Below, piece after piece: positions 1-64,000 of a DNA stretch of 64,000 nt. The translations under genes were made by a program, and so were the position numbers. The notes under the pieces were generated by a model. It made no database searches, was not told where the DNA came from, and was given only the letters and a program-made list of their open reading frames with translations. Positions within the stretch are counted from its first letter, which is position 1; each line of letters begins with the position of its first letter. Source of the DNA: Pararhodobacter sp. (GTDB lineage Bacteria > Pseudomonadota > Alphaproteobacteria > Rhodobacterales > Rhodobacteraceae); contig JAFIEK010000009.1 in the NCBI GenBank assembly GCA_020832545.1, positions 1-64,000 of the forward strand, written 5' to 3'.

Positions 1-77
1 ATTCCCCGGGCGCGCGGGGTGGTGATGACGCGTACTGGTATTGCGCCGCGGTTGGCGATCAGGTTGGTGTGGAACTT
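1..77 (-). CDS. Possible 5' end of mccA (biotin carboxylase subunit), start codon missing
   Basis: Read on the minus strand, bases 74 to 1 encode LIANRGAIPVRVI, which resembles the conserved biotin-carboxylase N-terminus LIANRGEIAxRVI. This is where the alpha subunit of methylcrotonyl-CoA carboxylase is expected, just after mccB. A good Shine-Dalgarno AGGAG (bases 86-90) lies 8 nt before the codon at 75-77, but that codon reads AAG instead of ATG. Several normally conserved residues also differ (GE to GA, IA to IP). It may be a decaying gene, a sequence error at the window edge, or a gene starting elsewhere. The rest lies outside the window. Confidence 0.4.
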
Positions 78-95
78 TGGCGGCGCTCCTGGGCG

Positions 96-153
96 GGGCG
101 GGGGCCGGGGGGCCGGCCCCCCGGACCCCCCGGCGTATTTCTGGCAAGATGAA
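96..153 (-). repeat. 3'-end repeat, copy A (terminator-like)
   Basis: First of five copies of the same element. On the minus strand it reads TTCATCTTGCCAGAAATACG followed by a G-run and ends in a perfect 20-bp palindrome (105-124) of G6/C6 arms. It begins 21 bp past the mccB stop, in the sense direction of mccB, and lies between mccB and the putative mccA start. Confidence 0.65.
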
Positions 154-174
154 AGGGCGCGGGCCGCGTCATGG

Positions 175-1779
175 TCACATCCGGAAGACGCCGAAGCGGG
201 TCTCTTCAATGGGGGCGTTGAGCGCGGCGCGCAGCGACAGGGCGAGAACTTCGCGAGTGCGCCTGGGATCGATGATGCCGTCATCCCATAGCCGCGCCGA
301 AGCGTAGAGCGGGTGTGATTGGCGCTCGAACATCTCCAGCGTGGGGCGTTTGAACTCGGCCTCGTCGGCGGCGCTCCATTCACCGCCGCCGCGCTCGATC
401 CCGTCGCGTTTGACACTGGCCAGAACGCCCGCCGCCTGTTCGCCGCCCATGACTGAAATGCGGCTGCTGGGCCATGTCCAGAGAAAGCGCGGCTGGTAGG
501 CGCGCCCGGCCATGCCATAATTGCCCGCCCCAAAGCTGCCACCCACCAGCAAGGTTATCTTGGGCACCGAAGTGGTGGCCACCGCCGTGACCAGCTTGGC
601 CCCGTGGCGCGCGATGCCTTCGTTTTCATACCTGCGCCCGACCATGAAGCCGGTGATGTTTTGCAAAAACACCAGCGGGATACGGCGCTGACTGCACAGC
701 TCGATGAAATGTGCGCCCTTCACGGCGGCCTCGGAAAACAGCACACCGTTATTGGCCACGATCCCCACCGGGCAGCCCATGACATGGGCAAACCCGGTCA
801 CCAGCGTTTCACCGAAGCGTTGTTTGAACTCATCAAAGCGCGAACCATCAACCACCCGGGCGATCACTTCGCGGATATCATAGGGGGTGCGCAGATCGGC
901 AGGCACGGCACCGAGGATCTCATCGGGGTCATAGGCCGGGTCCTCTGAGGTTTGCCACTGCACCGTCTGCGGCTTGCCCCGGTTCAGATGGCTGACCGCG
1001 CGCCGCGCCAGCGCCAGCGCATGTGCGTCATCTTCGGCCAGATAATCGGCCACGCCGGACAGACGGGTATGCACATCGCCGCCGCCCAGTTCCTCGACAC
1101 TGACGATCTCGCCGGTCGCGGCCTTCACCAGTGGCGGCCCGGCCAGAAAGATGGTGCCTTGATTGCGCACGATGATCGTCACATCCGACATGGCGGGTAC
1201 ATAGGCCCCACCCGCCGTGCACGAGCCCATGACCACAGCGATCTGCGGAATGCCCTTCGCGCTCATCTGCGCCTGATTGTAGAAGATGCGGCCGAAATGG
1301 TCACGGTCGGGGAACACCTCATCCTGCTGAGGCAGGTTGGCGCCGCCACTATCCACCAGATAGACGCAGGGCAGATGGTTCTCGGCGGCGATTTCCTGCG
1401 CGCGCAGGTGTTTTTTCACCGTCATCGGAAAATAGGTGCCGCCCTTCACGGTGGCATCATTGCACACCACCATCACCTCCTGGCCGTGCACCAGGCCGAT
1501 TCCCGCGATCACGCCCGCGCCGGGGGCGGCACCGTCATACATGTCATGCGCCGCTGTCGCGCCGATCTCCAGAAATGGCGAGCCCGGGTCCAGCAGGTTG
1601 GCCACCCGTTCGCGCGGCGGCATCTTGCCGCGCGATAGATGCCGGGCGCGGGCCTTCTCGCCCCCACCTTCAGCGGCACGCGCGGCGGCCTCGGTGACTT
1701 GTGCAAGCGCCGCCAGATGCGCGTCGCGGTTGGCGCGGAAGGCCTCGGAGCCGGTCAGGACGCTGGAGATCAGTTTCAT
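175..1779 (-). CDS. mccB: Methylcrotonoyl-CoA carboxylase beta subunit (carboxyltransferase)
   Basis: Carboxyltransferase subunit of 3-methylcrotonyl-CoA carboxylase, which carboxylates methylcrotonyl-CoA in leucine breakdown using biotin carried on the alpha subunit. The 534-aa length is normal for MccB. The N-terminal CT half contains [11 protein letters not shown] and [15 protein letters not shown], and the C-terminal half contains [11 protein letters not shown] and [16 protein letters not shown], the glycine-rich acyl-CoA carboxylase signatures. Alternatives such as propionyl-CoA carboxylase beta are less likely because ivd lies directly upstream. The start ATG has AAGGAT upstream. It is third in an ivd / LprI-like / mccB transcription unit with gaps of 4 and 34 bp. 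Confidence 0.95.
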
Positions 1780-1813
1780 AGGGGTAATCCTTTTCGCAGC
1801 GGCCCCGCAGGCC

Positions 1814-2305
1814 CTAGCCTTCAGCCAGATATGAGCGCAGTGTCAGCGTCTGTTCGCCGGTCAAGCGCAGCAGGCAGCCGATATAGGCGCCCGAGGCCCC
1901 GGTGCCGCCCCACCATTGCAGTTCTTCGTAGCGGCAGGTGGCATCGCGAAAGGCGATCCAGGCGCGCTGCATGTCGCGCAGCGCGTCCATGTCCGAGGGG
2001 CGTGGCGGCAGGCCTTCGATCGGCGCCTCGGCGTCGATCTCTTGTGCGCGCGCGCGCAACTCGCCATAGGCCGCGTTCAGTTGCCCGTCCCAGTATTCGC
2101 GCTCGGCATCCTGGCAACCTGCCATGCCCGGGGTGGAATAGCCGCCCACGGTCTCTTCCATACAGGCATTCGCGGCCACGCCCACGCAATCGCGCCAGCC
2201 CCCTTGTTCAAGGCAAGTCTCCACCGCCTGCGGCGAAAACTTCAGGCCCTCGGCTGCCGCCGGAAAAGCGAATGCCACAAGCCCCAATGCCAACAAAACG
2301 CGCAT
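1814..2305 (-). CDS. Secreted LprI-like (DUF1311) protein
   Basis: A 163-aa protein with a clear signal peptide ([20 protein letters not shown]) and a DUF1311/LprI-type domain: paired cysteines, [17 protein letters not shown] and [15 protein letters not shown]. LprI of Mycobacterium is described as a lysozyme inhibitor, but for most family members the role is unknown. It starts 4 bp after ivd stops and sits between two leucine catabolic enzymes, an arrangement I recall from other Rhodobacterales. The context gives no obvious link to leucine degradation. It is probably periplasmic. Confidence 0.8.
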
Positions 2306-2309
2306 CCGG

Positions 2310-3473
2310 TCACCCCATCGCCGCCATCAGCTCGCGCCCCACCAGCATACGCCGGATCTCGCTGGTGCCCGCGCCGATTTCCATCAGCTTGGCATCGCGG
2401 AACAGGCGGCTGACGGGGCTGTCATTCATGAAACCCGCCCCGCCCATCGCCTGCACCGCCTGATGCGCCTGTTTCATCGCCTCTTCCGAGGCATAGAGCA
2501 CGCAGGCGGCGGCATCCTGACGTGTCACCGTCCCGCGGTCGCAGGCGCGCGCAACCTCATAGATATAGGCGCGCGCGGAATTCATGGCCGTGTACATATC
2601 GGCGATCTTGCCCTGCATCAGCTGGAAACTGCCAATCGGCTGGCCGAACTGCTTGCGCTCGACCATGTAGGGCATCACCTCATCCAGACAGGCGGCCATG
2701 ATGCCGGTGCCGATGCCCGACAACACCACACGCTCATAATCAAGGCCGGACATCAGCACGCGCACCCCGCGCCCCTCTTCGCCCAGCACATTCTCGAACG
2801 GTACCTCGACATCCTGAAACACCAGCTCAGCTGTGTTGGAGCCGCGCATCCCCAGCTTGTCGAAATGCGGCGAGGTGGAGAAACCGGCCATGCTTTTCTC
2901 AATCAGAAAAGCCGTGATGCCCTTTGAGCCCGCATCCGGGTCGGTCTTGGCATAGACCACCAGAACATCGGCGTCCGGCCCATTGGTGATCCAGTATTTG
3001 GTACCGTTGAGCACATAACGGTCATTCTTCTTCTCGGCACGTAGCTTCATGCCGACCACATCAGACCCTGCCCCCGCCTCTGACATGGCCAGAGCGCCGA
3101 CATGCTCGCCGGACACCAGCTTTGGCAGATACTGCTCTTTCTGCGCCGGATTGCCATTGAGCCGGATCTGGTTGACGCAGAGGTTGGAATGCGCGCCGTA
3201 GGACAGACTGACCGAGGCCGAAGCACGCGCGATTTCTTCAACCGCAATGGTATGCGCCAGATAGCCCATGGCGGTGCCGCCGAATTCTTCCTCAACGGTC
3301 ATGCCCAGAAGGCCCAGATCACCCATTTCGCGCCACAGCTCGGGCGGAAAGTTGTTTGTGCGGTCAATCTCGGCGGCCAAGGGTTTGACCCGCTCTTGCG
3401 CCCAGCGGTGCACCATGTCGCGCAGCGCGTTGATATCTTCACCCAGATCGAAACGCATGGAAGCGGTGAACAT
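2310..3473 (-). CDS. ivd: Isovaleryl-CoA dehydrogenase
   Basis: FAD-dependent acyl-CoA dehydrogenase oxidising isovaleryl-CoA to 3-methylcrotonyl-CoA, the substrate of the carboxylase encoded downstream. The 387-aa protein shows the family signatures: [17 protein letters not shown] near residue 95, [33 protein letters not shown], and the C-terminal [21 protein letters not shown] followed by [11 protein letters not shown]. The glutamate in [12 protein letters not shown] fits the isovaleryl-CoA/glutaryl-type placement of the catalytic base. The start ATG has GGAGGAGG 7-8 nt upstream. It is first in the leucine cluster, and a 16-bp palindrome lies just upstream. Confidence 0.95.
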
Positions 3474-3491
3474 CGGGCCCTCCTCCGGTAA

Positions 3492-3507
3492 TTGAACACC
3501 CGTTCAA
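3492..3507. promoter_or_regulatory. Palindromic operator candidate upstream of ivd
   Basis: Perfect inverted repeat TTGAAC-ACCC-GTTCAA centred about 26 bp before the ivd start codon. Its size and symmetry fit a TetR- or similar HTH-type repressor site controlling the leucine catabolic unit. The cognate regulator is not in the window. Confidence 0.5.
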
Positions 3508-3559
3508 ATAGCTACCGGCGTAGCTGAGTCGCGTCAAATGAAAAACGCACAGACGCTCA

Positions 3560-4924
3560 TCAACCGCGCGGGCTGACGTCCAGCCAGATACCGTCGCGCG
3601 CGCGCACGGTCAGAAAGGCCACCGGCACCGGTTCCTGCCCCGCCACCGGTGCGAAGGTGAAGCGTTGCGCCAGCATGGCCAGCAAGAGCGGCCCTTCGAT
3701 CATGGCGAACCCCGCCCCTGAGCAGGCGCGCGGGCCCGATGAGAACGGAATGAACCCGTCACGTGCCGCCGCCTTGCCCTCAGGCGTTTGCCAGCGGGCG
3801 GGGCAAAAGGCGTCAGGGTCGGACCACAGGTTTTCATGCCGCCCCAGATGCCAGGGGCTGACCACAATCTGCGCGCCGGGTTTCACATCGCGCTTGCGAA
3901 AACACTCGGGCCGGGCTGCCTGACGCACCAGCATCGGCAGGGGCGGATAGAGCCTGAGCGCCTCGCGGAACACATCTCGCGCCAACCGCAAGCGACTGAC
4001 CGCGCCGAATTGGGGGCTGTCACCCAGCACCACATTTGCTTCGGCCGCCAGCCGCGCCTGCAACTCCGGGTCCAGTGCGATCAGATAGAGCGTCCAGGCC
4101 AGAGCCGAGGCGCTGGTTTCATGCCCGGCCAGAAAAAAGGTGGCGACCTGATCAACCATCTCGCCGGTGTTGAACCGCTCGCCGGTCTGCGGATCGGCGG
4201 TGGTCATGATCTTGGTGGCCAGATCATCAGGCGCGGTGCCGGCGCCGATCTCGGCAGCGCGGCGCTCGGTCATGGTGGTGATCAGCGCACGGATGCGGCG
4301 GGCGTGTTTCAGCGTAGACCGGCGGTGGAACCGGGGAAACCAGCGCGGCAAGGGCAGGAACCCGGCGAGGTTCAGCAGGGGTTGCGTGCCCTGATGGGCA
4401 CGGAACGCATGAAAGACGGCGCTGGCCTCGCCATCGCCGATCGGCACTGAAAAGAGCGCGCGAAAGATCACATCGGCGGCGGCATGGCTCATCCGTTCTT
4501 CCACCTCGACGCGCCCGCCCTCCCCCAGCCGCGTGACGGCGGCACGGGCTGCGGCCAGCATGGCAGGAAAACTGTCACGCAAGCGCCCGCCCTCGAACGC
4601 CGGGTCGATGATGCGGCGCTGGCGCTCCCAATCGGCGCCGTTGCTGACAAAGAGCGAATTGCCCATTACCGGCTCCAGCCCGGCGCGCATGCGTTCAGAT
4701 TTGGGGAAATCCTGCGGGCGCTCATTCAGCACCAGCTTCCAAAGGGGCGGTTCATTGACCAGATAAGAGGTAAAGAACGGCGTGCGGAACTCTGCCATCT
4801 TGGCGCGGTATAGGCGTGCCGGATGGGCCGAGAGAATGTCTTGCCGGAAAAGCTTGATATACCCCCAGACCGACACCTTTTCGGCGCGCGCGGTTGGCTT
4901 TGGCGGCAAGATGCGCCCGCTCAT
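3560..4924 (-). CDS. Cytochrome P450
   Basis: Haem-thiolate monooxygenase of 454 aa without a signal peptide or membrane anchor, so probably soluble. The I-helix motif FFLAGHETSASALAW (oxygen-binding AGxET), the K-helix EALRLYPP (ExxR) and the haem-binding loop FIPFSSGPRACSGAGFA with the cysteine ligand are all present. The substrate cannot be told from sequence, and no ferredoxin or reductase gene is adjacent. Its ATG overlaps the stop of the upstream alpha/beta hydrolase by 4 bp (ATGA), so the two are translationally coupled. ivd follows 86 bp downstream on the same strand. Confidence 0.93.
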   Translation of the reverse strand: MSGRILPPKPTARAEKVSVWGYIKLFRQDILSAHPARLYRAKMAEFRTPFFTSYLVNEPPLWKLVLNERPQDFPKSERMRAGLEPVMGNSLFVSNGADWERQRRIIDPAFEGGRLRDSFPAMLAAARAAVTRLGEGGRVEVEERMSHAAADVIFRALFSVPIGDGEASAVFHAFRAHQGTQPLLNLAGFLPLPRWFPRFHRRSTLKHARRIRALITTMTERRAAEIGAGTAPDDLATKIMTTADPQTGERFNTGEMVDQVATFFLAGHETSASALAWTLYLIALDPELQARLAAEANVVLGDSPQFGAVSRLRLARDVFREALRLYPPLPMLVRQAARPECFRKRDVKPGAQIVVSPWHLGRHENLWSDPDAFCPARWQTPEGKAAARDGFIPFSSGPRACSGAGFAMIEGPLLLAMLAQRFTFAPVAGQEPVPVAFLTVRARDGIWLDVSPRG

Positions 4925-6138
4925 GGCGCGCTGACCGAGGTATGGGGCGACAGCGGGCGGACATCGCGGCTGGGCGAGGGCTTACGCGCGGCAAAACGGG
5001 TGCCAAGGGTGCGCGGGCCCGCAGTGATCTGGAAATAGTCATAATCGAGCGGGTTGTCGAAGGCTGACAGATACTGAACATGCAACTGGAAGAACCGCCA
5101 ACGCAGCCGCGCCAGTGTTTCAGGTTTCAGGCTCTTGCTGAACGCAGCCGAGATGACCAGCGGCCAGCGCTTGCCCGGTGGCGCCACCCCCGTGACCGCC
5201 ACAGCATCCGACAGGCCGAAACACGCGCCATCGCCCGGTGCCGACACATCGAGCCAGAACAGGTCATCGCGCGTGGCCAGATACCGCAGATCAGCGCGCA
5301 GGCGATGGGCTTTGGGCAGGAAGCTCTGCATCGGGATCGCCTGACCCAGCGTCAGAAGCGCCAGCGGCGGCGCGTCCGGCGCAAGACCGGCCCGCAGTAC
5401 ATCCGCCGTCACCGACACCGACAGCGCCGCGCCCGAGGAATGGCCGACGATCAGCACTTCATCCCAGTCCTCGGTCAGGGCGGTGCGCACGCTGGCGGTG
5501 AAGGCGGCGATCCGGTCTTCCAACTCTGGCGGGTTGGCACCGTAATGGCGCGCGGTATGGGCAAAATCATAGAGCAGATAATAGGCGTAAAGCCGACTGT
5601 CGAAGCGTTGTGCCACGCTTAGAAACGCATAGCCCACCGCCAGCCCCGCAAGAAATGCCAGCACCCCGCTGCCTGTCAGCCATGCCACCAGCCAGCCTGC
5701 GCCCCAGCCCAGCAAGACTGCCAGAAGCGCCTGCACCACCAGCATCGATACCGGATAAAGGCCCGACAACATCGGCCCCGGCCTGAGCCGGATCATCGCC
5801 ACCAGCGCGCCGGTTCTGCCAAATACCCACAAAGTGCGCAGCATCAGCCAATAGGCCGCAAGCACACTGCTGCGCATGCTCTCCTGTACCAGATCCGCCC
5901 ACACCAGCACCGTTACCTGCGCATGTGTTTGCGCATCATTGATCCGGGTGTCGACGCACCAGCCATACCCCGCCTCACCTGAGAGCGGCGCAAGCGAGAG
6001 CGTATAGCCCGAGATATCGGCCTGCTTCATGCCCTCACTGCGATAAAGCTCGCGGTAGCGGCGTGGCGGAAACGGGTCAAAGCCGGGGACATAGAACACC
6101 CGCCGCCGCCGTACCTGCCCTGCCTGTTCCGATGTCAT
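4921..6138 (-). CDS. Membrane-associated alpha/beta-hydrolase-like protein
   Basis: A 405-aa protein I cannot assign to a named family. After a hydrophilic first 100 residues it has several hydrophobic segments (about residues 100-180, including VVQALLAVLLGWGAGWLVAWL). A serine-hydrolase nucleophile elbow VGHSSGAALSVSV follows near residue 240, with a likely acidic residue in LFWLDVSAP. This suggests a membrane-anchored lipase/esterase-like enzyme. It is coupled by a 4-bp overlap to the downstream P450, so the two probably act on the same hydrophobic substrate (inference). Confidence 0.7.
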   Translation of the reverse strand: MTSEQAGQVRRRRVFYVPGFDPFPPRRYRELYRSEGMKQADISGYTLSLAPLSGEAGYGWCVDTRINDAQTHAQVTVLVWADLVQESMRSSVLAAYWLMLRTLWVFGRTGALVAMIRLRPGPMLSGLYPVSMLVVQALLAVLLGWGAGWLVAWLTGSGVLAFLAGLAVGYAFLSVAQRFDSRLYAYYLLYDFAHTARHYGANPPELEDRIAAFTASVRTALTEDWDEVLIVGHSSGAALSVSVTADVLRAGLAPDAPPLALLTLGQAIPMQSFLPKAHRLRADLRYLATRDDLFWLDVSAPGDGACFGLSDAVAVTGVAPPGKRWPLVISAAFSKSLKPETLARLRWRFFQLHVQYLSAFDNPLDYDYFQITAGPRTLGTRFAARKPSPSRDVRPLSPHTSVSAP

Positions 6139-6222
6139 CGCCTGTCATCCATGTTTGCCATGAGCTTAAGGCGGATGCTGGCGCAAGTGAACACCCCGCG
6201 ATCTGGCACTGGCGACGAAGAA

Positions 6223-6283
6223 GGGGGCTTTGCCCCCTCTGGCCTGTGGCCATTCACCCCCAGCGTATTTTCGGCAAGATGAC
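6223..6283 (-). repeat. 3'-end repeat, copy B (terminator-like)
   Basis: Minus-strand order: TCATCTTGCCGAAAATACGC, GGGGGTGAATGGCC, a small GGCC hairpin, then GGGGGCAAAGCCCCC followed by TTCTT. It lies 16 bp past the ccdA stop in sense orientation, so it probably acts as the ccdA terminator. Confidence 0.75.
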
Positions 6284-6298
6284 AGGGCAGCCGCCCGC

Positions 6299-7051
6299 TT
6301 AACCCAGACGCTCGAATATCGGGAAGGCTTCCAGCAGCCAGAACGAGAAGGTGGCCATGGCACCGGTGATCAGCGCCAGCCCCACGAGTACCAGAAGCAC
6401 GCCCATGGCCTTTTCGATCACGCCCAGCCATGGCCGCATCCGTTTCATCAGCGCCATCGAGCGGGTGATGAACATCGCCGCCAGAATGAAGGGCAAGCCC
6501 AGCCCCAGCGCATAGACCGCCATCAGCCCTGTGCCGCGTGCGACGGTGTCCTCGGTCGCGGCGAGTGTGATGATCATCCCCAGGATCGGGCCGATGCACG
6601 GTGTCCAGCCAAAGGCAAAGGCCAGCCCCAGCACATAGGCCCCGAAAGCCGAGCCGCCCTTGTCGCCCGCATCGATCCGCGCCTCGCGCATCAGGAGGGG
6701 AATGCGAAACAGACCCAGGAAATGCAGACCAAAGACGATCACCACCACCCCGGCGATCTGGGCGAACAACTCGCGGTATTCAAGAAACAGCCGCCCGAGG
6801 CTGGAGGCCGTGAAGCCGAGAAACAGGAAGACCGTGCTCAGCCCCATGACAAAGAACACCGCAGGCAGCGTGGCGCTGCGCGTGCCCTGCCCTTCCGTGG
6901 TCAGTTCGCGCATGGAAATGCCGGACATATAGGCCAGATAGGGCGGCACGATCGGCAGCACACAGGGGCTGAGAAACGACAGCACGCCTGCCAGCAGCGC
7001 CACACTGAGCGCAGGCATCAGTGCTGCATCAAAAAGATCTATCCCGAACAT
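6299..7051 (-). CDS. ccdA: Cytochrome c biogenesis protein CcdA
   Basis: Integral inner-membrane thiol-disulfide transporter (DsbD transmembrane-domain family). It moves electrons from cytoplasmic thioredoxin to periplasmic apocytochrome c maturation factors. The 250-aa length is normal for CcdA. Six hydrophobic segments are visible, and the two redox cysteines lie in LSPCVLPIVPPY (TM1) and GWTPCIGPILG (TM4). GGAG precedes the ATG. It is monocistronic as far as visible: rne with its own stem-loop lies upstream and repeat copy B follows. Confidence 0.93.
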   Translation of the reverse strand: MFGIDLFDAALMPALSVALLAGVLSFLSPCVLPIVPPYLAYMSGISMRELTTEGQGTRSATLPAVFFVMGLSTVFLFLGFTASSLGRLFLEYRELFAQIAGVVVIVFGLHFLGLFRIPLLMREARIDAGDKGGSAFGAYVLGLAFAFGWTPCIGPILGMIITLAATEDTVARGTGLMAVYALGLGLPFILAAMFITRSMALMKRMRPWLGVIEKAMGVLLVLVGLALITGAMATFSFWLLEAFPIFERLG

Positions 7052-7171
7052 GCCTGCGCTCCGACTGTTTCTATCCTGTTAGTCGCAAAGGGAGCAAAGG
7101 TCACGCGGGCGCATTGTCACAACCACGAGACCGCTGGCATATCCGGGCGGGCGCAGGGAGCTGAGAGTGAC

Positions 7172-7195
7172 AAGGCCCCGCCGAAGCGGGGCCTT
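7172..7195 (-). terminator. Stem-loop after rne
   Basis: AAGGCCCCGC-CGAA-GCGGGGCCTT, a perfect 10-bp stem with a 4-nt loop, 13 bp after the rne stop. No strong U-tract follows, so it could be a Rho-assisted terminator or a 3'-stabilising hairpin. Confidence 0.65.
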
Positions 7196-7208
7196 GAGAG
7201 TGACGACC

Positions 7209-10200
7209 TCAGCGTGCCGACGACCACCAGCCGCGCCGACGGGGTTTGTCAGATGCGGGTTCGGGCGCGGTTTCGGGCACGGCTTCTGTGGCAGCGTCGT
7301 CGGGCGCGTCAGTGCCGCCCGTGGATTCAGCAGGTTCGGGGTTGGGCTGAACCGCCGGCTCGGCCTCTGTGGCCACCTCGGCCACCGGCTCTGCGGGTGC
7401 CTCTGCCGGGGCCGGGGTCTCAGCCTCGGCGGCAGGCGGCGCTGCTACGGTTTCTACAGCCGCCGATTCCACAGAGGTCGCTGCAAGTGCCGGTTCCGGG
7501 GCCATGGCTTGTATCACCGCGTCTGCGGCGATCTCGGCGGCAGGTTCGGGCACGGCGTCCGAAACGGGCTCTGGCTCAGCGACAGGCTCGGCTTCAGCAA
7601 CAGGAGCGTCCGCGACAGGTGTTTCGGCACCCGGGGCTTCAGCAACGGGCGCCTTGCGGGTGCGCCGACGTTTGGGCGCGGGCTTGGCAGCCTCCTCGGC
7701 TGCGGGCGCGCTCTCAGTGGCTGGCGCAGCCTCGGTGGCTGGCGCGACTGCTGCTGCCTCGGCGGTGTCTGCGGCCTTGACGGGCTTGCGGCGGGTCCGG
7801 CGCTTGCGCACGGGCTTGGCCTCATCGTCGGTCGTTTCAGCCGAAGCCTCTGCGGTCGCGCCAGCGGCCGCCTCGGGCACCGCAGCCGCGTCAGGCGTTT
7901 CAACCTCAGCCGCCTTGCCCTGATCTGTGACCTGATCTGCGGCGTGATCTGTGGCCTGATCGTCAGCCTCCGCGTCTGATCCGGGGCCACCCTCGGCCCC
8001 GCCACGACGCCGACGCCGACGGCGACGGCGCTTGCGCCCGCCACCCTCACCATCGCTATCGCTCGATCCGGTATCGCCGCTCTCACCAATGACCCTTGCC
8101 TCTGCGGCAACTTCGGCCACAACCTCAGCCTCGGCCTCTTCCTGATTTTCCGCATCGAACATCGCGTCGTCGATATCAGACATGGTCTGCGCATCGAACG
8201 AAATCACGGCCGCAGGTGGCGGTGCGACGATCCGGGTCGCCGTCTTGAACTTTTCAATCGAATAGTCAGGGCTGATCAGCGTGGGATCCGCCTCGATCCG
8301 GATGGCCATACCATACCGCAGCTCAATCTGTGCCAGATGCTCGCGCTTGGCATTGAACAGGTAGTTCACAATCCCCACGGGCGCCTTGAGCAACACCTCG
8401 CGGGTACGGTTGCGCGTGCCCTCTTCTTCCAAAGCGCGCAGAATGGCCAGCGCGATGGAATTGTCCGAACGGATCAACCCGGTGCCGTGGCAATGCGGGC
8501 AGGGTTGGGTGGTGGCCTCCAGCATACCGGGGCGCAGACGCTGGCGCGACATCTCCAACAGGCCAAAGCCCGAAATGCGGCCGATCTGGATGCGGGCACG
8601 GTCGTTTTTCAGCTTTTCCTTCAGCCGTTTCTCAACGGCGGCGTTGTTCTTGCGCTCTTCCATGTCGATGAAATCGATCACGATCAGCCCGGCAAGATCA
8701 CGCAACCGCAACTGGCGTGCAATCTCTTCCGCCGCCTCAAGGTTGGTCTTGAGCGCGGTATCCTCGATCGATCCCTCGCGGGTGGATTTGCCCGAGTTGA
8801 TGTCGATCGCCACCAGCGCCTCGGTGATACCGATCACGATATAACCACCTGATTTCAGTTGCACCGTGGGGTTGAACATGGCCCCCAGATAGCTTTCCAC
8901 CTGAAAGCGCGCGAAAAGCGGCAGCTGGTCGGTGTATTGCTTCACGTTGCGGGCATGGGACGGCATGATCATTTTCATGAAGTCCTTGGCCACACGGTAG
9001 CCACCCTCGCCTTCGACCAGAACCTCATCAATCTCGCGCGAATAGAGATCGCGGATCGAGCGTTTGATCAGATTGCCCTCTTCATAGATCGGCGCAGGCG
9101 CGATGGATTTCAGGGTCAGTTCGCGGATCTGCTCCCACAGACGCGAGAGATATTCATAGTCGCGCCGGATCTCTGCCTTGGTGCGGTTGGCACCGGCAGT
9201 GCGGATGATCAGGCCAGCACCCTCGGGCACCACGATCTCCTGCGCGATTTCCTTGAGCTTCTTGCGGTCAGCGGCCACGGTGATCTTGCGGCTGATGCCA
9301 CCACCGCGCGCAGTGTTGGGCATGAGCACGCAGTAGCGACCGGCCAGCGACAGATAGGTGGTCAGCGCCGCGCCCTTGTTGCCGCGCTCTTCCTTGACCA
9401 CCTGCACCAGCAGGATCTGGCGAACTTTGACCACTTCCTGAATCTTGTAGCGGCGGGTACGAGGACGGCGCGCGGGGCGCAACTCGTCCGAGACATCCTC
9501 ATCGGCGATGGATTCGATCTGGTCATCCAACTCGGCCGCATGGTCGGCGGCGCGGTAAGGCTCGGCCTCGTCGGACTCGTCGCCATTTTGCGATGCGCCG
9601 TTTTGCGCATCATCGCTGCTATTGTCGCCAGTTGCATCAGACTTGGCCGCGCCACGCCCGCGTCCGCGCCGACGCCCGCGCGGGGCGGGCGCGGTTTCTT
9701 TGGTTTCAGCAGTTTCAACACTGCCGTTATCCTCGCCCAGATCGACGATATCCATACCGCCGATCTCACGGGTGGTGACGGCATCAGGGCTGTCAACCGG
9801 CGCGGCGATCGAGATGGGAGGGGTGTTTGACCCCGAGGTCTCGGGGGCTTCGCTGGCCCCGGCCTGTCCGATATCGTCTGGCTGCGTAGCATTGCCAGAC
9901 TGCGCGGCGTTCTCAGCCTGCGCAGTATCGTCGGCCTGCGTGGTGTCCTTACCGCTGTCGGCACCGTCTTTGCGGGTATCGCCGCGCCCGCGACCGCGCC
10001 GTCCGCCACCGCGCCCTGAATCTTCTTCCTGGGCCTGGGCAAAGACGCGCTCTTCTTCCAGCAGCGCTTTGCGATCGGCGACCGGGATCTGATAGTAATC
10101 AGGATGGATTTCGGCAAAAGCCAGAAAACCGTGCCGGTTTCCGCCATAATCGACAAACGCCGCCTGCAGCGAGGGTTCGACCCGCGTTACCTTGGCGAGG

Positions 10201-10328
10201 TAGATATTGCCCGCAAGCTGGCGCTTGTGGATGGTCTCGAAATCGAACTCCTCGACCTTGTTTCCGTCGACCACAACAACACGCGTTTCCTCTGCGTGGG
10301 TGGCATCAATAAGTAGTTTCTTTCCCAT
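7209..10328 (-). CDS. rne: Ribonuclease E/G
   Basis: Endoribonuclease of the RNA degradosome, acting in mRNA turnover and rRNA processing. The S1 RNA-binding domain starts at about residue 35 (NIYLAKVTRVEPSLQAAFVDYG) but is split by a roughly 190-residue acidic and arginine/glycine-rich low-complexity insertion, resuming at KIQEVVKVRQILLVQVVKEE. The catalytic DNase-I-like part has ALVAIDINSGKSTREGSIED and GLIVIDFIDMEE (metal-binding aspartates), and the Zn-link is PCPHCHGTG. The C-terminal 300 residues are Ala/Pro/Glu-rich and disordered with arginine-rich patches (KRRRRRRRRRRGG), the usual scaffold arm for partner proteins. At 1039 aa it is a long alphaproteobacterial RNase E. Long adjacent same-frame ORFs on the other strand are shadows of this biased sequence. 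Confidence 0.95.
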   Translation of the reverse strand: MGKKLLIDATHAEETRVVVVDGNKVEEFDFETIHKRQLAGNIYLAKVTRVEPSLQAAFVDYGGNRHGFLAFAEIHPDYYQIPVADRKALLEEERVFAQAQEEDSGRGGGRRGRGRGDTRKDGADSGKDTTQADDTAQAENAAQSGNATQPDDIGQAGASEAPETSGSNTPPISIAAPVDSPDAVTTREIGGMDIVDLGEDNGSVETAETKETAPAPRGRRRGRGRGAAKSDATGDNSSDDAQNGASQNGDESDEAEPYRAADHAAELDDQIESIADEDVSDELRPARRPRTRRYKIQEVVKVRQILLVQVVKEERGNKGAALTTYLSLAGRYCVLMPNTARGGGISRKITVAADRKKLKEIAQEIVVPEGAGLIIRTAGANRTKAEIRRDYEYLSRLWEQIRELTLKSIAPAPIYEEGNLIKRSIRDLYSREIDEVLVEGEGGYRVAKDFMKMIMPSHARNVKQYTDQLPLFARFQVESYLGAMFNPTVQLKSGGYIVIGITEALVAIDINSGKSTREGSIEDTALKTNLEAAEEIARQLRLRDLAGLIVIDFIDMEERKNNAAVEKRLKEKLKNDRARIQIGRISGFGLLEMSRQRLRPGMLEATTQPCPHCHGTGLIRSDNSIALAILRALEEEGTRNRTREVLLKAPVGIVNYLFNAKREHLAQIELRYGMAIRIEADPTLISPDYSIEKFKTATRIVAPPPAAVISFDAQTMSDIDDAMFDAENQEEAEAEVVAEVAAEARVIGESGDTGSSDSDGEGGGRKRRRRRRRRRGGAEGGPGSDAEADDQATDHAADQVTDQGKAAEVETPDAAAVPEAAAGATAEASAETTDDEAKPVRKRRTRRKPVKAADTAEAAAVAPATEAAPATESAPAAEEAAKPAPKRRRTRKAPVAEAPGAETPVADAPVAEAEPVAEPEPVSDAVPEPAAEIAADAVIQAMAPEPALAATSVESAAVETVAAPPAAEAETPAPAEAPAEPVAEVATEAEPAVQPNPEPAESTGGTDAPDDAATEAVPETAPEPASDKPRRRGWWSSAR

Positions 10329-10868
10329 AATGTCTCGCTAAACCCGCAGGGCGGCCGCAGCCGGGCCGAGGGCCCGGGCGGTCGCATGGCAGGATATATG
10401 TTGATTGCTTGGCCAAGGCGCGCGTCCGACAGGCCGGGGCGCAGCCGTGCCCCGGTCAGCGCCCGCAAGGGCGCCGTTGTTTCATGTCGATGTGATGCGC
10501 AGCCTGGCATCGCGGTTGTTGCTCCGATGCCCGGGGGCACCCGTTCCAGGCCTGGCTGGCCCAAGGGCTGTCACCAGGCTATTTTAAATGGCCCGAAGCC
10601 GGGCCTATCCCGCCCGGCACCCGGCCTAAGGGGGTGTGGGCTGTGAATTCTTCGCGGCGCGCACAAGGGCGGCAACCGTCCTGCAAAGCATAGGGGGTAT
10701 GGTGCATCCACTGCAATGGGAAAAATGCGCCGCCGGGGCGGGGGCTGCCTTCCGGCCGGGCGCAGAAGCGGGTTGTGCTGACCCCCGATCAACAAACCCG
10801 CCCTACCCTTTTGTTTTCAGTCACATTTCCTGATCAATAGGCCTGTGCACAATTGTGCGCCATATGCG
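10329..10868 (-). other. 540-bp rne leader / intergenic region
   Basis: No convincing gene lies between rne and the dctD-like gene. It contains several short GC-rich inverted repeats (for example GCCGGGC/GCCCGGC near 10598-10618) and a perfect 12-bp palindrome GCACAATTGTGC at 10847-10858, just past the dctD-like stop. A long structured 5' leader is typical of rne genes, where RNase E controls its own mRNA, so this is probably the rne promoter and untranslated region. Confidence 0.5.
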
Positions 10869-12242
10869 TTAGATGTATTCACCCCGGCTAAGCCCGTATT
10901 TCGCCATTTTCTCGTTCAGAGTGCGGCGCGGCAGGCAAAGCTCTTCCATCACCGCCGCGATCGACCCCTTGTGACGGCGCATGGTGTTGTCGATCAGCGT
11001 GCGCTCGAACGCCTCGACATAATCCTTGAGCGGCTTGCCCTCCGTCGTCAGTGCGCCGCCGGCAGATTCGTTGTCAGCCATGACCAGCGACACCACCGAC
11101 CCCGCGCTTCGCCGGTTCTGCAAGACCGCCTGTTCGGCGATGGAAATGAGCTGGCGGACATTGCCCGGCCAGGGTGCCTGCAACAGATGCGCGGCATCCT
11201 GCGCGGACAGATCGGGCGCGGGGCAGCCGTATTCCTCGGCGAAATCGGTGGCATAGGAGTTGAAGAGCGCCAGAATATCCTCGCCGCGCATCCGCAGGGG
11301 CGGCAGGGTGATCTGCATGGCGGCCAGCCGGAAAAAGAGATCCGGGCGCAGCGCATCTTCCAGCGTGCGGCCCAAAGCATGCTGATTGCAGATCGCCACG
11401 ATCCGGGTGGCGGCGGGGCTGCCCTGTTCGTTGATGAAGGCCAGCAGACGGCCCTGAAGGACCGGGCTGAGCGCCTCGATATCCTCAATGCACAAGGTGC
11501 CGCCGCGCACCTCTTCGACCAGCGGCAGCCCCCCGCCCTCAACCGGGCCGAAAAGCCGTGCGGCCAGTCGCTCATCCTCTTCGCCGATGCAAGAAACCGA
11601 AATGAAACGCTTGCCCGCGCGTGGCCCCACGGCGTGCAATGCGTGGGCCACCAGCGTCTTGCCGGTGCCGGTTTCGCCATCGACCAGAACATGACCATCA
11701 GCCTGACCGTAATCGAGGATATCCTCGCGCAGGCGCACCATTTCGGGCGAATTGCCGACCAGACGGCGCATCAGGGTCTTGCCGTCCGCCAGTTCATGGC
11801 GCAGCGCGCGATTTTCCAGCGCCAGCGCGCGCGCCTTGACTGCATTGCGGGCCAGTTCGGTCATCCGTTCCGGATCAAACGGTTTTTCCAGAAAATCATA
11901 GGCTCCCAGCCGCATCGCCTCGACCGCCATGGGCACATCGCCATGACCGGTGATCAGGATCACCGGCAACGTCGAGTCCATCCCCATCAGCCGCTTCAGA
12001 AGCACCATGCCATCCATGCCCGGCATGCGGATATCGGTGATCACGGCACCCGGAAAATCAGGACCCAGCATGCGCAACGCCTCTTCGGCGCTGGCAAAGG
12101 TATCGGGCTGAAACCCCGAAAGCGACAACCACTGGCTGATCGACTGCCGCATATCCTGCTCATCGTCGATAACCACGATCCGCGCGGCGTGGCGTGTGGG
12201 TTCGCTTTCGCTCATGATTGACTCGGCTTCTGCGTTGTTCAT
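10869..12242 (-). CDS. dctD: DctD-like response regulator (AAA+/Fis type) lacking GAFTGA
   Basis: Response regulator paired with the DctB-like kinase upstream. It has a receiver domain (IVVIDDEQDMRQS, phospho-acceptor Asp in GAVITDIRMPGMDGM, Lys in FLEKPFD), then an AAA+ domain with Walker A GETGTGKTLVAHAL, and a C-terminal Fis-type helix-turn-helix ending RRTLNEKMAKYGL. The sigma-54 contact loop GAFTGA is absent: LFGPVEGGGLPLVEEVRGG replaces it, with a modified Walker B (TLCIEDIE). It therefore probably does not activate sigma-54 promoters. The track ORF begins at 12344 inside dctB. I prefer ATG 12242, preceded by GAAAG, 52 bp after the dctB stop. No transporter gene is in the window. Confidence 0.85.
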   Translation of the reverse strand: MNNAEAESIMSESEPTRHAARIVVIDDEQDMRQSISQWLSLSGFQPDTFASAEEALRMLGPDFPGAVITDIRMPGMDGMVLLKRLMGMDSTLPVILITGHGDVPMAVEAMRLGAYDFLEKPFDPERMTELARNAVKARALALENRALRHELADGKTLMRRLVGNSPEMVRLREDILDYGQADGHVLVDGETGTGKTLVAHALHAVGPRAGKRFISVSCIGEEDERLAARLFGPVEGGGLPLVEEVRGGTLCIEDIEALSPVLQGRLLAFINEQGSPAATRIVAICNQHALGRTLEDALRPDLFFRLAAMQITLPPLRMRGEDILALFNSYATDFAEEYGCPAPDLSAQDAAHLLQAPWPGNVRQLISIAEQAVLQNRRSAGSVVSLVMADNESAGGALTTEGKPLKDYVEAFERTLIDNTMRRHKGSIAAVMEELCLPRRTLNEKMAKYGLSRGEYI

Positions 12243-12294
12243 CACTTTACTTTCGTTTCTGGTATTTTCAAATAGCGCTCGCTCAGGCCGTCTC

Positions 12295-14154
12295 TCAGGC
12301 CGCCGCGCCTTCGGCATCGGCCCAGAGCGGCAACACAATCTCAAACGCCGCCCCTCCTTCGGTCATGTTCTGCGCGGTCAGCCGCCCGCCATGGTCGGCG
12401 ATAATCCCGGATGAGATCGCCAGCCCCAGGCCAACCCCCTCGCCCGCCCGCTTCGAGGTGTAGAACGGCTCGAATATCTGGTCGATATCAACTATCCCGC
12501 CGCCATTGTCGCGCACTGTCAGGATGACGGTTTCGCCCTGCGACAGGATCAGGCTGATCTGCGGCGCGTTTACCGTGGCGGTGGCATCGACAGCGTTTCG
12601 CATCAGGTTGATGATCACCTGTTCCAGCCGCAGCCGGTCGCCCATAACCATCACCGGCACATTGGGCAAGGTGCGCTGCACCAGAACCCGGCGCTCGCGC
12701 AGGCGTGGCTCCATCATCGACAGTGCTTCGGCGACACAATCGCGCAGATCAAGGGGGGCAAAGGCATCGCCACCCTTGCGCGCGTAGGATTTCAACTGCC
12801 GGGTGATCGCGCCCATCCGGTCAATCAGGTCATCAAGACGCTGAAACGACACCAGCGCCTCTTCGGCGCGGCGACGGTTCAGCAGCAGCCGCGCACCCGC
12901 CAGATAAGTTTTCATCGCCGCCAGCGGCTGGTTCAGCTCATGGCTCACAGCCGCCGACATCTCGCCCAGAACGGCCAGTTTGGACGATTGCGCCAGCGTC
13001 TGTTCGGCCACAGTCAGGTCCTCCTGCGCTTTTTGCCGCGCCGCAATCTCACGTTGCAAACGCAGGTTGAGCTTGCGAAGTTCCACAGATTCCTGCTCGA
13101 ACGCCGCTGATTGTGACCAGGCACGGCGCGAAAACACGTAAAACAGCAATGCCAGAAGCAGCGCATAGCCCATGATGACAATGGCCAGAACACCGTTCAC
13201 CTGCTCGCGCACGCCATCAAAACGGGTGTAGGAAATCAGCTTCCAGCCCCGGTGACGCACCCGTGTCTCCGAACGCAGAACACCCACATTCGACACAAAG
13301 GTATCCGGCCCCCGCCCTGCCCAGTCAGCGGTGGCGCGCAGCGCGCGCAGGATGGCCGAGGGCGCATCGCGCAGCGCCAGTGCCTCTTCCTCGGTGCGCC
13401 CGCGCCAGCGCGGCTCGGTCGACAGGATGATCTGCCCCTCGCTGTCGGTCAGCGCAACGGCATCGGCAAAACCGGCCCAGGCGCGCTCAAACTTGGCCAG
13501 ATCCACCTCAACCGTGACTACCCCCAACAGCAACCCGCCCATACGCAGCGCCCGCGCAAAACCAAAGCCATAGCCGCCGCTGTCTCGCTCATGCACGGCA
13601 AAGATGGTGTCATTTGTCCGCCGCGCCTCGACAAAATAGGGCTCGGTAGAGCGGGTTACGCCCAGCCGGTTGCGGTCTGTTGCGCCGACCACTCGGCCCT
13701 GTGTGTCCAGCAGTTCGATCGAGGCTGCACCGACCTCGTTCTGAACATCCATCAGCACCTGCGAGATGGAGACATAGTTGGAGCTTTGCAACGCCTCGCG
13801 CAGCGCCGGATCGCGGGCCAGCAAGATCGGCACCACCTGCGTGCGCTGCAACTCAGATTCGATATTGCCGGAATAGAGCACCAACCGCAGTTCGGCCCGG
13901 TTGCGGGTATCGACGGTGAAGTTCTCGGTCAGCCAATCGTTAAGCACCCAGACCGAAGCCGCAGCCGCCAGCACCAGAAACCCGACAAAGAGCTTGCCCC
14001 AGATCGGCATGCCGCTGCGCAACCCGGGCTGCACGTCCGGATCCGCGCGCTTGCGCTGGCCACCGGCCGCTGGCGCCGGGCCAGAACGTGCTGGGCCAGA
14101 GCGGGCCGGGTCAGCGGCCGCTGGGCGCGGATTGGAGGTGAGATCGGTGCTCAT
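12295..14154 (-). CDS. dctB: DctB-like C4-dicarboxylate sensor histidine kinase
   Basis: Membrane histidine kinase of 619 aa. A Pro/Ala/Gly-rich cytoplasmic N-terminus precedes TM1 (about residues 50-70). A periplasmic double-Cache-type sensor of about 250 residues (with LLDTQGRVVGATDRNRLG and FGFARALRMGG) is followed by TM2 (about 320-345), then a coiled-coil linker, the H-box ALGEMSAAVSHELNQPLAAMK, and an ATPase domain with NLMRNAVDA, VRDNGGGI and GVGLGLAIS. This architecture matches DctB, which senses C4-dicarboxylates and phosphorylates DctD. It lies directly upstream of its partner regulator. The ligand is inferred from the family only. Confidence 0.87.
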   Translation of the reverse strand: MSTDLTSNPRPAAADPARSGPARSGPAPAAGGQRKRADPDVQPGLRSGMPIWGKLFVGFLVLAAAASVWVLNDWLTENFTVDTRNRAELRLVLYSGNIESELQRTQVVPILLARDPALREALQSSNYVSISQVLMDVQNEVGAASIELLDTQGRVVGATDRNRLGVTRSTEPYFVEARRTNDTIFAVHERDSGGYGFGFARALRMGGLLLGVVTVEVDLAKFERAWAGFADAVALTDSEGQIILSTEPRWRGRTEEEALALRDAPSAILRALRATADWAGRGPDTFVSNVGVLRSETRVRHRGWKLISYTRFDGVREQVNGVLAIVIMGYALLLALLFYVFSRRAWSQSAAFEQESVELRKLNLRLQREIAARQKAQEDLTVAEQTLAQSSKLAVLGEMSAAVSHELNQPLAAMKTYLAGARLLLNRRRAEEALVSFQRLDDLIDRMGAITRQLKSYARKGGDAFAPLDLRDCVAEALSMMEPRLRERRVLVQRTLPNVPVMVMGDRLRLEQVIINLMRNAVDATATVNAPQISLILSQGETVILTVRDNGGGIVDIDQIFEPFYTSKRAGEGVGLGLAISSGIIADHGGRLTAQNMTEGGAAFEIVLPLWADAEGAAA

Positions 14155-14211
14155 GCGCCCAATCTACGCCTGCGCGTGTTCCGGCTCAAGCGGCGCGGCA
14201 ACGGCGTGTGA

Positions 14212-14880
14212 TCACGTCAGCGCCATGGCGCTCATCAATCCGCTGAACAATGCCCGGCCATCGGTGCCGCCATGCACCGGCGAAATCGCCCGCTCAGGGT
14301 GCGGCATCATACCCAGAACCCGGCGATTGGCCGACAGGATACCGGCAATGTCATCCACCGAACCGTTGGGCGTCTGCGCATAACGAAAGGCCACACGCCC
14401 TTCGGCCTGCAGGCGCGCCAGGGTCTCGGGATCGGCCTGATAGTTGCCGTCATGATGGGCAACCGGAATGGTGATAGATTGATCCGGCGCATACTCGCGG
14501 GTGAAAGCACTGTCGGTCGTTGCAACCTTTAGCGTCACGGGCTTGCAGATGAACTTCAGCCCGGCGTTGCGCATCAGGGCACCGGGCAACAGACCGGTCT
14601 CAAGCAGAACCTGAAAGCCGTTGCAGATACCCAGCACATAGCCCCCACGCCCTGCAAATTCGACCACCGCACGGGCGATGGGCGAGCGCGCGGCGATGGC
14701 ACCGCAGCGCAGATAATCGCCAAACGAAAAGCCGCCGGGAAGGCCCACGACGTCAGTACCCTCGGGCAGTTCGGCGTCTTTGTGCCAGACGCGGGTGACC
14801 TGTGCGCCCGCTGCCGCAAAAGCGACAGCCAGATCGCGGTCACAGTTAGACCCGGGAAAGGTGATGACAGCCGCTTTCAT
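14212..14880 (-). CDS. purQ: Phosphoribosylformylglycinamidine synthase subunit PurQ
   Basis: Glutaminase subunit of the PurLQS complex in de novo purine synthesis. It supplies ammonia from glutamine to convert FGAR to FGAM. The 222 aa form a class-I glutamine amidotransferase with [10 protein letters not shown] at the N-terminus, the nucleophile in [11 protein letters not shown], and the His/Glu pair in MMPHPERAI. The start has GGAGG upstream. purS, usually adjacent in this order, is not next to it here: a permease gene lies 94 bp upstream. Confidence 0.95.
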
Positions 14881-14973
14881 GCGTGCCTCCTGCCTGAATG
14901 CCTGCGCGTTCCATAGCGCGGGCGCGCGCGCCTGTGAAGCCGCAATGCAGCAAAAAGCGCGCGCGCCACGGGC

Positions 14974-16026
14974 TCAGAGCGCCTGCCAGAGCTGAAACGC
15001 CAGCCCCAGTGCAAAAGCCCCGCCCAGCGACAGCGCCACATAAAGCACAAAGACCCGCGGTTTGACCAAGGCCCAGACCGCGATCGCCGCCGGTATCGAG
15101 GTCACGCCGCCCGCCACCAGAAACGCCATCCCCGCCCCCGGTGCCATGCCCTGCGCGATCAGCCCGCCAACCAGCGGCAAGGCTGCATAGCCATTAAGAT
15201 AGGCCGGAACCCCCACCAGCGTGGCCGTCAGGATTGGGGCCAGCCCCTCGCCGCCCAGCACGGCTGTCACGGCCTCGGCAGGAATATAGCGCAGCATCAG
15301 GCTTTCCAGGATGAAAGCCAGTACCAGCCATTGCAGCAGGAAGACCGCGATCGTGGCCGCGTCGGTGCGAAATTTGGCAAGCCGCGCCCCGTCCTGCCAG
15401 AACCGCCAGACCACAGGTTTGGGCGCGCGGACCTTCGCACCGCCGCAACCACCGTTCCCGATGCCCTCACGCAGTGGCTCAGCCAACCCACCTGCCCGAA
15501 TGGTCAGATGCACCACCCATCCACCCAAAAGCCCCAGCGCAATGGCGGCAAGTGTCTTGGCCACGGCAAACTCCAGCCCCAGCACGCCCGCCGTCAACAA
15601 GAACATCGACGGGTCCATGATGGGCGAGGCCAGCCAGAAGGCCATGACCGGCGCCAGCGGCACACCCACCGCCAGAAGTGCCGCAATCAACGGGATCACC
15701 CCGCACGAGCAAAACGGCGACAACGCCCCCGCCAATGCGCCAAACAGGATCATCGCGGCAGGGGCGCCTGTAAAGGCGCGCGCGATCAGCGCATCGGCCC
15801 CCGTGGCCCCGGCCCAGCCCGCGAACAGGATCGACAGCAACAAGAACGGCGCAATCGACCCCAGCGCTGTTACCGCAAAGGTCGCTGAGCGCCCGGCCTG
15901 CGCAGGTTCAACCAGCGCGACCACCGCCAGTACCAGCACCGATGCCAGCCAGACCCTGCCCCGCCGCCAGATGCCGGCGAGCATCGCGCCCCGTTGTGGC
16001 GTCTGTATCGAAGAAAGTTCCGCCAT
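14974..16026 (-). CDS. ArsP/DUF318 family permease
   Basis: Polytopic membrane protein of the permease family that includes ArsP (organoarsenical efflux) and YraQ. About eight hydrophobic segments are visible, and the family signature FCSCGVIPLIAALLAVGVP is present, repeated in spirit by LVGVPAYLNGYAALPLVGGL in the second half. The track ORF starts at 16113, but ATG 16026 has GGAG 9 nt upstream and avoids the overlap with arsR, giving 350 aa. It follows arsR by 43 bp, and an ArsR-type operator copy overlaps its ribosome-binding site. The substrate (arsenical, other metalloid or thiol-reactive compound) is inferred. Confidence 0.82.
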   Translation of the reverse strand: MAELSSIQTPQRGAMLAGIWRRGRVWLASVLVLAVVALVEPAQAGRSATFAVTALGSIAPFLLLSILFAGWAGATGADALIARAFTGAPAAMILFGALAGALSPFCSCGVIPLIAALLAVGVPLAPVMAFWLASPIMDPSMFLLTAGVLGLEFAVAKTLAAIALGLLGGWVVHLTIRAGGLAEPLREGIGNGGCGGAKVRAPKPVVWRFWQDGARLAKFRTDAATIAVFLLQWLVLAFILESLMLRYIPAEAVTAVLGGEGLAPILTATLVGVPAYLNGYAALPLVGGLIAQGMAPGAGMAFLVAGGVTSIPAAIAVWALVKPRVFVLYVALSLGGAFALGLAFQLWQAL

Positions 16027-16028
16027 GT

Positions 16029-16047
16029 CTATATCTCCGGTTTTATA
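16029..16047. promoter_or_regulatory. ArsR operator candidate, copy 2 (before permease)
   Basis: CTATATCTCCGGTTTTATA has the symmetry TATA-n3-CCGG-n3-TATA and matches the copy before arsR at 17 of 19 positions. It covers the permease Shine-Dalgarno GGAG. Confidence 0.6.
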
Positions 16048-16069
16048 GTTTCTTCTTCCCAAAAAAAAC

Positions 16070-16408
16070 TCAGCCCGCGCTGGCCCCGCTCTGCTCAGCC
16101 GTGACGCAGACACCCACGCAGCATTCTTCGCTCAGGAAACCGATCATACGCCTCATAGCGGCATAATCAGCGCGATTGAGCACCTCGCGCCCGCGCTTTT
16201 CCTGAACCACCAACCCTGCGCCCACCAGCGCATTCAGATGGTGCGCCAAGGTCGAGGGCGCCAGCCCCAGATGCGCGCCGATGTCACCTACAATCAACCC
16301 CTCCTCCCCCGCCCGCACCAGTAAGCGAAAGATCGAAAGGCGGGCGTCATGCCCCAGCGCCGCAAGCGCTGCCACTGTGGCCGGGAACTGAGGGTCACTC
16401 TGGGTCAT
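16070..16408 (-). CDS. ArsR-family metalloid-responsive repressor
   Basis: Small winged-helix repressor of 112 aa. The recognition helix region reads LGLAPSTLAHHLNALVGAGLV. It lacks the classical metal box ELCVCDL in the DNA-binding helix. Instead it has three cysteines in a C-terminal ECCVGVC (positions 96, 97 and 101), like the CC-n-C arsenite site described for Acidithiobacillus ferrooxidans ArsR. It is co-directional with the permease 43 bp downstream and is flanked on both sides by near-identical operator-like sequences, so it probably represses itself and the permease until a metalloid binds. Confidence 0.87.
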   Translation of the reverse strand: MTQSDPQFPATVAALAALGHDARLSIFRLLVRAGEEGLIVGDIGAHLGLAPSTLAHHLNALVGAGLVVQEKRGREVLNRADYAAMRRMIGFLSEECCVGVCVTAEQSGASAG

Positions 16409-16421
16409 GACACAAACATAA

Positions 16422-16440
16422 CTATATTTCCGGTTTTGTA
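16422..16440. promoter_or_regulatory. ArsR operator candidate, copy 1 (before arsR)
   Basis: CTATATTTCCGGTTTTGTA lies 14 bp upstream of the arsR start codon and is nearly identical to the copy between arsR and the permease. It is AT-rich around a CCGG centre, unlike the surrounding GC-rich DNA. Confidence 0.6.
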
Positions 16441-16455
16441 AATGCGTTTATCTGA

Positions 16456-17115
16456 TCAGACTGGTTCAGCCTCCCGCGCCCGCATCATCGCCTGAAAGGC
16501 CGGGCGCGCCTGACACCGGGCCATCCAGTCCCGGACCATGTCGAACGGGGCCAGCGCAGGCGCATGGCCCTGAGCGTAGCGCAGACACTCCGCCAGCGCG
16601 ATATCGGCAGTGGTGAAGCGCCCACCGACCAGCCACTCATGTCCCGTCAGATGCGCATCGATGCGCGCCAGCGGCCGGGCCAGTGCCTCGGTTGATGCGG
16701 CCATCCTGGCTTTGCCCGCGTCGGTTGTGGCCTCTCCGCGCATATGGGTGAACAGCAGATCCAGCGCCGGGGCTTCCACCCCGGTTCCCGCAAGGAACGC
16801 CCATTGCAGCGCCTCACCTTCCTCGGACAGATCGCGCGGCCCCAGATCGCCGCCATATCTGCGCCCCAGATACAGCGTCATCGCCAGCGACTCGGTCAGG
16901 ACCAGCCCGCCATCGACCAGCGCCGGTATCTGACCCAGCGGATTAACCTTCAGAAAGGCCGGTGAGGCAGTGTTGAACGGTGCTTGCGCTGATGCAGGAT
17001 CGGGCAGCCGATAGGCCTGAATTACTGGCTCATGCGTAAAATCAACGCCGGCTTCTGTCAGCAGCCACCAGGGCCGCGATGCACGCGAACGCAGACATCC
17101 ATAAAGCGTAATCAT
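16456..17115 (-). CDS. Glutathione S-transferase family protein
   Basis: Cytosolic GST-like protein of 219 aa. The thioredoxin-fold N-terminal domain begins ITLYGCLRSRASRPWWLL, with the glutathione-binding NPLGQIPALVDGG and LTESLAM (cis-Pro and the Glu-Ser pair) near residues 60-80. The C-terminal helical domain contains FTTADIALAECL, the conserved N-capping aspartate motif. The substrate is unknown. GGGAGG precedes ATG 17115. It stands alone between tRNA-Val and arsR. Confidence 0.87.
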   Translation of the reverse strand: MITLYGCLRSRASRPWWLLTEAGVDFTHEPVIQAYRLPDPASAQAPFNTASPAFLKVNPLGQIPALVDGGLVLTESLAMTLYLGRRYGGDLGPRDLSEEGEALQWAFLAGTGVEAPALDLLFTHMRGEATTDAGKARMAASTEALARPLARIDAHLTGHEWLVGGRFTTADIALAECLRYAQGHAPALAPFDMVRDWMARCQARPAFQAMMRAREAEPV

Positions 17116-17228
17116 AAGGGGCCTCCCTTTCCGGTTCCGGCTTCGGTTCCGGTCAGGCTAGCCCAGCCACAACAAGCAGCAAGCGCAAACTTGCGTTGCA
17201 CATACAGGCGAAACCGAATCAAGGAAAA

Positions 17229-17303
17229 TGGTGGGCGATAACGGATTTGAACCGCTGACATCTTCGATGTGAACGAAGCGCTCTACCGCTGAGCTAATCG
17301 CCC
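17229..17303 (-). tRNA. tRNA-Val (anticodon CAC)
   Basis: The minus strand folds as a cloverleaf: acceptor GGGCGAT paired with ATCGCCC, D-arm AGCTCAGCGGTAGAGC, anticodon arm CTTCG-TTCACAT-CGAAG giving CAC, and T-loop GGTTCAAATCC. The 3' A-CCA is encoded. Confidence 0.93.
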
Positions 17304-17391
17304 CACGCGGCGTTCTTTAGCGCCCTGCGTGGGGCGGCGCAAGAGGGGACGATACATTTTCGGGCAAGCCCTGCGCACCCCTGTCAGATGT

Positions 17392-17419
17392 GAAAAGACC
17401 CGCCATCGCTGGCGGGTCT
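17392..17419 (-). terminator. Rho-independent terminator of lon
   Basis: AGACCCGCCA-TCGC-TGGCGGGTCT, a perfect 10-bp stem. On the minus strand it is followed by TTTTC. It sits 23 bp after the lon stop. Confidence 0.85.
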
Positions 17420-17442
17420 GTCACAAAGACACTGTGTCGCTA

Positions 17443-19851
<2,409 letters not shown>

Positions 19852-19910
19852 CCTACCTCAACTCTTCCTTGCGGGCTGCATGCCGTAGAGCGTGCCCCGG
19901 ACACGCCTAT

Positions 19911-19939
19911 ATCTGGGGCATACCGGTCCTGAATTCAAC
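19911..19939 (-). promoter_or_regulatory. Heat-shock (sigma-32-type) promoter candidate for lon
   Basis: On the minus strand GTTGAA is followed after 15 bp by CCCCAGAT, close to the RpoH pattern CTTGAA-n13-17-CCCCATnT. lon is a classical heat-shock gene, which supports the call. Confidence 0.55.
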
Positions 19940-20024
19940 TCTCCGCAGGCATCGGTATGTTTCCGGTCTGTGGCAAATCTTTGACCTGACGGGGGGATTT
20001 TCTCGGCACAGGCACCCATGGTTA

Positions 20025-21149
20025 TCAATCCGTCAACAAAGCGGCAGCCAGTCCCGTGCGACGCCAACGGTGCAGCAGGTCGGCCCCGCAAGCCGCCGAA
20101 CCCGTCAGACCGAAGGGGTGCGGGCCAATGTCGGTGACACCCAGCGCGCCCAGTGCGGCGGTGCCGTCACCGCCAAAAACATGGCCCGCACTGAACACCG
20201 CCAGTTCGTCAATCAGCCCGGCCTGCATCAGACTGGCGGCCAGCCCGCCGCCGCCCTCGCAAAACAGCCGGGTGATGCCGCGCGCGCCCAGACGGCGCAG
20301 CGCGTCGGCCATGTCCAGCCGTCCCATGGCGTCCAGCCCGCAAGGGATCAGTTCGGCACCTGCGCGCTCCCAGTCGCGCCGCGCGCCACCCGGGGCTTTC
20401 GGGCCATGCAGCATCCACACCGGGGCCGCGCCTGCGCTGCGCCCCAACCGACCGCTGGCCGCAACCCCCAACCGGCTGTCGGCCACCAGCCGCACCGGCT
20501 GATGCGCCACACCCAGGTCACGCACCCGAAGATCGGGGTCATCGGCGCGCGCGGTGCCCGCGCCGACGATCACCGCGTCATGGCTGGCCCGCATCTGATG
20601 CACCCGCCGCCGCGCCTGAGAGCCAGTGATCCAGCGGCTCGCGCCCGAGGCCGTGGCGATCCGCCCGTCCAGCGTCAGTGCCAGCTTCAGCGTCACCATG
20701 GGCCGCCCGTGGCGGATGCGCATCAGGAAACCGGCATTGGCCAGCGCCGCCGCCTCGGCCTCTACCCCTTCCTCCACCGCAACACCGGCGGCGCGCAACA
20801 TCGCATGGCCCTTTCCGGCCACGCGCGGGTCAGGGTCGGTCACTGCGGTGACAACCCGCACCACCCCTGCCGCGATCAGCGCATTGGCGCAGGGCGGCGT
20901 CTTGCCGGTGTGGGCGCAGGGCTCCAGGCTGACATAGGCTGTGGCGCCGCGCGCCGCCGCACCGGCCCGAGCCAGCGCGCAGACCTCGGCATGTGGCCGT
21001 CCGCCGGGCTGCGTCCAGCCGCGCCCGACAATCACGCCCGCGCGCACGATCACACAGCCCACCGCCGGGTTAGGCCAGACCCGGCCCTGCCCGCGCCGCC
21101 CCAGATCGATGGCCAGACGCATGAACCGGCTGTCGGCTCCTGTGCTCAT
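20025..21149 (-). CDS. ribD: Riboflavin biosynthesis deaminase/reductase RibD
   Basis: Bifunctional enzyme of riboflavin synthesis: pyrimidine deaminase (N-terminal, about residues 1-145) and NADPH-dependent reductase (C-terminal). The deaminase zinc site is visible as GGRPHAEVCAL and SLEPCAHTGKTPPCANALI, and the substrate motif WPNPAVGCVIV near the start. The reductase half has LTLDGRIATASGASRWITG and the terminal ITRLFCEGGGGLAASLM. The track ORF uses GTG 21161. ATG 21149 (374 aa) fits the AAAGG ribosome-binding site better. It follows nrdR, the usual Rhodobacterales order, but the downstream neighbour is lon, not riboflavin synthase. Confidence 0.94.
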   Translation of the reverse strand: MSTGADSRFMRLAIDLGRRGQGRVWPNPAVGCVIVRAGVIVGRGWTQPGGRPHAEVCALARAGAAARGATAYVSLEPCAHTGKTPPCANALIAAGVVRVVTAVTDPDPRVAGKGHAMLRAAGVAVEEGVEAEAAALANAGFLMRIRHGRPMVTLKLALTLDGRIATASGASRWITGSQARRRVHQMRASHDAVIVGAGTARADDPDLRVRDLGVAHQPVRLVADSRLGVAASGRLGRSAGAAPVWMLHGPKAPGGARRDWERAGAELIPCGLDAMGRLDMADALRRLGARGITRLFCEGGGGLAASLMQAGLIDELAVFSAGHVFGGDGTAALGALGVTDIGPHPFGLTGSAACGADLLHRWRRTGLAAALLTD

Positions 21150-21240
21150 CGCGGCCGTCACCCTTTCATGTGGTTATACTAAATCCCCGGAACGCGGTCC
21201 GTGTGTGTGAAAGGGGGCGCGCACAGCCCCCCCGCCCGCA

Positions 21241-21708
21241 TCACTCTTCAGTGGGGCCCTGGGGCCGCAGCTCTGATACGAACTTATCGAAATCATCGGC
21301 GGCCTGGAAGTTCTTGTAAACGCTGGCAAAACGCACGTAACCCACGGTATCGATCCGCGCCAGAGTCTCCATCACGATCTCGCCGATGGTGCGCGACGGG
21401 ATATCGGTCTCGCCCATCGACTCCAGCCGCCGGACAATACCTGACAGCATCTGGTCAATCCGCTCTGGCTCGATCGGGCGCTTCTGCATCGCAATGCGCA
21501 CCGAACGCTCCAATTTGTCGCGATCAAACGGTTCGCGCCGACCTGAGGATTTCACCACAACCAGATCGCGCAACTGCACTCGCTCATAGGTGGTAAAGCG
21601 CCCACCACAGGCCGGACAGAAGCGGCGACGACGAATGGCGACATGGTCCTCGGCGGGCCGGGAATCCTTGACCTGGGTATCGACATTTCCGCAAAACGGA
21701 CAGCGCAT
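21241..21708 (-). CDS. nrdR: Transcriptional repressor NrdR
   Basis: Repressor of ribonucleotide reductase genes, responding to ATP/dATP. The 155 aa start with a zinc ribbon (MRCPFCGN and [17 protein letters not shown], two CxxC pairs), followed by an ATP-cone domain from about residue 49 ([20 protein letters not shown]) with the [11 protein letters not shown] signature near the end. GGGAGAGG precedes the ATG. It is upstream of ribD with a 91-bp gap. I see no obvious NrdR box nearby. Confidence 0.96.
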
Positions 21709-21843
21709 GACCTCTCCCTCGGGGTGGCGACCGGGTTTTCCACAGGGACTATAGGGTCACCGCCACAGATTGGGTAGGGGAAAAAACTGCCCCCCAGATC
21801 AAGCGCCCGGGCTGTTGCCCGGCAGACTCACCTGCGGCACAGG

Positions 21844-22272
21844 TCAGTTGACAACCACCACCCGCATGTTCGCCGTGCCCTCTTCCTGCGTCATGGCAAA
21901 GAGCACGCGCGCGTTGTCCGGGTGCAGCCGCACGCAGCCAGCGCTTGCCGGGCGGCCCAGGCGGCTGATCTGATCGGTGCCGTGGATCGCGTAGTGGCCG
22001 CTATAGAAAATGGAATAGGGCATGGGTGCATTGTTGTAACGGCTGGAGCGGTGGTTGCGTGACAGCCATTGCGCGGTCCAGTTGCCCGTGGGCGTGATTC
22101 TTCCCGCGCGTGCCGTAGAGACGGGCCATTCGTACAACAACTGGCCATCGCGGTAGACATGCATGGTCTGCGTACTGATCGACACGCGCGCCACAATCCT
22201 GTCGGCCAGCGCCGCGCCGGGCATCGCCGCAAGCGCGAGGGCGGCCAACAGGGCCGGAACAAACAGCCTCAT
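21844..22272 (-). CDS. L,D-transpeptidase (YkuD family)
   Basis: Periplasmic enzyme of 142 aa with a signal peptide (PALLAALALAAMPGAALA) and a YkuD catalytic domain filling the rest. The signature HxxxxxxxxxxxxSxGCVRL is present as YAIHGTDQISRLGRPASAGC then VRL, with the catalytic cysteine in SAGCVRL. Such enzymes form 3-3 peptidoglycan cross-links or attach lipoproteins. It is divergent from the EF-G-like gene. Its short length means no LysM or other binding domain. Confidence 0.9.
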   Translation of the reverse strand: MRLFVPALLAALALAAMPGAALADRIVARVSISTQTMHVYRDGQLLYEWPVSTARAGRITPTGNWTAQWLSRNHRSSRYNNAPMPYSIFYSGHYAIHGTDQISRLGRPASAGCVRLHPDNARVLFAMTQEEGTANMRVVVVN

Positions 22273-22421
22273 CCGAACCCCCGAACAGACGAACCGACAA
22301 TGAATTCAACCGCCGGAAACCCGCTCGGCAGCAACCCGCCAATGTTGCGCAACCGCCTGTCAACGAGTCAAGAAAATTGCGCCGCCCGGCCTGAGCACGC
22401 AAGGGCAATGTGAACCGGTCA

Positions 22422-22436
22422 TTGACGCAACGTCAA
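22422..22436. promoter_or_regulatory. Inverted repeat in the ldt / EF-G-like divergent region
   Basis: TTGACG-CAA-CGTCAA, a perfect 6-bp inverted repeat 95 bp upstream of the EF-G-like start and 150 bp upstream of the L,D-transpeptidase start. It could be an operator for a dimeric HTH regulator. The regulator is unknown. Confidence 0.4.
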
Positions 22437-22530
22437 CGCTGGGCGATCATCACCTCATATGCAGGCGCCGCCTGCGCGGTGGCGCCCCTCGCCGGATCAG
22501 CCCGGCGATCACCTACGGGAGGGGACAGGC

Positions 22531-24471
22531 ATGCGGTGCATCACGGTTCTGGGGCCTTCGCAATCAGGAAAATCTACCCTCGTCCGGCAACTGGCAGGGC
22601 TGGACGGGGGGCAGGTCGCCAGCGAAACGCTTGATCCGCTGACGCTGACGGAATTCACCTATCTCGGCGAGCCGTGGTGCGCGCTCGACACTCCCGGCGG
22701 GGCTGAATACGCGGTGCTGGCGCAAGGTGCGCTGATGGCATCGGATGCGGCGGTGCTGGTGGTCCCGCCAGACCCTGACACGGCGATGCTCTGCGCGCCC
22801 TGGCTGCGGGTGATCGAGGCCTCGGGCACGCCCTGCCTGATGTTCATCAACCGTATGGACGCGGCCAGCGCGCGGGTGCGCGACATCGCGGCCGAATTGC
22901 AGGCCTATACCAACCACACCATCGTGTTGCGTCAGATCCCGATCCGCGAGAATGACACGGTGGTCGGCGCGGTCGATCTGATCTCGGAACGCGCGTGGCG
23001 CTACCGCGACGGGCAGCAATCGGCGCTGGTGGAGCTGCCCTCCGGCCCGGTGGCCGAGCGCGAGGCCGAGGCCCGGGCGGCCCTGCTCGAACACATGTCC
23101 GAATATGACGATACGCTGCTGGAGGAACTGGTCGAAGACCGCACCCCTGCCACCGGCGCGCTCTATACGATCGCCAGCCAAGAATTGCAGGACAACGTGC
23201 TGATACCGGCCTTTCTGGGGGCCGCCGAACGCGCGAATGGTGTCACCCGGCTGATGAAGGCTCTGCGCCATGAAACTCCGGGGTGCGAGGCGCTGCGCCA
23301 GCGTCTCTACGGTGAAACCGGAACAGAGCCGCAGGCGGTGGCCTTTCAGGCGCAGATCCGCAAGCATCTGGGCAAGGTGGTGGCGCTGCGCGCGCTGGCC
23401 CCGGGGCTGGCCCCCGGCGGCACGCTGGGCGGGGCCAATCTGGGCGGGCTGCACCGGATCGGTGGTGGCAGCCTGTCCACGCTTGACCCCGGCGCGGTGG
23501 CGCTGGCGGTGAAATCGGACCAGTTGTGCGCGGGACGCCCGGCCAGCCACGCCGCGCTTACGCCCTGCCCCGGCTGGGCCGGGCGTCAGCCACCGATGCT
23601 GGCGAGGGTGCTGATCGCGGGATCGGACCGCGACGAGGTGCGCCTGTCCGCCGCGTTGACCCGGCTGGCCGAGACCGACCCGTTTCTGGCCCTCCAGACC
23701 GAAGAGGAAACCGGCCAGCCAGTCCTTCTGGTGCAGGGCCCGCAGCACCTGCGCCGGGTGCTGGGCGCGCTGAGCGGGGATTTCGGCATCAGCGTCGACA
23801 CCCGTGCGCCACAGGTCAGCTGGCGCGAGACCATCGCCAGCCGCGCGGATGTCAAATACCGCCACCGCAAGCAATCGGGCGGCGCCGGGCAGTTCGCCGA
23901 TGTCTCGCTCATCATCGCGCCGCAGCCGCGCGGCACGGGCTTTGCCTTTGACGAGGTGGTCAAGGGCGGGGCGGTGCCACGCAACTACATCCCTGCCGTG
24001 GAAGAAGGGGCGCGCGAAGCCATGGCACGCGGCCCGCTGGGCTTTCGCGTGGAAGATGTCGCCGTCACGCTGACCGACGGCAAGCACCATGCGGTGGACA
24101 GCTCCGATCACGCCTTCCGCACCGCCGCGCGAATGGGCGCGCGCGAGGGGCTGGCCCAGGGCCGCCCGCTGTTGCTGCAAGGCATTGACCGGGTGGATAT
24201 CCATGTGCCCTCGGTGGCCTCGGGCGCGCTGGTCTCGCTGGTGTCCAGCCTCAAGGGGCAGGTGCTGGGCTTCGACCGCGACCCGGGCTTTCGCGGCTGG
24301 GACCTGTTTCGCGCCACCCTGCCCACGGCCGCGCGCGACGATCTCTTATCGGCATTGGCCGGCACCACACAGGGCACCGCCTGGGCCGAAGCGCGGTTCG
24401 ATCATTTCGAAGAGGTCTACGGCAAGGAGGCCGAGGCAATCAGCCAGGCCCGCCTTGCCACCACCAACTGA
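22531..24471 (+). CDS. Elongation factor G-like GTPase paralogue (degenerate G domain)
   Basis: A 646-aa EF-G-related protein, shorter than true EF-G (about 700 aa). The P-loop GPSQSGKSTL, DTPG (G3) and NRMD in place of NKxD (G4) are present. Switch I with the RGITI motif is missing, and domain II is poorly conserved. Domains III-V are well kept: QSGGAGQFADVSL, VPRNYIPAVEEGAREA and DGKHHAVDSSDHAFRTA. It is probably a paralogue with altered GTPase cycling and an unknown, perhaps ribosome-linked, role. It is not the housekeeping FusA. ATG 22531 (MRCITVLG) has GGGAGGGG upstream. The track start at 22459 adds an unconvincing N-terminus. Confidence 0.82.
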   Translation: MRCITVLGPSQSGKSTLVRQLAGLDGGQVASETLDPLTLTEFTYLGEPWCALDTPGGAEYAVLAQGALMASDAAVLVVPPDPDTAMLCAPWLRVIEASGTPCLMFINRMDAASARVRDIAAELQAYTNHTIVLRQIPIRENDTVVGAVDLISERAWRYRDGQQSALVELPSGPVAEREAEARAALLEHMSEYDDTLLEELVEDRTPATGALYTIASQELQDNVLIPAFLGAAERANGVTRLMKALRHETPGCEALRQRLYGETGTEPQAVAFQAQIRKHLGKVVALRALAPGLAPGGTLGGANLGGLHRIGGGSLSTLDPGAVALAVKSDQLCAGRPASHAALTPCPGWAGRQPPMLARVLIAGSDRDEVRLSAALTRLAETDPFLALQTEEETGQPVLLVQGPQHLRRVLGALSGDFGISVDTRAPQVSWRETIASRADVKYRHRKQSGGAGQFADVSLIIAPQPRGTGFAFDEVVKGGAVPRNYIPAVEEGAREAMARGPLGFRVEDVAVTLTDGKHHAVDSSDHAFRTAARMGAREGLAQGRPLLLQGIDRVDIHVPSVASGALVSLVSSLKGQVLGFDRDPGFRGWDLFRATLPTAARDDLLSALAGTTQGTAWAEARFDHFEEVYGKEAEAISQARLATTN

Positions 24472-24532
24472 CAGGGACCCCTGACTGCCCCGGGCCGACA
24501 ACCTCCACCTGATCGCCCCTGATTTTCACCCC

Positions 24533-24603
24533 TTCATCTACTCGGAAATGTCCTCGGGGGGTGAATTCGGCGCAGCCGACGAGGGGGGCAGACAGCCCCC
24601 CTT
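24533..24603 (+). repeat. 3'-end repeat, copy C (terminator-like)
   Basis: TTCATCTACTCGGAAATG, GGGGGGTGAATTCGGC, a small inner hairpin (TTCGGC/GCCGA), then GGGGGGCAGACAGCCCCCC and TT. It is in sense orientation 61 bp after the EF-G-like stop and before the PpiD-like gene. Confidence 0.7.
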
Positions 24604-24686
24604 CCTGCGCAGCCAGTGCAACCGCTTGCCCCGGCGCGCGCTTGTCCTTACACAGGCACAAAACCGACCAGCCAGAGAGGGGCCCG

Positions 24687-26546
24687 ATGGCCAGGAAGAA
24701 AAGCGCGCAGAATTTTTTCGTCTGGATACTCATGGCGCTCCTGGTGGTGGGGCTTGCCGGGTTTGGTATCGACGGCTTCCTCGGCCAGACTGTGCGTTCC
24801 ATCGGGCAGGTGGGCGGGCGCGACATTTCCACCAACAGTTATGCCCGCGCGCTTCAGCAGGAAATCCGCGCCATCGAGCAGCAGTTCGGCCAGGCCATGC
24901 CCTTTAGTCAGGTGCAGGCAATGGGCCTTGATTCGCAGGTGCGTGCCCAACTGGTAACCCGGGCCGCACTGGAATCAGAGGCCGAGCGTATCGGCATTTC
25001 GGTTGGCGATGAAACCGTGCAGCGCACCATCACCGAGATACCTGCATTTCGTGGTCCCGGCGGCGGCTTTGACCGCGACACCTATCGCTTCACGCTGCAA
25101 AACGCAGGCCAGACCCCGTCTGAATTCGAAGCAGAGATCCGCCGCGATGCCGCCCGCAGCATCTTGCAGACTGCCACCGCAGCCGGGATCGACACGCCAC
25201 AGATCCTGCGCGAAGCGCTTCTAGATCACTTCGCCGCCCGTCACAGTTTCGCACTGTTCACGCTGGGCGAAGAGGCGCTGGATGCCCCGGTCGCAACCCC
25301 TGATGAAAGCACGATCGAGGCTTATTATACCGAGAACCTGGAGCGCTTCACCGCCCCTGAGATCCGCGCCATTACCTATGCCTGGCTGACCCCGGCCATG
25401 GTTCTGGATACGATCGAGGTGGATGAGGACGCGCTGCGCCAGCTCTACGAAAGCCGCCTGTCAGACTATGTGCAACCTGAGCGGCGTCTGGTCGAACGGC
25501 TGGTGTTCCCTGACAGTGACACCGCAGCCGCAGCCGTGGCGCGCATCGAAGCGGGTGACGCCGAATTCGAGGACATCGTGACCGAGCGCGGCCTGTCGCT
25601 CGATGACACCGATATGGGCGATGTCACACGCTCAGCACTGGGTGCGGCAGGTGAGGCGGTCTTTGCCCTGACCGAGCCGGGCAGCGTCACCGGCCCGCAC
25701 ACCACCTCAGTCGGTCCGGCAATCTTTCGCATGAACGCCATTCTCAGCGCGCAGGAAGTGCCGCTGGAAGAGGTTGAGGACGAATTGCGCGCCGAACTGG
25801 CCAGCGACCGTGCGCGGCGCATGATCGCCGATGATTTTGACCTGTATGAGGATCTTCTCGCCGGGGGCGCCTCGATCGAGGATCTGGCCACCGAGACCGC
25901 GATGGAACTGGGCCAGATCGACTGGGCAGTGGGCTCCAGCGATGGGATCGCCGCCTATTCCGAGTTCCGCGCCGCTGCCGAAGACGCCGCTGAGGGCGAT
26001 TTCCCCGAGGTGCACGGGCTGGCCGATGGCGGTATCTTTGCCCTGCGGCTGGACGGCATCACCGCCCCCGCCCCGCGCCCGCTGGCCGAAGTCCGCACGC
26101 AGGCCGCCGAGGGTGCGCGCGCCCGCGCTGTCGAAACGGCGCTGCTGGAGCTTGCACAGTCGCTGAGCGCGGAACTGGCCACCAGCGGGCCTGACGCTTT
26201 CGCCGAGGCGCAGGAGCTGCCTTTCGACAGCTTTGAGCAGATCACCCGGACCGACACCCTGCCCGGCCTGCCCTCGGATCTGCTTGAGGCTGTGTTCGAC
26301 ACCGACCCCGGCACGCCGGTCGTGCGGGTGGCCGACGAGAACGCCTTTCTCGTTGTCGTGACCGACCGTCAGGCCCCGGACCCCGACGACGCCCAGACCC
26401 TGCGTCTGGTCGAAGCGATCGACGAGCAGATCGGCGGCGCGCTGGCGCAGGATGTATTTGGCTATTTCGCCCGCGCACTTGAGCGCGAGGCCGGGATCTC
26501 GTTCAACGAAGCCGCGATTCAGGCGGTCCACGCCAACTTCAACTAA
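24687..26546 (+). CDS. PpiD-like peptidylprolyl isomerase / periplasmic chaperone
   Basis: Inner-membrane-anchored folding factor for exported proteins. From ATG 24687 (AGAGAGG upstream; the track start at 24561 is too early) it has 619 aa. It starts with a short cytoplasmic MARKKSAQN, one TM helix (about residues 10-32, WILMALLVVGLAGFGIDGF), then a SurA-type N-terminal chaperone domain, a parvulin-like middle domain (about 260-365, QPERRLVERLVFPDSD, GDVTRSALG) and a long helical C-terminus. Several parvulin active-site residues are not obvious, so isomerase activity is uncertain. It precedes trpE by 19 bp, an arrangement I recall from other Rhodobacterales. Confidence 0.88.
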   Translation: MARKKSAQNFFVWILMALLVVGLAGFGIDGFLGQTVRSIGQVGGRDISTNSYARALQQEIRAIEQQFGQAMPFSQVQAMGLDSQVRAQLVTRAALESEAERIGISVGDETVQRTITEIPAFRGPGGGFDRDTYRFTLQNAGQTPSEFEAEIRRDAARSILQTATAAGIDTPQILREALLDHFAARHSFALFTLGEEALDAPVATPDESTIEAYYTENLERFTAPEIRAITYAWLTPAMVLDTIEVDEDALRQLYESRLSDYVQPERRLVERLVFPDSDTAAAAVARIEAGDAEFEDIVTERGLSLDDTDMGDVTRSALGAAGEAVFALTEPGSVTGPHTTSVGPAIFRMNAILSAQEVPLEEVEDELRAELASDRARRMIADDFDLYEDLLAGGASIEDLATETAMELGQIDWAVGSSDGIAAYSEFRAAAEDAAEGDFPEVHGLADGGIFALRLDGITAPAPRPLAEVRTQAAEGARARAVETALLELAQSLSAELATSGPDAFAEAQELPFDSFEQITRTDTLPGLPSDLLEAVFDTDPGTPVVRVADENAFLVVVTDRQAPDPDDAQTLRLVEAIDEQIGGALAQDVFGYFARALEREAGISFNEAAIQAVHANFN

Positions 26547-26565
26547 CCGCAAGGCCCAACCGCCC

Positions 26566-28086
26566 GTGTCCGAAGCTGCCCCGCTCCTCCCCGCTTTCTC
26601 CGAGTTCGAGGCCCGATGGGCACGCGGCGAGAATGGCCTTGTGCATGCCCGTCTGGCGGCCGATCTGGACACCCCGGTGTCCCTGATGCTGAAACTGGCA
26701 GGCAACCGGCGTGACAGTTTCATGCTGGAATCGGTCACCGGCGGCGAAGTGCGCGGTCGCTATTCCGTCGTCGGGATGAAGCCGGACCTGATCTGGCAAT
26801 GCCGGGGCGGGGCCAGCCGGATCAACCGGCAAGCGCGCTTTGATGCCGAGGCCTTCACCGCAACCGATGGCCACCCGCTGGACACGCTGCGCGGGCTTCT
26901 GGCCGAAAGCCGCATCGACATGCCCGCCGATCTGCCCGCCATCGCGGCGGGGCTGTTCGGTTATCTGGGCTACGACATGATCCGGCTGGTGGAACACCTG
27001 CCAGATGACAGGCCAGACCCGCTGGACCTGCCCGATGCGGTGCTGATGCGCCCCTCGGTGGTGGCGGTGCTCGATGGCGTGAAGGGCGAGGTGACGGTGG
27101 TGGCGCCCGCCTGGTATGACCCGGGCCTGTCGGCGCGCGCCGCCTATGCGCAGGCGGCCGAGCGGGTGATGGATGCGCTGCGTGACCTTGAACGCGAAGC
27201 GCCGGGCATGGGCCGCGCCCTTGGCCGGACGGCGCGGGTTGGCGAGGCACGCTCGAACATCGCCAAGGCGGATTATCTGGCTGCGGTCGAAAAGGCCAAG
27301 GACTATATCCGCGCGGGCGACATCTTTCAGGTGGTCCCCAGCCAACGCTGGGCGCAGGATTTTCCGCTGCCGCCCTTCGCGCTCTACCGCTCGCTGCGCC
27401 GCACCAACCCCTCACCCTTCATGTTTTATTTCGATCTGGGCGGCTTTCACATCGTCGGCGCCTCACCCGAAATTCTGGTGCGGCTGCGCGATGGCGAGGT
27501 CACGATCCGCCCCATCGCCGGCACCCGCCCGCGCGGCGCGACGCCAGAAGAAGACCGGGCGCTTGAGGCCGATCTTCTGGCCGATACCAAAGAACTGGCC
27601 GAGCATCTGATGCTCCTGGACCTTGGCCGCAACGATGTGGGCCGGGTGGCAAAAATCGGCACGGTCCGGCCCACCGAGGAGTTCATCATCGAGCGCTACA
27701 GCCATGTGATGCATATCGTCTCGAATGTGGTGGGCGAACTGAATGATGGCGAAGACGCACTTTCGGCGCTACTGGCGGGGCTGCCCGCAGGCACGGTCTC
27801 GGGCGCGCCCAAGGTGCGGGCGATGCAGATCATCGATGAACTGGAGCCGGAAAAGCGCGGCGTCTACGGCGGCGGGATCGGTTATTTCTCAGCGAATGGC
27901 GAGATGGATATGTGCATCGCACTGCGCACTGCGGTGATCAAGGACGAGGTCCTCTATATTCAGGCCGGGGGCGGCGTGGTCTATGACAGCGACCCCGAGG
28001 CCGAATGGCAGGAAACTGTCAGCAAATCGCGCGCGCTGCGCCGTGCAGCCGAGGATGCCGGGCTGTTCGTGCGCGGCAACGGCTGA
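26566..28086 (+). CDS. trpE: Anthranilate synthase component I
   Basis: First committed enzyme of tryptophan synthesis: chorismate plus ammonia/glutamine to anthranilate. I choose GTG 26566, 19 bp after the PpiD stop with AAGG upstream, giving 506 aa. The track start at 26452 lies inside the upstream gene. The N-terminal regulatory part contains the LLESxx-like FMLESVTGG element of tryptophan feedback. The chorismate-binding domain shows GDIFQVVPSQRW, NPSPFMFYFDL, IRPIAGTRPRGATPEED and GTVSGAPKVRAMQIIDELE. trpG/trpD/trpC are not adjacent. xthA follows 23 bp later. Confidence 0.95.
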   Translation: MSEAAPLLPAFSEFEARWARGENGLVHARLAADLDTPVSLMLKLAGNRRDSFMLESVTGGEVRGRYSVVGMKPDLIWQCRGGASRINRQARFDAEAFTATDGHPLDTLRGLLAESRIDMPADLPAIAAGLFGYLGYDMIRLVEHLPDDRPDPLDLPDAVLMRPSVVAVLDGVKGEVTVVAPAWYDPGLSARAAYAQAAERVMDALRDLEREAPGMGRALGRTARVGEARSNIAKADYLAAVEKAKDYIRAGDIFQVVPSQRWAQDFPLPPFALYRSLRRTNPSPFMFYFDLGGFHIVGASPEILVRLRDGEVTIRPIAGTRPRGATPEEDRALEADLLADTKELAEHLMLLDLGRNDVGRVAKIGTVRPTEEFIIERYSHVMHIVSNVVGELNDGEDALSALLAGLPAGTVSGAPKVRAMQIIDELEPEKRGVYGGGIGYFSANGEMDMCIALRTAVIKDEVLYIQAGGGVVYDSDPEAEWQETVSKSRALRRAAEDAGLFVRGNG

Positions 28087-28109
28087 ACCGCGCCGAACGG
28101 GGGGACAGG

Positions 28110-28889
28110 ATGAAAATCGCCACCTTCAACATCAACGGCGTGAAAGCCCGCACCGATGTGCTGGCCCGATGGCTGGATGAAAGCGCACCTGATCTGGCAG
28201 TTTTGCAGGAAATCAAGTCGGTCGATGAGAATTTTCCGCGCGCGCTGATCGAGGATCGCGGCTATCACCTTGAAACACATGGGCAAAAGGGTTTCAACGG
28301 GGTGGCAATCCTGTCAAAGGCCCCGCTGAGCGATGTGGTGCGCGGACTGCCGGGTGACGATGAAGACCCCCAGGCGCGCTGGATCGAAGCCACGGTCGAG
28401 GGCGCGGGCGGGTTGCGGATCTGCGACCTCTACCTGCCCAACGGCAACCCCGCGCCGGGACCGAAATTCGAGTACAAACTGGCCTGGATGGAACGCCTGC
28501 AGGCGCGCGCGAAAGCCCTGATGAAAGCCGAAAAGCCACTGGTGCTGGCCGGGGACTACAACGTCATCCCCCAACCCGCAGATGCAGCGCGCCCCGAGGC
28601 CTGGACGCAGGACGCCCTCTTCCGCCCCGAAACCCGCGCCGCCTTCCGTCGCCTGCTGGCGCTGGGGTTCTCCGACGCGCTGCGCCTGCGCCGCCCCGAA
28701 CCCGGCATCTATACCTTCTGGGACTATCAGGCCGGAGCATGGCCGCGCAATGACGGCATCCGCATCGACCACCTGCTGCTCTCACCCCAGGCCGCCGACC
28801 GGCTACGCGATGCCTGGGTCGAAACCGCGCCGCGCGACTGGGAAAAACCCTCGGATCACACGCCGGTCTGGATCGACCTCGATCTGTAA
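28110..28889 (+). CDS. xthA: Exodeoxyribonuclease III
   Basis: Base-excision repair AP endonuclease / 3'-5' exonuclease of 259 aa. The endonuclease/exonuclease/phosphatase fold is marked by MKIATFNINGVKAR, LQEIKSVDENFP (metal-binding Glu), VLAGDYNVIP (Asp/Asn), DYQAGAWPRNDGIRIDHLL and the terminal catalytic His in PSDHTPVW. ATG 28110 has GGGGGACAGG upstream. The longer track ORF from 28005 would overlap trpE. It is probably transcribed with trpE. Confidence 0.95.
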   Translation: MKIATFNINGVKARTDVLARWLDESAPDLAVLQEIKSVDENFPRALIEDRGYHLETHGQKGFNGVAILSKAPLSDVVRGLPGDDEDPQARWIEATVEGAGGLRICDLYLPNGNPAPGPKFEYKLAWMERLQARAKALMKAEKPLVLAGDYNVIPQPADAARPEAWTQDALFRPETRAAFRRLLALGFSDALRLRRPEPGIYTFWDYQAGAWPRNDGIRIDHLLLSPQAADRLRDAWVETAPRDWEKPSDHTPVWIDLDL

Positions 28890-28989
28890 ACAGGGGCCGG
28901 GGCCGCTCCCGCCCGTCTTCGCGCATGGGCTTGTCAGCCCAGACACTCATCCCGTTTGGCCGGGCCGCGCGGCTGCGCCACGCGGCGCA

Positions 28990-29055
28990 GGGGGCTTTGC
29001 CCCCTCTGGGCCTCTTGGCCCATTCACCCCCAGGATACTTTCAGACACAAAATGA
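28990..29055 (-). repeat. 3'-end repeat, copy D
   Basis: On the minus strand: CATTTTGTGTCTGAAAGTATCC, GGGGGTGAATGGGCC, an inner GGGCC/GGCCC hairpin, then GGGGGCAAAGCCCCC. It is in sense orientation for the protease gene but sits on the xthA side of the pair with copy E. Confidence 0.75.
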
Positions 29056-29084
29056 GACAAACAGAAGATACCATTTTGTGTCTG
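29042..29084. repeat. Perfect 13-bp inverted repeat joining copies D and E
   Basis: CAGACACAAAATG and CATTTTGTGTCTG are separated by 17 bp. They form the head-to-head junction of repeat copies D and E between the convergent xthA and protease genes. In RNA the pair would fold as one long arm with a GC hairpin at each end. Confidence 0.8.
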
Positions 29085-29134
29085 GAAATATCCCGGGGGA
29101 GTCGCCCGGCACGGGCGGCGGGGGCAGCGCCCCC
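29071..29134 (+). repeat. 3'-end repeat, copy E
   Basis: Plus strand: CCATTTTGTGTCTGGAAATA, CCCGGGGGAGT, an inner CGCCCGGCACGGGCG hairpin, then GGGGGCAGCGCCCCC. It is in sense orientation for xthA. Confidence 0.75.
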
Positions 29135-29186
29135 TCACGCCGCGCAGCGGCAAAGCAAACAGGCGTCTGCGCAGCAGGCATTCCGG

Positions 29187-30491
29187 TCAGTCCGGGAGGG
29201 CACCGGCGTCGCGCAGGGCCTGCGCAAAGGCACGGGTATCCACCGCCAGATGCGCGCTCGACATGTCCAGATGTGGCGGTTGGGCAGCGTAGAACTGGCT
29301 GTCCACCGCCAGAAGCCGCCATTCCCCGTCACGCTGGTGCATGATAGGTGAGCCGCTGTCGCCACGGGTCGTATCGCAGTCATGGATCAGCGAGCCGTCG
29401 CGATACGCTGTCAGAACGCGGCACTCCAGATGCCCCGACAGCCATGCCCCCGTATCCCAGCTATAGCCCGCCTGACTGACCACAAACTGCCCGTCCGTGA
29501 TGGTCTGAAGGTCATCCTTATCCAGCAGCATCGGCCGCACGAAGCCCAGTTCCAGCCCAAGGTCGCGGTCGAGTGTCATGAGCGCCCAATCGTCGCCATT
29601 GCCGCCATGCGGCGGGGCATCCTGCGGCGAATAATCGGGCGCAATCACATAACCACCGATCCCGGCGCGCCCCTGTTCGCTGTCGCCCCATGCCCCGGCG
29701 CGGAACTGCAGCGCCTTGACCGTGGCTCCGCCTGCGCCGATCAGACAATGGGCTGCCGTCGCCACCAGTCGCGGGCCGATCAGCACGCCGGTGCAGCTGC
29801 CATCGGCGGTCTGCACCAGCCCCACTGCGCGCCATGGCATGGCGCTGACATCGACAAGCACCCGCTCATCGCGCCCAAAGAAGTGGTCGCGGGCCTCGGC
29901 CGGGCGCGCGCGGCCCACGCAATCGGCGGTGTCGGTATTTGCGCGGCACAGCCCCGTTCCGGTCTCTGGTTCGTCGCAGACCCCGTTGAAAGCGTGTTCG
30001 CAATCATTCGTACGGTTGCGCAGGAAGGCCATTGCCCGGCAATCATTGGTATCGCTGCCCGAGGCGCAGAGGCCCGTGCCAATCCCCGGCTCATCACATT
30101 CGCCGTCATTGGCCCAGCGACAGGAATTGTCACCGCCGATCGCCATCGCCCGGCAGTCTGAGGCGTCGGTGCCATCCGGGCACGCCCCGGTGCCGCCAAA
30201 GCGGGCATCGTCGCATTCCAGATCATGTGCCCAGCGGCAACTGTCATCGCCTAACCGGGCACGCAGTTGCGCAGGCACGCCGGCCCAGAGGCGCTGATGC
30301 GCCGACGCCTCGGCCCGGCAATCATTGGTATCGGTGCCGGACGGACAGGCCCCGGTGCCACCGAAACGCGCCTCGTCGCACTCACCATCATTGGCCCAGC
30401 GGCAGGAATTGTCCTGCGCCATCGCGGGCATCGGTGCCAGAAGGGCGGCGAGAAGTGCAAACGCCAGAACGAAGATGACAGGCTTCGGCAT
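29187..30491 (-). CDS. Secreted trypsin-like serine protease with four cysteine repeats
   Basis: A 434-aa exported protein. A signal peptide (about residues 1-25, ending PAMAQ) is followed by four repeats of about 28 aa with spacing C-x7-C-x9/10-C-x8-C (for example NSCRWANDGECDEPG and SGSDTNDC). A chymotrypsin-fold domain (about 205-430) follows, with the triad in LVATAAHCLIG, DDWALMTLDRD and TRGDSGSPI. The repeats look like small disulfide modules, probably for binding or stability outside the cytoplasm. Acidic residues between the cysteines suggest Ca2+ binding (inference). It lies downstream of a second secreted repeat protein on the same strand. Confidence 0.87.
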   Translation of the reverse strand: MPKPVIFVLAFALLAALLAPMPAMAQDNSCRWANDGECDEARFGGTGACPSGTDTNDCRAEASAHQRLWAGVPAQLRARLGDDSCRWAHDLECDDARFGGTGACPDGTDASDCRAMAIGGDNSCRWANDGECDEPGIGTGLCASGSDTNDCRAMAFLRNRTNDCEHAFNGVCDEPETGTGLCRANTDTADCVGRARPAEARDHFFGRDERVLVDVSAMPWRAVGLVQTADGSCTGVLIGPRLVATAAHCLIGAGGATVKALQFRAGAWGDSEQGRAGIGGYVIAPDYSPQDAPPHGGNGDDWALMTLDRDLGLELGFVRPMLLDKDDLQTITDGQFVVSQAGYSWDTGAWLSGHLECRVLTAYRDGSLIHDCDTTRGDSGSPIMHQRDGEWRLLAVDSQFYAAQPPHLDMSSAHLAVDTRAFAQALRDAGALPD

Positions 30492-30513
30492 CCCTGCCTC
30501 CTGTTGCCGCCGG

Positions 30514-30544
30514 ACCGGCCCCCGGCGTTGCGCCGGGGGCCGGT
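30514..30544 (-). terminator. 14-bp GC stem-loop between two secreted-protein genes
   Basis: ACCGGCCCCCGGCG-TTG-CGCCGGGGGCCGGT, a perfect 14-bp stem with a 3-nt loop and no U-tract. It lies 14 bp after the stop of the repeat protein and 23 bp before the protease ATG, so it may attenuate or process the shared transcript. Confidence 0.6.
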
Positions 30545-30557
30545 GGGTATCAGCGTC

Positions 30558-32348
30558 TCAATGCTCGCGGTCCATAACCCAAAGCGGATTGGCGATGGTG
30601 GCGCCCAGTGTCGCCACGCCGCCATTGCCGCCATATGTGCCGGCAAAGACCGCGTAATCGCCGGGCTGCGGATTGGGGATCATCACGCCGGGGTGCAGCC
30701 CTTCAAAATCGTCGTTGCAATGGATCTGCCCGTCAGGATCGACGACCAGCAGCGTGCCATCGGCCTCGGACACCATATAGACCATCAGTTGCGGCAAGCC
30801 CGCCTCGGCATCGATCACCAAATCCGGGCGTTCGGGCACGATGAAGCCTGCGCATTCGGACCCCAGGCCAAAGGCCTCGAACGAGCTGGGCAGGACATCA
30901 AAGATCACCCGCGGGTCCACCCGTGTCTGCGGTCCAAAGCTGACCCGCCCGACCGCCGGTTCCGCCGCGGGATCAAGCTGGCTGGACCCTGCACTTGCCT
31001 GCGCGCCATCCCAGTTGGGCTGACCGAGTGCGGTATAGAGGTTGAACTCCCCGCTTGCGCCGCGTGAATAGGCGCCGACAAAGACATGGTAATCGCCCGC
31101 AGCTGCGTTGTGAAACTCCACCGCCGGGTTCAGGCCAAAGGTGTCATCATTGCACAACCACTGGCCATCAGGCCCGCGCACCGCCATGACCAGATCGGTC
31201 TGCGACATGGCATAGAAACTCAGCATCGGCTGCGCCTCGTCCACAGACAACACCAGATCGGCGGCATCGATGCCGGTGTAGCCCGGGCAGTAATTGCCGA
31301 TCGGCAGCATTTCGAACGGATCGTTTGCCACGATCGGCCCCGAGGTCAGAAGCATCCCGCCCTCTGCGCCACTCACATCCAGCGTCGAATAGCCCCCGCG
31401 CGGTTCGGCGGACAGATCAAGCGTGGCATCGGTGAAGGCCGGTGCACCCTGCGAGGCGAAAAGGTCATAGCTGGCCCGACCGCCCTGCGAGAAGCCGCCC
31501 ACGAATATCTGGTAATCCCCGGCCTGGGCGTTATTGAAGCTGACCGCCGGATTGAGGCCAAAGCTGTCATCATTGCACAACACGGTGCCATCGGGGCCGC
31601 GCACTGCAATTGTCAGATCACGCTCGGACATGGCAAAGATGCTGAGCATACGCTCGGACGAATCCAGCGTCAGCACCGCGTCGGCGGCATCAAACCGGCC
31701 ATAACCCGGGCAATACTCGGTGTTGAGCGCATTCATCGATACGTCTGCGTGCAGCTGGCCGCCCATCACCAGGTCCTGGCGCCCGGTCTCGGCGGTGGCG
31801 GTGAAGACATGGGTGCCTTCGCGCGGCGCCCCCAGGGCATCGACATCAAGGCCAAACAGCTCCAGCGCCGAGATGGGCCGGTCGCTGGCGAACAGCCGCG
31901 CGTCGATCCGGCTACCCTCTTCGCCGCCCAGCCAGACCAGATACCGGCCCGTCTGAACCCCGGCAAGCTGGGTCGCGGCCAGCCCATCATCGCCAACCAA
32001 TGCGCAGCGATACAGCCCGTCCGGCGTGCCCAAAACCATGCTGACCAACCCGTCCCCCGCAGCGGTGAACGACAGGGTTTCAAGCTGTTCAATCACCTCA
32101 AACGCCACCCCTGCCCCTTCGGCCACGACATGGCCCTGACAGCCGCGCACATAGGACGCTGCGGGCTCGACCGCCGGGCCAAAGGCCTGCACGCCCACGC
32201 GCATCGGAACATAGTAATCGCTGGAAGGCGCCAGCTCGATGGCGAATCCCGCAGCGTCATCTGCAAGCGCAGCCGTGGTGCCCAGTGAAAGGCCCATCGC
32301 AGCCAGGGCGGTGGAAAGCAACAGCGTTGAACGGGAAGCACGCGGCAT
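30558..32348 (-). CDS. Secreted protein with four PPC-like repeats
   Basis: From ATG 32348 (AAGGA upstream; the track start at 32600 is too early) this is a 596-aa protein with a signal peptide ending TTAALADD. It holds four related units of about 130-150 aa. The last three are clear: each has a cysteine near the start (YCPGYxxxDAADxVLxxD or ECAGF), VRGPDGxxLCNDDxFGLNPAV, then AGDYxxFVGxxSxG. The first unit is divergent (VRGCQGH...GLYRCALVGDDG). This resembles beta-sandwich PPC-type modules with a C...C disulfide, seen in Rhodobacterales proteins sometimes labelled peptidase S1, but no catalytic triad is visible here. The function is unknown. Confidence 0.75.
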   Translation of the reverse strand: MPRASRSTLLLSTALAAMGLSLGTTAALADDAAGFAIELAPSSDYYVPMRVGVQAFGPAVEPAASYVRGCQGHVVAEGAGVAFEVIEQLETLSFTAAGDGLVSMVLGTPDGLYRCALVGDDGLAATQLAGVQTGRYLVWLGGEEGSRIDARLFASDRPISALELFGLDVDALGAPREGTHVFTATAETGRQDLVMGGQLHADVSMNALNTEYCPGYGRFDAADAVLTLDSSERMLSIFAMSERDLTIAVRGPDGTVLCNDDSFGLNPAVSFNNAQAGDYQIFVGGFSQGGRASYDLFASQGAPAFTDATLDLSAEPRGGYSTLDVSGAEGGMLLTSGPIVANDPFEMLPIGNYCPGYTGIDAADLVLSVDEAQPMLSFYAMSQTDLVMAVRGPDGQWLCNDDTFGLNPAVEFHNAAAGDYHVFVGAYSRGASGEFNLYTALGQPNWDGAQASAGSSQLDPAAEPAVGRVSFGPQTRVDPRVIFDVLPSSFEAFGLGSECAGFIVPERPDLVIDAEAGLPQLMVYMVSEADGTLLVVDPDGQIHCNDDFEGLHPGVMIPNPQPGDYAVFAGTYGGNGGVATLGATIANPLWVMDREH

Positions 32349-32628
32349 CGGCTGATCCTTCAAAAAACGAATGAAAAGCGCCGCACCCGGGGGTCGACGC
32401 CCCAAAAGACTGCCCGTTTGCCTCGCTTGCGTCAACCGCCCGTTTGCCACACTTGCGCAATGGGTCTGGCAGGTGCGGGCGTTCATGCGAAGTCCCCGCG
32501 CTGGCACCGTGATGGCACCGGGCAGGCCTCTGGCCCCGCAATCGGGCAAATCCGGCGCTGGCGGGCGGTTGGCGCTTGATGTAGAGACGTGACCGAACAC
32601 TCACCTGCAGAACGAAGATGGACCCGAC

Positions 32629-34347
32629 ATGGCGCGCATCCTGATCACCTCGGCCCTGCCCTATATCAACGGCATCAAGCATCTGGGAAATCTGGTGGGC
32701 TCGCAGCTTCCCGCCGACCTTTACGCCCGGTACATGCGCGCACGCGGCCACGAGGTGATGTTCATCTGCGCCACTGATGAGCACGGCACGCCCGCCGAAA
32801 TCGCCGCCGCCAAGGCGGGCAAGCCGGTGGACGAATATTGCGCCGAGATGCACGCGGTGCAGACGGAACTGGCGCGCGGTTTCGCGCTGTCGTTCGACCA
32901 TTACGGCCGCTCGTCCAGCCAGCGCAACCATGTGCTGACGCAGCATATGGCGCGCAAACTGGGCGAGGCCGGGCTGATTTCTGAGATCACCGAGGAGCAG
33001 GTCTATTCGGTGGCTGACGGCCGCTTTCTGCCGGACCGATATATCGAGGGCACCTGCCCGAACTGCGGCTATGAGCGCGCGCGCGGTGATCAGTGCGAGA
33101 ACTGCACCAAGCAGCTTGAACCTACCGACCTGATCAACCCGCGCTCGGCCATCTCTGGCTCGACCGATCTGGAAGTGCGCGAGACGCGGCATCTGTTCCT
33201 GCGCCAGTCCACCCTGCGCGAGACGCTGGACAAATGGATCGACAGCCAGAAGGGTTGGCCGGTACTGACGACATCCATCGCAAAGAAATGGCTGCATGAT
33301 GGCGACGGCTTGCAGGACCGGGGCATCACCCGTGATCTGGACTGGGGTGTGCCCGCGCAGTTTGACGGCGCACCCTGGAGCGGGATGGACGGCAAGGTGT
33401 TCTACGTCTGGTTCGATGCCCCCATCGAATATATAGCCGCCACCGCCGAATGGGCCGATGCGCAGGGCCTCGATGACAGTGCATGGGAGCGCTGGTGGCG
33501 CACTGACAAAGGCGCCGATGACGTGCGCTATGTCGAATTCATGGGCAAGGACAATGTGCCCTTCCACACCCTCAGCTTCCCGGCCACGCTGATCGGATCT
33601 GGCGAGCCGTGGAAGTTGGTGGATTACATCAAATCGTTCAACTACCTGAATTATGACGGCGGCCAGTTTTCAACCTCGCAAGGCCGGGGCGTGTTCATGG
33701 ATCAGGCGCTTGACCTCTTGCCCGCCGACTACTGGCGCTGGTGGCTGCTCAGCCATGCGCCGGAAAGCAGCGACAGTGAATTCACATGGGAGAATTTTCA
33801 GGCCGGTGTGAACAAGGATCTGGCTGATGTGCTGGGTAATCTGGTCAGCCGGGTGACCAAGTTCTGCCGCTCGAAATTCGGCGAGGTTGTGCCTGAGGGC
33901 GGGGAGTTCGGGCCGCAGGAGGCCGCGCTGATCGCGGCACTGACCACCCGTATCCGCGCCTATGAAGGCCATATGCAGGCGATGGAGGTGCGCAAATCGG
34001 CCACCGAGCTGCGCGCGATCTGGGTGTTGGGAAATGAGTACCTGCAAGAGGCCGCACCCTGGTCGGTTTTCAAGACCGACTCCGCGCAGGCCGCAGCCCA
34101 GATCCGGCTGGCGCTGAACCTGATCCGGCTTTACGCCGTTCTGTCGCAGCCCTTCATCCCTGACGCGAGCGCCCGGATGATGGCGGCGCTGAACTGCGAT
34201 GACTGGTCCTGGCCCTCGGATGTCGCTGCGGCGCTGGCGCACATGCCCACGGGCCATGCCTTCAGTGTGCCCGAAGTGTTGTTCGCCAAGATCACCGACG
34301 AACAGCGCGAAGACTGGGCCTCGCGGTTTGCAGGGGCGCGCGACTGA
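32629..34347 (+). CDS. metG: Methionyl-tRNA synthetase
   Basis: Class I synthetase charging tRNA-Met. The 572 aa begin [20 protein letters not shown], where the usual HIGH-type motif reads HLGN. The zinc-binding insertion has [17 protein letters not shown]. The KMSKS-equivalent loop is [12 protein letters not shown] rather than KMSKS, a variant I recall from other alphaproteobacterial MetG. An anticodon-binding helical domain follows ([18 protein letters not shown] onward). There is no C-terminal dimerisation (OB-fold) extension. GAAGATGG precedes the ATG. Confidence 0.96.
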
Positions 34348-34348
34348 A

Positions 34349-34389
34349 CCCGGCGCGGGGCGGGACAACCGGCGCAGCCCCGCGCCGGG
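34349..34389 (+). terminator. Stem-loop after metG
   Basis: CCCGGCGCGGGGC and GCCCCGCGCCGGG form a perfect 13-bp stem with a 15-nt loop, starting 1 bp after the metG stop. There is no U-tract. Confidence 0.6.
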
Positions 34390-34424
34390 ATTGAACTTGC
34401 GCGCACATATGTTTCAATGCGCTC

Positions 34425-36077
34425 ATGCAGCTTTCGTTCGAACACCGCTCTCTGCTTGCCCCGCTGGCACCCTTCGCGCTGATTGTCGCGGCACTGGGCT
34501 TTACCATTGCGCTGACCCCGTCGCTGATCCCGCGCACCGGCGGGTTGCAAGGCGTGCTGGCCGGGGCCGCCTTTGTCACGCTCTATGCGCTGGCGGCGGG
34601 GGTTACAGGCATATGGCGCTGGCTGGGATTGCCTGTCTGGAACCCGCGATGGCTGATCTGGGCAACCAAGGCCGTGGCGCTGGCAATCATGGCTTATGGT
34701 CTGGCGCAGGTCACCGAATGGCAGAACGCGGTGAATGCCGTGGCTGGCATGGCCCCGGTGGAAACCGCGCGCCCGTTCATCATCGCTGGCTTCGCGCTGG
34801 CCGTCATTTTGCCCGCGCTGGCGCTGGGGCGTCTTGTACGGCTTCTGGTGGTGAGTGCGGCGAACCGTCTGGCGCGTTTTCTGCCGGTGCGGCTGGCACT
34901 GGGGGGCGCACTGGTCCTGACGGCGGTGCTGTTCTGGACGGTGGGCAACGGGGTGCTGGGTTCGGCCATTCTGCGCGCCCTTGATTCGGCCGCGCAACAG
35001 GTTGATGCACTGATCCTCGATGAACAGCCGCGACCCGTCGCCGATGTCCACTCAGGCAGCGCCGGATCGCTGCTGGACTGGACCAATCTGGGGGCCGCTG
35101 GGCGCGCGCGCGTATCGTCCTATCCCACGACAGCCGAGATTGCCGAACTGGCCGGGCCGGATGGCCCGCCGGTGCAGACACCAGTGCGGGTCTATGTGGG
35201 GCTGAACTCGGCCGAGACGCCGGAGGAACGCGCCGAGCTGGCGCTGGCTGAACTGATCCGGACCGATGCCTTCTCGCGCAAGATCCTCATCATCGGCACA
35301 CCGACCGGCACCGGCTGGATTCATCCGGCGAGCCTGTCGGTGATGGAGTTTTTCTGGCGCGGTGATGTTGCCTCGGTGGCGGTGCAGTATTCTTACCTGC
35401 CAAGCTGGCTGACCCTGCTGATCGAGCCCGAATATGGCGCGGAATCGGCGCGCGCGCTGTTTCGCGTGATCCATGACCACTGGCGCAGCCTGCCTGAAGA
35501 CACGCGCCCGAGGCTTTACCTTTACGGCCTGAGCCTGGGCGCGCGCAATTCCGAATTGTCGGCCGATGTCTGGGATATCCTGTCGGCCCCCTATGACGGC
35601 GCCTTTTGGGTGGGTCCGACCTTCACCAATCCGTTGTGGCAGGAATTCACCGCCCGCCGCAACCCTGACAGCCCCGCATGGCGCCCCGTAGTGGGCAGCG
35701 GCAGTCTGGTGCGTTTTGCCTCGCAACAGGGTATCCCCGATCATGGCAATGCACCCTGGGGGCCGGTGCGCATTCTGTATCTGCAATACCCCTCGGACGC
35801 GATTACCTTTTTCTATCCCGAAAGCCTGTATCGCCCGCCCGATTGGCTGTCGCCGCGTGCGCCCGATGTCTCGCCAGCTTTCCGCTGGGTGCCGGTGGTC
35901 ACGTTCTTGCAACTGCTGGCCGATCTGGTGGCGGCCTTCGGCACGCCGATCGGGGTGGGCCATGCCTATGCTGCGCGTGATTTCATCAACGGCTGGTATG
36001 CACTCAGCGAACCGCCCGGCTGGGATGCCGACCGGCTGGAGGCCCTGCGCGCCTGGTATGTCGCACGCGGGCGCTAA
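34425..36077 (+). CDS. Membrane alpha/beta-hydrolase family protein (PF10081-like)
   Basis: A 550-aa protein. The N-terminal 180 residues form about five membrane helices (LLAPLAPFALIVAALGFTIAL and others) and resemble the Abhydrolase_9 N-terminal region. The remaining part is a soluble hydrolase-like domain with RVYVGLNSAETPEERA, IGTPTGTGWIHPAS, AVQYSYLPSWLTLL and the nucleophile-elbow-like YLYGLSLGARNSEL (Ser in GLSLG). The C-terminus is VVTFLQLLADLVAAFGTPIGVGHAY. The family is widespread but without a clear substrate. No strong ribosome-binding site is visible. Confidence 0.8.
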   Translation: MQLSFEHRSLLAPLAPFALIVAALGFTIALTPSLIPRTGGLQGVLAGAAFVTLYALAAGVTGIWRWLGLPVWNPRWLIWATKAVALAIMAYGLAQVTEWQNAVNAVAGMAPVETARPFIIAGFALAVILPALALGRLVRLLVVSAANRLARFLPVRLALGGALVLTAVLFWTVGNGVLGSAILRALDSAAQQVDALILDEQPRPVADVHSGSAGSLLDWTNLGAAGRARVSSYPTTAEIAELAGPDGPPVQTPVRVYVGLNSAETPEERAELALAELIRTDAFSRKILIIGTPTGTGWIHPASLSVMEFFWRGDVASVAVQYSYLPSWLTLLIEPEYGAESARALFRVIHDHWRSLPEDTRPRLYLYGLSLGARNSELSADVWDILSAPYDGAFWVGPTFTNPLWQEFTARRNPDSPAWRPVVGSGSLVRFASQQGIPDHGNAPWGPVRILYLQYPSDAITFFYPESLYRPPDWLSPRAPDVSPAFRWVPVVTFLQLLADLVAAFGTPIGVGHAYAARDFINGWYALSEPPGWDADRLEALRAWYVARGR

Positions 36078-36112
36078 GCCGCCACAACGCGAAAAACCGC
36101 CCGCCCCCCGGC

Positions 36113-36140
36113 TTGCAAATGGCAGGAATGACGATAGATT
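36113..36140 (+). promoter_or_regulatory. Promoter candidate for the small ORF at 36147
   Basis: TTGCAA-n16-TAGATT, with the -10 ending 6 bp before the ATG and no Shine-Dalgarno in between. If used, transcription would start almost at the start codon (leaderless mRNA). Confidence 0.4.
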
Positions 36141-36146
36141 TAACAT

Positions 36147-36404
36147 ATGTTTACGATAGAACACGATTTTGACGCCACCGTGATCACCCTTGTCGACGAG
36201 GGGTCGGAGCATCTTCAGGAAGATGTGACGATCAATTCGTTCGAGGATTGCGTGACGGTTGAGCAATTTGACCCCCAGGCGGACAGGGTGATGAAGGTCA
36301 CCTTTTCCATGAACCAGTTGCGCGAATTGCGTGCGGCGCTGAACCTGCCTGAGGGGATTTACCGCCTCAGCGGCGGGCCGTTCCCGGGCAAACCGTCCAG
36401 CTGA
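36147..36404 (+). CDS. Small conserved acidic protein of unknown function
   Basis: An 85-aa soluble, acidic protein beginning MFTIEHDFDATVITLVDEGS, with alternating beta-strand-like segments and a C-terminal MNQLRELRAALNLPEGIYRL. I do not recognise a named domain. The coding pattern is good and the protein is compact. Its last 46 bp overlap, on the opposite strand, the 3' end of the DUF167 gene. The upstream gap is AT-richer and carries a plausible promoter. Confidence 0.65.
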   Translation: MFTIEHDFDATVITLVDEGSEHLQEDVTINSFEDCVTVEQFDPQADRVMKVTFSMNQLRELRAALNLPEGIYRLSGGPFPGKPSS

Positions 36405-36652
36405 AACAGCTTGTCGCGCGCCGCCGCGCCGCGCAACAGGGTCAGGCGCGTGGGGGCAACCCCCAGCGCCCGCGCCAGTATTGCACGCACCGCCGCGTTG
36501 GCGCGCCCGTCCTCGGGCGGATCGGTGACGTGAATGCGGATGGGATTACCCGGCTCAAGCGCATTGCGGCGCGCGCGCGGCGTGGCGCGGACCGCAATGC
36601 GCGCGCCCGGGACGGCGAGCGCTGAAAGGTCCGGCAACCCCTTGCGCGTCAT
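36359..36652 (-). CDS. DUF167 (YggU-type) protein
   Basis: A 97-aa protein of the DUF167 family, marked by ARIAVRATPRARRNALEP, IHVTDPPEDGRANAAV (the characteristic PPxxGxAN) and LTLLRGAAARDKLFQL. The family fold is known but the function is not. It starts 3 bp after the dehydratase stop, so it is co-transcribed with it, and overlaps the convergent small gene at its 3' end. Confidence 0.85.
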   Translation of the reverse strand: MTRKGLPDLSALAVPGARIAVRATPRARRNALEPGNPIRIHVTDPPEDGRANAAVRAILARALGVAPTRLTLLRGAAARDKLFQLDGLPGNGPPLRR

Positions 36653-36655
36653 GGC

Positions 36656-37606
36656 CTACTGGCCGAGCGCGCGGACCATCATCGCACGATCGACATTGCC
36701 GCCGGTCGCCACCGCGATGACCGCATCGCCTGTCTGTGGCAGGAACAACGCCGCCGCCAGCGCCACCGCGCCGCCCGGCTCCAACACCAGTTTCAGCCGG
36801 TCATGGGCCAGTGCCATGGCTTTCAGCGCCTGCTCCTCGCTGACAACCGCACCGGGGCCGCACAGCCGCCGGAGGATCGGCCAGGTCAGGTCACCCGGCT
36901 GCGGGGTGATGATTGCATCGCAGATCGAGCCTGACAGGCTGGCATTGCGCTGCACGGTGCCGCTGGCGAGCGAACGCGCGACATCGTCAAACCCCTCGGG
37001 CTCGGCGGGTCGCACACGCAGGCCCGGCGCGCGGGCCTCCAGCGCCAGCGCGATGCCCGAGGTCAGGCCGCCGCCGCCGCAGCAGACCAGGACATCGGCC
37101 TCGTGCACCCCTTCGTCCGCCGCCTGTTCGGCGATCTCCAGACCGCAGGTGCCCTGCCCGGCGATCACCTCGGGCATGTCAAAAGGCTTGATCAGTGTCA
37201 GACCGCGCTCAGCGGCAAGGCGTGCGCCCAGCGCATCCCGGTCTTCGGTCGCGCGGTCATAGAGCACCACCTCGGCCCCCAGATCACGGGTGTTGGCAAT
37301 CTTGATAGCCGGGGCATCGCTGGGCATGATGATCACCGCACTGATCCCCTTGATCCGCGCTGCAAGCGCCACCCCCTGCGCGTGATTGCCCGATGAGAAC
37401 GCGATCACGCCTGCCGGTTCCAGAGCCGAGACCGCATTCCATGCCCCGCGAAACTTGAACGAGCCGGTATGTTGCAGGCATTCGGCCTTGACCAGCACCC
37501 GCCGCCCGGCGAGATCATCAAGAAACGGCGACGACAGCATCGGCGTGCGCCGCGCATGCCCCTTGAGCCGCGCGGCAGCGGCATCGATCATGGTGATGTC
37601 GGTCAT
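36656..37606 (-). CDS. Threonine/serine dehydratase-like PLP enzyme
   Basis: Fold-type II pyridoxal-phosphate enzyme of 316 aa. The PLP lysine is in QHTGSFKFRGAWNA, the substrate loop is FSSGNHAQGVALAA, and the phosphate-binding loop is VCCGGGGLTSGIALA. The C-terminal serine/threonine position lies in VIAVATGGNVDRA. There is no ACT regulatory domain, so it is the short catabolic type: threonine ammonia-lyase, serine racemase or 3-hydroxyaspartate ammonia-lyase are all possible. Its ATG overlaps the stop of the alpha/beta hydrolase by 4 bp. Confidence 0.87.
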   Translation of the reverse strand: MTDITMIDAAAARLKGHARRTPMLSSPFLDDLAGRRVLVKAECLQHTGSFKFRGAWNAVSALEPAGVIAFSSGNHAQGVALAARIKGISAVIIMPSDAPAIKIANTRDLGAEVVLYDRATEDRDALGARLAAERGLTLIKPFDMPEVIAGQGTCGLEIAEQAADEGVHEADVLVCCGGGGLTSGIALALEARAPGLRVRPAEPEGFDDVARSLASGTVQRNASLSGSICDAIITPQPGDLTWPILRRLCGPGAVVSEEQALKAMALAHDRLKLVLEPGGAVALAAALFLPQTGDAVIAVATGGNVDRAMMVRALGQ

Positions 37607-38424
37607 ATCAGCAGCCCCAGAAAACGGTTGATCGCGCGCAGCGCCTCGGGCTCGTCCAGAAACGGAATATGGCCACGGTCCGGCACCTCTTCGTAGATCA
37701 TGGCCGGGCAGCGGCTGGCCATCTCATCAGCGGTGGTCTGGGTCAGGAGGTCGGAATTGGCCCCCCGGATCAGTGCAAGCGGCCGGGCGCAGGCGGCATC
37801 GAACAAGGGCCACAGATCACCGTTTTGCGCCTTCATGCCGTCCAGAAATGCCGTGCGCAAGGCCGGATCATAGTTGATGTCCAGCCCCTGATCGGTCTCG
37901 ATGAAATGTTTGCGCGCTTCTTCCATCCAGCGGCTGGGGGGGACATCCGCAAAGCCCTCGGCGGTATGTTCCAACGCCACGGCGGCGGCGGCATGGGTGC
38001 GCGCGGCGGGGCGGCGGCCTAAGTAGTCCTGAATGCGCTCCAGCGCCAGTGGCTCCAATACCGGGCCCACATCATTGAGGATCACGCCGCGCAGCCGGTC
38101 CGGCGCGGTGGCCGACAGGAAAAGCGCGATCATCCCGCCGCGTGACGTGCCCAGTATTGCCGCACTTTCAAGGTGCAGATGGTCCAGAAGCGCCAGCGCA
38201 TCGGCGGCTTCCTGCGGCACGGTATAGCTGTCTGCCCCCGTCCAGTCCGAACGCCCGCGCCCGCGATAATCCATTCGAATCAGTCGCAAGGGGGGCAGAT
38301 GCGGGGCGAGATAGTCAAAATCGGTGCTGTTGCGCGTCAGGCCCGCAAGGCACAGAAGCGGGATGCCGTGACCCTCGTCGGTATAGAAAAGCGATGCGCC
38401 GTCAGCGGCGGTGAAATGCGGCAT
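37603..38424 (-). CDS. Alpha/beta hydrolase
   Basis: Soluble alpha/beta-hydrolase-fold enzyme of 273 aa. The oxyanion region is PLLCLAGLTRNSTDF, the nucleophile elbow is ILGTSRGGMIALF (Ser in GTSRGG), and the acid and His lie near IRGANSDLLT and VPDRGHIPFLDEPEAL. The substrate is unknown. AAAGG lies before the ATG. It is the first gene of a three-gene unit with the dehydratase and the DUF167 protein, and divergent from the gnnA-like gene. Confidence 0.87.
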   Translation of the reverse strand: MPHFTAADGASLFYTDEGHGIPLLCLAGLTRNSTDFDYLAPHLPPLRLIRMDYRGRGRSDWTGADSYTVPQEAADALALLDHLHLESAAILGTSRGGMIALFLSATAPDRLRGVILNDVGPVLEPLALERIQDYLGRRPAARTHAAAAVALEHTAEGFADVPPSRWMEEARKHFIETDQGLDINYDPALRTAFLDGMKAQNGDLWPLFDAACARPLALIRGANSDLLTQTTADEMASRCPAMIYEEVPDRGHIPFLDEPEALRAINRFLGLLI

Positions 38425-38547
38425 GGTCGGGCCTTTCTGCAGCGTCGGCGCAATAGATCACGGCTGCCGTGCGCGGGCAATGGGGGCACGAGGCGTGCTG
38501 CGCAAGCGCAGGCGTATTCTCAGACCGCGACAAAAGGGAGGTTTGAA

Positions 38548-39582
38548 ATGAATTCAGCATTGGTTAGAAAGGCTGCAGCCCGGTTCGGGTTACAGGCAAG
38601 GGCGGGGGACCGGGTGCAGCTTGGCGTAATCGGATGCGGGAAATGGGGCCGCAATCATGCCCATACGCTGGCGCAGCTGTCGGTGCTTGGCGGCGTCGCC
38701 GATCTGATCCCCGAGCGACGCGCGGCGCTGGCAAGCGAGTTGGGCTGCCGCGCCCTGACCACCGAAGCGATGCTGGCTGACCCTTCGATCACTGCGGTAG
38801 TGATTGCCCTGCCCCCGGCCCGTCAGGCCGAGGTGGCGCTCAGAGCGCTGGCGGCAAACAAGCATCTGCTGGTGGAAAAGCCGATGGCGCTGGATGCAGC
38901 CGAGGCCCGGCTGATCGCCGATCGTGCCCAGAGCGCGGGACGAGTGGCGATGACCGGGCATCTGCTGTTGTTCCACTCCGCCTATCGCGCGCTGGCCGCG
39001 CTGGTGGCCGAACAGGCGCTGGGGGATTTGCGATACATCCGCTGTGTGCGTGCCGGTCAGGGACGGTTTTATCCGGGTACGGATGTGGTCTGGGATCTGA
39101 TGCCGCATGACCTGTCGCTGGTGCGCGATCTGATGGGCGCGCTGCCCGAGGGGGGGCAGATGCAGACCATGTCAGTTGTCTCTGACCTTGCCGATGTGGC
39201 CAGCCTGCAAACCGCCTATCCGGGCGGGCCGATGGTGGAGTGCTTTGTCTCGCGCGTGGCCCCGGTGCGCGAACGGCGGATGCTGGTGCAGGGCAACCGC
39301 GCCAGCGTCCTGTGGGACGAGAACGAGGACTGGCCGCGCCGCCTGTGTCTGAGCACCAATCCCACCAAGGGCGCCCCGCCACCCGAGCCAAGCTACCTGC
39401 CACTTGAACCCGTTCAGCCGCTGTCCGGGCAACTGGCCCATTTCATCGATGCGATCCGCGGAGGCGCAATGGCGCGCGGCACGGCGCATGGCGGCCATGA
39501 GGTGCTGCGCTTCATTCATGATCTGCACCCCGATGCCGAAGCGCCCGGCACTGCAAGCCCGCTGGCCGTGGCCTGGCCATGA
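38548..39582 (+). CDS. Gfo/Idh/MocA oxidoreductase, GnnA-like
   Basis: NAD-dependent sugar oxidoreductase of 344 aa from ATG 38548, which has a strong AAAGGGAGG; the track start at 38173 is too early. The Rossmann motif is LGVIGCGKWGRNHAHTLAQL, and the family EKP motif is in HLLVEKPMALDAAEA. In Acidithiobacillus and Leptospira the related GnnA oxidises UDP-GlcNAc at C3. The next gene is a DegT aminotransferase (4-bp overlap), followed by an LpxA homologue, so that reaction is the best inference. Other UDP-sugar dehydrogenases of this family cannot be excluded. Confidence 0.83.
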   Translation: MNSALVRKAAARFGLQARAGDRVQLGVIGCGKWGRNHAHTLAQLSVLGGVADLIPERRAALASELGCRALTTEAMLADPSITAVVIALPPARQAEVALRALAANKHLLVEKPMALDAAEARLIADRAQSAGRVAMTGHLLLFHSAYRALAALVAEQALGDLRYIRCVRAGQGRFYPGTDVVWDLMPHDLSLVRDLMGALPEGGQMQTMSVVSDLADVASLQTAYPGGPMVECFVSRVAPVRERRMLVQGNRASVLWDENEDWPRRLCLSTNPTKGAPPPEPSYLPLEPVQPLSGQLAHFIDAIRGGAMARGTAHGGHEVLRFIHDLHPDAEAPGTASPLAVAWP

Positions 39583-40703
39583 CCGTCAACATGATCGATC
39601 TGGCGCGCCAGGAGGCGGCGATGGGCGATGCCCTGCGCGCGGCAATCGCGCAGGTGCTTGACCACAAGGGGTTCATCAATGGCCCCGAGGTGCGCGCTCT
39701 GGAAGCGGCGCTGGCGCTTCGGCTGGGGCCCGGCTGGCAAGCGATCGGCTGCGCCAATGGCACCGACGCGCTGCATCTGATGCTGCGCGCCGCCGGGATC
39801 GGCCCCGGCGACGGGGTCGCGCTTCCCGCGCTGACCTTCGTCGCAACAGCCGAGGCCGTGCGGCTGACAGGCGCCGTGCCGGTCTTTGTCGATACCGACG
39901 CCGCGAGCGGCACGCTCTGCCCCGACAGTCTGGTGCAGGCACTGGAGGCCGCTGCCGGGGGCGCGCTGCCGCGCCTGCGCGCAGTGCTGCCGGTTGATCT
40001 GTTCGCGCTGCCCGCCGACCATGAGCGGATCGGTGTGCTGGCGCAGGACCACGGTCTGGTGCATCTGGTCGATGCCGCGCATTCCTACGGCGGCATGAGT
40101 GCTGATGGCCCCTGCGGCACACAGGGGCTGGCCTCTGCCACCAGCTTTTACCCCTCAAAGGCGCTGGGGTGCTATGGCGACGGCGGCGCGGTCTTTACCG
40201 CCGATACCGCCCTTGCCACGCGCATCCGGGGCGTGGCCAATCACGGTGCTCTTCCCGGCGAAGGCGAGCATAGCCTGATCGGCACCAATTCGCGGCTGGA
40301 CACCCTTCAGGCCGCTGTCCTGCTGACCAAGCTGACGCATTTCGACACCGAAATCGCCGCCCGACGCCGGATCGCCGCGCGTTATCTCACTGAACTTGCA
40401 GATTGCTGCGCTCTGCCGCCCGTTGCCCCCGGCGCCACCCCGGTCTGGAGCTATTTCACCATCCGCCACGAACGGCGCGATGAGCTGGCCGCACATTTGG
40501 CCGCGCGGGACATCCGCTCGGTCGCGTATTACCGCCAGCCGATCCACCGCCAGCCCGCCTATTCGGGTGACGCCTGCGTTCCCGGTGGCCTGCCCGGCAC
40601 CGAGAGCTTTGCCCGGACGCTGTTGTGCCTGCCGATGCATCCCTATCTGCATGATCACGAGGTTGACGCGGTGATCGCGGCGGTGCGCGCCTTTGTCTGC
40701 TGA
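39579..40703 (+). CDS. DegT/DnrJ/EryC1-type sugar aminotransferase, GnnB-like
   Basis: PLP-dependent aminotransferase of 374 aa that acts on keto-sugar nucleotides. It contains [51 protein letters not shown] and the PLP lysine in [17 protein letters not shown], followed by [13 protein letters not shown]. In the GnnA/GnnB scheme it would transaminate UDP-3-keto-GlcNAc to UDP-GlcNAc3N. It overlaps the oxidoreductase stop by 4 bp, so the two are translationally coupled. Confidence 0.87.
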
Positions 40704-40770
40704 AAGATTGCAACGAACGGCGCGTGCAGATATTCAGACCCTCAACCGAACCCGGAATGGACATCCCAGT

Positions 40771-41607
40771 TTGTCGCACACCGTCACAGCCTTCCCTGAC
40801 GCCCGGGTTGACCCGCTTGCCGTCATCGCGCCCGGTGCGGTCATCGGCGCAGGGGTCGAGGTGGGGCCGTTTTGTCGCATCGGCCCGCATGTGGTGCTGG
40901 AAGAGAACGTTGTGCTGCACTCGCATGTGGTGATCGAGGGCGACACTCGCATCGGCGCGGGCACAAGCGTGCATCCGTTCACCGTACTGGGCGGCCCGCC
41001 GCAGCATCTGCGCTATCAGGGCGAGCGCACGCAGCTGGAGATCGGCGCAGGTTGCGATATCCGCGAGCAGGTTTCGGTCCATCGCGGGACCGCGCATGGC
41101 GGCGGCGTCACCCGGATCGGCGCCGGCGTGATGCTGATGGCGCAGACCCATGTCGGCCATGATTGCATTTTGGGTGATCATGTCATTCTGGCGGGCAATG
41201 CCACACTGGCCGGGCATGTCAGCATCGGCGATCACGCGATCATCGGTGGTGTCAGCGGCATTCATCAGTTCGTGCGGATCGGTGCGCGCGCCTTTGTCGG
41301 CGGCTGCGCGGCTGTGCCGATGGATATCATTCCCTTCGCCTCGGCATTCGGCAACCACGCACGCCTGCGCGGGCTGAATATCGTCGGCCTCAAGCGGGCA
41401 GGCTTCAGCCGTGAAACCATCCAGTCGATGCGCGGGGCCTATCACGCGTTGTTTTTGGCTGAGGGGCAGCCGTTTCGCGCGCGTATTGACATGGTTGCCG
41501 CCCGGTATGCTGACTGCCCCGAGGTGGGCGCGATCATCGCGTTCCTACGCGCTGACGCCAACCGACCCATCCTGCCCGCCGCGCGCCATCTGCCTGAGGT
41601 TGACTAA
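40771..41607 (+). CDS. LpxA-family UDP-sugar acyltransferase
   Basis: Left-handed beta-helix acyltransferase matching LpxA along its full length (about 278 aa). Hexapeptide repeats run from residue 17 on, with [17 protein letters not shown], the catalytic His in [28 protein letters not shown] and [22 protein letters not shown], and the LpxA C-terminal helices. LpxA puts a 3-hydroxyacyl chain on position 3 of UDP-GlcNAc, or on the 3-amine of UDP-GlcNAc3N when GnnA/GnnB are present. Gly is kept at the position corresponding to E. coli G173 of the acyl-length ruler. The start is unclear: TTG 40771 fits the fold, whereas the track ORF begins at 40693. Confidence 0.85.
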
Positions 41608-41610
41608 AAC

Positions 41611-42228
41611 TCAGCGCAGCGGCAAACCGCCCTCGCGTACCAGAAAATCGACAATCGCATCGATCCCGTCGCCGTGGCGCAACCGCGCCATCACGTAGGG
41701 CCGTGCCCCGCGCGCGTGTGCCGTGTCACTTTCCAGCAGTGCCAGATCAACGCCGACATGCGGCGCAAGGTCAGTCTTGTTGACCACCAGCAGATCCGAT
41801 TTCACCACCCCCGGCCCGCGCTTGCGCGGAATGTCCTGCCCGGCGGCGGTGTCGATCACATAGAGTGTCAGGTCGGCCAGTTCGGGCGAAAAGGTCGCGG
41901 CCAGATTGTCGCCGCCGGATTCGATTAATATGAGGTCGAGATCAGGAAAGGCGCTGCGCAATTCGGCCACGGCGGCGAGGTTGATCGAGGCATCCTCGCG
42001 GATCGCAGTATGCGGGCAGCCGCCGGTCTCAACCCCGCGGATGCGGTCCGCAGGCAAGACCTGCGCGCGCATCAGATACTCGGCATCCTCGCGGGTGTAG
42101 ATGTCATTGGTGATCACCGCCATCGAGCAGCGATGCGCAAGGGCGCGGGCCAGATGCTCGGTCAGCGTGGTCTTGCCCACGCCCACCGGGCCGCCGATGC
42201 CCACGCGCAGGGGTCCGGTATTTGTCAT
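41611..42228 (-). CDS. ureG: Urease accessory GTPase UreG
   Basis: SIMIBI-class GTPase that powers nickel insertion into urease. The 205 aa show the P-loop [17 protein letters not shown], the metal-binding [15 protein letters not shown] (CPH motif), [35 protein letters not shown] and the guanine motif [11 protein letters not shown]. It is the last gene of ureE-ureF-ureG and starts with a 4-bp overlap on ureF. Its stop is 3 bp from the convergent lpxA-like stop, leaving no room for a terminator between them. Confidence 0.97.
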
Positions 42229-42857
42229 GTTCGAAACAGCCTTACGTCCTTGGTTTCATGGCGGATCGCCGCCAGATCGGCGGCAAGGGTGCTGCCGGCC
42301 AGTGCATCCAGCGTGCTGCGCGCAGTGCGGGTGGCGATGTCAGCAATAATCGGCGCAAGCCGCGCCAGCACGCCCTGCCCCGCCGTCTGGCCCAGCGGCA
42401 CATGCCGCACGGCGATGGTGACAAGATTGGCGGTGAAGCCTTGAACGAACAGCGCAACCACCTGTTCAGGGGGCAGACCAAGGGGCGCAGCGGCCTCACC
42501 CACAGCCACTGGCAGCGCGCGCGCAGGCAGGTTGCGCCCGCTCACCGCAGCGACCGTGCGGGCGAATGCCGCGCCCTGTTCCAGCGTTTCCTGCAACCGC
42601 TCGGCCCCCGGCTGAAGGGCGCGGGCCGTGGCGTCGAGCGCGTCAAGGTCTGCACCCGGGTTCAGCGCCTGCACCAGCAACACCGCATCCTGCCAGCCCG
42701 CGCCATAGCGCAGCACATCGGCCAACCACAGCTCCAACGAAGGGGCATCGGTGACAACGCCATCATGAATCACCTGCTCCAACCCGTGGGAATAGGCGAA
42801 CGCCCCGGTCGGAAAGCCGGGTGACAGCCATTGCGTGAGGGTCAGAAGCGGGGTCAT
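42225..42857 (-). CDS. ureF: Urease accessory protein UreF
   Basis: Scaffold that couples UreG to the urease-UreD complex during nickel loading. The 210-aa helical protein begins [20 protein letters not shown] followed by HGLE, the UreF signature, and continues with a mostly helical, alanine-rich body. It is directly abutted by ureE (stop and start adjacent) and overlaps ureG. Confidence 0.94.
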
Positions 42858-43349
42858 TCAGGGGTGAGCGTGTTTGTGGTCATGACCATGATCATGCCCC
42901 ATCGTGCGGCCATGGCCATAGGCCCCGCCCTCGGGCGTGAAGGGGGCGGTTGCCGGTGCGACCTGCGCGCCTAAGCGACGCAGCATGCTTTCCAGCACAT
43001 GATCGGCGCGGATCACCAGATGGTCATCACCGATCTGACAGGGCGTGTGGCGGTTGCCGATATGCCAGGCCAGCCGCGCCAGATCCCCGCGCACCACCAG
43101 AACCGCCTCGGCCGCGGCGCGCACGGCTATGGTGCGCCCGTCATCCAGCGCGAAAGCGTCGCCATCACCCAGGCTGACGGTTTCCGGCAGATCGACCAGA
43201 AAGCTCTCGCCCCCTTGAGCGCGCAACCGTTTGCGGCGCAGAAAGCGGCTTTCATAGTCCAGCAGCACAGTATCGGCGGCCACTGACCAGCTTCCCGCCG
43301 GGTGGATGGCGATGGCGGTGGCCGTGGCAGTTGTGGTGGTGGTGCTCAT
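42858..43349 (-). CDS. ureE: Urease accessory protein UreE (nickel metallochaperone)
   Basis: Nickel carrier delivering Ni2+ to UreG/urease. From ATG 43349 (AAAGGAG upstream; the track start at 43370 lies in the terminator) it has 163 aa. An N-terminal peptide-binding domain (LLDYESRFLRRKRLRAQ) is followed by a metal-binding domain with AWHIGNRHTPCQI (conserved His of the dimer-interface Ni site) and a His-rich tail GHDHGHDHKHAHP. The N-terminus has an odd Thr/Ala-rich tract (STTTTTATATAIAIH). Confidence 0.93.
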   Translation of the reverse strand: MSTTTTTATATAIAIHPAGSWSVAADTVLLDYESRFLRRKRLRAQGGESFLVDLPETVSLGDGDAFALDDGRTIAVRAAAEAVLVVRGDLARLAWHIGNRHTPCQIGDDHLVIRADHVLESMLRRLGAQVAPATAPFTPEGGAYGHGRTMGHDHGHDHKHAHP

Positions 43350-43369
43350 GCGAGGGCTCCTTTCAGGCA

Positions 43370-43413
43370 CAAAAACAAAAGCCCGCCCGGCAGCCAGATG
43401 CTGCCGGACGGGC
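43370..43413 (-). terminator. Rho-independent terminator after the DUF1127 gene
   Basis: GCCCGtCCGGCAG / CTGCCGGgCGGGC stem (13 bp with one mismatch) and a 7-nt loop, followed on the minus strand by TTTTGTTTTTG. It separates the DUF1127 gene from ureE. Confidence 0.85.
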
Positions 43414-43436
43414 CAGAAAAATGCCGGGCGTGGAGT

Positions 43437-43658
43437 TCAGCAGCCCAGACGGTCGCGGAACACGTAATGCACGATCCGGTCGCGCGAGATGCCGCGTTCC
43501 TCCAGCTGTGCATCGCTCAGCGAATTGAGATATTCGATTTCGACAGTGCGCGAGCGGGCTTCGAGGTAAGCGTTGAAACCTTGCCCGATGTTGGCAAACA
43601 GGCGATCGATCTGTGCACGCAGATCGGGGCCGATCTCGGATTTGGATACATATGCCAT
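43437..43658 (-). CDS. DUF1127 (YjiS-like) small protein within the urease cluster
   Basis: A 73-aa protein from ATG 43658 with AAAGGAAAGGG upstream; the track start at 43700 is upstream of the real signal. The C-terminal DUF1127 motif is YLNSLSDAQLEERGISRDRIV. Small DUF1127 proteins are common in Rhodobacterales. In Rhodobacter some (CcaF1) affect RNA turnover and carry sRNAs in their transcripts. It sits between ureC and ureE but has its own terminator and a hairpin around its ribosome-binding site, so it is probably an independent unit. Confidence 0.85.
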   Translation of the reverse strand: MAYVSKSEIGPDLRAQIDRLFANIGQGFNAYLEARSRTVEIEYLNSLSDAQLEERGISRDRIVHYVFRDRLGC

Positions 43659-43659
43659 T

Positions 43660-43685
43660 GGAAACCCTTTCCTTTGAAGGTTTCC
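43660..43685 (-). promoter_or_regulatory. Hairpin around the DUF1127 ribosome-binding site
   Basis: On the minus strand GGAAACC-TTCAAAGGAAAG-GGTTTCC puts the Shine-Dalgarno AAAGGAAAG in the 12-nt loop and ends one base before the ATG. It could control translation by exposure or protein/sRNA binding. Confidence 0.5.
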
Positions 43686-43839
43686 TCCCATGCCTACCAA
43701 TATAGGGCACTGATGCTGACTTAACTACCCGCAATGCCGCAACGCAGCATTGCGCAAGGGACATGGCTTTGGTGCCCATCGAGCAGGCAGAAAAAGCGGC
43801 ATCTGCGGTGTATTTTATCGCAACTCGCACGAAACCCCC

Positions 43840-45582
43840 TCAATACAGGAAATACCGCTGCGCCAAGGGCAGTTCACTGGCCGGTTCGCAGGTCAGCAAC
43901 ACACCGTCGGCGCGCACCTCATAGGTTTCCGGGTCCACCTCGATCTGCGGTGTGGCGCTGTTGTGCACCATATCGGCCTTGGTGATTCCCCGGCAGCCTT
44001 CTACCGCCAGCGTGTCGCGCGCCAGCCCCAGCTGCGCGCCCACGCCATCGGCCTGCGCACTTGCACTGACGAATGTCACCGCAGAGCGTTCAACCGCCCG
44101 GCCCATCGCGCCGAACATGGGCCGCGAATAGACCGGCTGCGGCGTGGGGATCGAGGCGTTGGGGTCACCCATCTGCGCCAGCACGATGGAGCCGCCCATA
44201 AGCACCATCTCGGGCTTGGCACCAAAGAAGGCAGGCGACCACAGCACCAGATCGGCGCGCTTGCCCTCTGCGATTGAGCCGATATGGCGCGAAATGCCAT
44301 GCACGATGGCCGGGTTGATGGTGTATTTGGCGATGTAGCGTTTGACGCGGGCGTTGTCGTTGTCGCCCTGCTCTTCCGGCAGCCGCCCGCGCTGCACCTT
44401 CATCTTATGCGCGGTCTGCCATGTGCGGGTGATCACCTCGCCCACCCGCCCCATCGCCTGACTGTCCGAGGCCATGACCGAGAACGCGCCCATGTCGTGC
44501 AGAATATCCTCGGCAGCGATGGTTTCCCGCCGGATGCGCGATTCGGCAAAGGCCACATCCTCGGGCACCTTGCGATCAAGGTGGTGGCAGACCATCAGCA
44601 TATCGAGGTGCTCTTCGATGGTGTTGACCGTGTAGGGCATGGTGGGGTTGGTCGACGATGGCAGGATGTTCTGGCTCGATACCACCTTGATGATATCAGG
44701 CGCATGGCCGCCACCCGCGCCCTCGGTGTGAAAGGCGTGGATCGTGCGGCCCTTGATCGCGGCCAGCGTGTTCTCCACAAAGCCGGATTCATTCAGCGTG
44801 TCAGTATGGATCATCACCTGAATATCCATCGCCTCGGCGACGCTCAGGCAGCAGTCGATGGCGGCAGGTGTGGTGCCCCAATCCTCATGCAGCTTCAGCG
44901 CGGCGGCACCGGCGCGCACCTGTTCCTCAAGTGCAGCGGGCAGGCTGGCGTTGCCCTTGCCCGCGAAGGCAAGGTTCATCGGCAGGCTGTCAGTCGCCTG
45001 AAGCATACGCGCAATATGCCACGGACCCGGCGTGCAGGTGGTGGCCAGCGTGCCATGCGCGGGGCCGGTGCCGCCGCCCAGCATGGTGGTCAGGCCCGAA
45101 TGCAGCGCATCCTCGATCTGCTGGGGGCAGATGAAATGGATATGCGCATCGAACCCGCCTGCAGTCAGGATTTTCCCCTCGCCCGCAATGATCTCGGTGC
45201 CGGGGCCGATGATGACATCGACACCCGGTTGGGTATCGGGGTTGCCTGCCTTGCCGATCTTCGCAATCCGCCCGTCACGCAGGCCGACATCGGCCTTGTA
45301 GATGCCGGAGTGATCGACAATCAGCGCATTGGTGATGACCGTGTCCATGGCCCCCTCGGCGCGGGTGATCTGGCTCTGGCCCATGCCATCACGGATCACC
45401 TTGCCGCCGCCGAACTTGACCTCCTCGCCATAGCGCGGTGCATTGCCACCGATGCCCGCGCGCTCAGTGATCAGATCGCGTTCAACCTCGATGATCAGAT
45501 CGGTGTCGCCCAGCCGCAGCCGGTCGCCCGTGGTGGGGCCATACATATCGGCATAGGCAGCGCGGGTGATGGTGTAGGGCAT
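43840..45582 (-). CDS. ureC: Urease alpha subunit
   Basis: Catalytic nickel subunit hydrolysing urea to ammonia and carbamate. The Ni ligands are visible in [14 protein letters not shown], the carbamylated lysine in [25 protein letters not shown] and [12 protein letters not shown]. The flap cysteine is in LMVCHHLD. At 580 aa it is about 11-13 residues longer than Klebsiella UreC, because of an insertion ([13 protein letters not shown]) between the early EVERDL and [11 protein letters not shown] elements. It starts 30 bp after ureB. Confidence 0.97.
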
Positions 45583-45612
45583 GGATAGGTTCCTTATGCT
45601 ACCGGGCGCAGA

Positions 45613-45918
45613 TCACAGATCCCCCATGACCTGCGCGTTGAACCCATAGACCCGCCGCGCGCCGCCCAGCGGTACCAGCGAGACCTCACGCTTCTGGCCC
45701 GGCTCGAACCGCACGGCGGTACCGGCGGGGATATCAAGGCGCTGGCCACGCGCGGCCTCGCGGTCAAACTCCAGCCCGGGGTTGGATTCGGCGAAATGGT
45801 AATGCGAGCCCACCTGCACCGGGCGGTCACCGGTATTGGCGACCATCAGCACCGTGACCGGCGCGCCCGCGTTGAGGATGTGTTCGCCCGCAGCAGGCAG
45901 GAGTTCACCGGGAATCAT
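45613..45918 (-). CDS. ureB: Urease beta subunit
   Basis: Small structural subunit of urease. From ATG 45918 ([16 protein letters not shown]) it is 101 aa, the normal length. The track start at 45960 lies inside ureJ. It has [48 protein letters not shown] and the C-terminal [15 protein letters not shown], all family signatures. It starts 4 bp after the ureJ stop. Confidence 0.96.
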
Positions 45919-45922
45919 CGGC

Positions 45923-46465
45923 TTACACAAAGGCCAGCGCGACGCCCGCCAGCGCCACACCCGCCCCCATCACCCGCGCGGCCCGCAAACCAAACCCGCC
46001 CAGCCCGATACCCGCCAGATGCAACCCGCCGGTGGCCAGCACAAAGCCCGCCGCATAGGCCCCGCTGCCCGGCCCTTCCAACCCATGCGCCACGCCATGC
46101 GCCGCGCCAAAGACCGCCAGCGCCAGCGCCGCCACCCACAAGGGGGCCTTGAACGCGATGCCCGCCGCCGCGCCAATAATGATGACCGAGGCCAGGATCG
46201 TGTGTTCGGTCAGCGCGAAATCCACCCCCTGCGCACCCAACAGGCCGCCTACCAGCATCGCCGCCATAAAGGTCAGCGGGTAGACATAGAGCGCCCGCCC
46301 GCCGCTGATCACCGCCCAAAGGCCCACCGCCAGCATGGCCAACAAATGATCAGCACCCAACAGCGGGTGCAGAATCCCATGGACAAAGCCATCCTCAGGC
46401 CCATGACCGGGATGGGCCATCAAGGGCGAAGGCAACAACAAAAGAAGGGGGAGCAAGCGGCGCAT
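45923..46465 (-). CDS. ureJ: HupE/UreJ-family nickel/urease membrane protein
   Basis: A 180-aa protein with a signal-like first helix and about six TM segments, belonging to the HupE/UreJ family of probable nickel transporters. The N-terminal motif [27 protein letters not shown] is the conserved metal-binding region (HPxxGxDH). Its place between ureA and ureB supports nickel supply for urease. Confidence 0.9.
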
Positions 46466-46474
46466 GGCAATACC

Positions 46475-46773
<299 letters not shown>

Positions 46774-46777
<4 letters not shown>

Positions 46778-47595
46778 GCGGCAACCTCCTGCATTTGCCA
46801 GACACGCGGCAGCGGCGCGCGGCGCAACACGGCAAGCAGCCGCGCGATCTGGCGGCGCAGCGGCCAGCCGTCACCGGCCATGAGCCGCACCACCAGCTTG
46901 CCATCAAAGGCCGAGGCACCGCCCTGCACCCCCGGCTCGTTCAACGCGGCGCGCGCAGGGGCCAGCGCGCCTTCGCTGCCCTGCCCCACCAGCACCAGAC
47001 TGGCGATCGCGCGCGCGCCGTCCAGCACCGCCGCCCCCGCGCCCAGCCGCTCATCATCCAGCAACAACGGCTCCAGAAACACCGGGCGGCTTTTGCGCAG
47101 TATCTGGCGGGTGTCGCGGAAATGGGTGCGGGTGACGGTTTCGCCCATCGCGGCACGGCCCAGAATCACAGCCTCAAGCGACAGGCAACTGGCACCCATG
47201 CCCAGCGAAATGGTGCTGCGCCGTTCCGCCGCACTGCCATCAAACAGGATGGTTTCCTGCGGCAGCCAGTCCAGATGCCCGCCCGCGCCGACCTCGAAGC
47301 GCAGATCGATCCGCGCAACCCCCTCGTTGGCGCGATAGATCCGCTCAGCCGTCTGGGTGGTGGCAACCGCGCGCACCCCGTCGCTCAGATCAAGCCCGTA
47401 GCGCAGCTTGTCGCCGCCGGTCAGCCCGCCCGCAGTATTGAGAAACACCACCTCCGGCCCCGGCAGGATGATCGCCTTGGCCGCCCCCTGCTGGCGCAGG
47501 TCGCGCAGCTTTGCCTTGCCGGAACGCAGGCCAAACCCCACAAAGGCATCTCCCCGGGTGCGCTGATGTCCGGTGGTGATCGCGGCGGCATGCAT
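46774..47595 (-). CDS. ureD: Urease accessory protein UreD
   Basis: Urease-binding chaperone (UreD/UreH) that recruits UreF and UreG. ATG 47595 has a strong AAAGGAG; the longer track ORF from 47685 lacks one. The 273-aa protein has [27 protein letters not shown] (the conserved LNPxGGxxxGD element with T in place of P), [18 protein letters not shown] and RMHFRD-like [11 protein letters not shown]. It is first in the urease operon. The 290 bp upstream hold no gene and no clear promoter or NtrC site. Confidence 0.94.
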
Positions 47596-47886
47596 GCGGC
47601 TCTCCTTTGTGCCAAGCACAAACGGGTGCGCGATGCGGCTGCAATGCATTTCCGGCGACACGCGGCCCCGGGCCTCCGCCTGCATTAAAATTGAGCAAAA
47701 TCACAACTGCCGCGCCCGATTCACGGGCGAATGCCGAAAATTCCAGCGCACCCGCCTCACGCAGCCTGCCAACAGAAGTGGCAAGGCAAGTCTGCGGTTG
47801 GGCAGCCCCGGTGAACGAAGGGGCGGCAGGTTAACACAGCCCGGGGCTTGTAACGGGGCGCCCCGGCCAACGCTGCGTCGACCGGG
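47596..47886. other. Upstream region of the urease operon, no gene seen
   Basis: About 290 bp between ureD and the small membrane gene. An AT-rich patch (TTTTGCTCAATTTTAATGCA on the minus strand, near 47685-47704) may be the ure promoter. A 12-bp palindrome CGGGGCGCCCCG lies at 47854-47865. Nothing else is recognisable. Confidence 0.4.
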
Positions 47887-48129
47887 TCAGCCCCAGATCA
47901 ACCAAAGCGCCATGACCGGCCCCGCGCCCGAGAGCGTCCAGAACACGTCTGACGGCTCTATCGTGCCGGTGCCACGGCCATTCAGGGCTTCCTTGCCCAG
48001 CCCGGCCAGAGCCGCAGCCAGAACGCCCCACAGGCCCCAGGAAGGTACGGCCATAAGCAGGGCCGAAAGTGCCACCAATGTGGCGACAGCGGACCCGGCA
48101 AAGTGGTGCAGAATGCGGTCAGTTCTCAT
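47887..48129 (-). CDS. Small membrane protein of unknown function
   Basis: From ATG 48129 (CGGAG upstream) it encodes 80 aa; the track ORF from 48414 reads through non-coding DNA. Two hydrophobic helices (about GSAVATLVALSALLMAVPSW and a C-terminal GAGPVMALWLIWG) flank a glycine-rich loop GLGKEALNGRGTGTIEPSDV. I recognise no family with confidence. The PSDV-then-helix layout resembles small inner-membrane proteins found singly in this group. Confidence 0.6.
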   Translation of the reverse strand: MRTDRILHHFAGSAVATLVALSALLMAVPSWGLWGVLAAALAGLGKEALNGRGTGTIEPSDVFWTLSGAGPVMALWLIWG

Positions 48130-48425
48130 GGGGTCACTCCGTGCAGATATTCTCGGTGCGATGCATCCGATTTTCCCCGCAACCAGTCGATTCGTTGCAG
48201 GCAGGAGCGGATACCGGGCAACTCCTGTCTCTGCTCGAAAATAGGCATTGCGTGTAACGACCATGTGTCGTGCTGCACCTCTTCTCGAAATAAGCTGGTG
48301 GCCTGTACCCATCGGCAAGACAACAATAATGAATCTTGTGATCAGCGCAGAACACGAAAAACCGCGTGCTGCAGTTTCCAGATTCCACGAAAATCTGTGT
48401 GAATTCAATGTCATTTCAGAGAAAT
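48130..48425. other. AT-richer gap between the small membrane gene and tRNA-Arg
   Basis: About 300 bp whose base composition is visibly closer to even than the GC-rich neighbours. The ORFs on either strand (for example 48134-48388) are short, cysteine-rich by chance and lack good starts. A CAGGAG/CTCCTG inverted repeat is present near 48200. It lies directly 3' of a tRNA gene, a common integration site, but I see no att repeat or integrase. Confidence 0.45.
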
Positions 48426-48502
48426 TGGCGCACCCAAGAGGATTCGAACCTCTGACCTCTGCCTTCGGAGGGCAGCGCTCTATCCAGCTGAGCTATGGGT
48501 GC
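48426..48502 (-). tRNA. tRNA-Arg (anticodon CCG)
   Basis: Minus-strand cloverleaf: acceptor GCACCCA/TGGGTGC, D-arm AGCTCAGCTGGATAGAGC, anticodon arm CTGCC-CTCCGAA-GGCAG giving CCG, T-arm AGAGGTTCGAATCCTCT, discriminator G and encoded CCA. Confidence 0.95.
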
Positions 48503-48562
48503 GTCTTGCGCCAAGTCTATACCTGCCGACGCGCGGTGCCGCAACGACGAATTTGGGGCCGG

Positions 48563-49783
48563 TCAGGCAAAGAGTTCGTGACAAAACTCCAGCCCCGCGA
48601 CCAGCGCATCCACCTCGGCCTCGGTGTTATACATCGCAAATGACGCTCGGCACGAGGCGTTGAGGCCCAGATGATCCATCAGCGGCGCGGCGCAATGCTG
48701 GCCCGCGCGCACGGCCACGCCTTTCTTGTCCAGCACCGTAGAGATGTCATGCGCATGCGCGCCTGAGGACATGGTGAACGAAAAGATCGCCCCCTTGCCC
48801 GGTGCATCGCCCTGAAGTTGCAGCCAGTTCAGGCCTTTCAGCCGTTCATGCGCGTAAGCCCCCAGCCGCCGCTCATGGGCTGCGATATTCTCCATCCCCA
48901 GCGCCATCAGGTATTCCAGCGCCACGCCCATGCCGATCTGCTGCACAATTCCGGGCGTTCCGGCTTCGAATTTATGGGGCGGGTCATTGTAGGTGACAGT
49001 GTCGCGCGTAACCTCGCGGATCATGTCGCCGCCGCCGATGAACGGCCGCATCTCGGCCTGGCGTTCGCGCCGGATATAGATCGCGCCCGAGCCCGAGGGG
49101 CCGTAAAGCTTGTGCCCGGTGATCGCGTAGAAATCGACCCCCAGCGCCTGCATATCGACCGGCATATGCACCGCCGCCTGGCTGCCATCGGCCAGCACCG
49201 GCACGCCGCGCGCATGCGCGCCCTCGGTAACGGTGCGGATATCCACAACCGTGCCCAGCACATTCGACATATGCGTCAGCGCCACCAGCTTCGTGCGCTC
49301 GGTGATCGCATCCAGCACGGCCTGCGGATCAAGAGAGCCGTCGGGCGCGGTCTCTACCCAGACCAGTTTCACGCCCTGGCGTTCGCGCAGGAAATGCCAG
49401 GGCACGATATTGGCGTGATGCTCCATGACCGACAGCACGATCTCATCGCCCGCTTGCATGCGCGGCGCGGCCCAGCCGTAGGAGACCAGGTTGATCCCCT
49501 CGGTCGTGCCCGAGGTGAAAAGAATCTCATCCTCATGAGCGGCGTTCAAAAACCGCTGCACGGTGGCGCGCACGGCCTCATACTTGTCAGTGGCGAGGTT
49601 GGACAGGTAGTGCAGGCCACGGTGAACATTGGCGTATTCATGACTATAGGCGCGCGAGACAGCATCGATCACCACCTGTGGCTTCTGCGCCGAGGCACCG
49701 TTGTCCAGATAGACCAGCGGTTTGCCGTTGACCTGCCGCGACAGGATCGGAAAATCGCCGCGGACAGCATCGACATCAAACAT
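48563..49783 (-). CDS. sufS: Cysteine desulfurase SufS
   Basis: Group II PLP cysteine desulfurase providing sulfur for the SUF Fe-S system. From ATG 49783 (GGAGATGG upstream) it has 406 aa. It shows [19 protein letters not shown], the PLP lysine in [17 protein letters not shown], and the active cysteine in [15 protein letters not shown] (the shielded SufS-type loop). It overlaps the upstream Yip1-like gene by 8 bp. SufE, its usual activator, is not in the window. Confidence 0.95.
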
Positions 49784-50351
49784 CGCCCATCTCCGGCAGC
49801 TCAAAGCCCAGAAAGATCAGCACGAACGACATGATGAACGCCGCCACAAACAGCGTGCCCAGCGTGCCCAGAAGCACCGTGAAGCGCGACTGGAAACCGT
49901 GCAGCGTGCAGACAAAGCCACTGAGCATCCAGAAAAACAGCGCCACCGCCGCCACCATGATCAACCCGCCCAGCGGCGGGATCGCCACCATGACGACAAG
50001 CTGGATCAACTGTATCCCGGTCATCAGAAGTTGCAGCCATGCGACAAGTAACAGCGCATCCTCAAACCGCCCGTGCCCGCCGAACATGCGCCCGACAGTG
50101 GTGGCCAGAATGACGGCGGCAATGTTCATGCCGCCCTGCACCAGCGTGGCCACGAAGGGGCTGGGCAGATCACCCGCGCGCCCGGACATGACCGGCAGCA
50201 AATAGGCCAGCACCACACCCAGCGTGACGGCAAAACCCATTATGAGCCAGCGTGCGGCCACCGGGGGGTTGAGGCCCAGAACAGCGGCTGCGCCCTTTTC
50301 GGGCTCGGTTATCGACAGGCGCACCAGCGCTTTGACATCAATGACATTCAT
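49776..50351 (-). CDS. Yip1-family membrane protein
   Basis: A 191-aa polytopic protein with five likely TM segments and a short cytoplasmic N-terminus (MNVIDVKALVRLSITEPEKG), fitting the bacterial Yip1/YIPF domain. Such a gene occurs between sufD and sufS in Rhodobacter. Its part in Fe-S assembly is unknown. It follows the second membrane protein by 9 bp. Confidence 0.8.
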   Translation of the reverse strand: MNVIDVKALVRLSITEPEKGAAAVLGLNPPVAARWLIMGFAVTLGVVLAYLLPVMSGRAGDLPSPFVATLVQGGMNIAAVILATTVGRMFGGHGRFEDALLLVAWLQLLMTGIQLIQLVVMVAIPPLGGLIMVAAVALFFWMLSGFVCTLHGFQSRFTVLLGTLGTLFVAAFIMSFVLIFLGFELPEMGDV

Positions 50352-50360
50352 GTCGAACCC

Positions 50361-50858
50361 TTACGCCTCTGCTCTGTCCGCTTCAAGCGCCGCGCCAAGG
50401 CCCGCGACCAGGATCACCAGAAAAGCCGCGATTACCGCCAGCCCTGACACCAGCGCAAGAATCCCCGGCCCCACCAGCGCCACCAGCGCCCCCTGCATCA
50501 GCACCAGCGGGCTGACCGCCAGAAGCGCCCAGAACAGCGCCAACCGCGCCGCGAACGGGTCGGTGCCGCGACGGATCAGCCGCAGCACCAGTCCCAGTAG
50601 CGCACCAATCCCATAAAAGAAAAGCGGCGCCACGAACAGCCAGCCAAACAGCGCGCCCGCCATCAGCGCCTGAAGCGGCACCTCGTCCGACAAATGGGCC
50701 TGCCGCGCCAGCCGTGGCCATTGCGCCACGAAGATCAGCGCACAGGCGATCGTCAGATAGATCAGCGCTGACCCCTCGCGCCTGGAATGGGCGAGGCGCT
50801 CGCGCAGCACCACGCGGGGCGCGCGGTAGCTGCGCAGGATATCGCCGCTCAGGGCCAT
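50361..50858 (-). CDS. Membrane protein of the suf cluster (Yip1-like)
   Basis: A 165-aa protein with about four TM helices (ALIYLTIACALIFVAQW, MAGALFGWLFVAPLFFYGIG and others) and a basic N-terminus (RSYRAPRVVLRERLAHSRREG). It appears related to its neighbour in layout and is probably a second Yip1-like protein. It lies 21 bp after sufD. Function unknown. Confidence 0.7.
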   Translation of the reverse strand: MALSGDILRSYRAPRVVLRERLAHSRREGSALIYLTIACALIFVAQWPRLARQAHLSDEVPLQALMAGALFGWLFVAPLFFYGIGALLGLVLRLIRRGTDPFAARLALFWALLAVSPLVLMQGALVALVGPGILALVSGLAVIAAFLVILVAGLGAALEADRAEA

Positions 50859-50879
50859 CGCACTCTCCGTCCGCGCCGG

Positions 50880-52199
50880 TTACGCTTTGTGCCGGTTGAC
50901 CCAGCCTGCCAGCCGAACGCGAATTTCCTCGGCCAGTTCCTCGCTGGCGATCTCGTCCACCGCCTCGGCAAGGAAGGCCAGAACCAGCAAGCCTTGCGCC
51001 TCGGCCTCGGGCATGCCGCGTGAGCGCAGGTAGAACAGCTGATCAGGGTCCAGCTCGCCGGATGTGGACCCGTGCGAGCATTTCACGTCATCGGCGTAGA
51101 TCTCCAGCTCTGGCTTGGCCAGAAACTGGCTGTTGTCGCCAAGCAGCAGCGCTTGGCTGATCTGATAGCCATCGGTCAGCTGGGCAATCTGTTTCACCAG
51201 AATCTTGCCCTGAAACACGCTCACCGCCCCGTTGTGCAGCACCTTCTTGAACACCTGACGGCTTTCGCAATCGGGTGCGGCATGGGTTATGAACACCGTG
51301 TCATCGTGATGAAACGCCCCGTCACCCATCGCCGCCCCGGCGACATGGGCCGAACCGCCCTTGCCGTTGAGCCAGATCACCGCCTCGTTGCGCAAAACCG
51401 CGCCGTTGGCGGACATGGTGAAAGACTTGAACACGCTTTTCTCGCCCAGCCGGGCAAACAGATGGGTGATGCCGCTGCGCTCATGGTCGCGGCCCTGCGC
51501 ACGCACATGGTGCAGCGTAGCACCGTCGGCGATGCAGGCCTCCAGATCGATGCTGAATCGCGCCGCCACCGGGCCATTTTCCAGAAGCGTCATCTCGGCG
51601 CCGGGCTCCAGCCGGATGACGTGGTGCAGAACTGCGTCGGCTGTCTCAGACTTGCGGCGGTAGACGATTGAGACGGGTTTCGACGGCTTGCCGGTCACCC
51701 GGATCAGCACGCCATCACTGGCCAATGCGGTGTTGCGCACCGCCATCGGGCGCGCGACGGGGGACTGCCCCTCAGTCTCGATTGCGCCGTAAAGGTCCTG
51801 CGCCCAATGGATATCGCGCTGCCCGGCGTCGGCCAGCCGCGAGATTTCGATCCCCTCAAGCGCCAGAACATCCGAGGCCTGCGCATCGAACACGCCATCG
51901 ACAAAAACCAGTTTCAGCCGGTCGATACCGTCAAAAACGGCGCTCTCGTCGGTGATCTGAAACACCTTGGCGGGCGTGACTGTCGCCCCGGACAGCCGCG
52001 CCGGGTCGGTATAGCGCCAGTATTCGTCCCGCTTTTCAGGCAGGCCCATGGCCTTGAGGCGCAAAAGGGCATTTTCACGCGCACGCCTCAGCCAGCCGCT
52101 GCTTGCGGGCAGTTCCAGCCCCGCAAGCTGCGCCTCGGTCGCGGCCAGTTTCGCCTGAAACCGCGCCGCGCGCGTCCCTGCTCTGGCCTGCGCGCTCAT
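50880..52199 (-). CDS. sufD: Fe-S cluster assembly protein SufD
   Basis: Partner of SufB in the SufBC2D scaffold complex. The 439-aa protein ends in the SufB/SufD beta-helix core, with HDDTVFITHAAPDCESRQVFKKVLHNG, VFQGKILVKQIAQLTDGYQ, CSHGSTSGELDPDQLFYLRSRG and the conserved C-terminal helices. The N-terminal region has ENALLRLKAMGLPEKRDEYWRYTD. It overlaps the sufC stop by 4 bp. Confidence 0.95.
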   Translation of the reverse strand: MSAQARAGTRAARFQAKLAATEAQLAGLELPASSGWLRRARENALLRLKAMGLPEKRDEYWRYTDPARLSGATVTPAKVFQITDESAVFDGIDRLKLVFVDGVFDAQASDVLALEGIEISRLADAGQRDIHWAQDLYGAIETEGQSPVARPMAVRNTALASDGVLIRVTGKPSKPVSIVYRRKSETADAVLHHVIRLEPGAEMTLLENGPVAARFSIDLEACIADGATLHHVRAQGRDHERSGITHLFARLGEKSVFKSFTMSANGAVLRNEAVIWLNGKGGSAHVAGAAMGDGAFHHDDTVFITHAAPDCESRQVFKKVLHNGAVSVFQGKILVKQIAQLTDGYQISQALLLGDNSQFLAKPELEIYADDVKCSHGSTSGELDPDQLFYLRSRGMPEAEAQGLLVLAFLAEAVDEIASEELAEEIRVRLAGWVNRHKA

Positions 52200-52963
52200 G
52201 CCTGCACCTCGGCCAGGATATCGGCATAGCCGTTCTGCTCAACCTCCAGCGCCAGTTCCGGCCCGCCGGATTTGATGATGCGGCCCTCGGACATGATGTG
52301 CACGACATCGGGTTTGATATGGTCCAGCAGGCGCTGGTAATGGGTGATGACCAGAAAGCCGCGCCCGGTGCTGCGCAGCGCATTCACGCCATCGGCCACC
52401 AGCTTCATCGCATCGACATCAAGGCCCGAGTCGGTTTCATCGAGGATGCACATCCGCGGCTCCAGCATGGCCATCTGAAGGATCTCGTTGCGCTTTTTCT
52501 CACCGCCCGAGAAGCCCACATTGACCGGACGCTTCAGCATCTCGGCGTCGATCTTCAGATCTTTGGCCTTGGCGCGGATTGCCTTGAGGAAATCGCCCGA
52601 GGACATTTCATCTTCGCCACGCGCCTTGCGCTGCGCGTTCACGGCGGTGCGCAGGAAGGTCATGTTGCCCACGCCCGGAATTTCGACCGGATACTGAAAC
52701 GCCAGAAACATGCCCGCCGCCGCGCGCTCTTCGGGTTCCATGTCCAGCAATTCCGCGCCTTCCAGCTTCGCCGAGCCGTCGGTGACCTCATAGCCCTCGC
52801 GCCCTGCCAGCACATAGGCCAGCGTCGATTTGCCCGAGCCGTTGGGGCCCATGATCGCATGCACCTTGCCCGCTTCCACGGTCAGGTCCACACCCTTGAG
52901 GATCGCTTTGTCCTCTTCTTCCAGCTTGACGTGCAGGTTCTTGATTTCCAGCATATTCTTCAT
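52196..52963 (-). CDS. sufC: Fe-S cluster assembly ATPase SufC
   Basis: ABC-type ATPase that drives conformational change in the SufBC2D scaffold. The 255 aa show Walker A GPNGSGKSTLAYVLAG, FLAFQYPVEIPGVGN (Q-loop region), the ABC signature FSGGEKKRNEILQM, Walker B CILDETDSGLDVDAMK and the H-loop VITHYQRLL. The start could be ATG 52963 or ATG 52954. Confidence 0.97.
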   Translation of the reverse strand: MKNMLEIKNLHVKLEEEDKAILKGVDLTVEAGKVHAIMGPNGSGKSTLAYVLAGREGYEVTDGSAKLEGAELLDMEPEERAAAGMFLAFQYPVEIPGVGNMTFLRTAVNAQRKARGEDEMSSGDFLKAIRAKAKDLKIDAEMLKRPVNVGFSGGEKKRNEILQMAMLEPRMCILDETDSGLDVDAMKLVADGVNALRSTGRGFLVITHYQRLLDHIKPDVVHIMSEGRIIKSGGPELALEVEQNGYADILAEVQA

Positions 52964-52978
52964 TCCCGTAAACTGCGC

Positions 52979-53173
52979 TCAGGGGCGCATGATCAATTTC
53001 GCCGATATATGGCTGATGATGGTGGCCGCGACGGCTGCAAATGCCGCCATGACGCGCCCGCCGGGTGACCAGATCGGATAGGTGAGCGACATCATCACCA
53101 CCACACCGATCGCCACCAGAAGCACATAGCGCGGGCGCGGTTCGGCGGCGCTCAGAAGCCATTTCCAGTTCAT
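52979..53173 (-). CDS. Small two-helix membrane protein in the suf cluster
   Basis: A 64-aa protein MNWKWLLSAAEPRPRYVLLV with two hydrophobic stretches (about residues 16-34 and 40-60). No recognised domain. It sits between the sufB-coupled small gene and sufC, on the same strand. Confidence 0.6.
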   Translation of the reverse strand: MNWKWLLSAAEPRPRYVLLVAIGVVVMMSLTYPIWSPGGRVMAAFAAVAATIISHISAKLIMRP

Positions 53174-53234
53174 CCGCGCACCCCCACGCCCGCCAGGCTC
53201 AACACTCTCTGGTCCAACATTTCTCTGACACCCG

Positions 53235-53432
53235 TCATTTTTGCTGACGCGTCATCAGCCAGGCTGTCACAACCCAGTACACACCTGAGGCGATCAGGAT
53301 TGTCGCCGCCCGCGTGGTCAGTTCGACACTCCGCCCCAGCATGGCGTCAAGGCCAAAGGCGATCACCACAAAGACCAGCGCAAAAAACACCGCCCGGCGC
53401 CAAGTCAGGGCAAGGGCCGCAGTCATGCTCAT
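53235..53432 (-). CDS. Small membrane protein coupled to sufB
   Basis: A 65-aa protein with two hydrophobic helices ([21 protein letters not shown] and [16 protein letters not shown]). Its ATG overlaps the sufB stop by 4 bp, so translation is coupled. Family unknown. The position matches the unnamed orf between sufB and sufC in related genomes. Confidence 0.65.
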
Positions 53433-54961
53433 CCAACCGACCCTTCCAGCGAGATGGCGACAAGTGCCTGCGCTTCCATGGCAAACTCCATCGGCAGCGC
53501 CTGCAACACCTCACGGCAGAAGCCGTTGACCACCAGCGCCACGGCCTCTTCCTCATCCATGCCGCGCGAGCGGCAATAGAACAGCTGATCGTCGTCAACC
53601 TTCGAGGTCGTGGCCTCATGCTCGACACGGCTGGAAGAGTTCTTCACCTCGATATACGGCACCGTATGCGCGCCGCACTGGTCGCCGATCAAGAGGCTGT
53701 CGCACTGGGTGTAGTTGCGGCTGTCGGTGGCCTTGGGGTGCATGCTGACCAGCCCGCGATAGGTATTCTGGGCATGGCCTGCGCTGATCCCCTTGGAGAC
53801 AATGCGCGAGCGTGAATTCTTGCCCAGATGGATCATCTTGGTGCCGGTATCGGCCTGCTGCCAGTTGTTGGTGATGGCGATGGAATAGAACTCGCCCGAG
53901 GTTTCCTCGCCGCGCAGGATGCACGAGGGGTATTTCCAGGTGATCGCCGAGCCGGTTTCGACCTGCGTCCACATCACCTTGGCACGAGCCTCGCGGCAAT
54001 CGGCACGTTTGGTGACAAAGTTGTAGATGCCGCCCTTGCCGTCCTCATCGCCCGGATACCAGTTCTGCACGGTCGAATACTTGACCTCGGCATCCTCCAG
54101 CACCACGATTTCCACCACCGCCGCATGCAGCTGGGCAATATCGCGCTTGGGGGCAGTGCAGCCCTCAAGGTAACTTACATAAGCACCTTTTTCGGCAATA
54201 ATAAGCGTGCGCTCGAACTGACCCGTATTTTCGGCATTGATGCGGAAATAGGTGCTCAGCTCCATCGGGCAGCGAGTCCCTTCGGGCACATAGACGAACG
54301 AGCCATCCGAGAACACGGCGCTGTTCAGCGTGGCGAAATAGTTGTCGCTGACCGGAACGACCGAGCCGAGGTATTTCTTCACCAGTTCCGGGTGCTCGCG
54401 GATCGCTTCCGAGATCGAGCAGAAGATCACCCCCGCCTTGGCCAGTTCATCCTTGAAGGTGGTGCCCAGACTGACGGAATCAAACACCGCATCCACAGCG
54501 ACACGACGCTCAGGGTCCTGCTCGCCGTCGGCACCTTCGACCCCGGCCAGAACCATCTGTTCCTTCAGCGGAATGCCCAGCTTCTTGTAGGTGGCCAGCA
54601 GCTTGGGGTCCACGTCATCAAGCGATTTCGGCTTCTCAATCATGCTTGTGGGGCGAGCGTAGTAATACTGGTCCTGATAGTCGATCTCGGGGATGTTCAG
54701 CATCGCCCAGTCAGGGCTTTCCATTGACTGCCAGCGCCGGAACGCGCCCAGACGCCATTCCAGCATCCATTCCGGTTCGCCGTTCTTCTCCGAGATCAGG
54801 CGGACGATATCTTCGTTCAGGCCCTTGGGCGCGAACTCCATCTCGATATCGGTTTCCCAGCCGTGTTTGTACTTGCCAGCCATGGACTGCACGGTTTCGA
54901 CCGTTTCGCGGTCCACGCCTTCGCGGATATCCATCGTGTTGTCCAAAGCAACCATGTTCAT
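53429..54961 (-). CDS. sufB: Fe-S cluster assembly protein SufB
   Basis: Core scaffold subunit on which Fe-S clusters are built. The 510 aa show the SufB signatures [32 protein letters not shown]-like [34 protein letters not shown], the beta-helix [21 protein letters not shown] with conserved Cys, and a terminal amphipathic helix. GGGAAG precedes the ATG. It follows the cysteine desulfurase by 49 bp. Confidence 0.97.
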
Positions 54962-55010
54962 CTTCCCGTTTAATTCCGTTTCGTTGCGGGGGTTGCCCGC
55001 CTTTCAACTC

Positions 55011-56057
55011 TCATTTCAGCCGGGCGCGCGCCCGTTTCCACGCTGCCGTATAGACCCCGGCAAAGCGCAAGGCATCCTCGCGCGTTATCCCCGGGCCGAT
55101 CGACACCCGCAGCGCCGACCCCGCCGCCACTGCATCCAGACCCATGGCGCGCAGCACGCCGCTGGCCGCCACCTTGCCCGACGAACAGGCCGATCCGGCC
55201 GAAACCGCAAAGCCCGCAAGGTCCATTGACATCACCTGCGTCTCACCCTTCCAGCCGGGCGTGACAAGGCACAACGTGTTGGGCAGACGAGGCTGGCCCT
55301 TGCCGATTGACATAATCCCTGCGCAATCGGCTTCCAGTGCTTGTTCCAGACAATTTCGGATCTCGGCAACCGCGTCCCAGACACCATCGGCAAGATCGCG
55401 CGCAGCCGCCTCGGCAGCCGCACCGAAGCCGGCAATGCCGATCACATTCTCGGTGCCGGCACGCCGCCCCATCTCTTGCCCGCCGCCACGAATCTGCGCG
55501 CTCACATCCAGCCCCTGACGCAGCGCCAGCGCGCCCACGCCACGCGGCCCGCCCAGCTTGTGCGCCGACACCAGCCCCATCGTGCAACCCAGCCAGTTGA
55601 AGGCCACGGGCAGCTTGCCGAAACCCTGCGTCAGGTCTGACACCGCCAACCCCTCGGGCAAGTCCTGCACCACGCCGGTTTCCGAATTGGCCAGTTGCAG
55701 CGCGGTTTGCGCGGGGTTTGCCACCGTCACGCGGCCCTGCGTATCAACTGGCAGATCGGCCGCGCACCACGCTGACACCGCGTCATGCTCGATGGCCGCA
55801 CAGTGCAACCCGCGCCCGGCACAGGCCAGCGCCGCAGCCTCGGTCGCGCCCGAGGTAAAGACGATATCCGCCCCCTCAGCGCCCAAAGCCGCCGCAACCT
55901 GCGCGCGCGCACGCTCGATCAGCGCGCGCACTGCCCGGCCCTCGGCATGGATGGAACTGGCGTTGCCGGTGACATCCATGGCCGCAATCATCGCCGCGCG
56001 TGCCTCAGGCCGCAGCGGGGCCGAGGCGTTCCAGTCCAGATACGCCCTCGCGTTCAT
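55011..56057 (-). CDS. IscS/NifS-type cysteine desulfurase
   Basis: Group I PLP-dependent cysteine desulfurase of 348 aa from ATG 56057, which overlaps the iscR stop (ATGA); the track start at 56174 lies inside iscR. It shows AYLDWNASAPLRPEARAAM, VFTSGATEAAALAC, the PLP lysine in GLVSAHKLGGPRGVGAL and the mobile-loop cysteine in VSAGSACSSGKVAASGVL. It corresponds to the iscS gene in the Rhodobacter isc-suf cluster, giving this locus two desulfurases. It is rather short for full IscS (about 400 aa). Confidence 0.9.
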   Translation of the reverse strand: MNARAYLDWNASAPLRPEARAAMIAAMDVTGNASSIHAEGRAVRALIERARAQVAAALGAEGADIVFTSGATEAAALACAGRGLHCAAIEHDAVSAWCAADLPVDTQGRVTVANPAQTALQLANSETGVVQDLPEGLAVSDLTQGFGKLPVAFNWLGCTMGLVSAHKLGGPRGVGALALRQGLDVSAQIRGGGQEMGRRAGTENVIGIAGFGAAAEAAARDLADGVWDAVAEIRNCLEQALEADCAGIMSIGKGQPRLPNTLCLVTPGWKGETQVMSMDLAGFAVSAGSACSSGKVAASGVLRAMGLDAVAAGSALRVSIGPGITREDALRFAGVYTAAWKRARARLK

Positions 56058-56518
56058 CCGGCCACCCGAAACAACCCCGGCACCGCCGGGCAAGGCTTCA
56101 GCCCGTTTCCGGCGACATCGGCCAGCGTGGTCTGGTGCAGGAAAACGTAGACCTGCGCTGACAGGCTTTCCCACAACCGGTTGGTCATGGATTGCGCCTG
56201 ACTGCCTGATATCGCGCCCGAGGCCCCTGCCCCCATTTCCATGGCTGACACGCTTTCCTCGACCGCCTCAAGCACTTCGGAGATGCGGATATCGGCGGCG
56301 GCACGGGCCAGCCGGTAGCCACCCCCGGGCCCGCGCACCGATTCGACCAGCCCGGCGCGGCGCAGCTTGACGAACAGCTGCTCCAGATAGGCAAGCGACA
56401 CGCCCTGACGCTTGGCAATCTCTGCCAACGAGACATGCCGTCCGTCCTGCCCTTTGAGGATAAGCGCCAGATCGACCATCGCCACCATCGCATAGCGGCC
56501 TTTTGTCGAAAGTTTCAT
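56054..56518 (-). CDS. iscR: Rrf2-family regulator IscR
   Basis: Iron-sulfur-responsive regulator of the downstream suf genes. From ATG 56518 (the track ORF adds an upstream TTG) it has 154 aa. The winged helix begins MKLSTKGRYAMVAMVDLALI and includes the recognition region QGVSLAYLEQLFVKLRRAGLVESVRGPGGG. The three cysteines (E. coli C92, C98, C104) are replaced here by SAMEMGAGASGAISGS, leaving a single Cys near the C-terminus (GLKPC). Rhodobacter sphaeroides IscR is known to be of this reduced-cysteine type. Confidence 0.92.
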   Translation of the reverse strand: MKLSTKGRYAMVAMVDLALILKGQDGRHVSLAEIAKRQGVSLAYLEQLFVKLRRAGLVESVRGPGGGYRLARAAADIRISEVLEAVEESVSAMEMGAGASGAISGSQAQSMTNRLWESLSAQVYVFLHQTTLADVAGNGLKPCPAVPGLFRVAG

Positions 56519-56644
56519 GACCAACCCCGCCTTTTAAGGCACATAAAGAGAAGAAGCACACCAAACACATTGACGCGCGACCGGGTGTTGCTTAACTGCT
56601 ATCCCGCGCCCGCCGGCTCCGCCTCGGTCTCCGATGCGGTAATT

Positions 56645-56680
56645 TAGAAACGTTCTAGGTTATCCGACTTCTTGAGTCAA
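56645..56680 (-). promoter_or_regulatory. iscR-suf promoter with overlapping operator
   Basis: Minus strand TTGACT-n17-TAGAAC matches the -35/-10 pattern well. The -10 overlaps the inverted repeat TAGAA-ACG-TTCTA (56645-56657), a plausible IscR or iron-regulator operator. The predicted leader to iscR is about 125 nt. Confidence 0.65.
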
Positions 56681-56729
56681 CCATTCCGCCGGATATCCTG
56701 ACTGACGCCGATTCTGCAAAGGTTGCCCG

Positions 56730-57389
56730 ATGCCCGAAGTGATTTTTCCTGGACCCGAAGGCCGACTGGAAGGTCGCTACCATCCCCAGCCCAACCGCGA
56801 TGCCCCCATTGCCATCGTCCTTCATCCGCACCCGCAGTTCGGCGGGACGATGAACAACAAGGTGGTCTACAACCTGCATTACGCCTTCCATGCGCTGGGA
56901 TTTTCAGTGCTGCGGTTCAATTTCCGCGGGGTCGGGCGCAGTCAGGGTGAATACAGCGGCGGTGATGGCGAACTGGCCGATGCCGCAGCGGCACTTGATT
57001 ACCTGCAGGCCATGAACCAGAACGCGCGCCACTGCTGGGTCGCGGGGTTCAGCTTTGGCGCCTGGATCGGCATGCAGTTGCTGATGCGCCGCCCCGATAT
57101 CACCGGCTTCATCTCGGTCGCCCCGGATGCTGCGCGCTATGACTTCAGCTTCCTTGCGCCCTGCCCGGCCTCAGGGCTGGTGATCAACGGCACCGGCGAC
57201 CGCATTGCGCCGCCGCGTGACACCCATACGCTGGTCAACAAGCTGCATGAGCAGAAGGGCATCACCATCACCCATACCGAGATCGAGGGGGCTGATCACT
57301 TCTTCCGCGACGAAGAGGCCCATATGAACCCGATGATCACCCATGTGAGCGACTATGTCCGCCGCCGCCTGACCGAGGTCACTCGCTGA
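56730..57389 (+). CDS. Alpha/beta hydrolase divergent from iscR
   Basis: Soluble hydrolase of 219 aa. The N-terminal strand region is VLHPHPQFGGTMNNKVV, then LRFNFRGVGRSQGEY, the nucleophile elbow VAGFSFGAWIGMQ (Ser in GFSFGA), the acid in NGTGDRIAP and the His in GADHFF. It belongs to the widespread small-hydrolase family often annotated as dienelactone hydrolase-like. It is divergent from iscR in other Rhodobacterales too, as I recall. Substrate unknown. Confidence 0.87.
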   Translation: MPEVIFPGPEGRLEGRYHPQPNRDAPIAIVLHPHPQFGGTMNNKVVYNLHYAFHALGFSVLRFNFRGVGRSQGEYSGGDGELADAAAALDYLQAMNQNARHCWVAGFSFGAWIGMQLLMRRPDITGFISVAPDAARYDFSFLAPCPASGLVINGTGDRIAPPRDTHTLVNKLHEQKGITITHTEIEGADHFFRDEEAHMNPMITHVSDYVRRRLTEVTR

Positions 57390-57625
57390 CATCATTGCGG
57401 GTGTCATCTGTTGGCAGGGCCGCGCGGGGGTCATTGCCAGCAGCCCCGGCCACCGCGCCGGAAATACCTCGGTCTTGTCAACAATCCAGCCCAACTTCGC
57501 CCGCATTATGCCCGTATTGGCAACGATGACGGTTCTCGTGGCGCAATCCCGGTTTTTCCGCCGGGCCGCTGCGAGAACAGTAAACCGTTTCGCCATAGAG
57601 TGCGTAGCATTGCCGGAGTTGCCTG

Positions 57626-60088
57626 ATGAGAACCATGCGCCCCATGACCGTTGACAACACCAAAGACACTCGCGGCGGCTGGATGGCCACGCCCTCTGAC
57701 AGCGACAGCGCGCAGATAACCGCCTGCACGCTGCGCACCGGAATTCTGAAGCATCTGGAATATTCGCAGGCCAAGGATCTGGATCATGCCAGTCTCTTTG
57801 ACATGCGCATGGCGCTGACCCTGGCGATCCGCGACCAGGTGATCGAACCCTGGTTTCGCGCCACCCGTGCAGCCTATGCCGCGCGCTCAAAGCGGGTTTA
57901 TTACCTGTCGATGGAGTTTCTGATAGGCCGCCTGCTGGAAGATGCGATCCTCAATCTGGGTCTTGGCGATGCCGCGCAGGAAGCGGTTGCAGGGCTTGGC
58001 CATGATTTCCGCGCAGTGCTGGATGACGAGCCCGACGCCGCGCTTGGCAATGGCGGGCTGGGGCGGCTGGCGGCCTGCTTTCTTGACAGCCTGTCCACCC
58101 TTGGCTGCCCCGCCTATGGCTATGGCATCCGCTATGAACACGGGCTGTTCCGGCAGGGCTTTCAGGACGGCCAGCAGATCGAAGAGGCCGAGGACTGGCT
58201 GCGCCAGCGCCATGGCTGGGAGTTTGAGCGGCCCGAGGCCGCCTTTCGCATCGGTTTTGGCGGTGAGGTCAGCGAGCAGGGCAAAACCGCCCTCTGGACC
58301 CCGTCCGACGCGGTGATCGCCAAGGCCCATGACACGCCGATCATCGGCTGGCAGGGCAAGTGGGCCAACACGCTGCGCCTGTGGGGGGCCGAGCCGATCC
58401 GCGCTTTTGACCTGACGGCCTTCAACAGCGGCGACTATGCCGGGGCGGCAGCACAGGAAGGGCTGGCGCGCACCATCAGCCGGGTGCTTTACCCCGACGA
58501 CACCACCGAGCAAGGCAAGGAGCTGCGCCTCAAGCAGGAGTTTTTCTTCACCGCCGCCTCATTGCGCGACATCCTGCGCCGGTTCCTCAGCGAGGAAGCT
58601 GATTTGCGACAGCTGCCCACGCGCGTGGCAATTCAGATGAATGACACCCACCCGGCCATCGCCGGGCCGGAACTGGTGCGCCTGCTCCTTGACGAACATG
58701 GTCTGGATTTCGACACGGCGGTGGACACCGCGCGCGGCTGCCTGGCCTATACCAACCACACCCTCCTGCCCGAGGCGCTGGAACGCTGGCCCGAAACGCT
58801 GATGGCCCGCGTGCTGCCGCGCCACATGCAGCTGATCGAACGCATCGACGACCAGCACGCCCGCCAGAACCCCACGCGCCGCGCCACGGTGCTGGAGGAT
58901 GGCGCGGTAAAGATGGGCGAACTGTCCTTCATCATGGCACACCGCGTGAACGGGGTCTCGGCGCTGCATACCGATCTGGTGAAATCGACCGTCTTCGCCG
59001 ATCTGCACCGCCTGCACCCTGAGCGGATTGTGAACCAGACAAATGGCGTAACCCCGCGCCGCTGGCTCAAGGGCGCGAACCCGGCGCTGGCCGCACTGAT
59101 CACCGACACAATCGGCACCGGATGGGAAGATGATCTCGAACGCCTGAGCGAGCTGGAACCGGCCATCACCCAGCCGGACTTCTGCGCTGCCCTCGCTGCG
59201 GTCAAGGATGCCAACAAGGCGCGGCTGGCCGACTGGCTGGGCAAGACCACCGGCCAGACCATCGACCCGGGCGCGATGTTTGACACGCAGATCAAGCGCT
59301 TTCATGAATACAAGCGCCAGCATCTGAACATTCTGGAAACCATCGCCCTGTGGCAAGAGATGCGCGCCGATCCGGGCGGAAACTGGGCACCCCGGGTCAA
59401 GATCTACGGCGGCAAGGCCGCGCCGGGATATGTCATGGCAAAAGAGATCATTCACCTGATCAACGCCGTCGGCTCGGTGATCAATGCCGATCCGCGCACA
59501 CGTGACCGGCTGCGCGTGGTCTATCCGGCAAATTACAACGTCAGCATGGCCGAAAAACTGATCCCGGCGACCGATCTGTCAGAACAGATTTCGACGGCGG
59601 GTAAGGAAGCCTCGGGCACCGGCAACATGAAGTTCGCGCTGAACGGCGCGCTGACCATCGGCACGCTGGACGGTGCGAATGTGGAGATCCGCGCGCTTGT
59701 GGGGGCAGAGAACTTCTTCCTCTTCGGCATGGATGCGGGCGAGGTGGTGGCGCGGCGCACAGCGCCCGACCACGCCGCACAGGCCATCGCCGCCAGCCCG
59801 CGCCTGCAAGCGGCGCTTGAGATGGTCGAATCGGGCGCCTTTTCAGGCGGGAACCGTGACACGTTCGCCGCGCTCTGCGCCAATCTGCGCGGGCATGACT
59901 ATTTCACCGTCTGCGCCGATTTCGACAGCTACTGGGACGCGCAGCGCGAGGTTGACAGCGTCTGGGCAGACCGTGAGCGCTGGACGACAATGGCCGCGCA
60001 CAACATCGCACGCTCGGGCTGGTTCAGCGCCGACCGGACGATCAAGGGCTATATGTCAGAGGTCTGGCAGATTGATCCGATGATCTGA
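57626..60088 (+). CDS. glgP: Glycogen phosphorylase
   Basis: Family GT35 enzyme releasing glucose-1-phosphate from glycogen. The 820-aa length is typical. The N-terminal part has VYYLSMEFLIGRLL and ALGNGGLGRLAACFLDSL. The active-site region has QMNDTHPAIAGPELVRLL and the PLP lysine motif GKEASGTGNMKFALNG followed by TLDGANVEI. GGAG precedes ATG 57626. The other glg genes are not in this window, so it stands alone. The 236-bp gap upstream holds no gene. Confidence 0.96.
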   Translation: MRTMRPMTVDNTKDTRGGWMATPSDSDSAQITACTLRTGILKHLEYSQAKDLDHASLFDMRMALTLAIRDQVIEPWFRATRAAYAARSKRVYYLSMEFLIGRLLEDAILNLGLGDAAQEAVAGLGHDFRAVLDDEPDAALGNGGLGRLAACFLDSLSTLGCPAYGYGIRYEHGLFRQGFQDGQQIEEAEDWLRQRHGWEFERPEAAFRIGFGGEVSEQGKTALWTPSDAVIAKAHDTPIIGWQGKWANTLRLWGAEPIRAFDLTAFNSGDYAGAAAQEGLARTISRVLYPDDTTEQGKELRLKQEFFFTAASLRDILRRFLSEEADLRQLPTRVAIQMNDTHPAIAGPELVRLLLDEHGLDFDTAVDTARGCLAYTNHTLLPEALERWPETLMARVLPRHMQLIERIDDQHARQNPTRRATVLEDGAVKMGELSFIMAHRVNGVSALHTDLVKSTVFADLHRLHPERIVNQTNGVTPRRWLKGANPALAALITDTIGTGWEDDLERLSELEPAITQPDFCAALAAVKDANKARLADWLGKTTGQTIDPGAMFDTQIKRFHEYKRQHLNILETIALWQEMRADPGGNWAPRVKIYGGKAAPGYVMAKEIIHLINAVGSVINADPRTRDRLRVVYPANYNVSMAEKLIPATDLSEQISTAGKEASGTGNMKFALNGALTIGTLDGANVEIRALVGAENFFLFGMDAGEVVARRTAPDHAAQAIAASPRLQAALEMVESGAFSGGNRDTFAALCANLRGHDYFTVCADFDSYWDAQREVDSVWADRERWTTMAAHNIARSGWFSADRTIKGYMSEVWQIDPMI

Positions 60089-60100
60089 CCGCACCTTTCC

Positions 60101-60140
60101 AAAAGGCCCCGGCGCGCCAGGAGACGAACGCGCCGGGGGC
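60101..60140. terminator. Stem-loop between convergent glgP and preA
   Basis: CCCCGGCGCG (60107-60116) pairs with CGCGCCGGGG (60129-60138) around a 12-nt loop. On the minus strand it is followed by GGCCTTTTGG. It is placed to stop both convergent transcripts. Confidence 0.65.
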
Positions 60141-60182
60141 ATGAGCCCCGAAGTGCCGGGGCCCATGCAGGGGGAGGGACGG

Positions 60183-61487
60183 TTACTCGGCAGCCTTGGC
60201 CATCGGGTTGTTGGGGTGCGTTGTCCAGTTGCCGTATTCAGCCGGCACCACCTCGCCCGTGCGCTCATCCAGCGCACCCGGGGCCACCCGCTCCATGGTG
60301 ATGCAGTTTTCCACCGGGCAGACGTTGACACAAAGGTTGCAGGCCACGCATTCATCATCCTTGACGGTGAACACGCGATCAGTCGACATGGCGATGGCCT
60401 GATGCGACGTATCCTCGCAGGCCGCAAAGCAGCGCCCGCAACTGATGCACAGGTCCTGATCAATCCGTGCCTTGGTGATGTAGTTCAGGTTCAGATACTG
60501 CCAGTCGGTGACATTGGGCACCGCGCGGCGCACCACCTGATCAGTTGCAGTAAAACCCTTCTCGTCCATCCACAGCGACAGCCCGGCGGTCAGTTCCTTG
60601 ATGATGCCAAAACCATAGGTCATCGCCGCCGTGCAGACCTGCACATTGCCCGCCCCCAGCGCCATGAACTCGGCGGCATCGCGCCATGTCGTGATCCCGC
60701 CGATGCCAGAGATCGGCAGGTCCGCCGTTTCCGGGTTGCGGGCGATTTCAGCGACCATGTTCAGCGCAATGGGTTTCACCGCCGGGCCGCAATAGCCGCC
60801 ATGAGTGCCCTTGCCATCGATCATCGGCTCGGGGCTGAAATCATCAAGATTGACCGAGGTGATCGAGTTGATCGTGTTGATCAGGCTCACCGCATCGGCC
60901 CCGCCCTTGAGCGCGGCCTCAGCCGGTTTGCGGATATCGGCGATATTGGGCGTCAGCTTGACGATGCAGGGCATGCGCGAGTGCTGCTTTACCCAGCGGG
61001 TCACCATTTCAATGTATTCCGGCACCTGCCCCACGGCCGAGCCCATGCCGCGCTCGGCCATGCCATGCGGGCAGCCGAAATTCAGCTCCACCCCGTCGGC
61101 CTCGGTGTCCTCGACATGTTTCAGGATCGCCTTCCAGCTTTCCTCATCGCAGGGCACCATCAGGCTGACGACCATCGCACGGTCTTTCCAGGCGCGTTTC
61201 ACCTGCTTGATCTCGCGCAGATTGATCTCAAGCGGGCGGTCGGTGATCAACTCGATATTGTTGAGCCCCAGTAACCGCCGGTCCGCGCCCCAGATCGCGC
61301 CGTAGCGCGGGCCGTTGACATTGACCACCGGCGGCCCCTCGGAGCCAAGGGTTTTCCAGACCACCCCGCCCCAGCCCGCCTTGAAGGCGCGCACGACGTT
61401 GTATTCCTTGTCGGTCGGCGGGGCCGAGGCCAGCCAGAACGGGTTGGGCGATCTGATGCCGGCGAAAGTGCTTGCAAGATTGGCCAT
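60183..61487 (-). CDS. preA: Dihydropyrimidine dehydrogenase subunit PreA
   Basis: Catalytic subunit of NAD-dependent dihydropyrimidine dehydrogenase, reducing uracil/thymine in the reductive pyrimidine pathway. The 434 aa comprise a dihydroorotate-dehydrogenase-like FMN barrel (NPFWLASAPPTDKEYN, VELNFGCPHGMAERGMGSAVG, ISGIGGITTWRDAAEF) and a C-terminal 2x[4Fe-4S] ferredoxin domain (CISCGRCFAACEDTSHQAI and CVACNLCVNVCPVENCI). GAGGG lies before the ATG. It is downstream of preT with a small unrelated gene in between. Confidence 0.95.
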   Translation of the reverse strand: MANLASTFAGIRSPNPFWLASAPPTDKEYNVVRAFKAGWGGVVWKTLGSEGPPVVNVNGPRYGAIWGADRRLLGLNNIELITDRPLEINLREIKQVKRAWKDRAMVVSLMVPCDEESWKAILKHVEDTEADGVELNFGCPHGMAERGMGSAVGQVPEYIEMVTRWVKQHSRMPCIVKLTPNIADIRKPAEAALKGGADAVSLINTINSITSVNLDDFSPEPMIDGKGTHGGYCGPAVKPIALNMVAEIARNPETADLPISGIGGITTWRDAAEFMALGAGNVQVCTAAMTYGFGIIKELTAGLSLWMDEKGFTATDQVVRRAVPNVTDWQYLNLNYITKARIDQDLCISCGRCFAACEDTSHQAIAMSTDRVFTVKDDECVACNLCVNVCPVENCITMERVAPGALDERTGEVVPAEYGNWTTHPNNPMAKAAE

Positions 61488-61508
61488 GGTTGTTGCCCTC
61501 GTATTTCT

Positions 61509-61877
61509 TCAGCGGTTAAGGCAGTCGGACGCAGTCGCGCCTTGCGGCAACCGTCGTGCGGTCCGAATGTGCCCGTCATTGTCAAACAATTCTAACGCCC
61601 CCGAGGCGCTTATGAAGAAGCCGTCACCGAAATCACTTTCTGGGTCGATAAAGCGGTTTGAAGCAATGACGCGCATTGAAACACGTCCAGACGATCCATC
61701 AAAGTACAACGTCTCGGCCACAACGTTCGTAGGTCCTTGGCGTACAAGATGGATGGCCGCCCGATATGAACCTTCCTGATCACACCACGTGCCAATGCTA
61801 CTTGCTTCAGCAGGTTGCTCTCCGAACGCAAGGAAAATGGCGAATACCGCGATGACCGCAATGAACCTTTTCCTCAT
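61509..61877 (-). CDS. Small secreted protein of unknown function between preT and preA
   Basis: A 122-aa protein with an N-terminal signal peptide (RKRFIAVIAVFAIFLAFGEQPAEA) and a soluble domain with two cysteines (GTWCDQEGS and ATASDCLNR), probably joined by a disulfide. I recognise no family. Its start codon overlaps the preT stop by 4 bp, so it is expressed with the operon. The base composition is clearly AT-richer than preT and preA, suggesting later insertion. Its role in pyrimidine catabolism is not evident. Confidence 0.65.
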   Translation of the reverse strand: MRKRFIAVIAVFAIFLAFGEQPAEASSIGTWCDQEGSYRAAIHLVRQGPTNVVAETLYFDGSSGRVSMRVIASNRFIDPESDFGDGFFISASGALELFDNDGHIRTARRLPQGATASDCLNR

Positions 61878-63217
61878 GTGTTCTCCCCAGTCAGCGCAGT
61901 GTGGATGTCTTCAGCCGCGTCGCGGCCCTGGGCGGTGGCGGTGACCGTCAGGTCCTCGCCGCCCGCTGCGCAATCGCCGCCCGCCCAGACGCCGGGCAGG
62001 CTGGTGCGCCCCTCCGCGCTGACCGCGATCTTGCCGCCCTCCAGCGCCAGTGCCTCGGGCACGCCTTCCAGCCGCTGGCCGATAGCCTTGAACAGCTGGT
62101 CCGCGCGCAGGCGGAAGGTTTCGCCGGTGGGTTCCAGCCCGGTTGGCCCGCTACGGGTATATCCAAACTCCACCTCGCGCACCGCGCCATTACCATGCAC
62201 ACTCAGTGGCATGGCGTTGGTGATGATCTTCACGCCCTCTTTCTGCGCATGATCCAACTCATAGTCTGAGGCCCCCATTGCGCCCCGGTCGCGCCGGTAA
62301 ACCATGCTCACATGCTCGGCCCCCAGAAGGCGCGACTGCACGGCGGCATCAACAGCTGTCATCCCGCCGCCGATCACCACCACATGGCGGCCGATGGGCA
62401 GGGTGGACAGATCGGTTGTCTGGCGCAGCTCGGCGATGAAATCGACCGCATTGCGCACGCCGTCCCGGTCCTCACCGGGCGCGCGCAGGGCATTGACCCC
62501 GGCCAGCCCCATGCCCAGAAACACCGCGTCATAATCCTTGCGCAGTTCTTCCAGTGTGATCTCGCCGCCCAGTGACTTGCCGGTTTCAATTCGGATACCT
62601 CCGATACCCAAGAGCCAGTCAACCTCAGCCTGCGCGATGCCACCGGCGGCTTTGTAGGCGGCGATGCCATATTCGTTCAGCCCGCCGGGTTTGGGCCTTG
62701 CATCGAACACCACTACCTCATGGCCCCTTAAAGCCAACCGGTGCGCACAGGCCAGCCCCGCGGGCCCCGCGCCCACCACCGCGACCTGCTTGCCAGTTGG
62801 CGCGGCGCGGGTGAAGGGATGATCGTTGCGCTCCATCAACGCGTCGGTGGCGTAGCGTTGCAGGCGACCGATCTCGACCGGCTGCCCCTCGGCGATTTCG
62901 CGCACGCAGGCGCCTTCGCACAGCGTTTCCGTGGGGCAGACGCGGGCGCACATCGCGCCCATGATGTTCTGATCAAAGATGGTGCGCGCGGCGGCTTCGG
63001 GCTGGCCAGCCTGGATCTGGCGGATGAACAGCGGGATATCGATGGCCGTGGGACAGGCGGTGATGCAAGGCGCGTCATAGCAGAAATAGCAGCGGTCAGC
63101 TGCGACGCGCGCTTCGTGGTCATCAAAACACGGGTAAAGATCGCCGAAATTGCTGGCAAGCTGGTCAGTGTCTAGACGCGCAGGCACAATGCCATCGGTC
63201 TGCGGGCAGTTGGTCAC
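61874..63217 (-). CDS. preT: Dihydropyrimidine dehydrogenase subunit PreT
   Basis: NAD(H)-oxidising flavoprotein subunit that passes electrons to PreA. From GTG 63217 (GGAGGT 7 nt upstream) it has 447 aa and resembles the glutamate synthase small subunit. It has N-terminal Fe-S cysteines (RCYFCYDAPCITACPTAIDI, CARVCPTETLCEGACVR), FAD-binding VAVVGAGPAGLACAHRLALRG and NAD-binding VVIGGGMTAVDAAVQS, with the terminal GVWAGGDCAAGGEDLTVTA. It is first of the pre operon, and a dyad lies upstream. Confidence 0.95.
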   Translation of the reverse strand: MTNCPQTDGIVPARLDTDQLASNFGDLYPCFDDHEARVAADRCYFCYDAPCITACPTAIDIPLFIRQIQAGQPEAAARTIFDQNIMGAMCARVCPTETLCEGACVREIAEGQPVEIGRLQRYATDALMERNDHPFTRAAPTGKQVAVVGAGPAGLACAHRLALRGHEVVVFDARPKPGGLNEYGIAAYKAAGGIAQAEVDWLLGIGGIRIETGKSLGGEITLEELRKDYDAVFLGMGLAGVNALRAPGEDRDGVRNAVDFIAELRQTTDLSTLPIGRHVVVIGGGMTAVDAAVQSRLLGAEHVSMVYRRDRGAMGASDYELDHAQKEGVKIITNAMPLSVHGNGAVREVEFGYTRSGPTGLEPTGETFRLRADQLFKAIGQRLEGVPEALALEGGKIAVSAEGRTSLPGVWAGGDCAAGGEDLTVTATAQGRDAAEDIHTALTGENT

Positions 63218-63271
63218 GGGCTACCTCCGGGCGTTGGGTTGCTGGTGTTCTTGTTTTGCCCAAGCTTGCCA

Positions 63272-63293
63272 CAGTTGGTATTTTTATCAACTG
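63272..63293. promoter_or_regulatory. Inverted-repeat operator candidate upstream of preT
   Basis: CAGTTGGTA-TTTT-TATCAACTG, 9-bp arms with one mismatch, in an AT-rich patch 55-76 bp before the preT start. It is probably a regulator site for the pyrimidine-degradation operon. The regulator is not in the window. Confidence 0.5.
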
Positions 63294-63370
63294 GTAAAAT
63301 ATATGCAGGCGCGGATTTAGCGGGTCGCAGCCGCTGAATGCCGCTTTTCTGCACATTTCCGCCCGGAAAA

Positions 63371-63395
63371 ACAAAAAAAGGGGGCATGAGCCCCC
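63371..63395 (-). terminator. Rho-independent terminator of eno
   Basis: GGGGGC-ATGA-GCCCCC stem-loop followed on the minus strand by CTTTTTTTGTTTTTCC, 24 bp after the eno stop. Confidence 0.88.
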
Positions 63396-63419
63396 CTTCT
63401 TCCCTCCCGTTGCGACAGT

Positions 63420-64000
<581 letters not shown>

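Follow-up and report, generated by a model that had tools for sequence, protein, structure and literature searches.

In bacteria, DUF1127 proteins rank with the most abundant of the small proteins. Their roles are disputed, with RNA binding and binding to sensor kinases both proposed: CcaF1 from Rhodobacter sphaeroides is reported to bind RNA, and other DUF1127 proteins work through protein contacts (PMC12501420). In Sinorhizobium meliloti, a DUF1127 gene is controlled through its leader, by uORF-dependent transcription attenuation (PMC12218461). We searched the open-licence literature and found no paper in which a DUF1127 gene is tied to either urease or PhaR. Here we describe a small gene from the edge of this family that lies within the urease operon of Pararhodobacter sp. 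New here are a family-wide cassette, a compensatory leader hairpin, a PhaR-type promoter motif, and the non-conservation of the terminator that follows the gene.

The small gene and its distribution

The window is the 64,000-nucleotide stretch of the Pararhodobacter genome that we analysed. Its urease genes are all on the minus strand, in the order ureD, ureA, ureJ/hupE, ureB, ureC, a small ORF, ureE, ureF, and ureG (Table 1). The sequence-only reading had placed a 73-aa gene between ureC and ureE, and it is there. For ureE, an alternative GTG start at 43370 would be at the edge of the terminator's U-tract. Antisense to ureC, there is a match to Rfam RF02514, the 5' ureB sRNA of Helicobacter (45109-45396, plus strand; 107.8 bits, far above the gathering score). 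This is probably conserved coding sequence that was caught by the model, not a real antisense RNA.

Table 1. Features around the small ORF, in window coordinates.
Feature	Position	Strand	Remarks
ureC	43840..45582	-	upstream neighbor of the ORF; stop at 43840
PhaR-operator-like array	43731..43753	-	GCAATGCtGCGTTGCgGCATTGC; the window copy is degenerate, many relatives have CTGC-N3-GCAG
-10-like box	43699..43706	-	CCTATATT; consensus TGnCCTATnTTG
GGGAGG	43684..43689	-	near-invariant; marks the presumed start of the transcript; adjoins the stem, partly unpaired
Leader hairpin	43660..43685	-	at the ribosome-binding site; stem GGAAACC (43685-43679) / GGUUUCC (43666-43660)
73-aa ORF	43437..43658	-	divergent, DUF1127-related; ATG 43658, stop 43437
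Intrinsic terminator	43371..43414	-	follows the ORF and precedes ureE; not conserved among relatives
ureE	42858..43349	-	probable ATG 43349, with SD AGGAG
ureF and ureG	41611..42857	-	downstream accessory genes

The same reading had labeled the product DUF1127, which holds at the level of profiles but not for the window protein by direct comparison. The protein falls below the Pfam cut-off and has no match to PF06568 even at E <= 1; a search of its own genome for the DUF1127 family misses it, and there is no match in NCBIfam. However, PF06568 matches 10 of 28 members of its family, and the family profile aligns to canonical DUF1127 proteins from the same genus (hhalign, profile-profile; 95%, E = 4e-8). 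The relatives share a near-invariant C-terminal RDxIVxxVFRD. With a pI of 5.7, the window protein is acidic, unlike the basic, arginine-rich type of DUF1127 protein for which RNA binding has been reported. An AlphaFold model has three helices and is confident in its C-terminal part (mean pLDDT 74). Searching the PDB with the predicted structure gave no fold match, and searching it by sequence gave no significant match. Judging by the profiles, the window protein is a divergent branch of DUF1127.

Within the genus, 15 genomes have a match, and the relative sits between ureC and ureE in 11 of them. We also surveyed the Rhodobacteraceae, using one genome for each of 199 genera. ureC is present in 155 genera, and members of the ORF family in 132. 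In 44 of the 155 urease-bearing genera, the ORF follows ureC on the same strand at a distance of no more than 1 kb, and a limit of 2 kb brings the number to 46 (these counts combine the ureC and ORF tables by hand); Paracoccus, Loktanella, Shimia, Silicimonas, and Alkalilacustris are among these genera. About two-thirds of the ORF-bearing genera carry the ORF away from ureC. Several neighborhoods recur outside of urease loci, with neighbors that, by eye from their sequences, we take to be trkH, pyrC, and glycerol kinase. In the relative G004, the ORF is beside orthologs of the window locus's downstream neighbors (37603-38424 and 36656-37606), with no adjoining urease genes, and urease is on a different contig. 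These arrangements imply that the gene is independent of urease, though it is often kept beside it. The independence that the sequence-only reading had claimed is also seen in the promoter-leader block, which the gene keeps at every location. As judged from these genomes, the ORF and its leader form a cassette that is spread across the Rhodobacteraceae, with the ORF, its place, the leader, and the palindrome conserved together.

Two genomes have a tandem pair of ORFs directly downstream of ureC (G089:C3:366775-367368 and G153:C9:323533-324201). In G153, there is a leader match ahead of each copy.

The leader hairpin and the promoter

The 7-bp stem of the leader hairpin terminates one base ahead of the ATG. 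The SD-like AAAGGAAAGG is in the loop and at the edge of the stem, so it was fair to say, from the window's sequence, that the hairpin loops out the Shine-Dalgarno. By itself, the window's hairpin is not significant (z = -0.7, with 41 of 200 shuffles as good). Almost all relatives share its layout, which is TGnCCTATnTTG, then about 17 bp on GGGAGGAAACC, a variable loop, GAGGTTTCC, and the ATG. RNAalifold found no consensus structure in a MAFFT alignment of the leaders, so we relied on counts of named pairs and on permutations instead. Of 71 leaders, 57 have arms that pair, and four of the seven named stem pairs show changes on both sides (as counted on the alignment). None of 500 shuffles reached the observed covariation score or the observed percentage of pairing, and permuting the arms between leaders weakened the pairing in 2000 of 2000 trials; kinship among the leaders inflates both kinds of test. 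The correct register of the stem gives the highest pairing, while a slide of -1 gives a similar covariation score. The stem variants (GGGAACC/GGTTCC, GGAAAAC/GGTTTTCC, and GGACC/GGTCC), together with loops that have unrelated inner stems, are hard to explain without a conserved hairpin. We conclude from the comparison across genomes that the leader hairpin is real.

The leader is also specific to this gene. A covariance model gave one strong match in each of 14 genomes of the genus, always at the ORF gene, and 58 matches in 55 of the 199 genera, of which all but about five or six are joined to a listed ORF match; as the model was built from family members, these numbers show its specificity, not its sensitivity. 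It found nothing significant at 32 canonical DUF1127 loci. Rfam has no match at the leader up to E = 5.

The promoters of the family share an array of GC-N3-GC whose position is conserved, roughly 30-47 bp upstream of the -10-like box. The strict palindrome CTGC-N3-GCAG is in 21 of 66 family promoters versus 27 of 11115 background windows (0.24%), and shuffles lead one to expect 0.34 promoters instead of 21. Among the 2304 four-base palindromes that we tested (with spacers of 0-8), it is both the most frequent and the most enriched. Many family promoters lack the strict form. The window's promoter fits only the loose consensus (TGCGTTGCG), and because this copy is degenerate, searching its own genome for the strict 17-bp palindrome pattern gave no match.

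CTGC-N3-GCAG is the published operator of PhaR from R. sphaeroides (site CTGCNNNGCAG), and the consensus for PhaR from S. meliloti, YGCRNYGCR, fits the promoter array as well (PMC12542648). The window genome carries the strict motif at the phaZ/phaC promoter and, in two copies, ahead of phaP; TGCAATGCA is just ahead of phaR. Also, UreA and UreB of S. meliloti are in a PhaR-repressed module (PMC12542648), which independently hints at a link between PHB and urease. From the identity of the palindrome, its presence at the pha promoters of the same genome, and the S. meliloti module, we infer that the cassette is controlled by PhaR. phaR is present in the window genome and in 47 of 48 cassette genomes, but because almost all genomes have this gene, finding it together with the cassette carries no information.

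A scan with the sigma-70 consensus gave no usable promoter at the ORF, and we recognized no -35 element there. The -10-like box raised the idea of an RpoH-type promoter, which we rejected: RpoH promoters in R. sphaeroides require a -35 TTG (PMC3441632), and no such element is conserved among the ORF promoters.

The thioesterase gene beside phaR in the window genome has orthologs that adjoin the ORF in Paracoccus genomes (loci involved: L142:7334-7786, minus strand, and L048, L054, L060, L065, L066, and L070). This neighbor is a loose second tie between the ORF and the pha locus.

The gap before ureE and a model for the cassette

The strong U-tract terminator that had been noticed between the ORF and ureE is borne out. 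It has a 15-bp stem with 12 G-C pairs and a loop of 5, followed by TTTTGTTTTT, and of the 7 terminator-like sites in 9 kb, no other comes close to it in strength. The 96-nt stretch around it folds at z = -3.8, and 0 of 200 shuffles were equally stable. We looked for terminators between the ORF and ureE at 29 urease loci. The window alone has one in this gap; two further matches fall inside the coding sequence of ureE. In Paracoccus, Loktanella, and Shimia, ureE starts just 16-34 nt past the stop of the ORF, so one promoter probably serves both genes, and the ORF's promoter probably feeds ureEFG. In six relatives from the Pararhodobacter group, a gene on the opposite strand lies between the ORF and ureE. 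(The inserted gene is conserved, with products of about 115-190 amino acids that contain DELAMVRSRI..., and is found in L035, L037, L038, L039, L041, and L058.) So within the window's genus, ureEFG is probably uncoupled from the ORF, by the terminator in the window and by the inserted gene in the six relatives, and most likely has another promoter or relies on readthrough. The earlier proposal that ureEFG needs one or the other thus survives for this genus, but elsewhere ureEFG probably depends on the ORF's promoter. And given one terminator in 29 loci and the short gaps in other genera, we do not view the terminator as a general device for tuning the urease genes.

We propose that the ORF and the ~100 bp upstream of it are a self-contained regulatory cassette of the Rhodobacteraceae. 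PhaR, which is a PHB-sensing repressor, would bind to the array of palindromes that precedes the -10-like box and keep the promoter off until PHB granules titrate PhaR away. The transcript would start near GGGAGG. A short hairpin, whose structure comes from the comparison of leaders, would tie up the spacer and the end of the SD in base pairs right before the AUG, and translation would depend on the opening of this hairpin. The product would be a small helical protein related to DUF1127. In several genera, the cassette would head a probable duf-ureEFG transcription unit, and PHB status may increase urease maturation under excess carbon and scarce nitrogen. In the window genome, with its terminator, and in the sister species with the inserted gene, the cassette would be split from ureEFG and would most likely act via its own protein only. 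We put the probability of this model as a whole (a small-protein cassette, controlled by PHB through PhaR and with a structured leader, that is lodged in the urease operon) at roughly 0.6.

If so, the cassette may link carbon storage to nitrogen use. For this sub-family of DUF1127, the conserved promoter site and the RNA leader suggest PHB, acting through PhaR, as a concrete input and, for some of its members, ureEFG as a concrete output. This link is directly testable in cultured Paracoccus or Pararhodobacter. A bolder version is that a new, family-wide cis-regulatory RNA leader and a PhaR-controlled small protein together tie urease maturation and the use of nitrogen in the Rhodobacteraceae to carbon storage as PHB, with either the protein itself or sRNAs of the CCUCCUCCC type perhaps opening the leader. 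We offer this version tentatively and would bet against it.

Alternative readings and related systems

The window genome has three canonical DUF1127 genes. Downstream of one of these, on contig C80, are eight CCTCCTCCC motifs (G000:C80 around 19139; L002:1700-2050, on the DUF1127 strand). Such motifs are the hallmark of the CcsR/cuckoo sRNA array. Four copies are known in R. sphaeroides, so the array in the window genome is longer. Directly downstream of the window gene, there are no repeated CCUCCUCCC hairpins, as compared to eight at L002. The sequence-only reading had linked the window gene to the DUF1127/sRNA system of Rhodobacter (CcaF1), and our results do not support this link: the CCUCCUCCC array follows another DUF1127 gene, and the window protein has a pI of 5.7.

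The protein might nevertheless resemble CcaF1 in binding RNA, so as to tune urease RNA along with sRNAs, and might regulate its own gene by binding to the hairpin. The distant homology to DUF1127 and the binding of RNA by CcaF1 (PMC12501420) would fit with this, and the leader is tied almost exclusively to the ORF gene, as an autoregulatory site would be. But the acidic protein, the location of the CcsR-like array behind a different DUF1127 gene, the persistence of the cassette without neighboring urease, and the protein contacts used by other DUF1127 proteins (PMC12501420) make this reading unlikely. Or, anti-SD CcsR/cuckoo sRNAs could target the leader, if their CCUCCUCCC loops pair with GGGAGGA in its 5' arm, so that the hairpin opens. 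No other part of the leader is conserved as well as GGGAGG, which starts outside of the stem, and the window genome does have the eight-copy array. Arrays are also more common in leader-positive than in leader-negative genera (48 of 55 versus 95 of 144; Fisher p = 0.003, with phylogeny uncontrolled). However, such pairing is expected of any SD-like run of purines, and seven leader-positive genomes lack the array pattern, of which three are about 99% complete. We think that targeting by these sRNAs is quite improbable.

Finally, the ORF could be a simple stowaway that has no effect on urease: a small stress gene that by chance lies in a gap tolerant of insertions, and whose palindrome is bound by some other factor. 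This would explain why so many genera have the ORF away from ureC, and another gene, on the opposite strand, did enter the same gap in six relatives. Yet 44 genera retain the order ureC-ORF-ureE, several of them with a short gap before ureE, and of all palindromes, the one in these promoters is the best match to the known PhaR site. A stowaway is a minor possibility, and we prefer the PhaR-controlled cassette.

Among the known systems, CcsR/cuckoo arrays with ccaF1 share with our locus the family Rhodobacteraceae, a DUF1127 gene, and CCUCCUCCC loops that could pair with GGGAGGA in the window's leader; the window genome's array is at another locus. The S. meliloti attenuator is likewise a DUF1127 gene with control in the mRNA leader (PMC12218461), but the window's leader is a short hairpin that ends at the start codon, with no U-tract before the ORF. 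With DUF1127 (PF06568) proteins such as CcaF1, the SDPs of Agrobacterium, and YjiS, the window protein shares its small size, the C-terminal LSDxEL..G..R..I motif, and homology at the level of profiles, whereas it is acidic, below detection by Pfam, has an invariant HVFRD tail, and lacks a downstream sRNA array. As compared to the PhaR regulon of alpha-proteobacteria (phaP, phaZ, and mmgR; PMC12542648), for which the literature that we searched reports no DUF1127 member, the window's site is degenerate and putative. What the cassette and that regulon have in common is CTGC-N3-GCAG or YGCRNYGCR upstream of the core promoter, which is also the arrangement at the pha promoters of the window genome.
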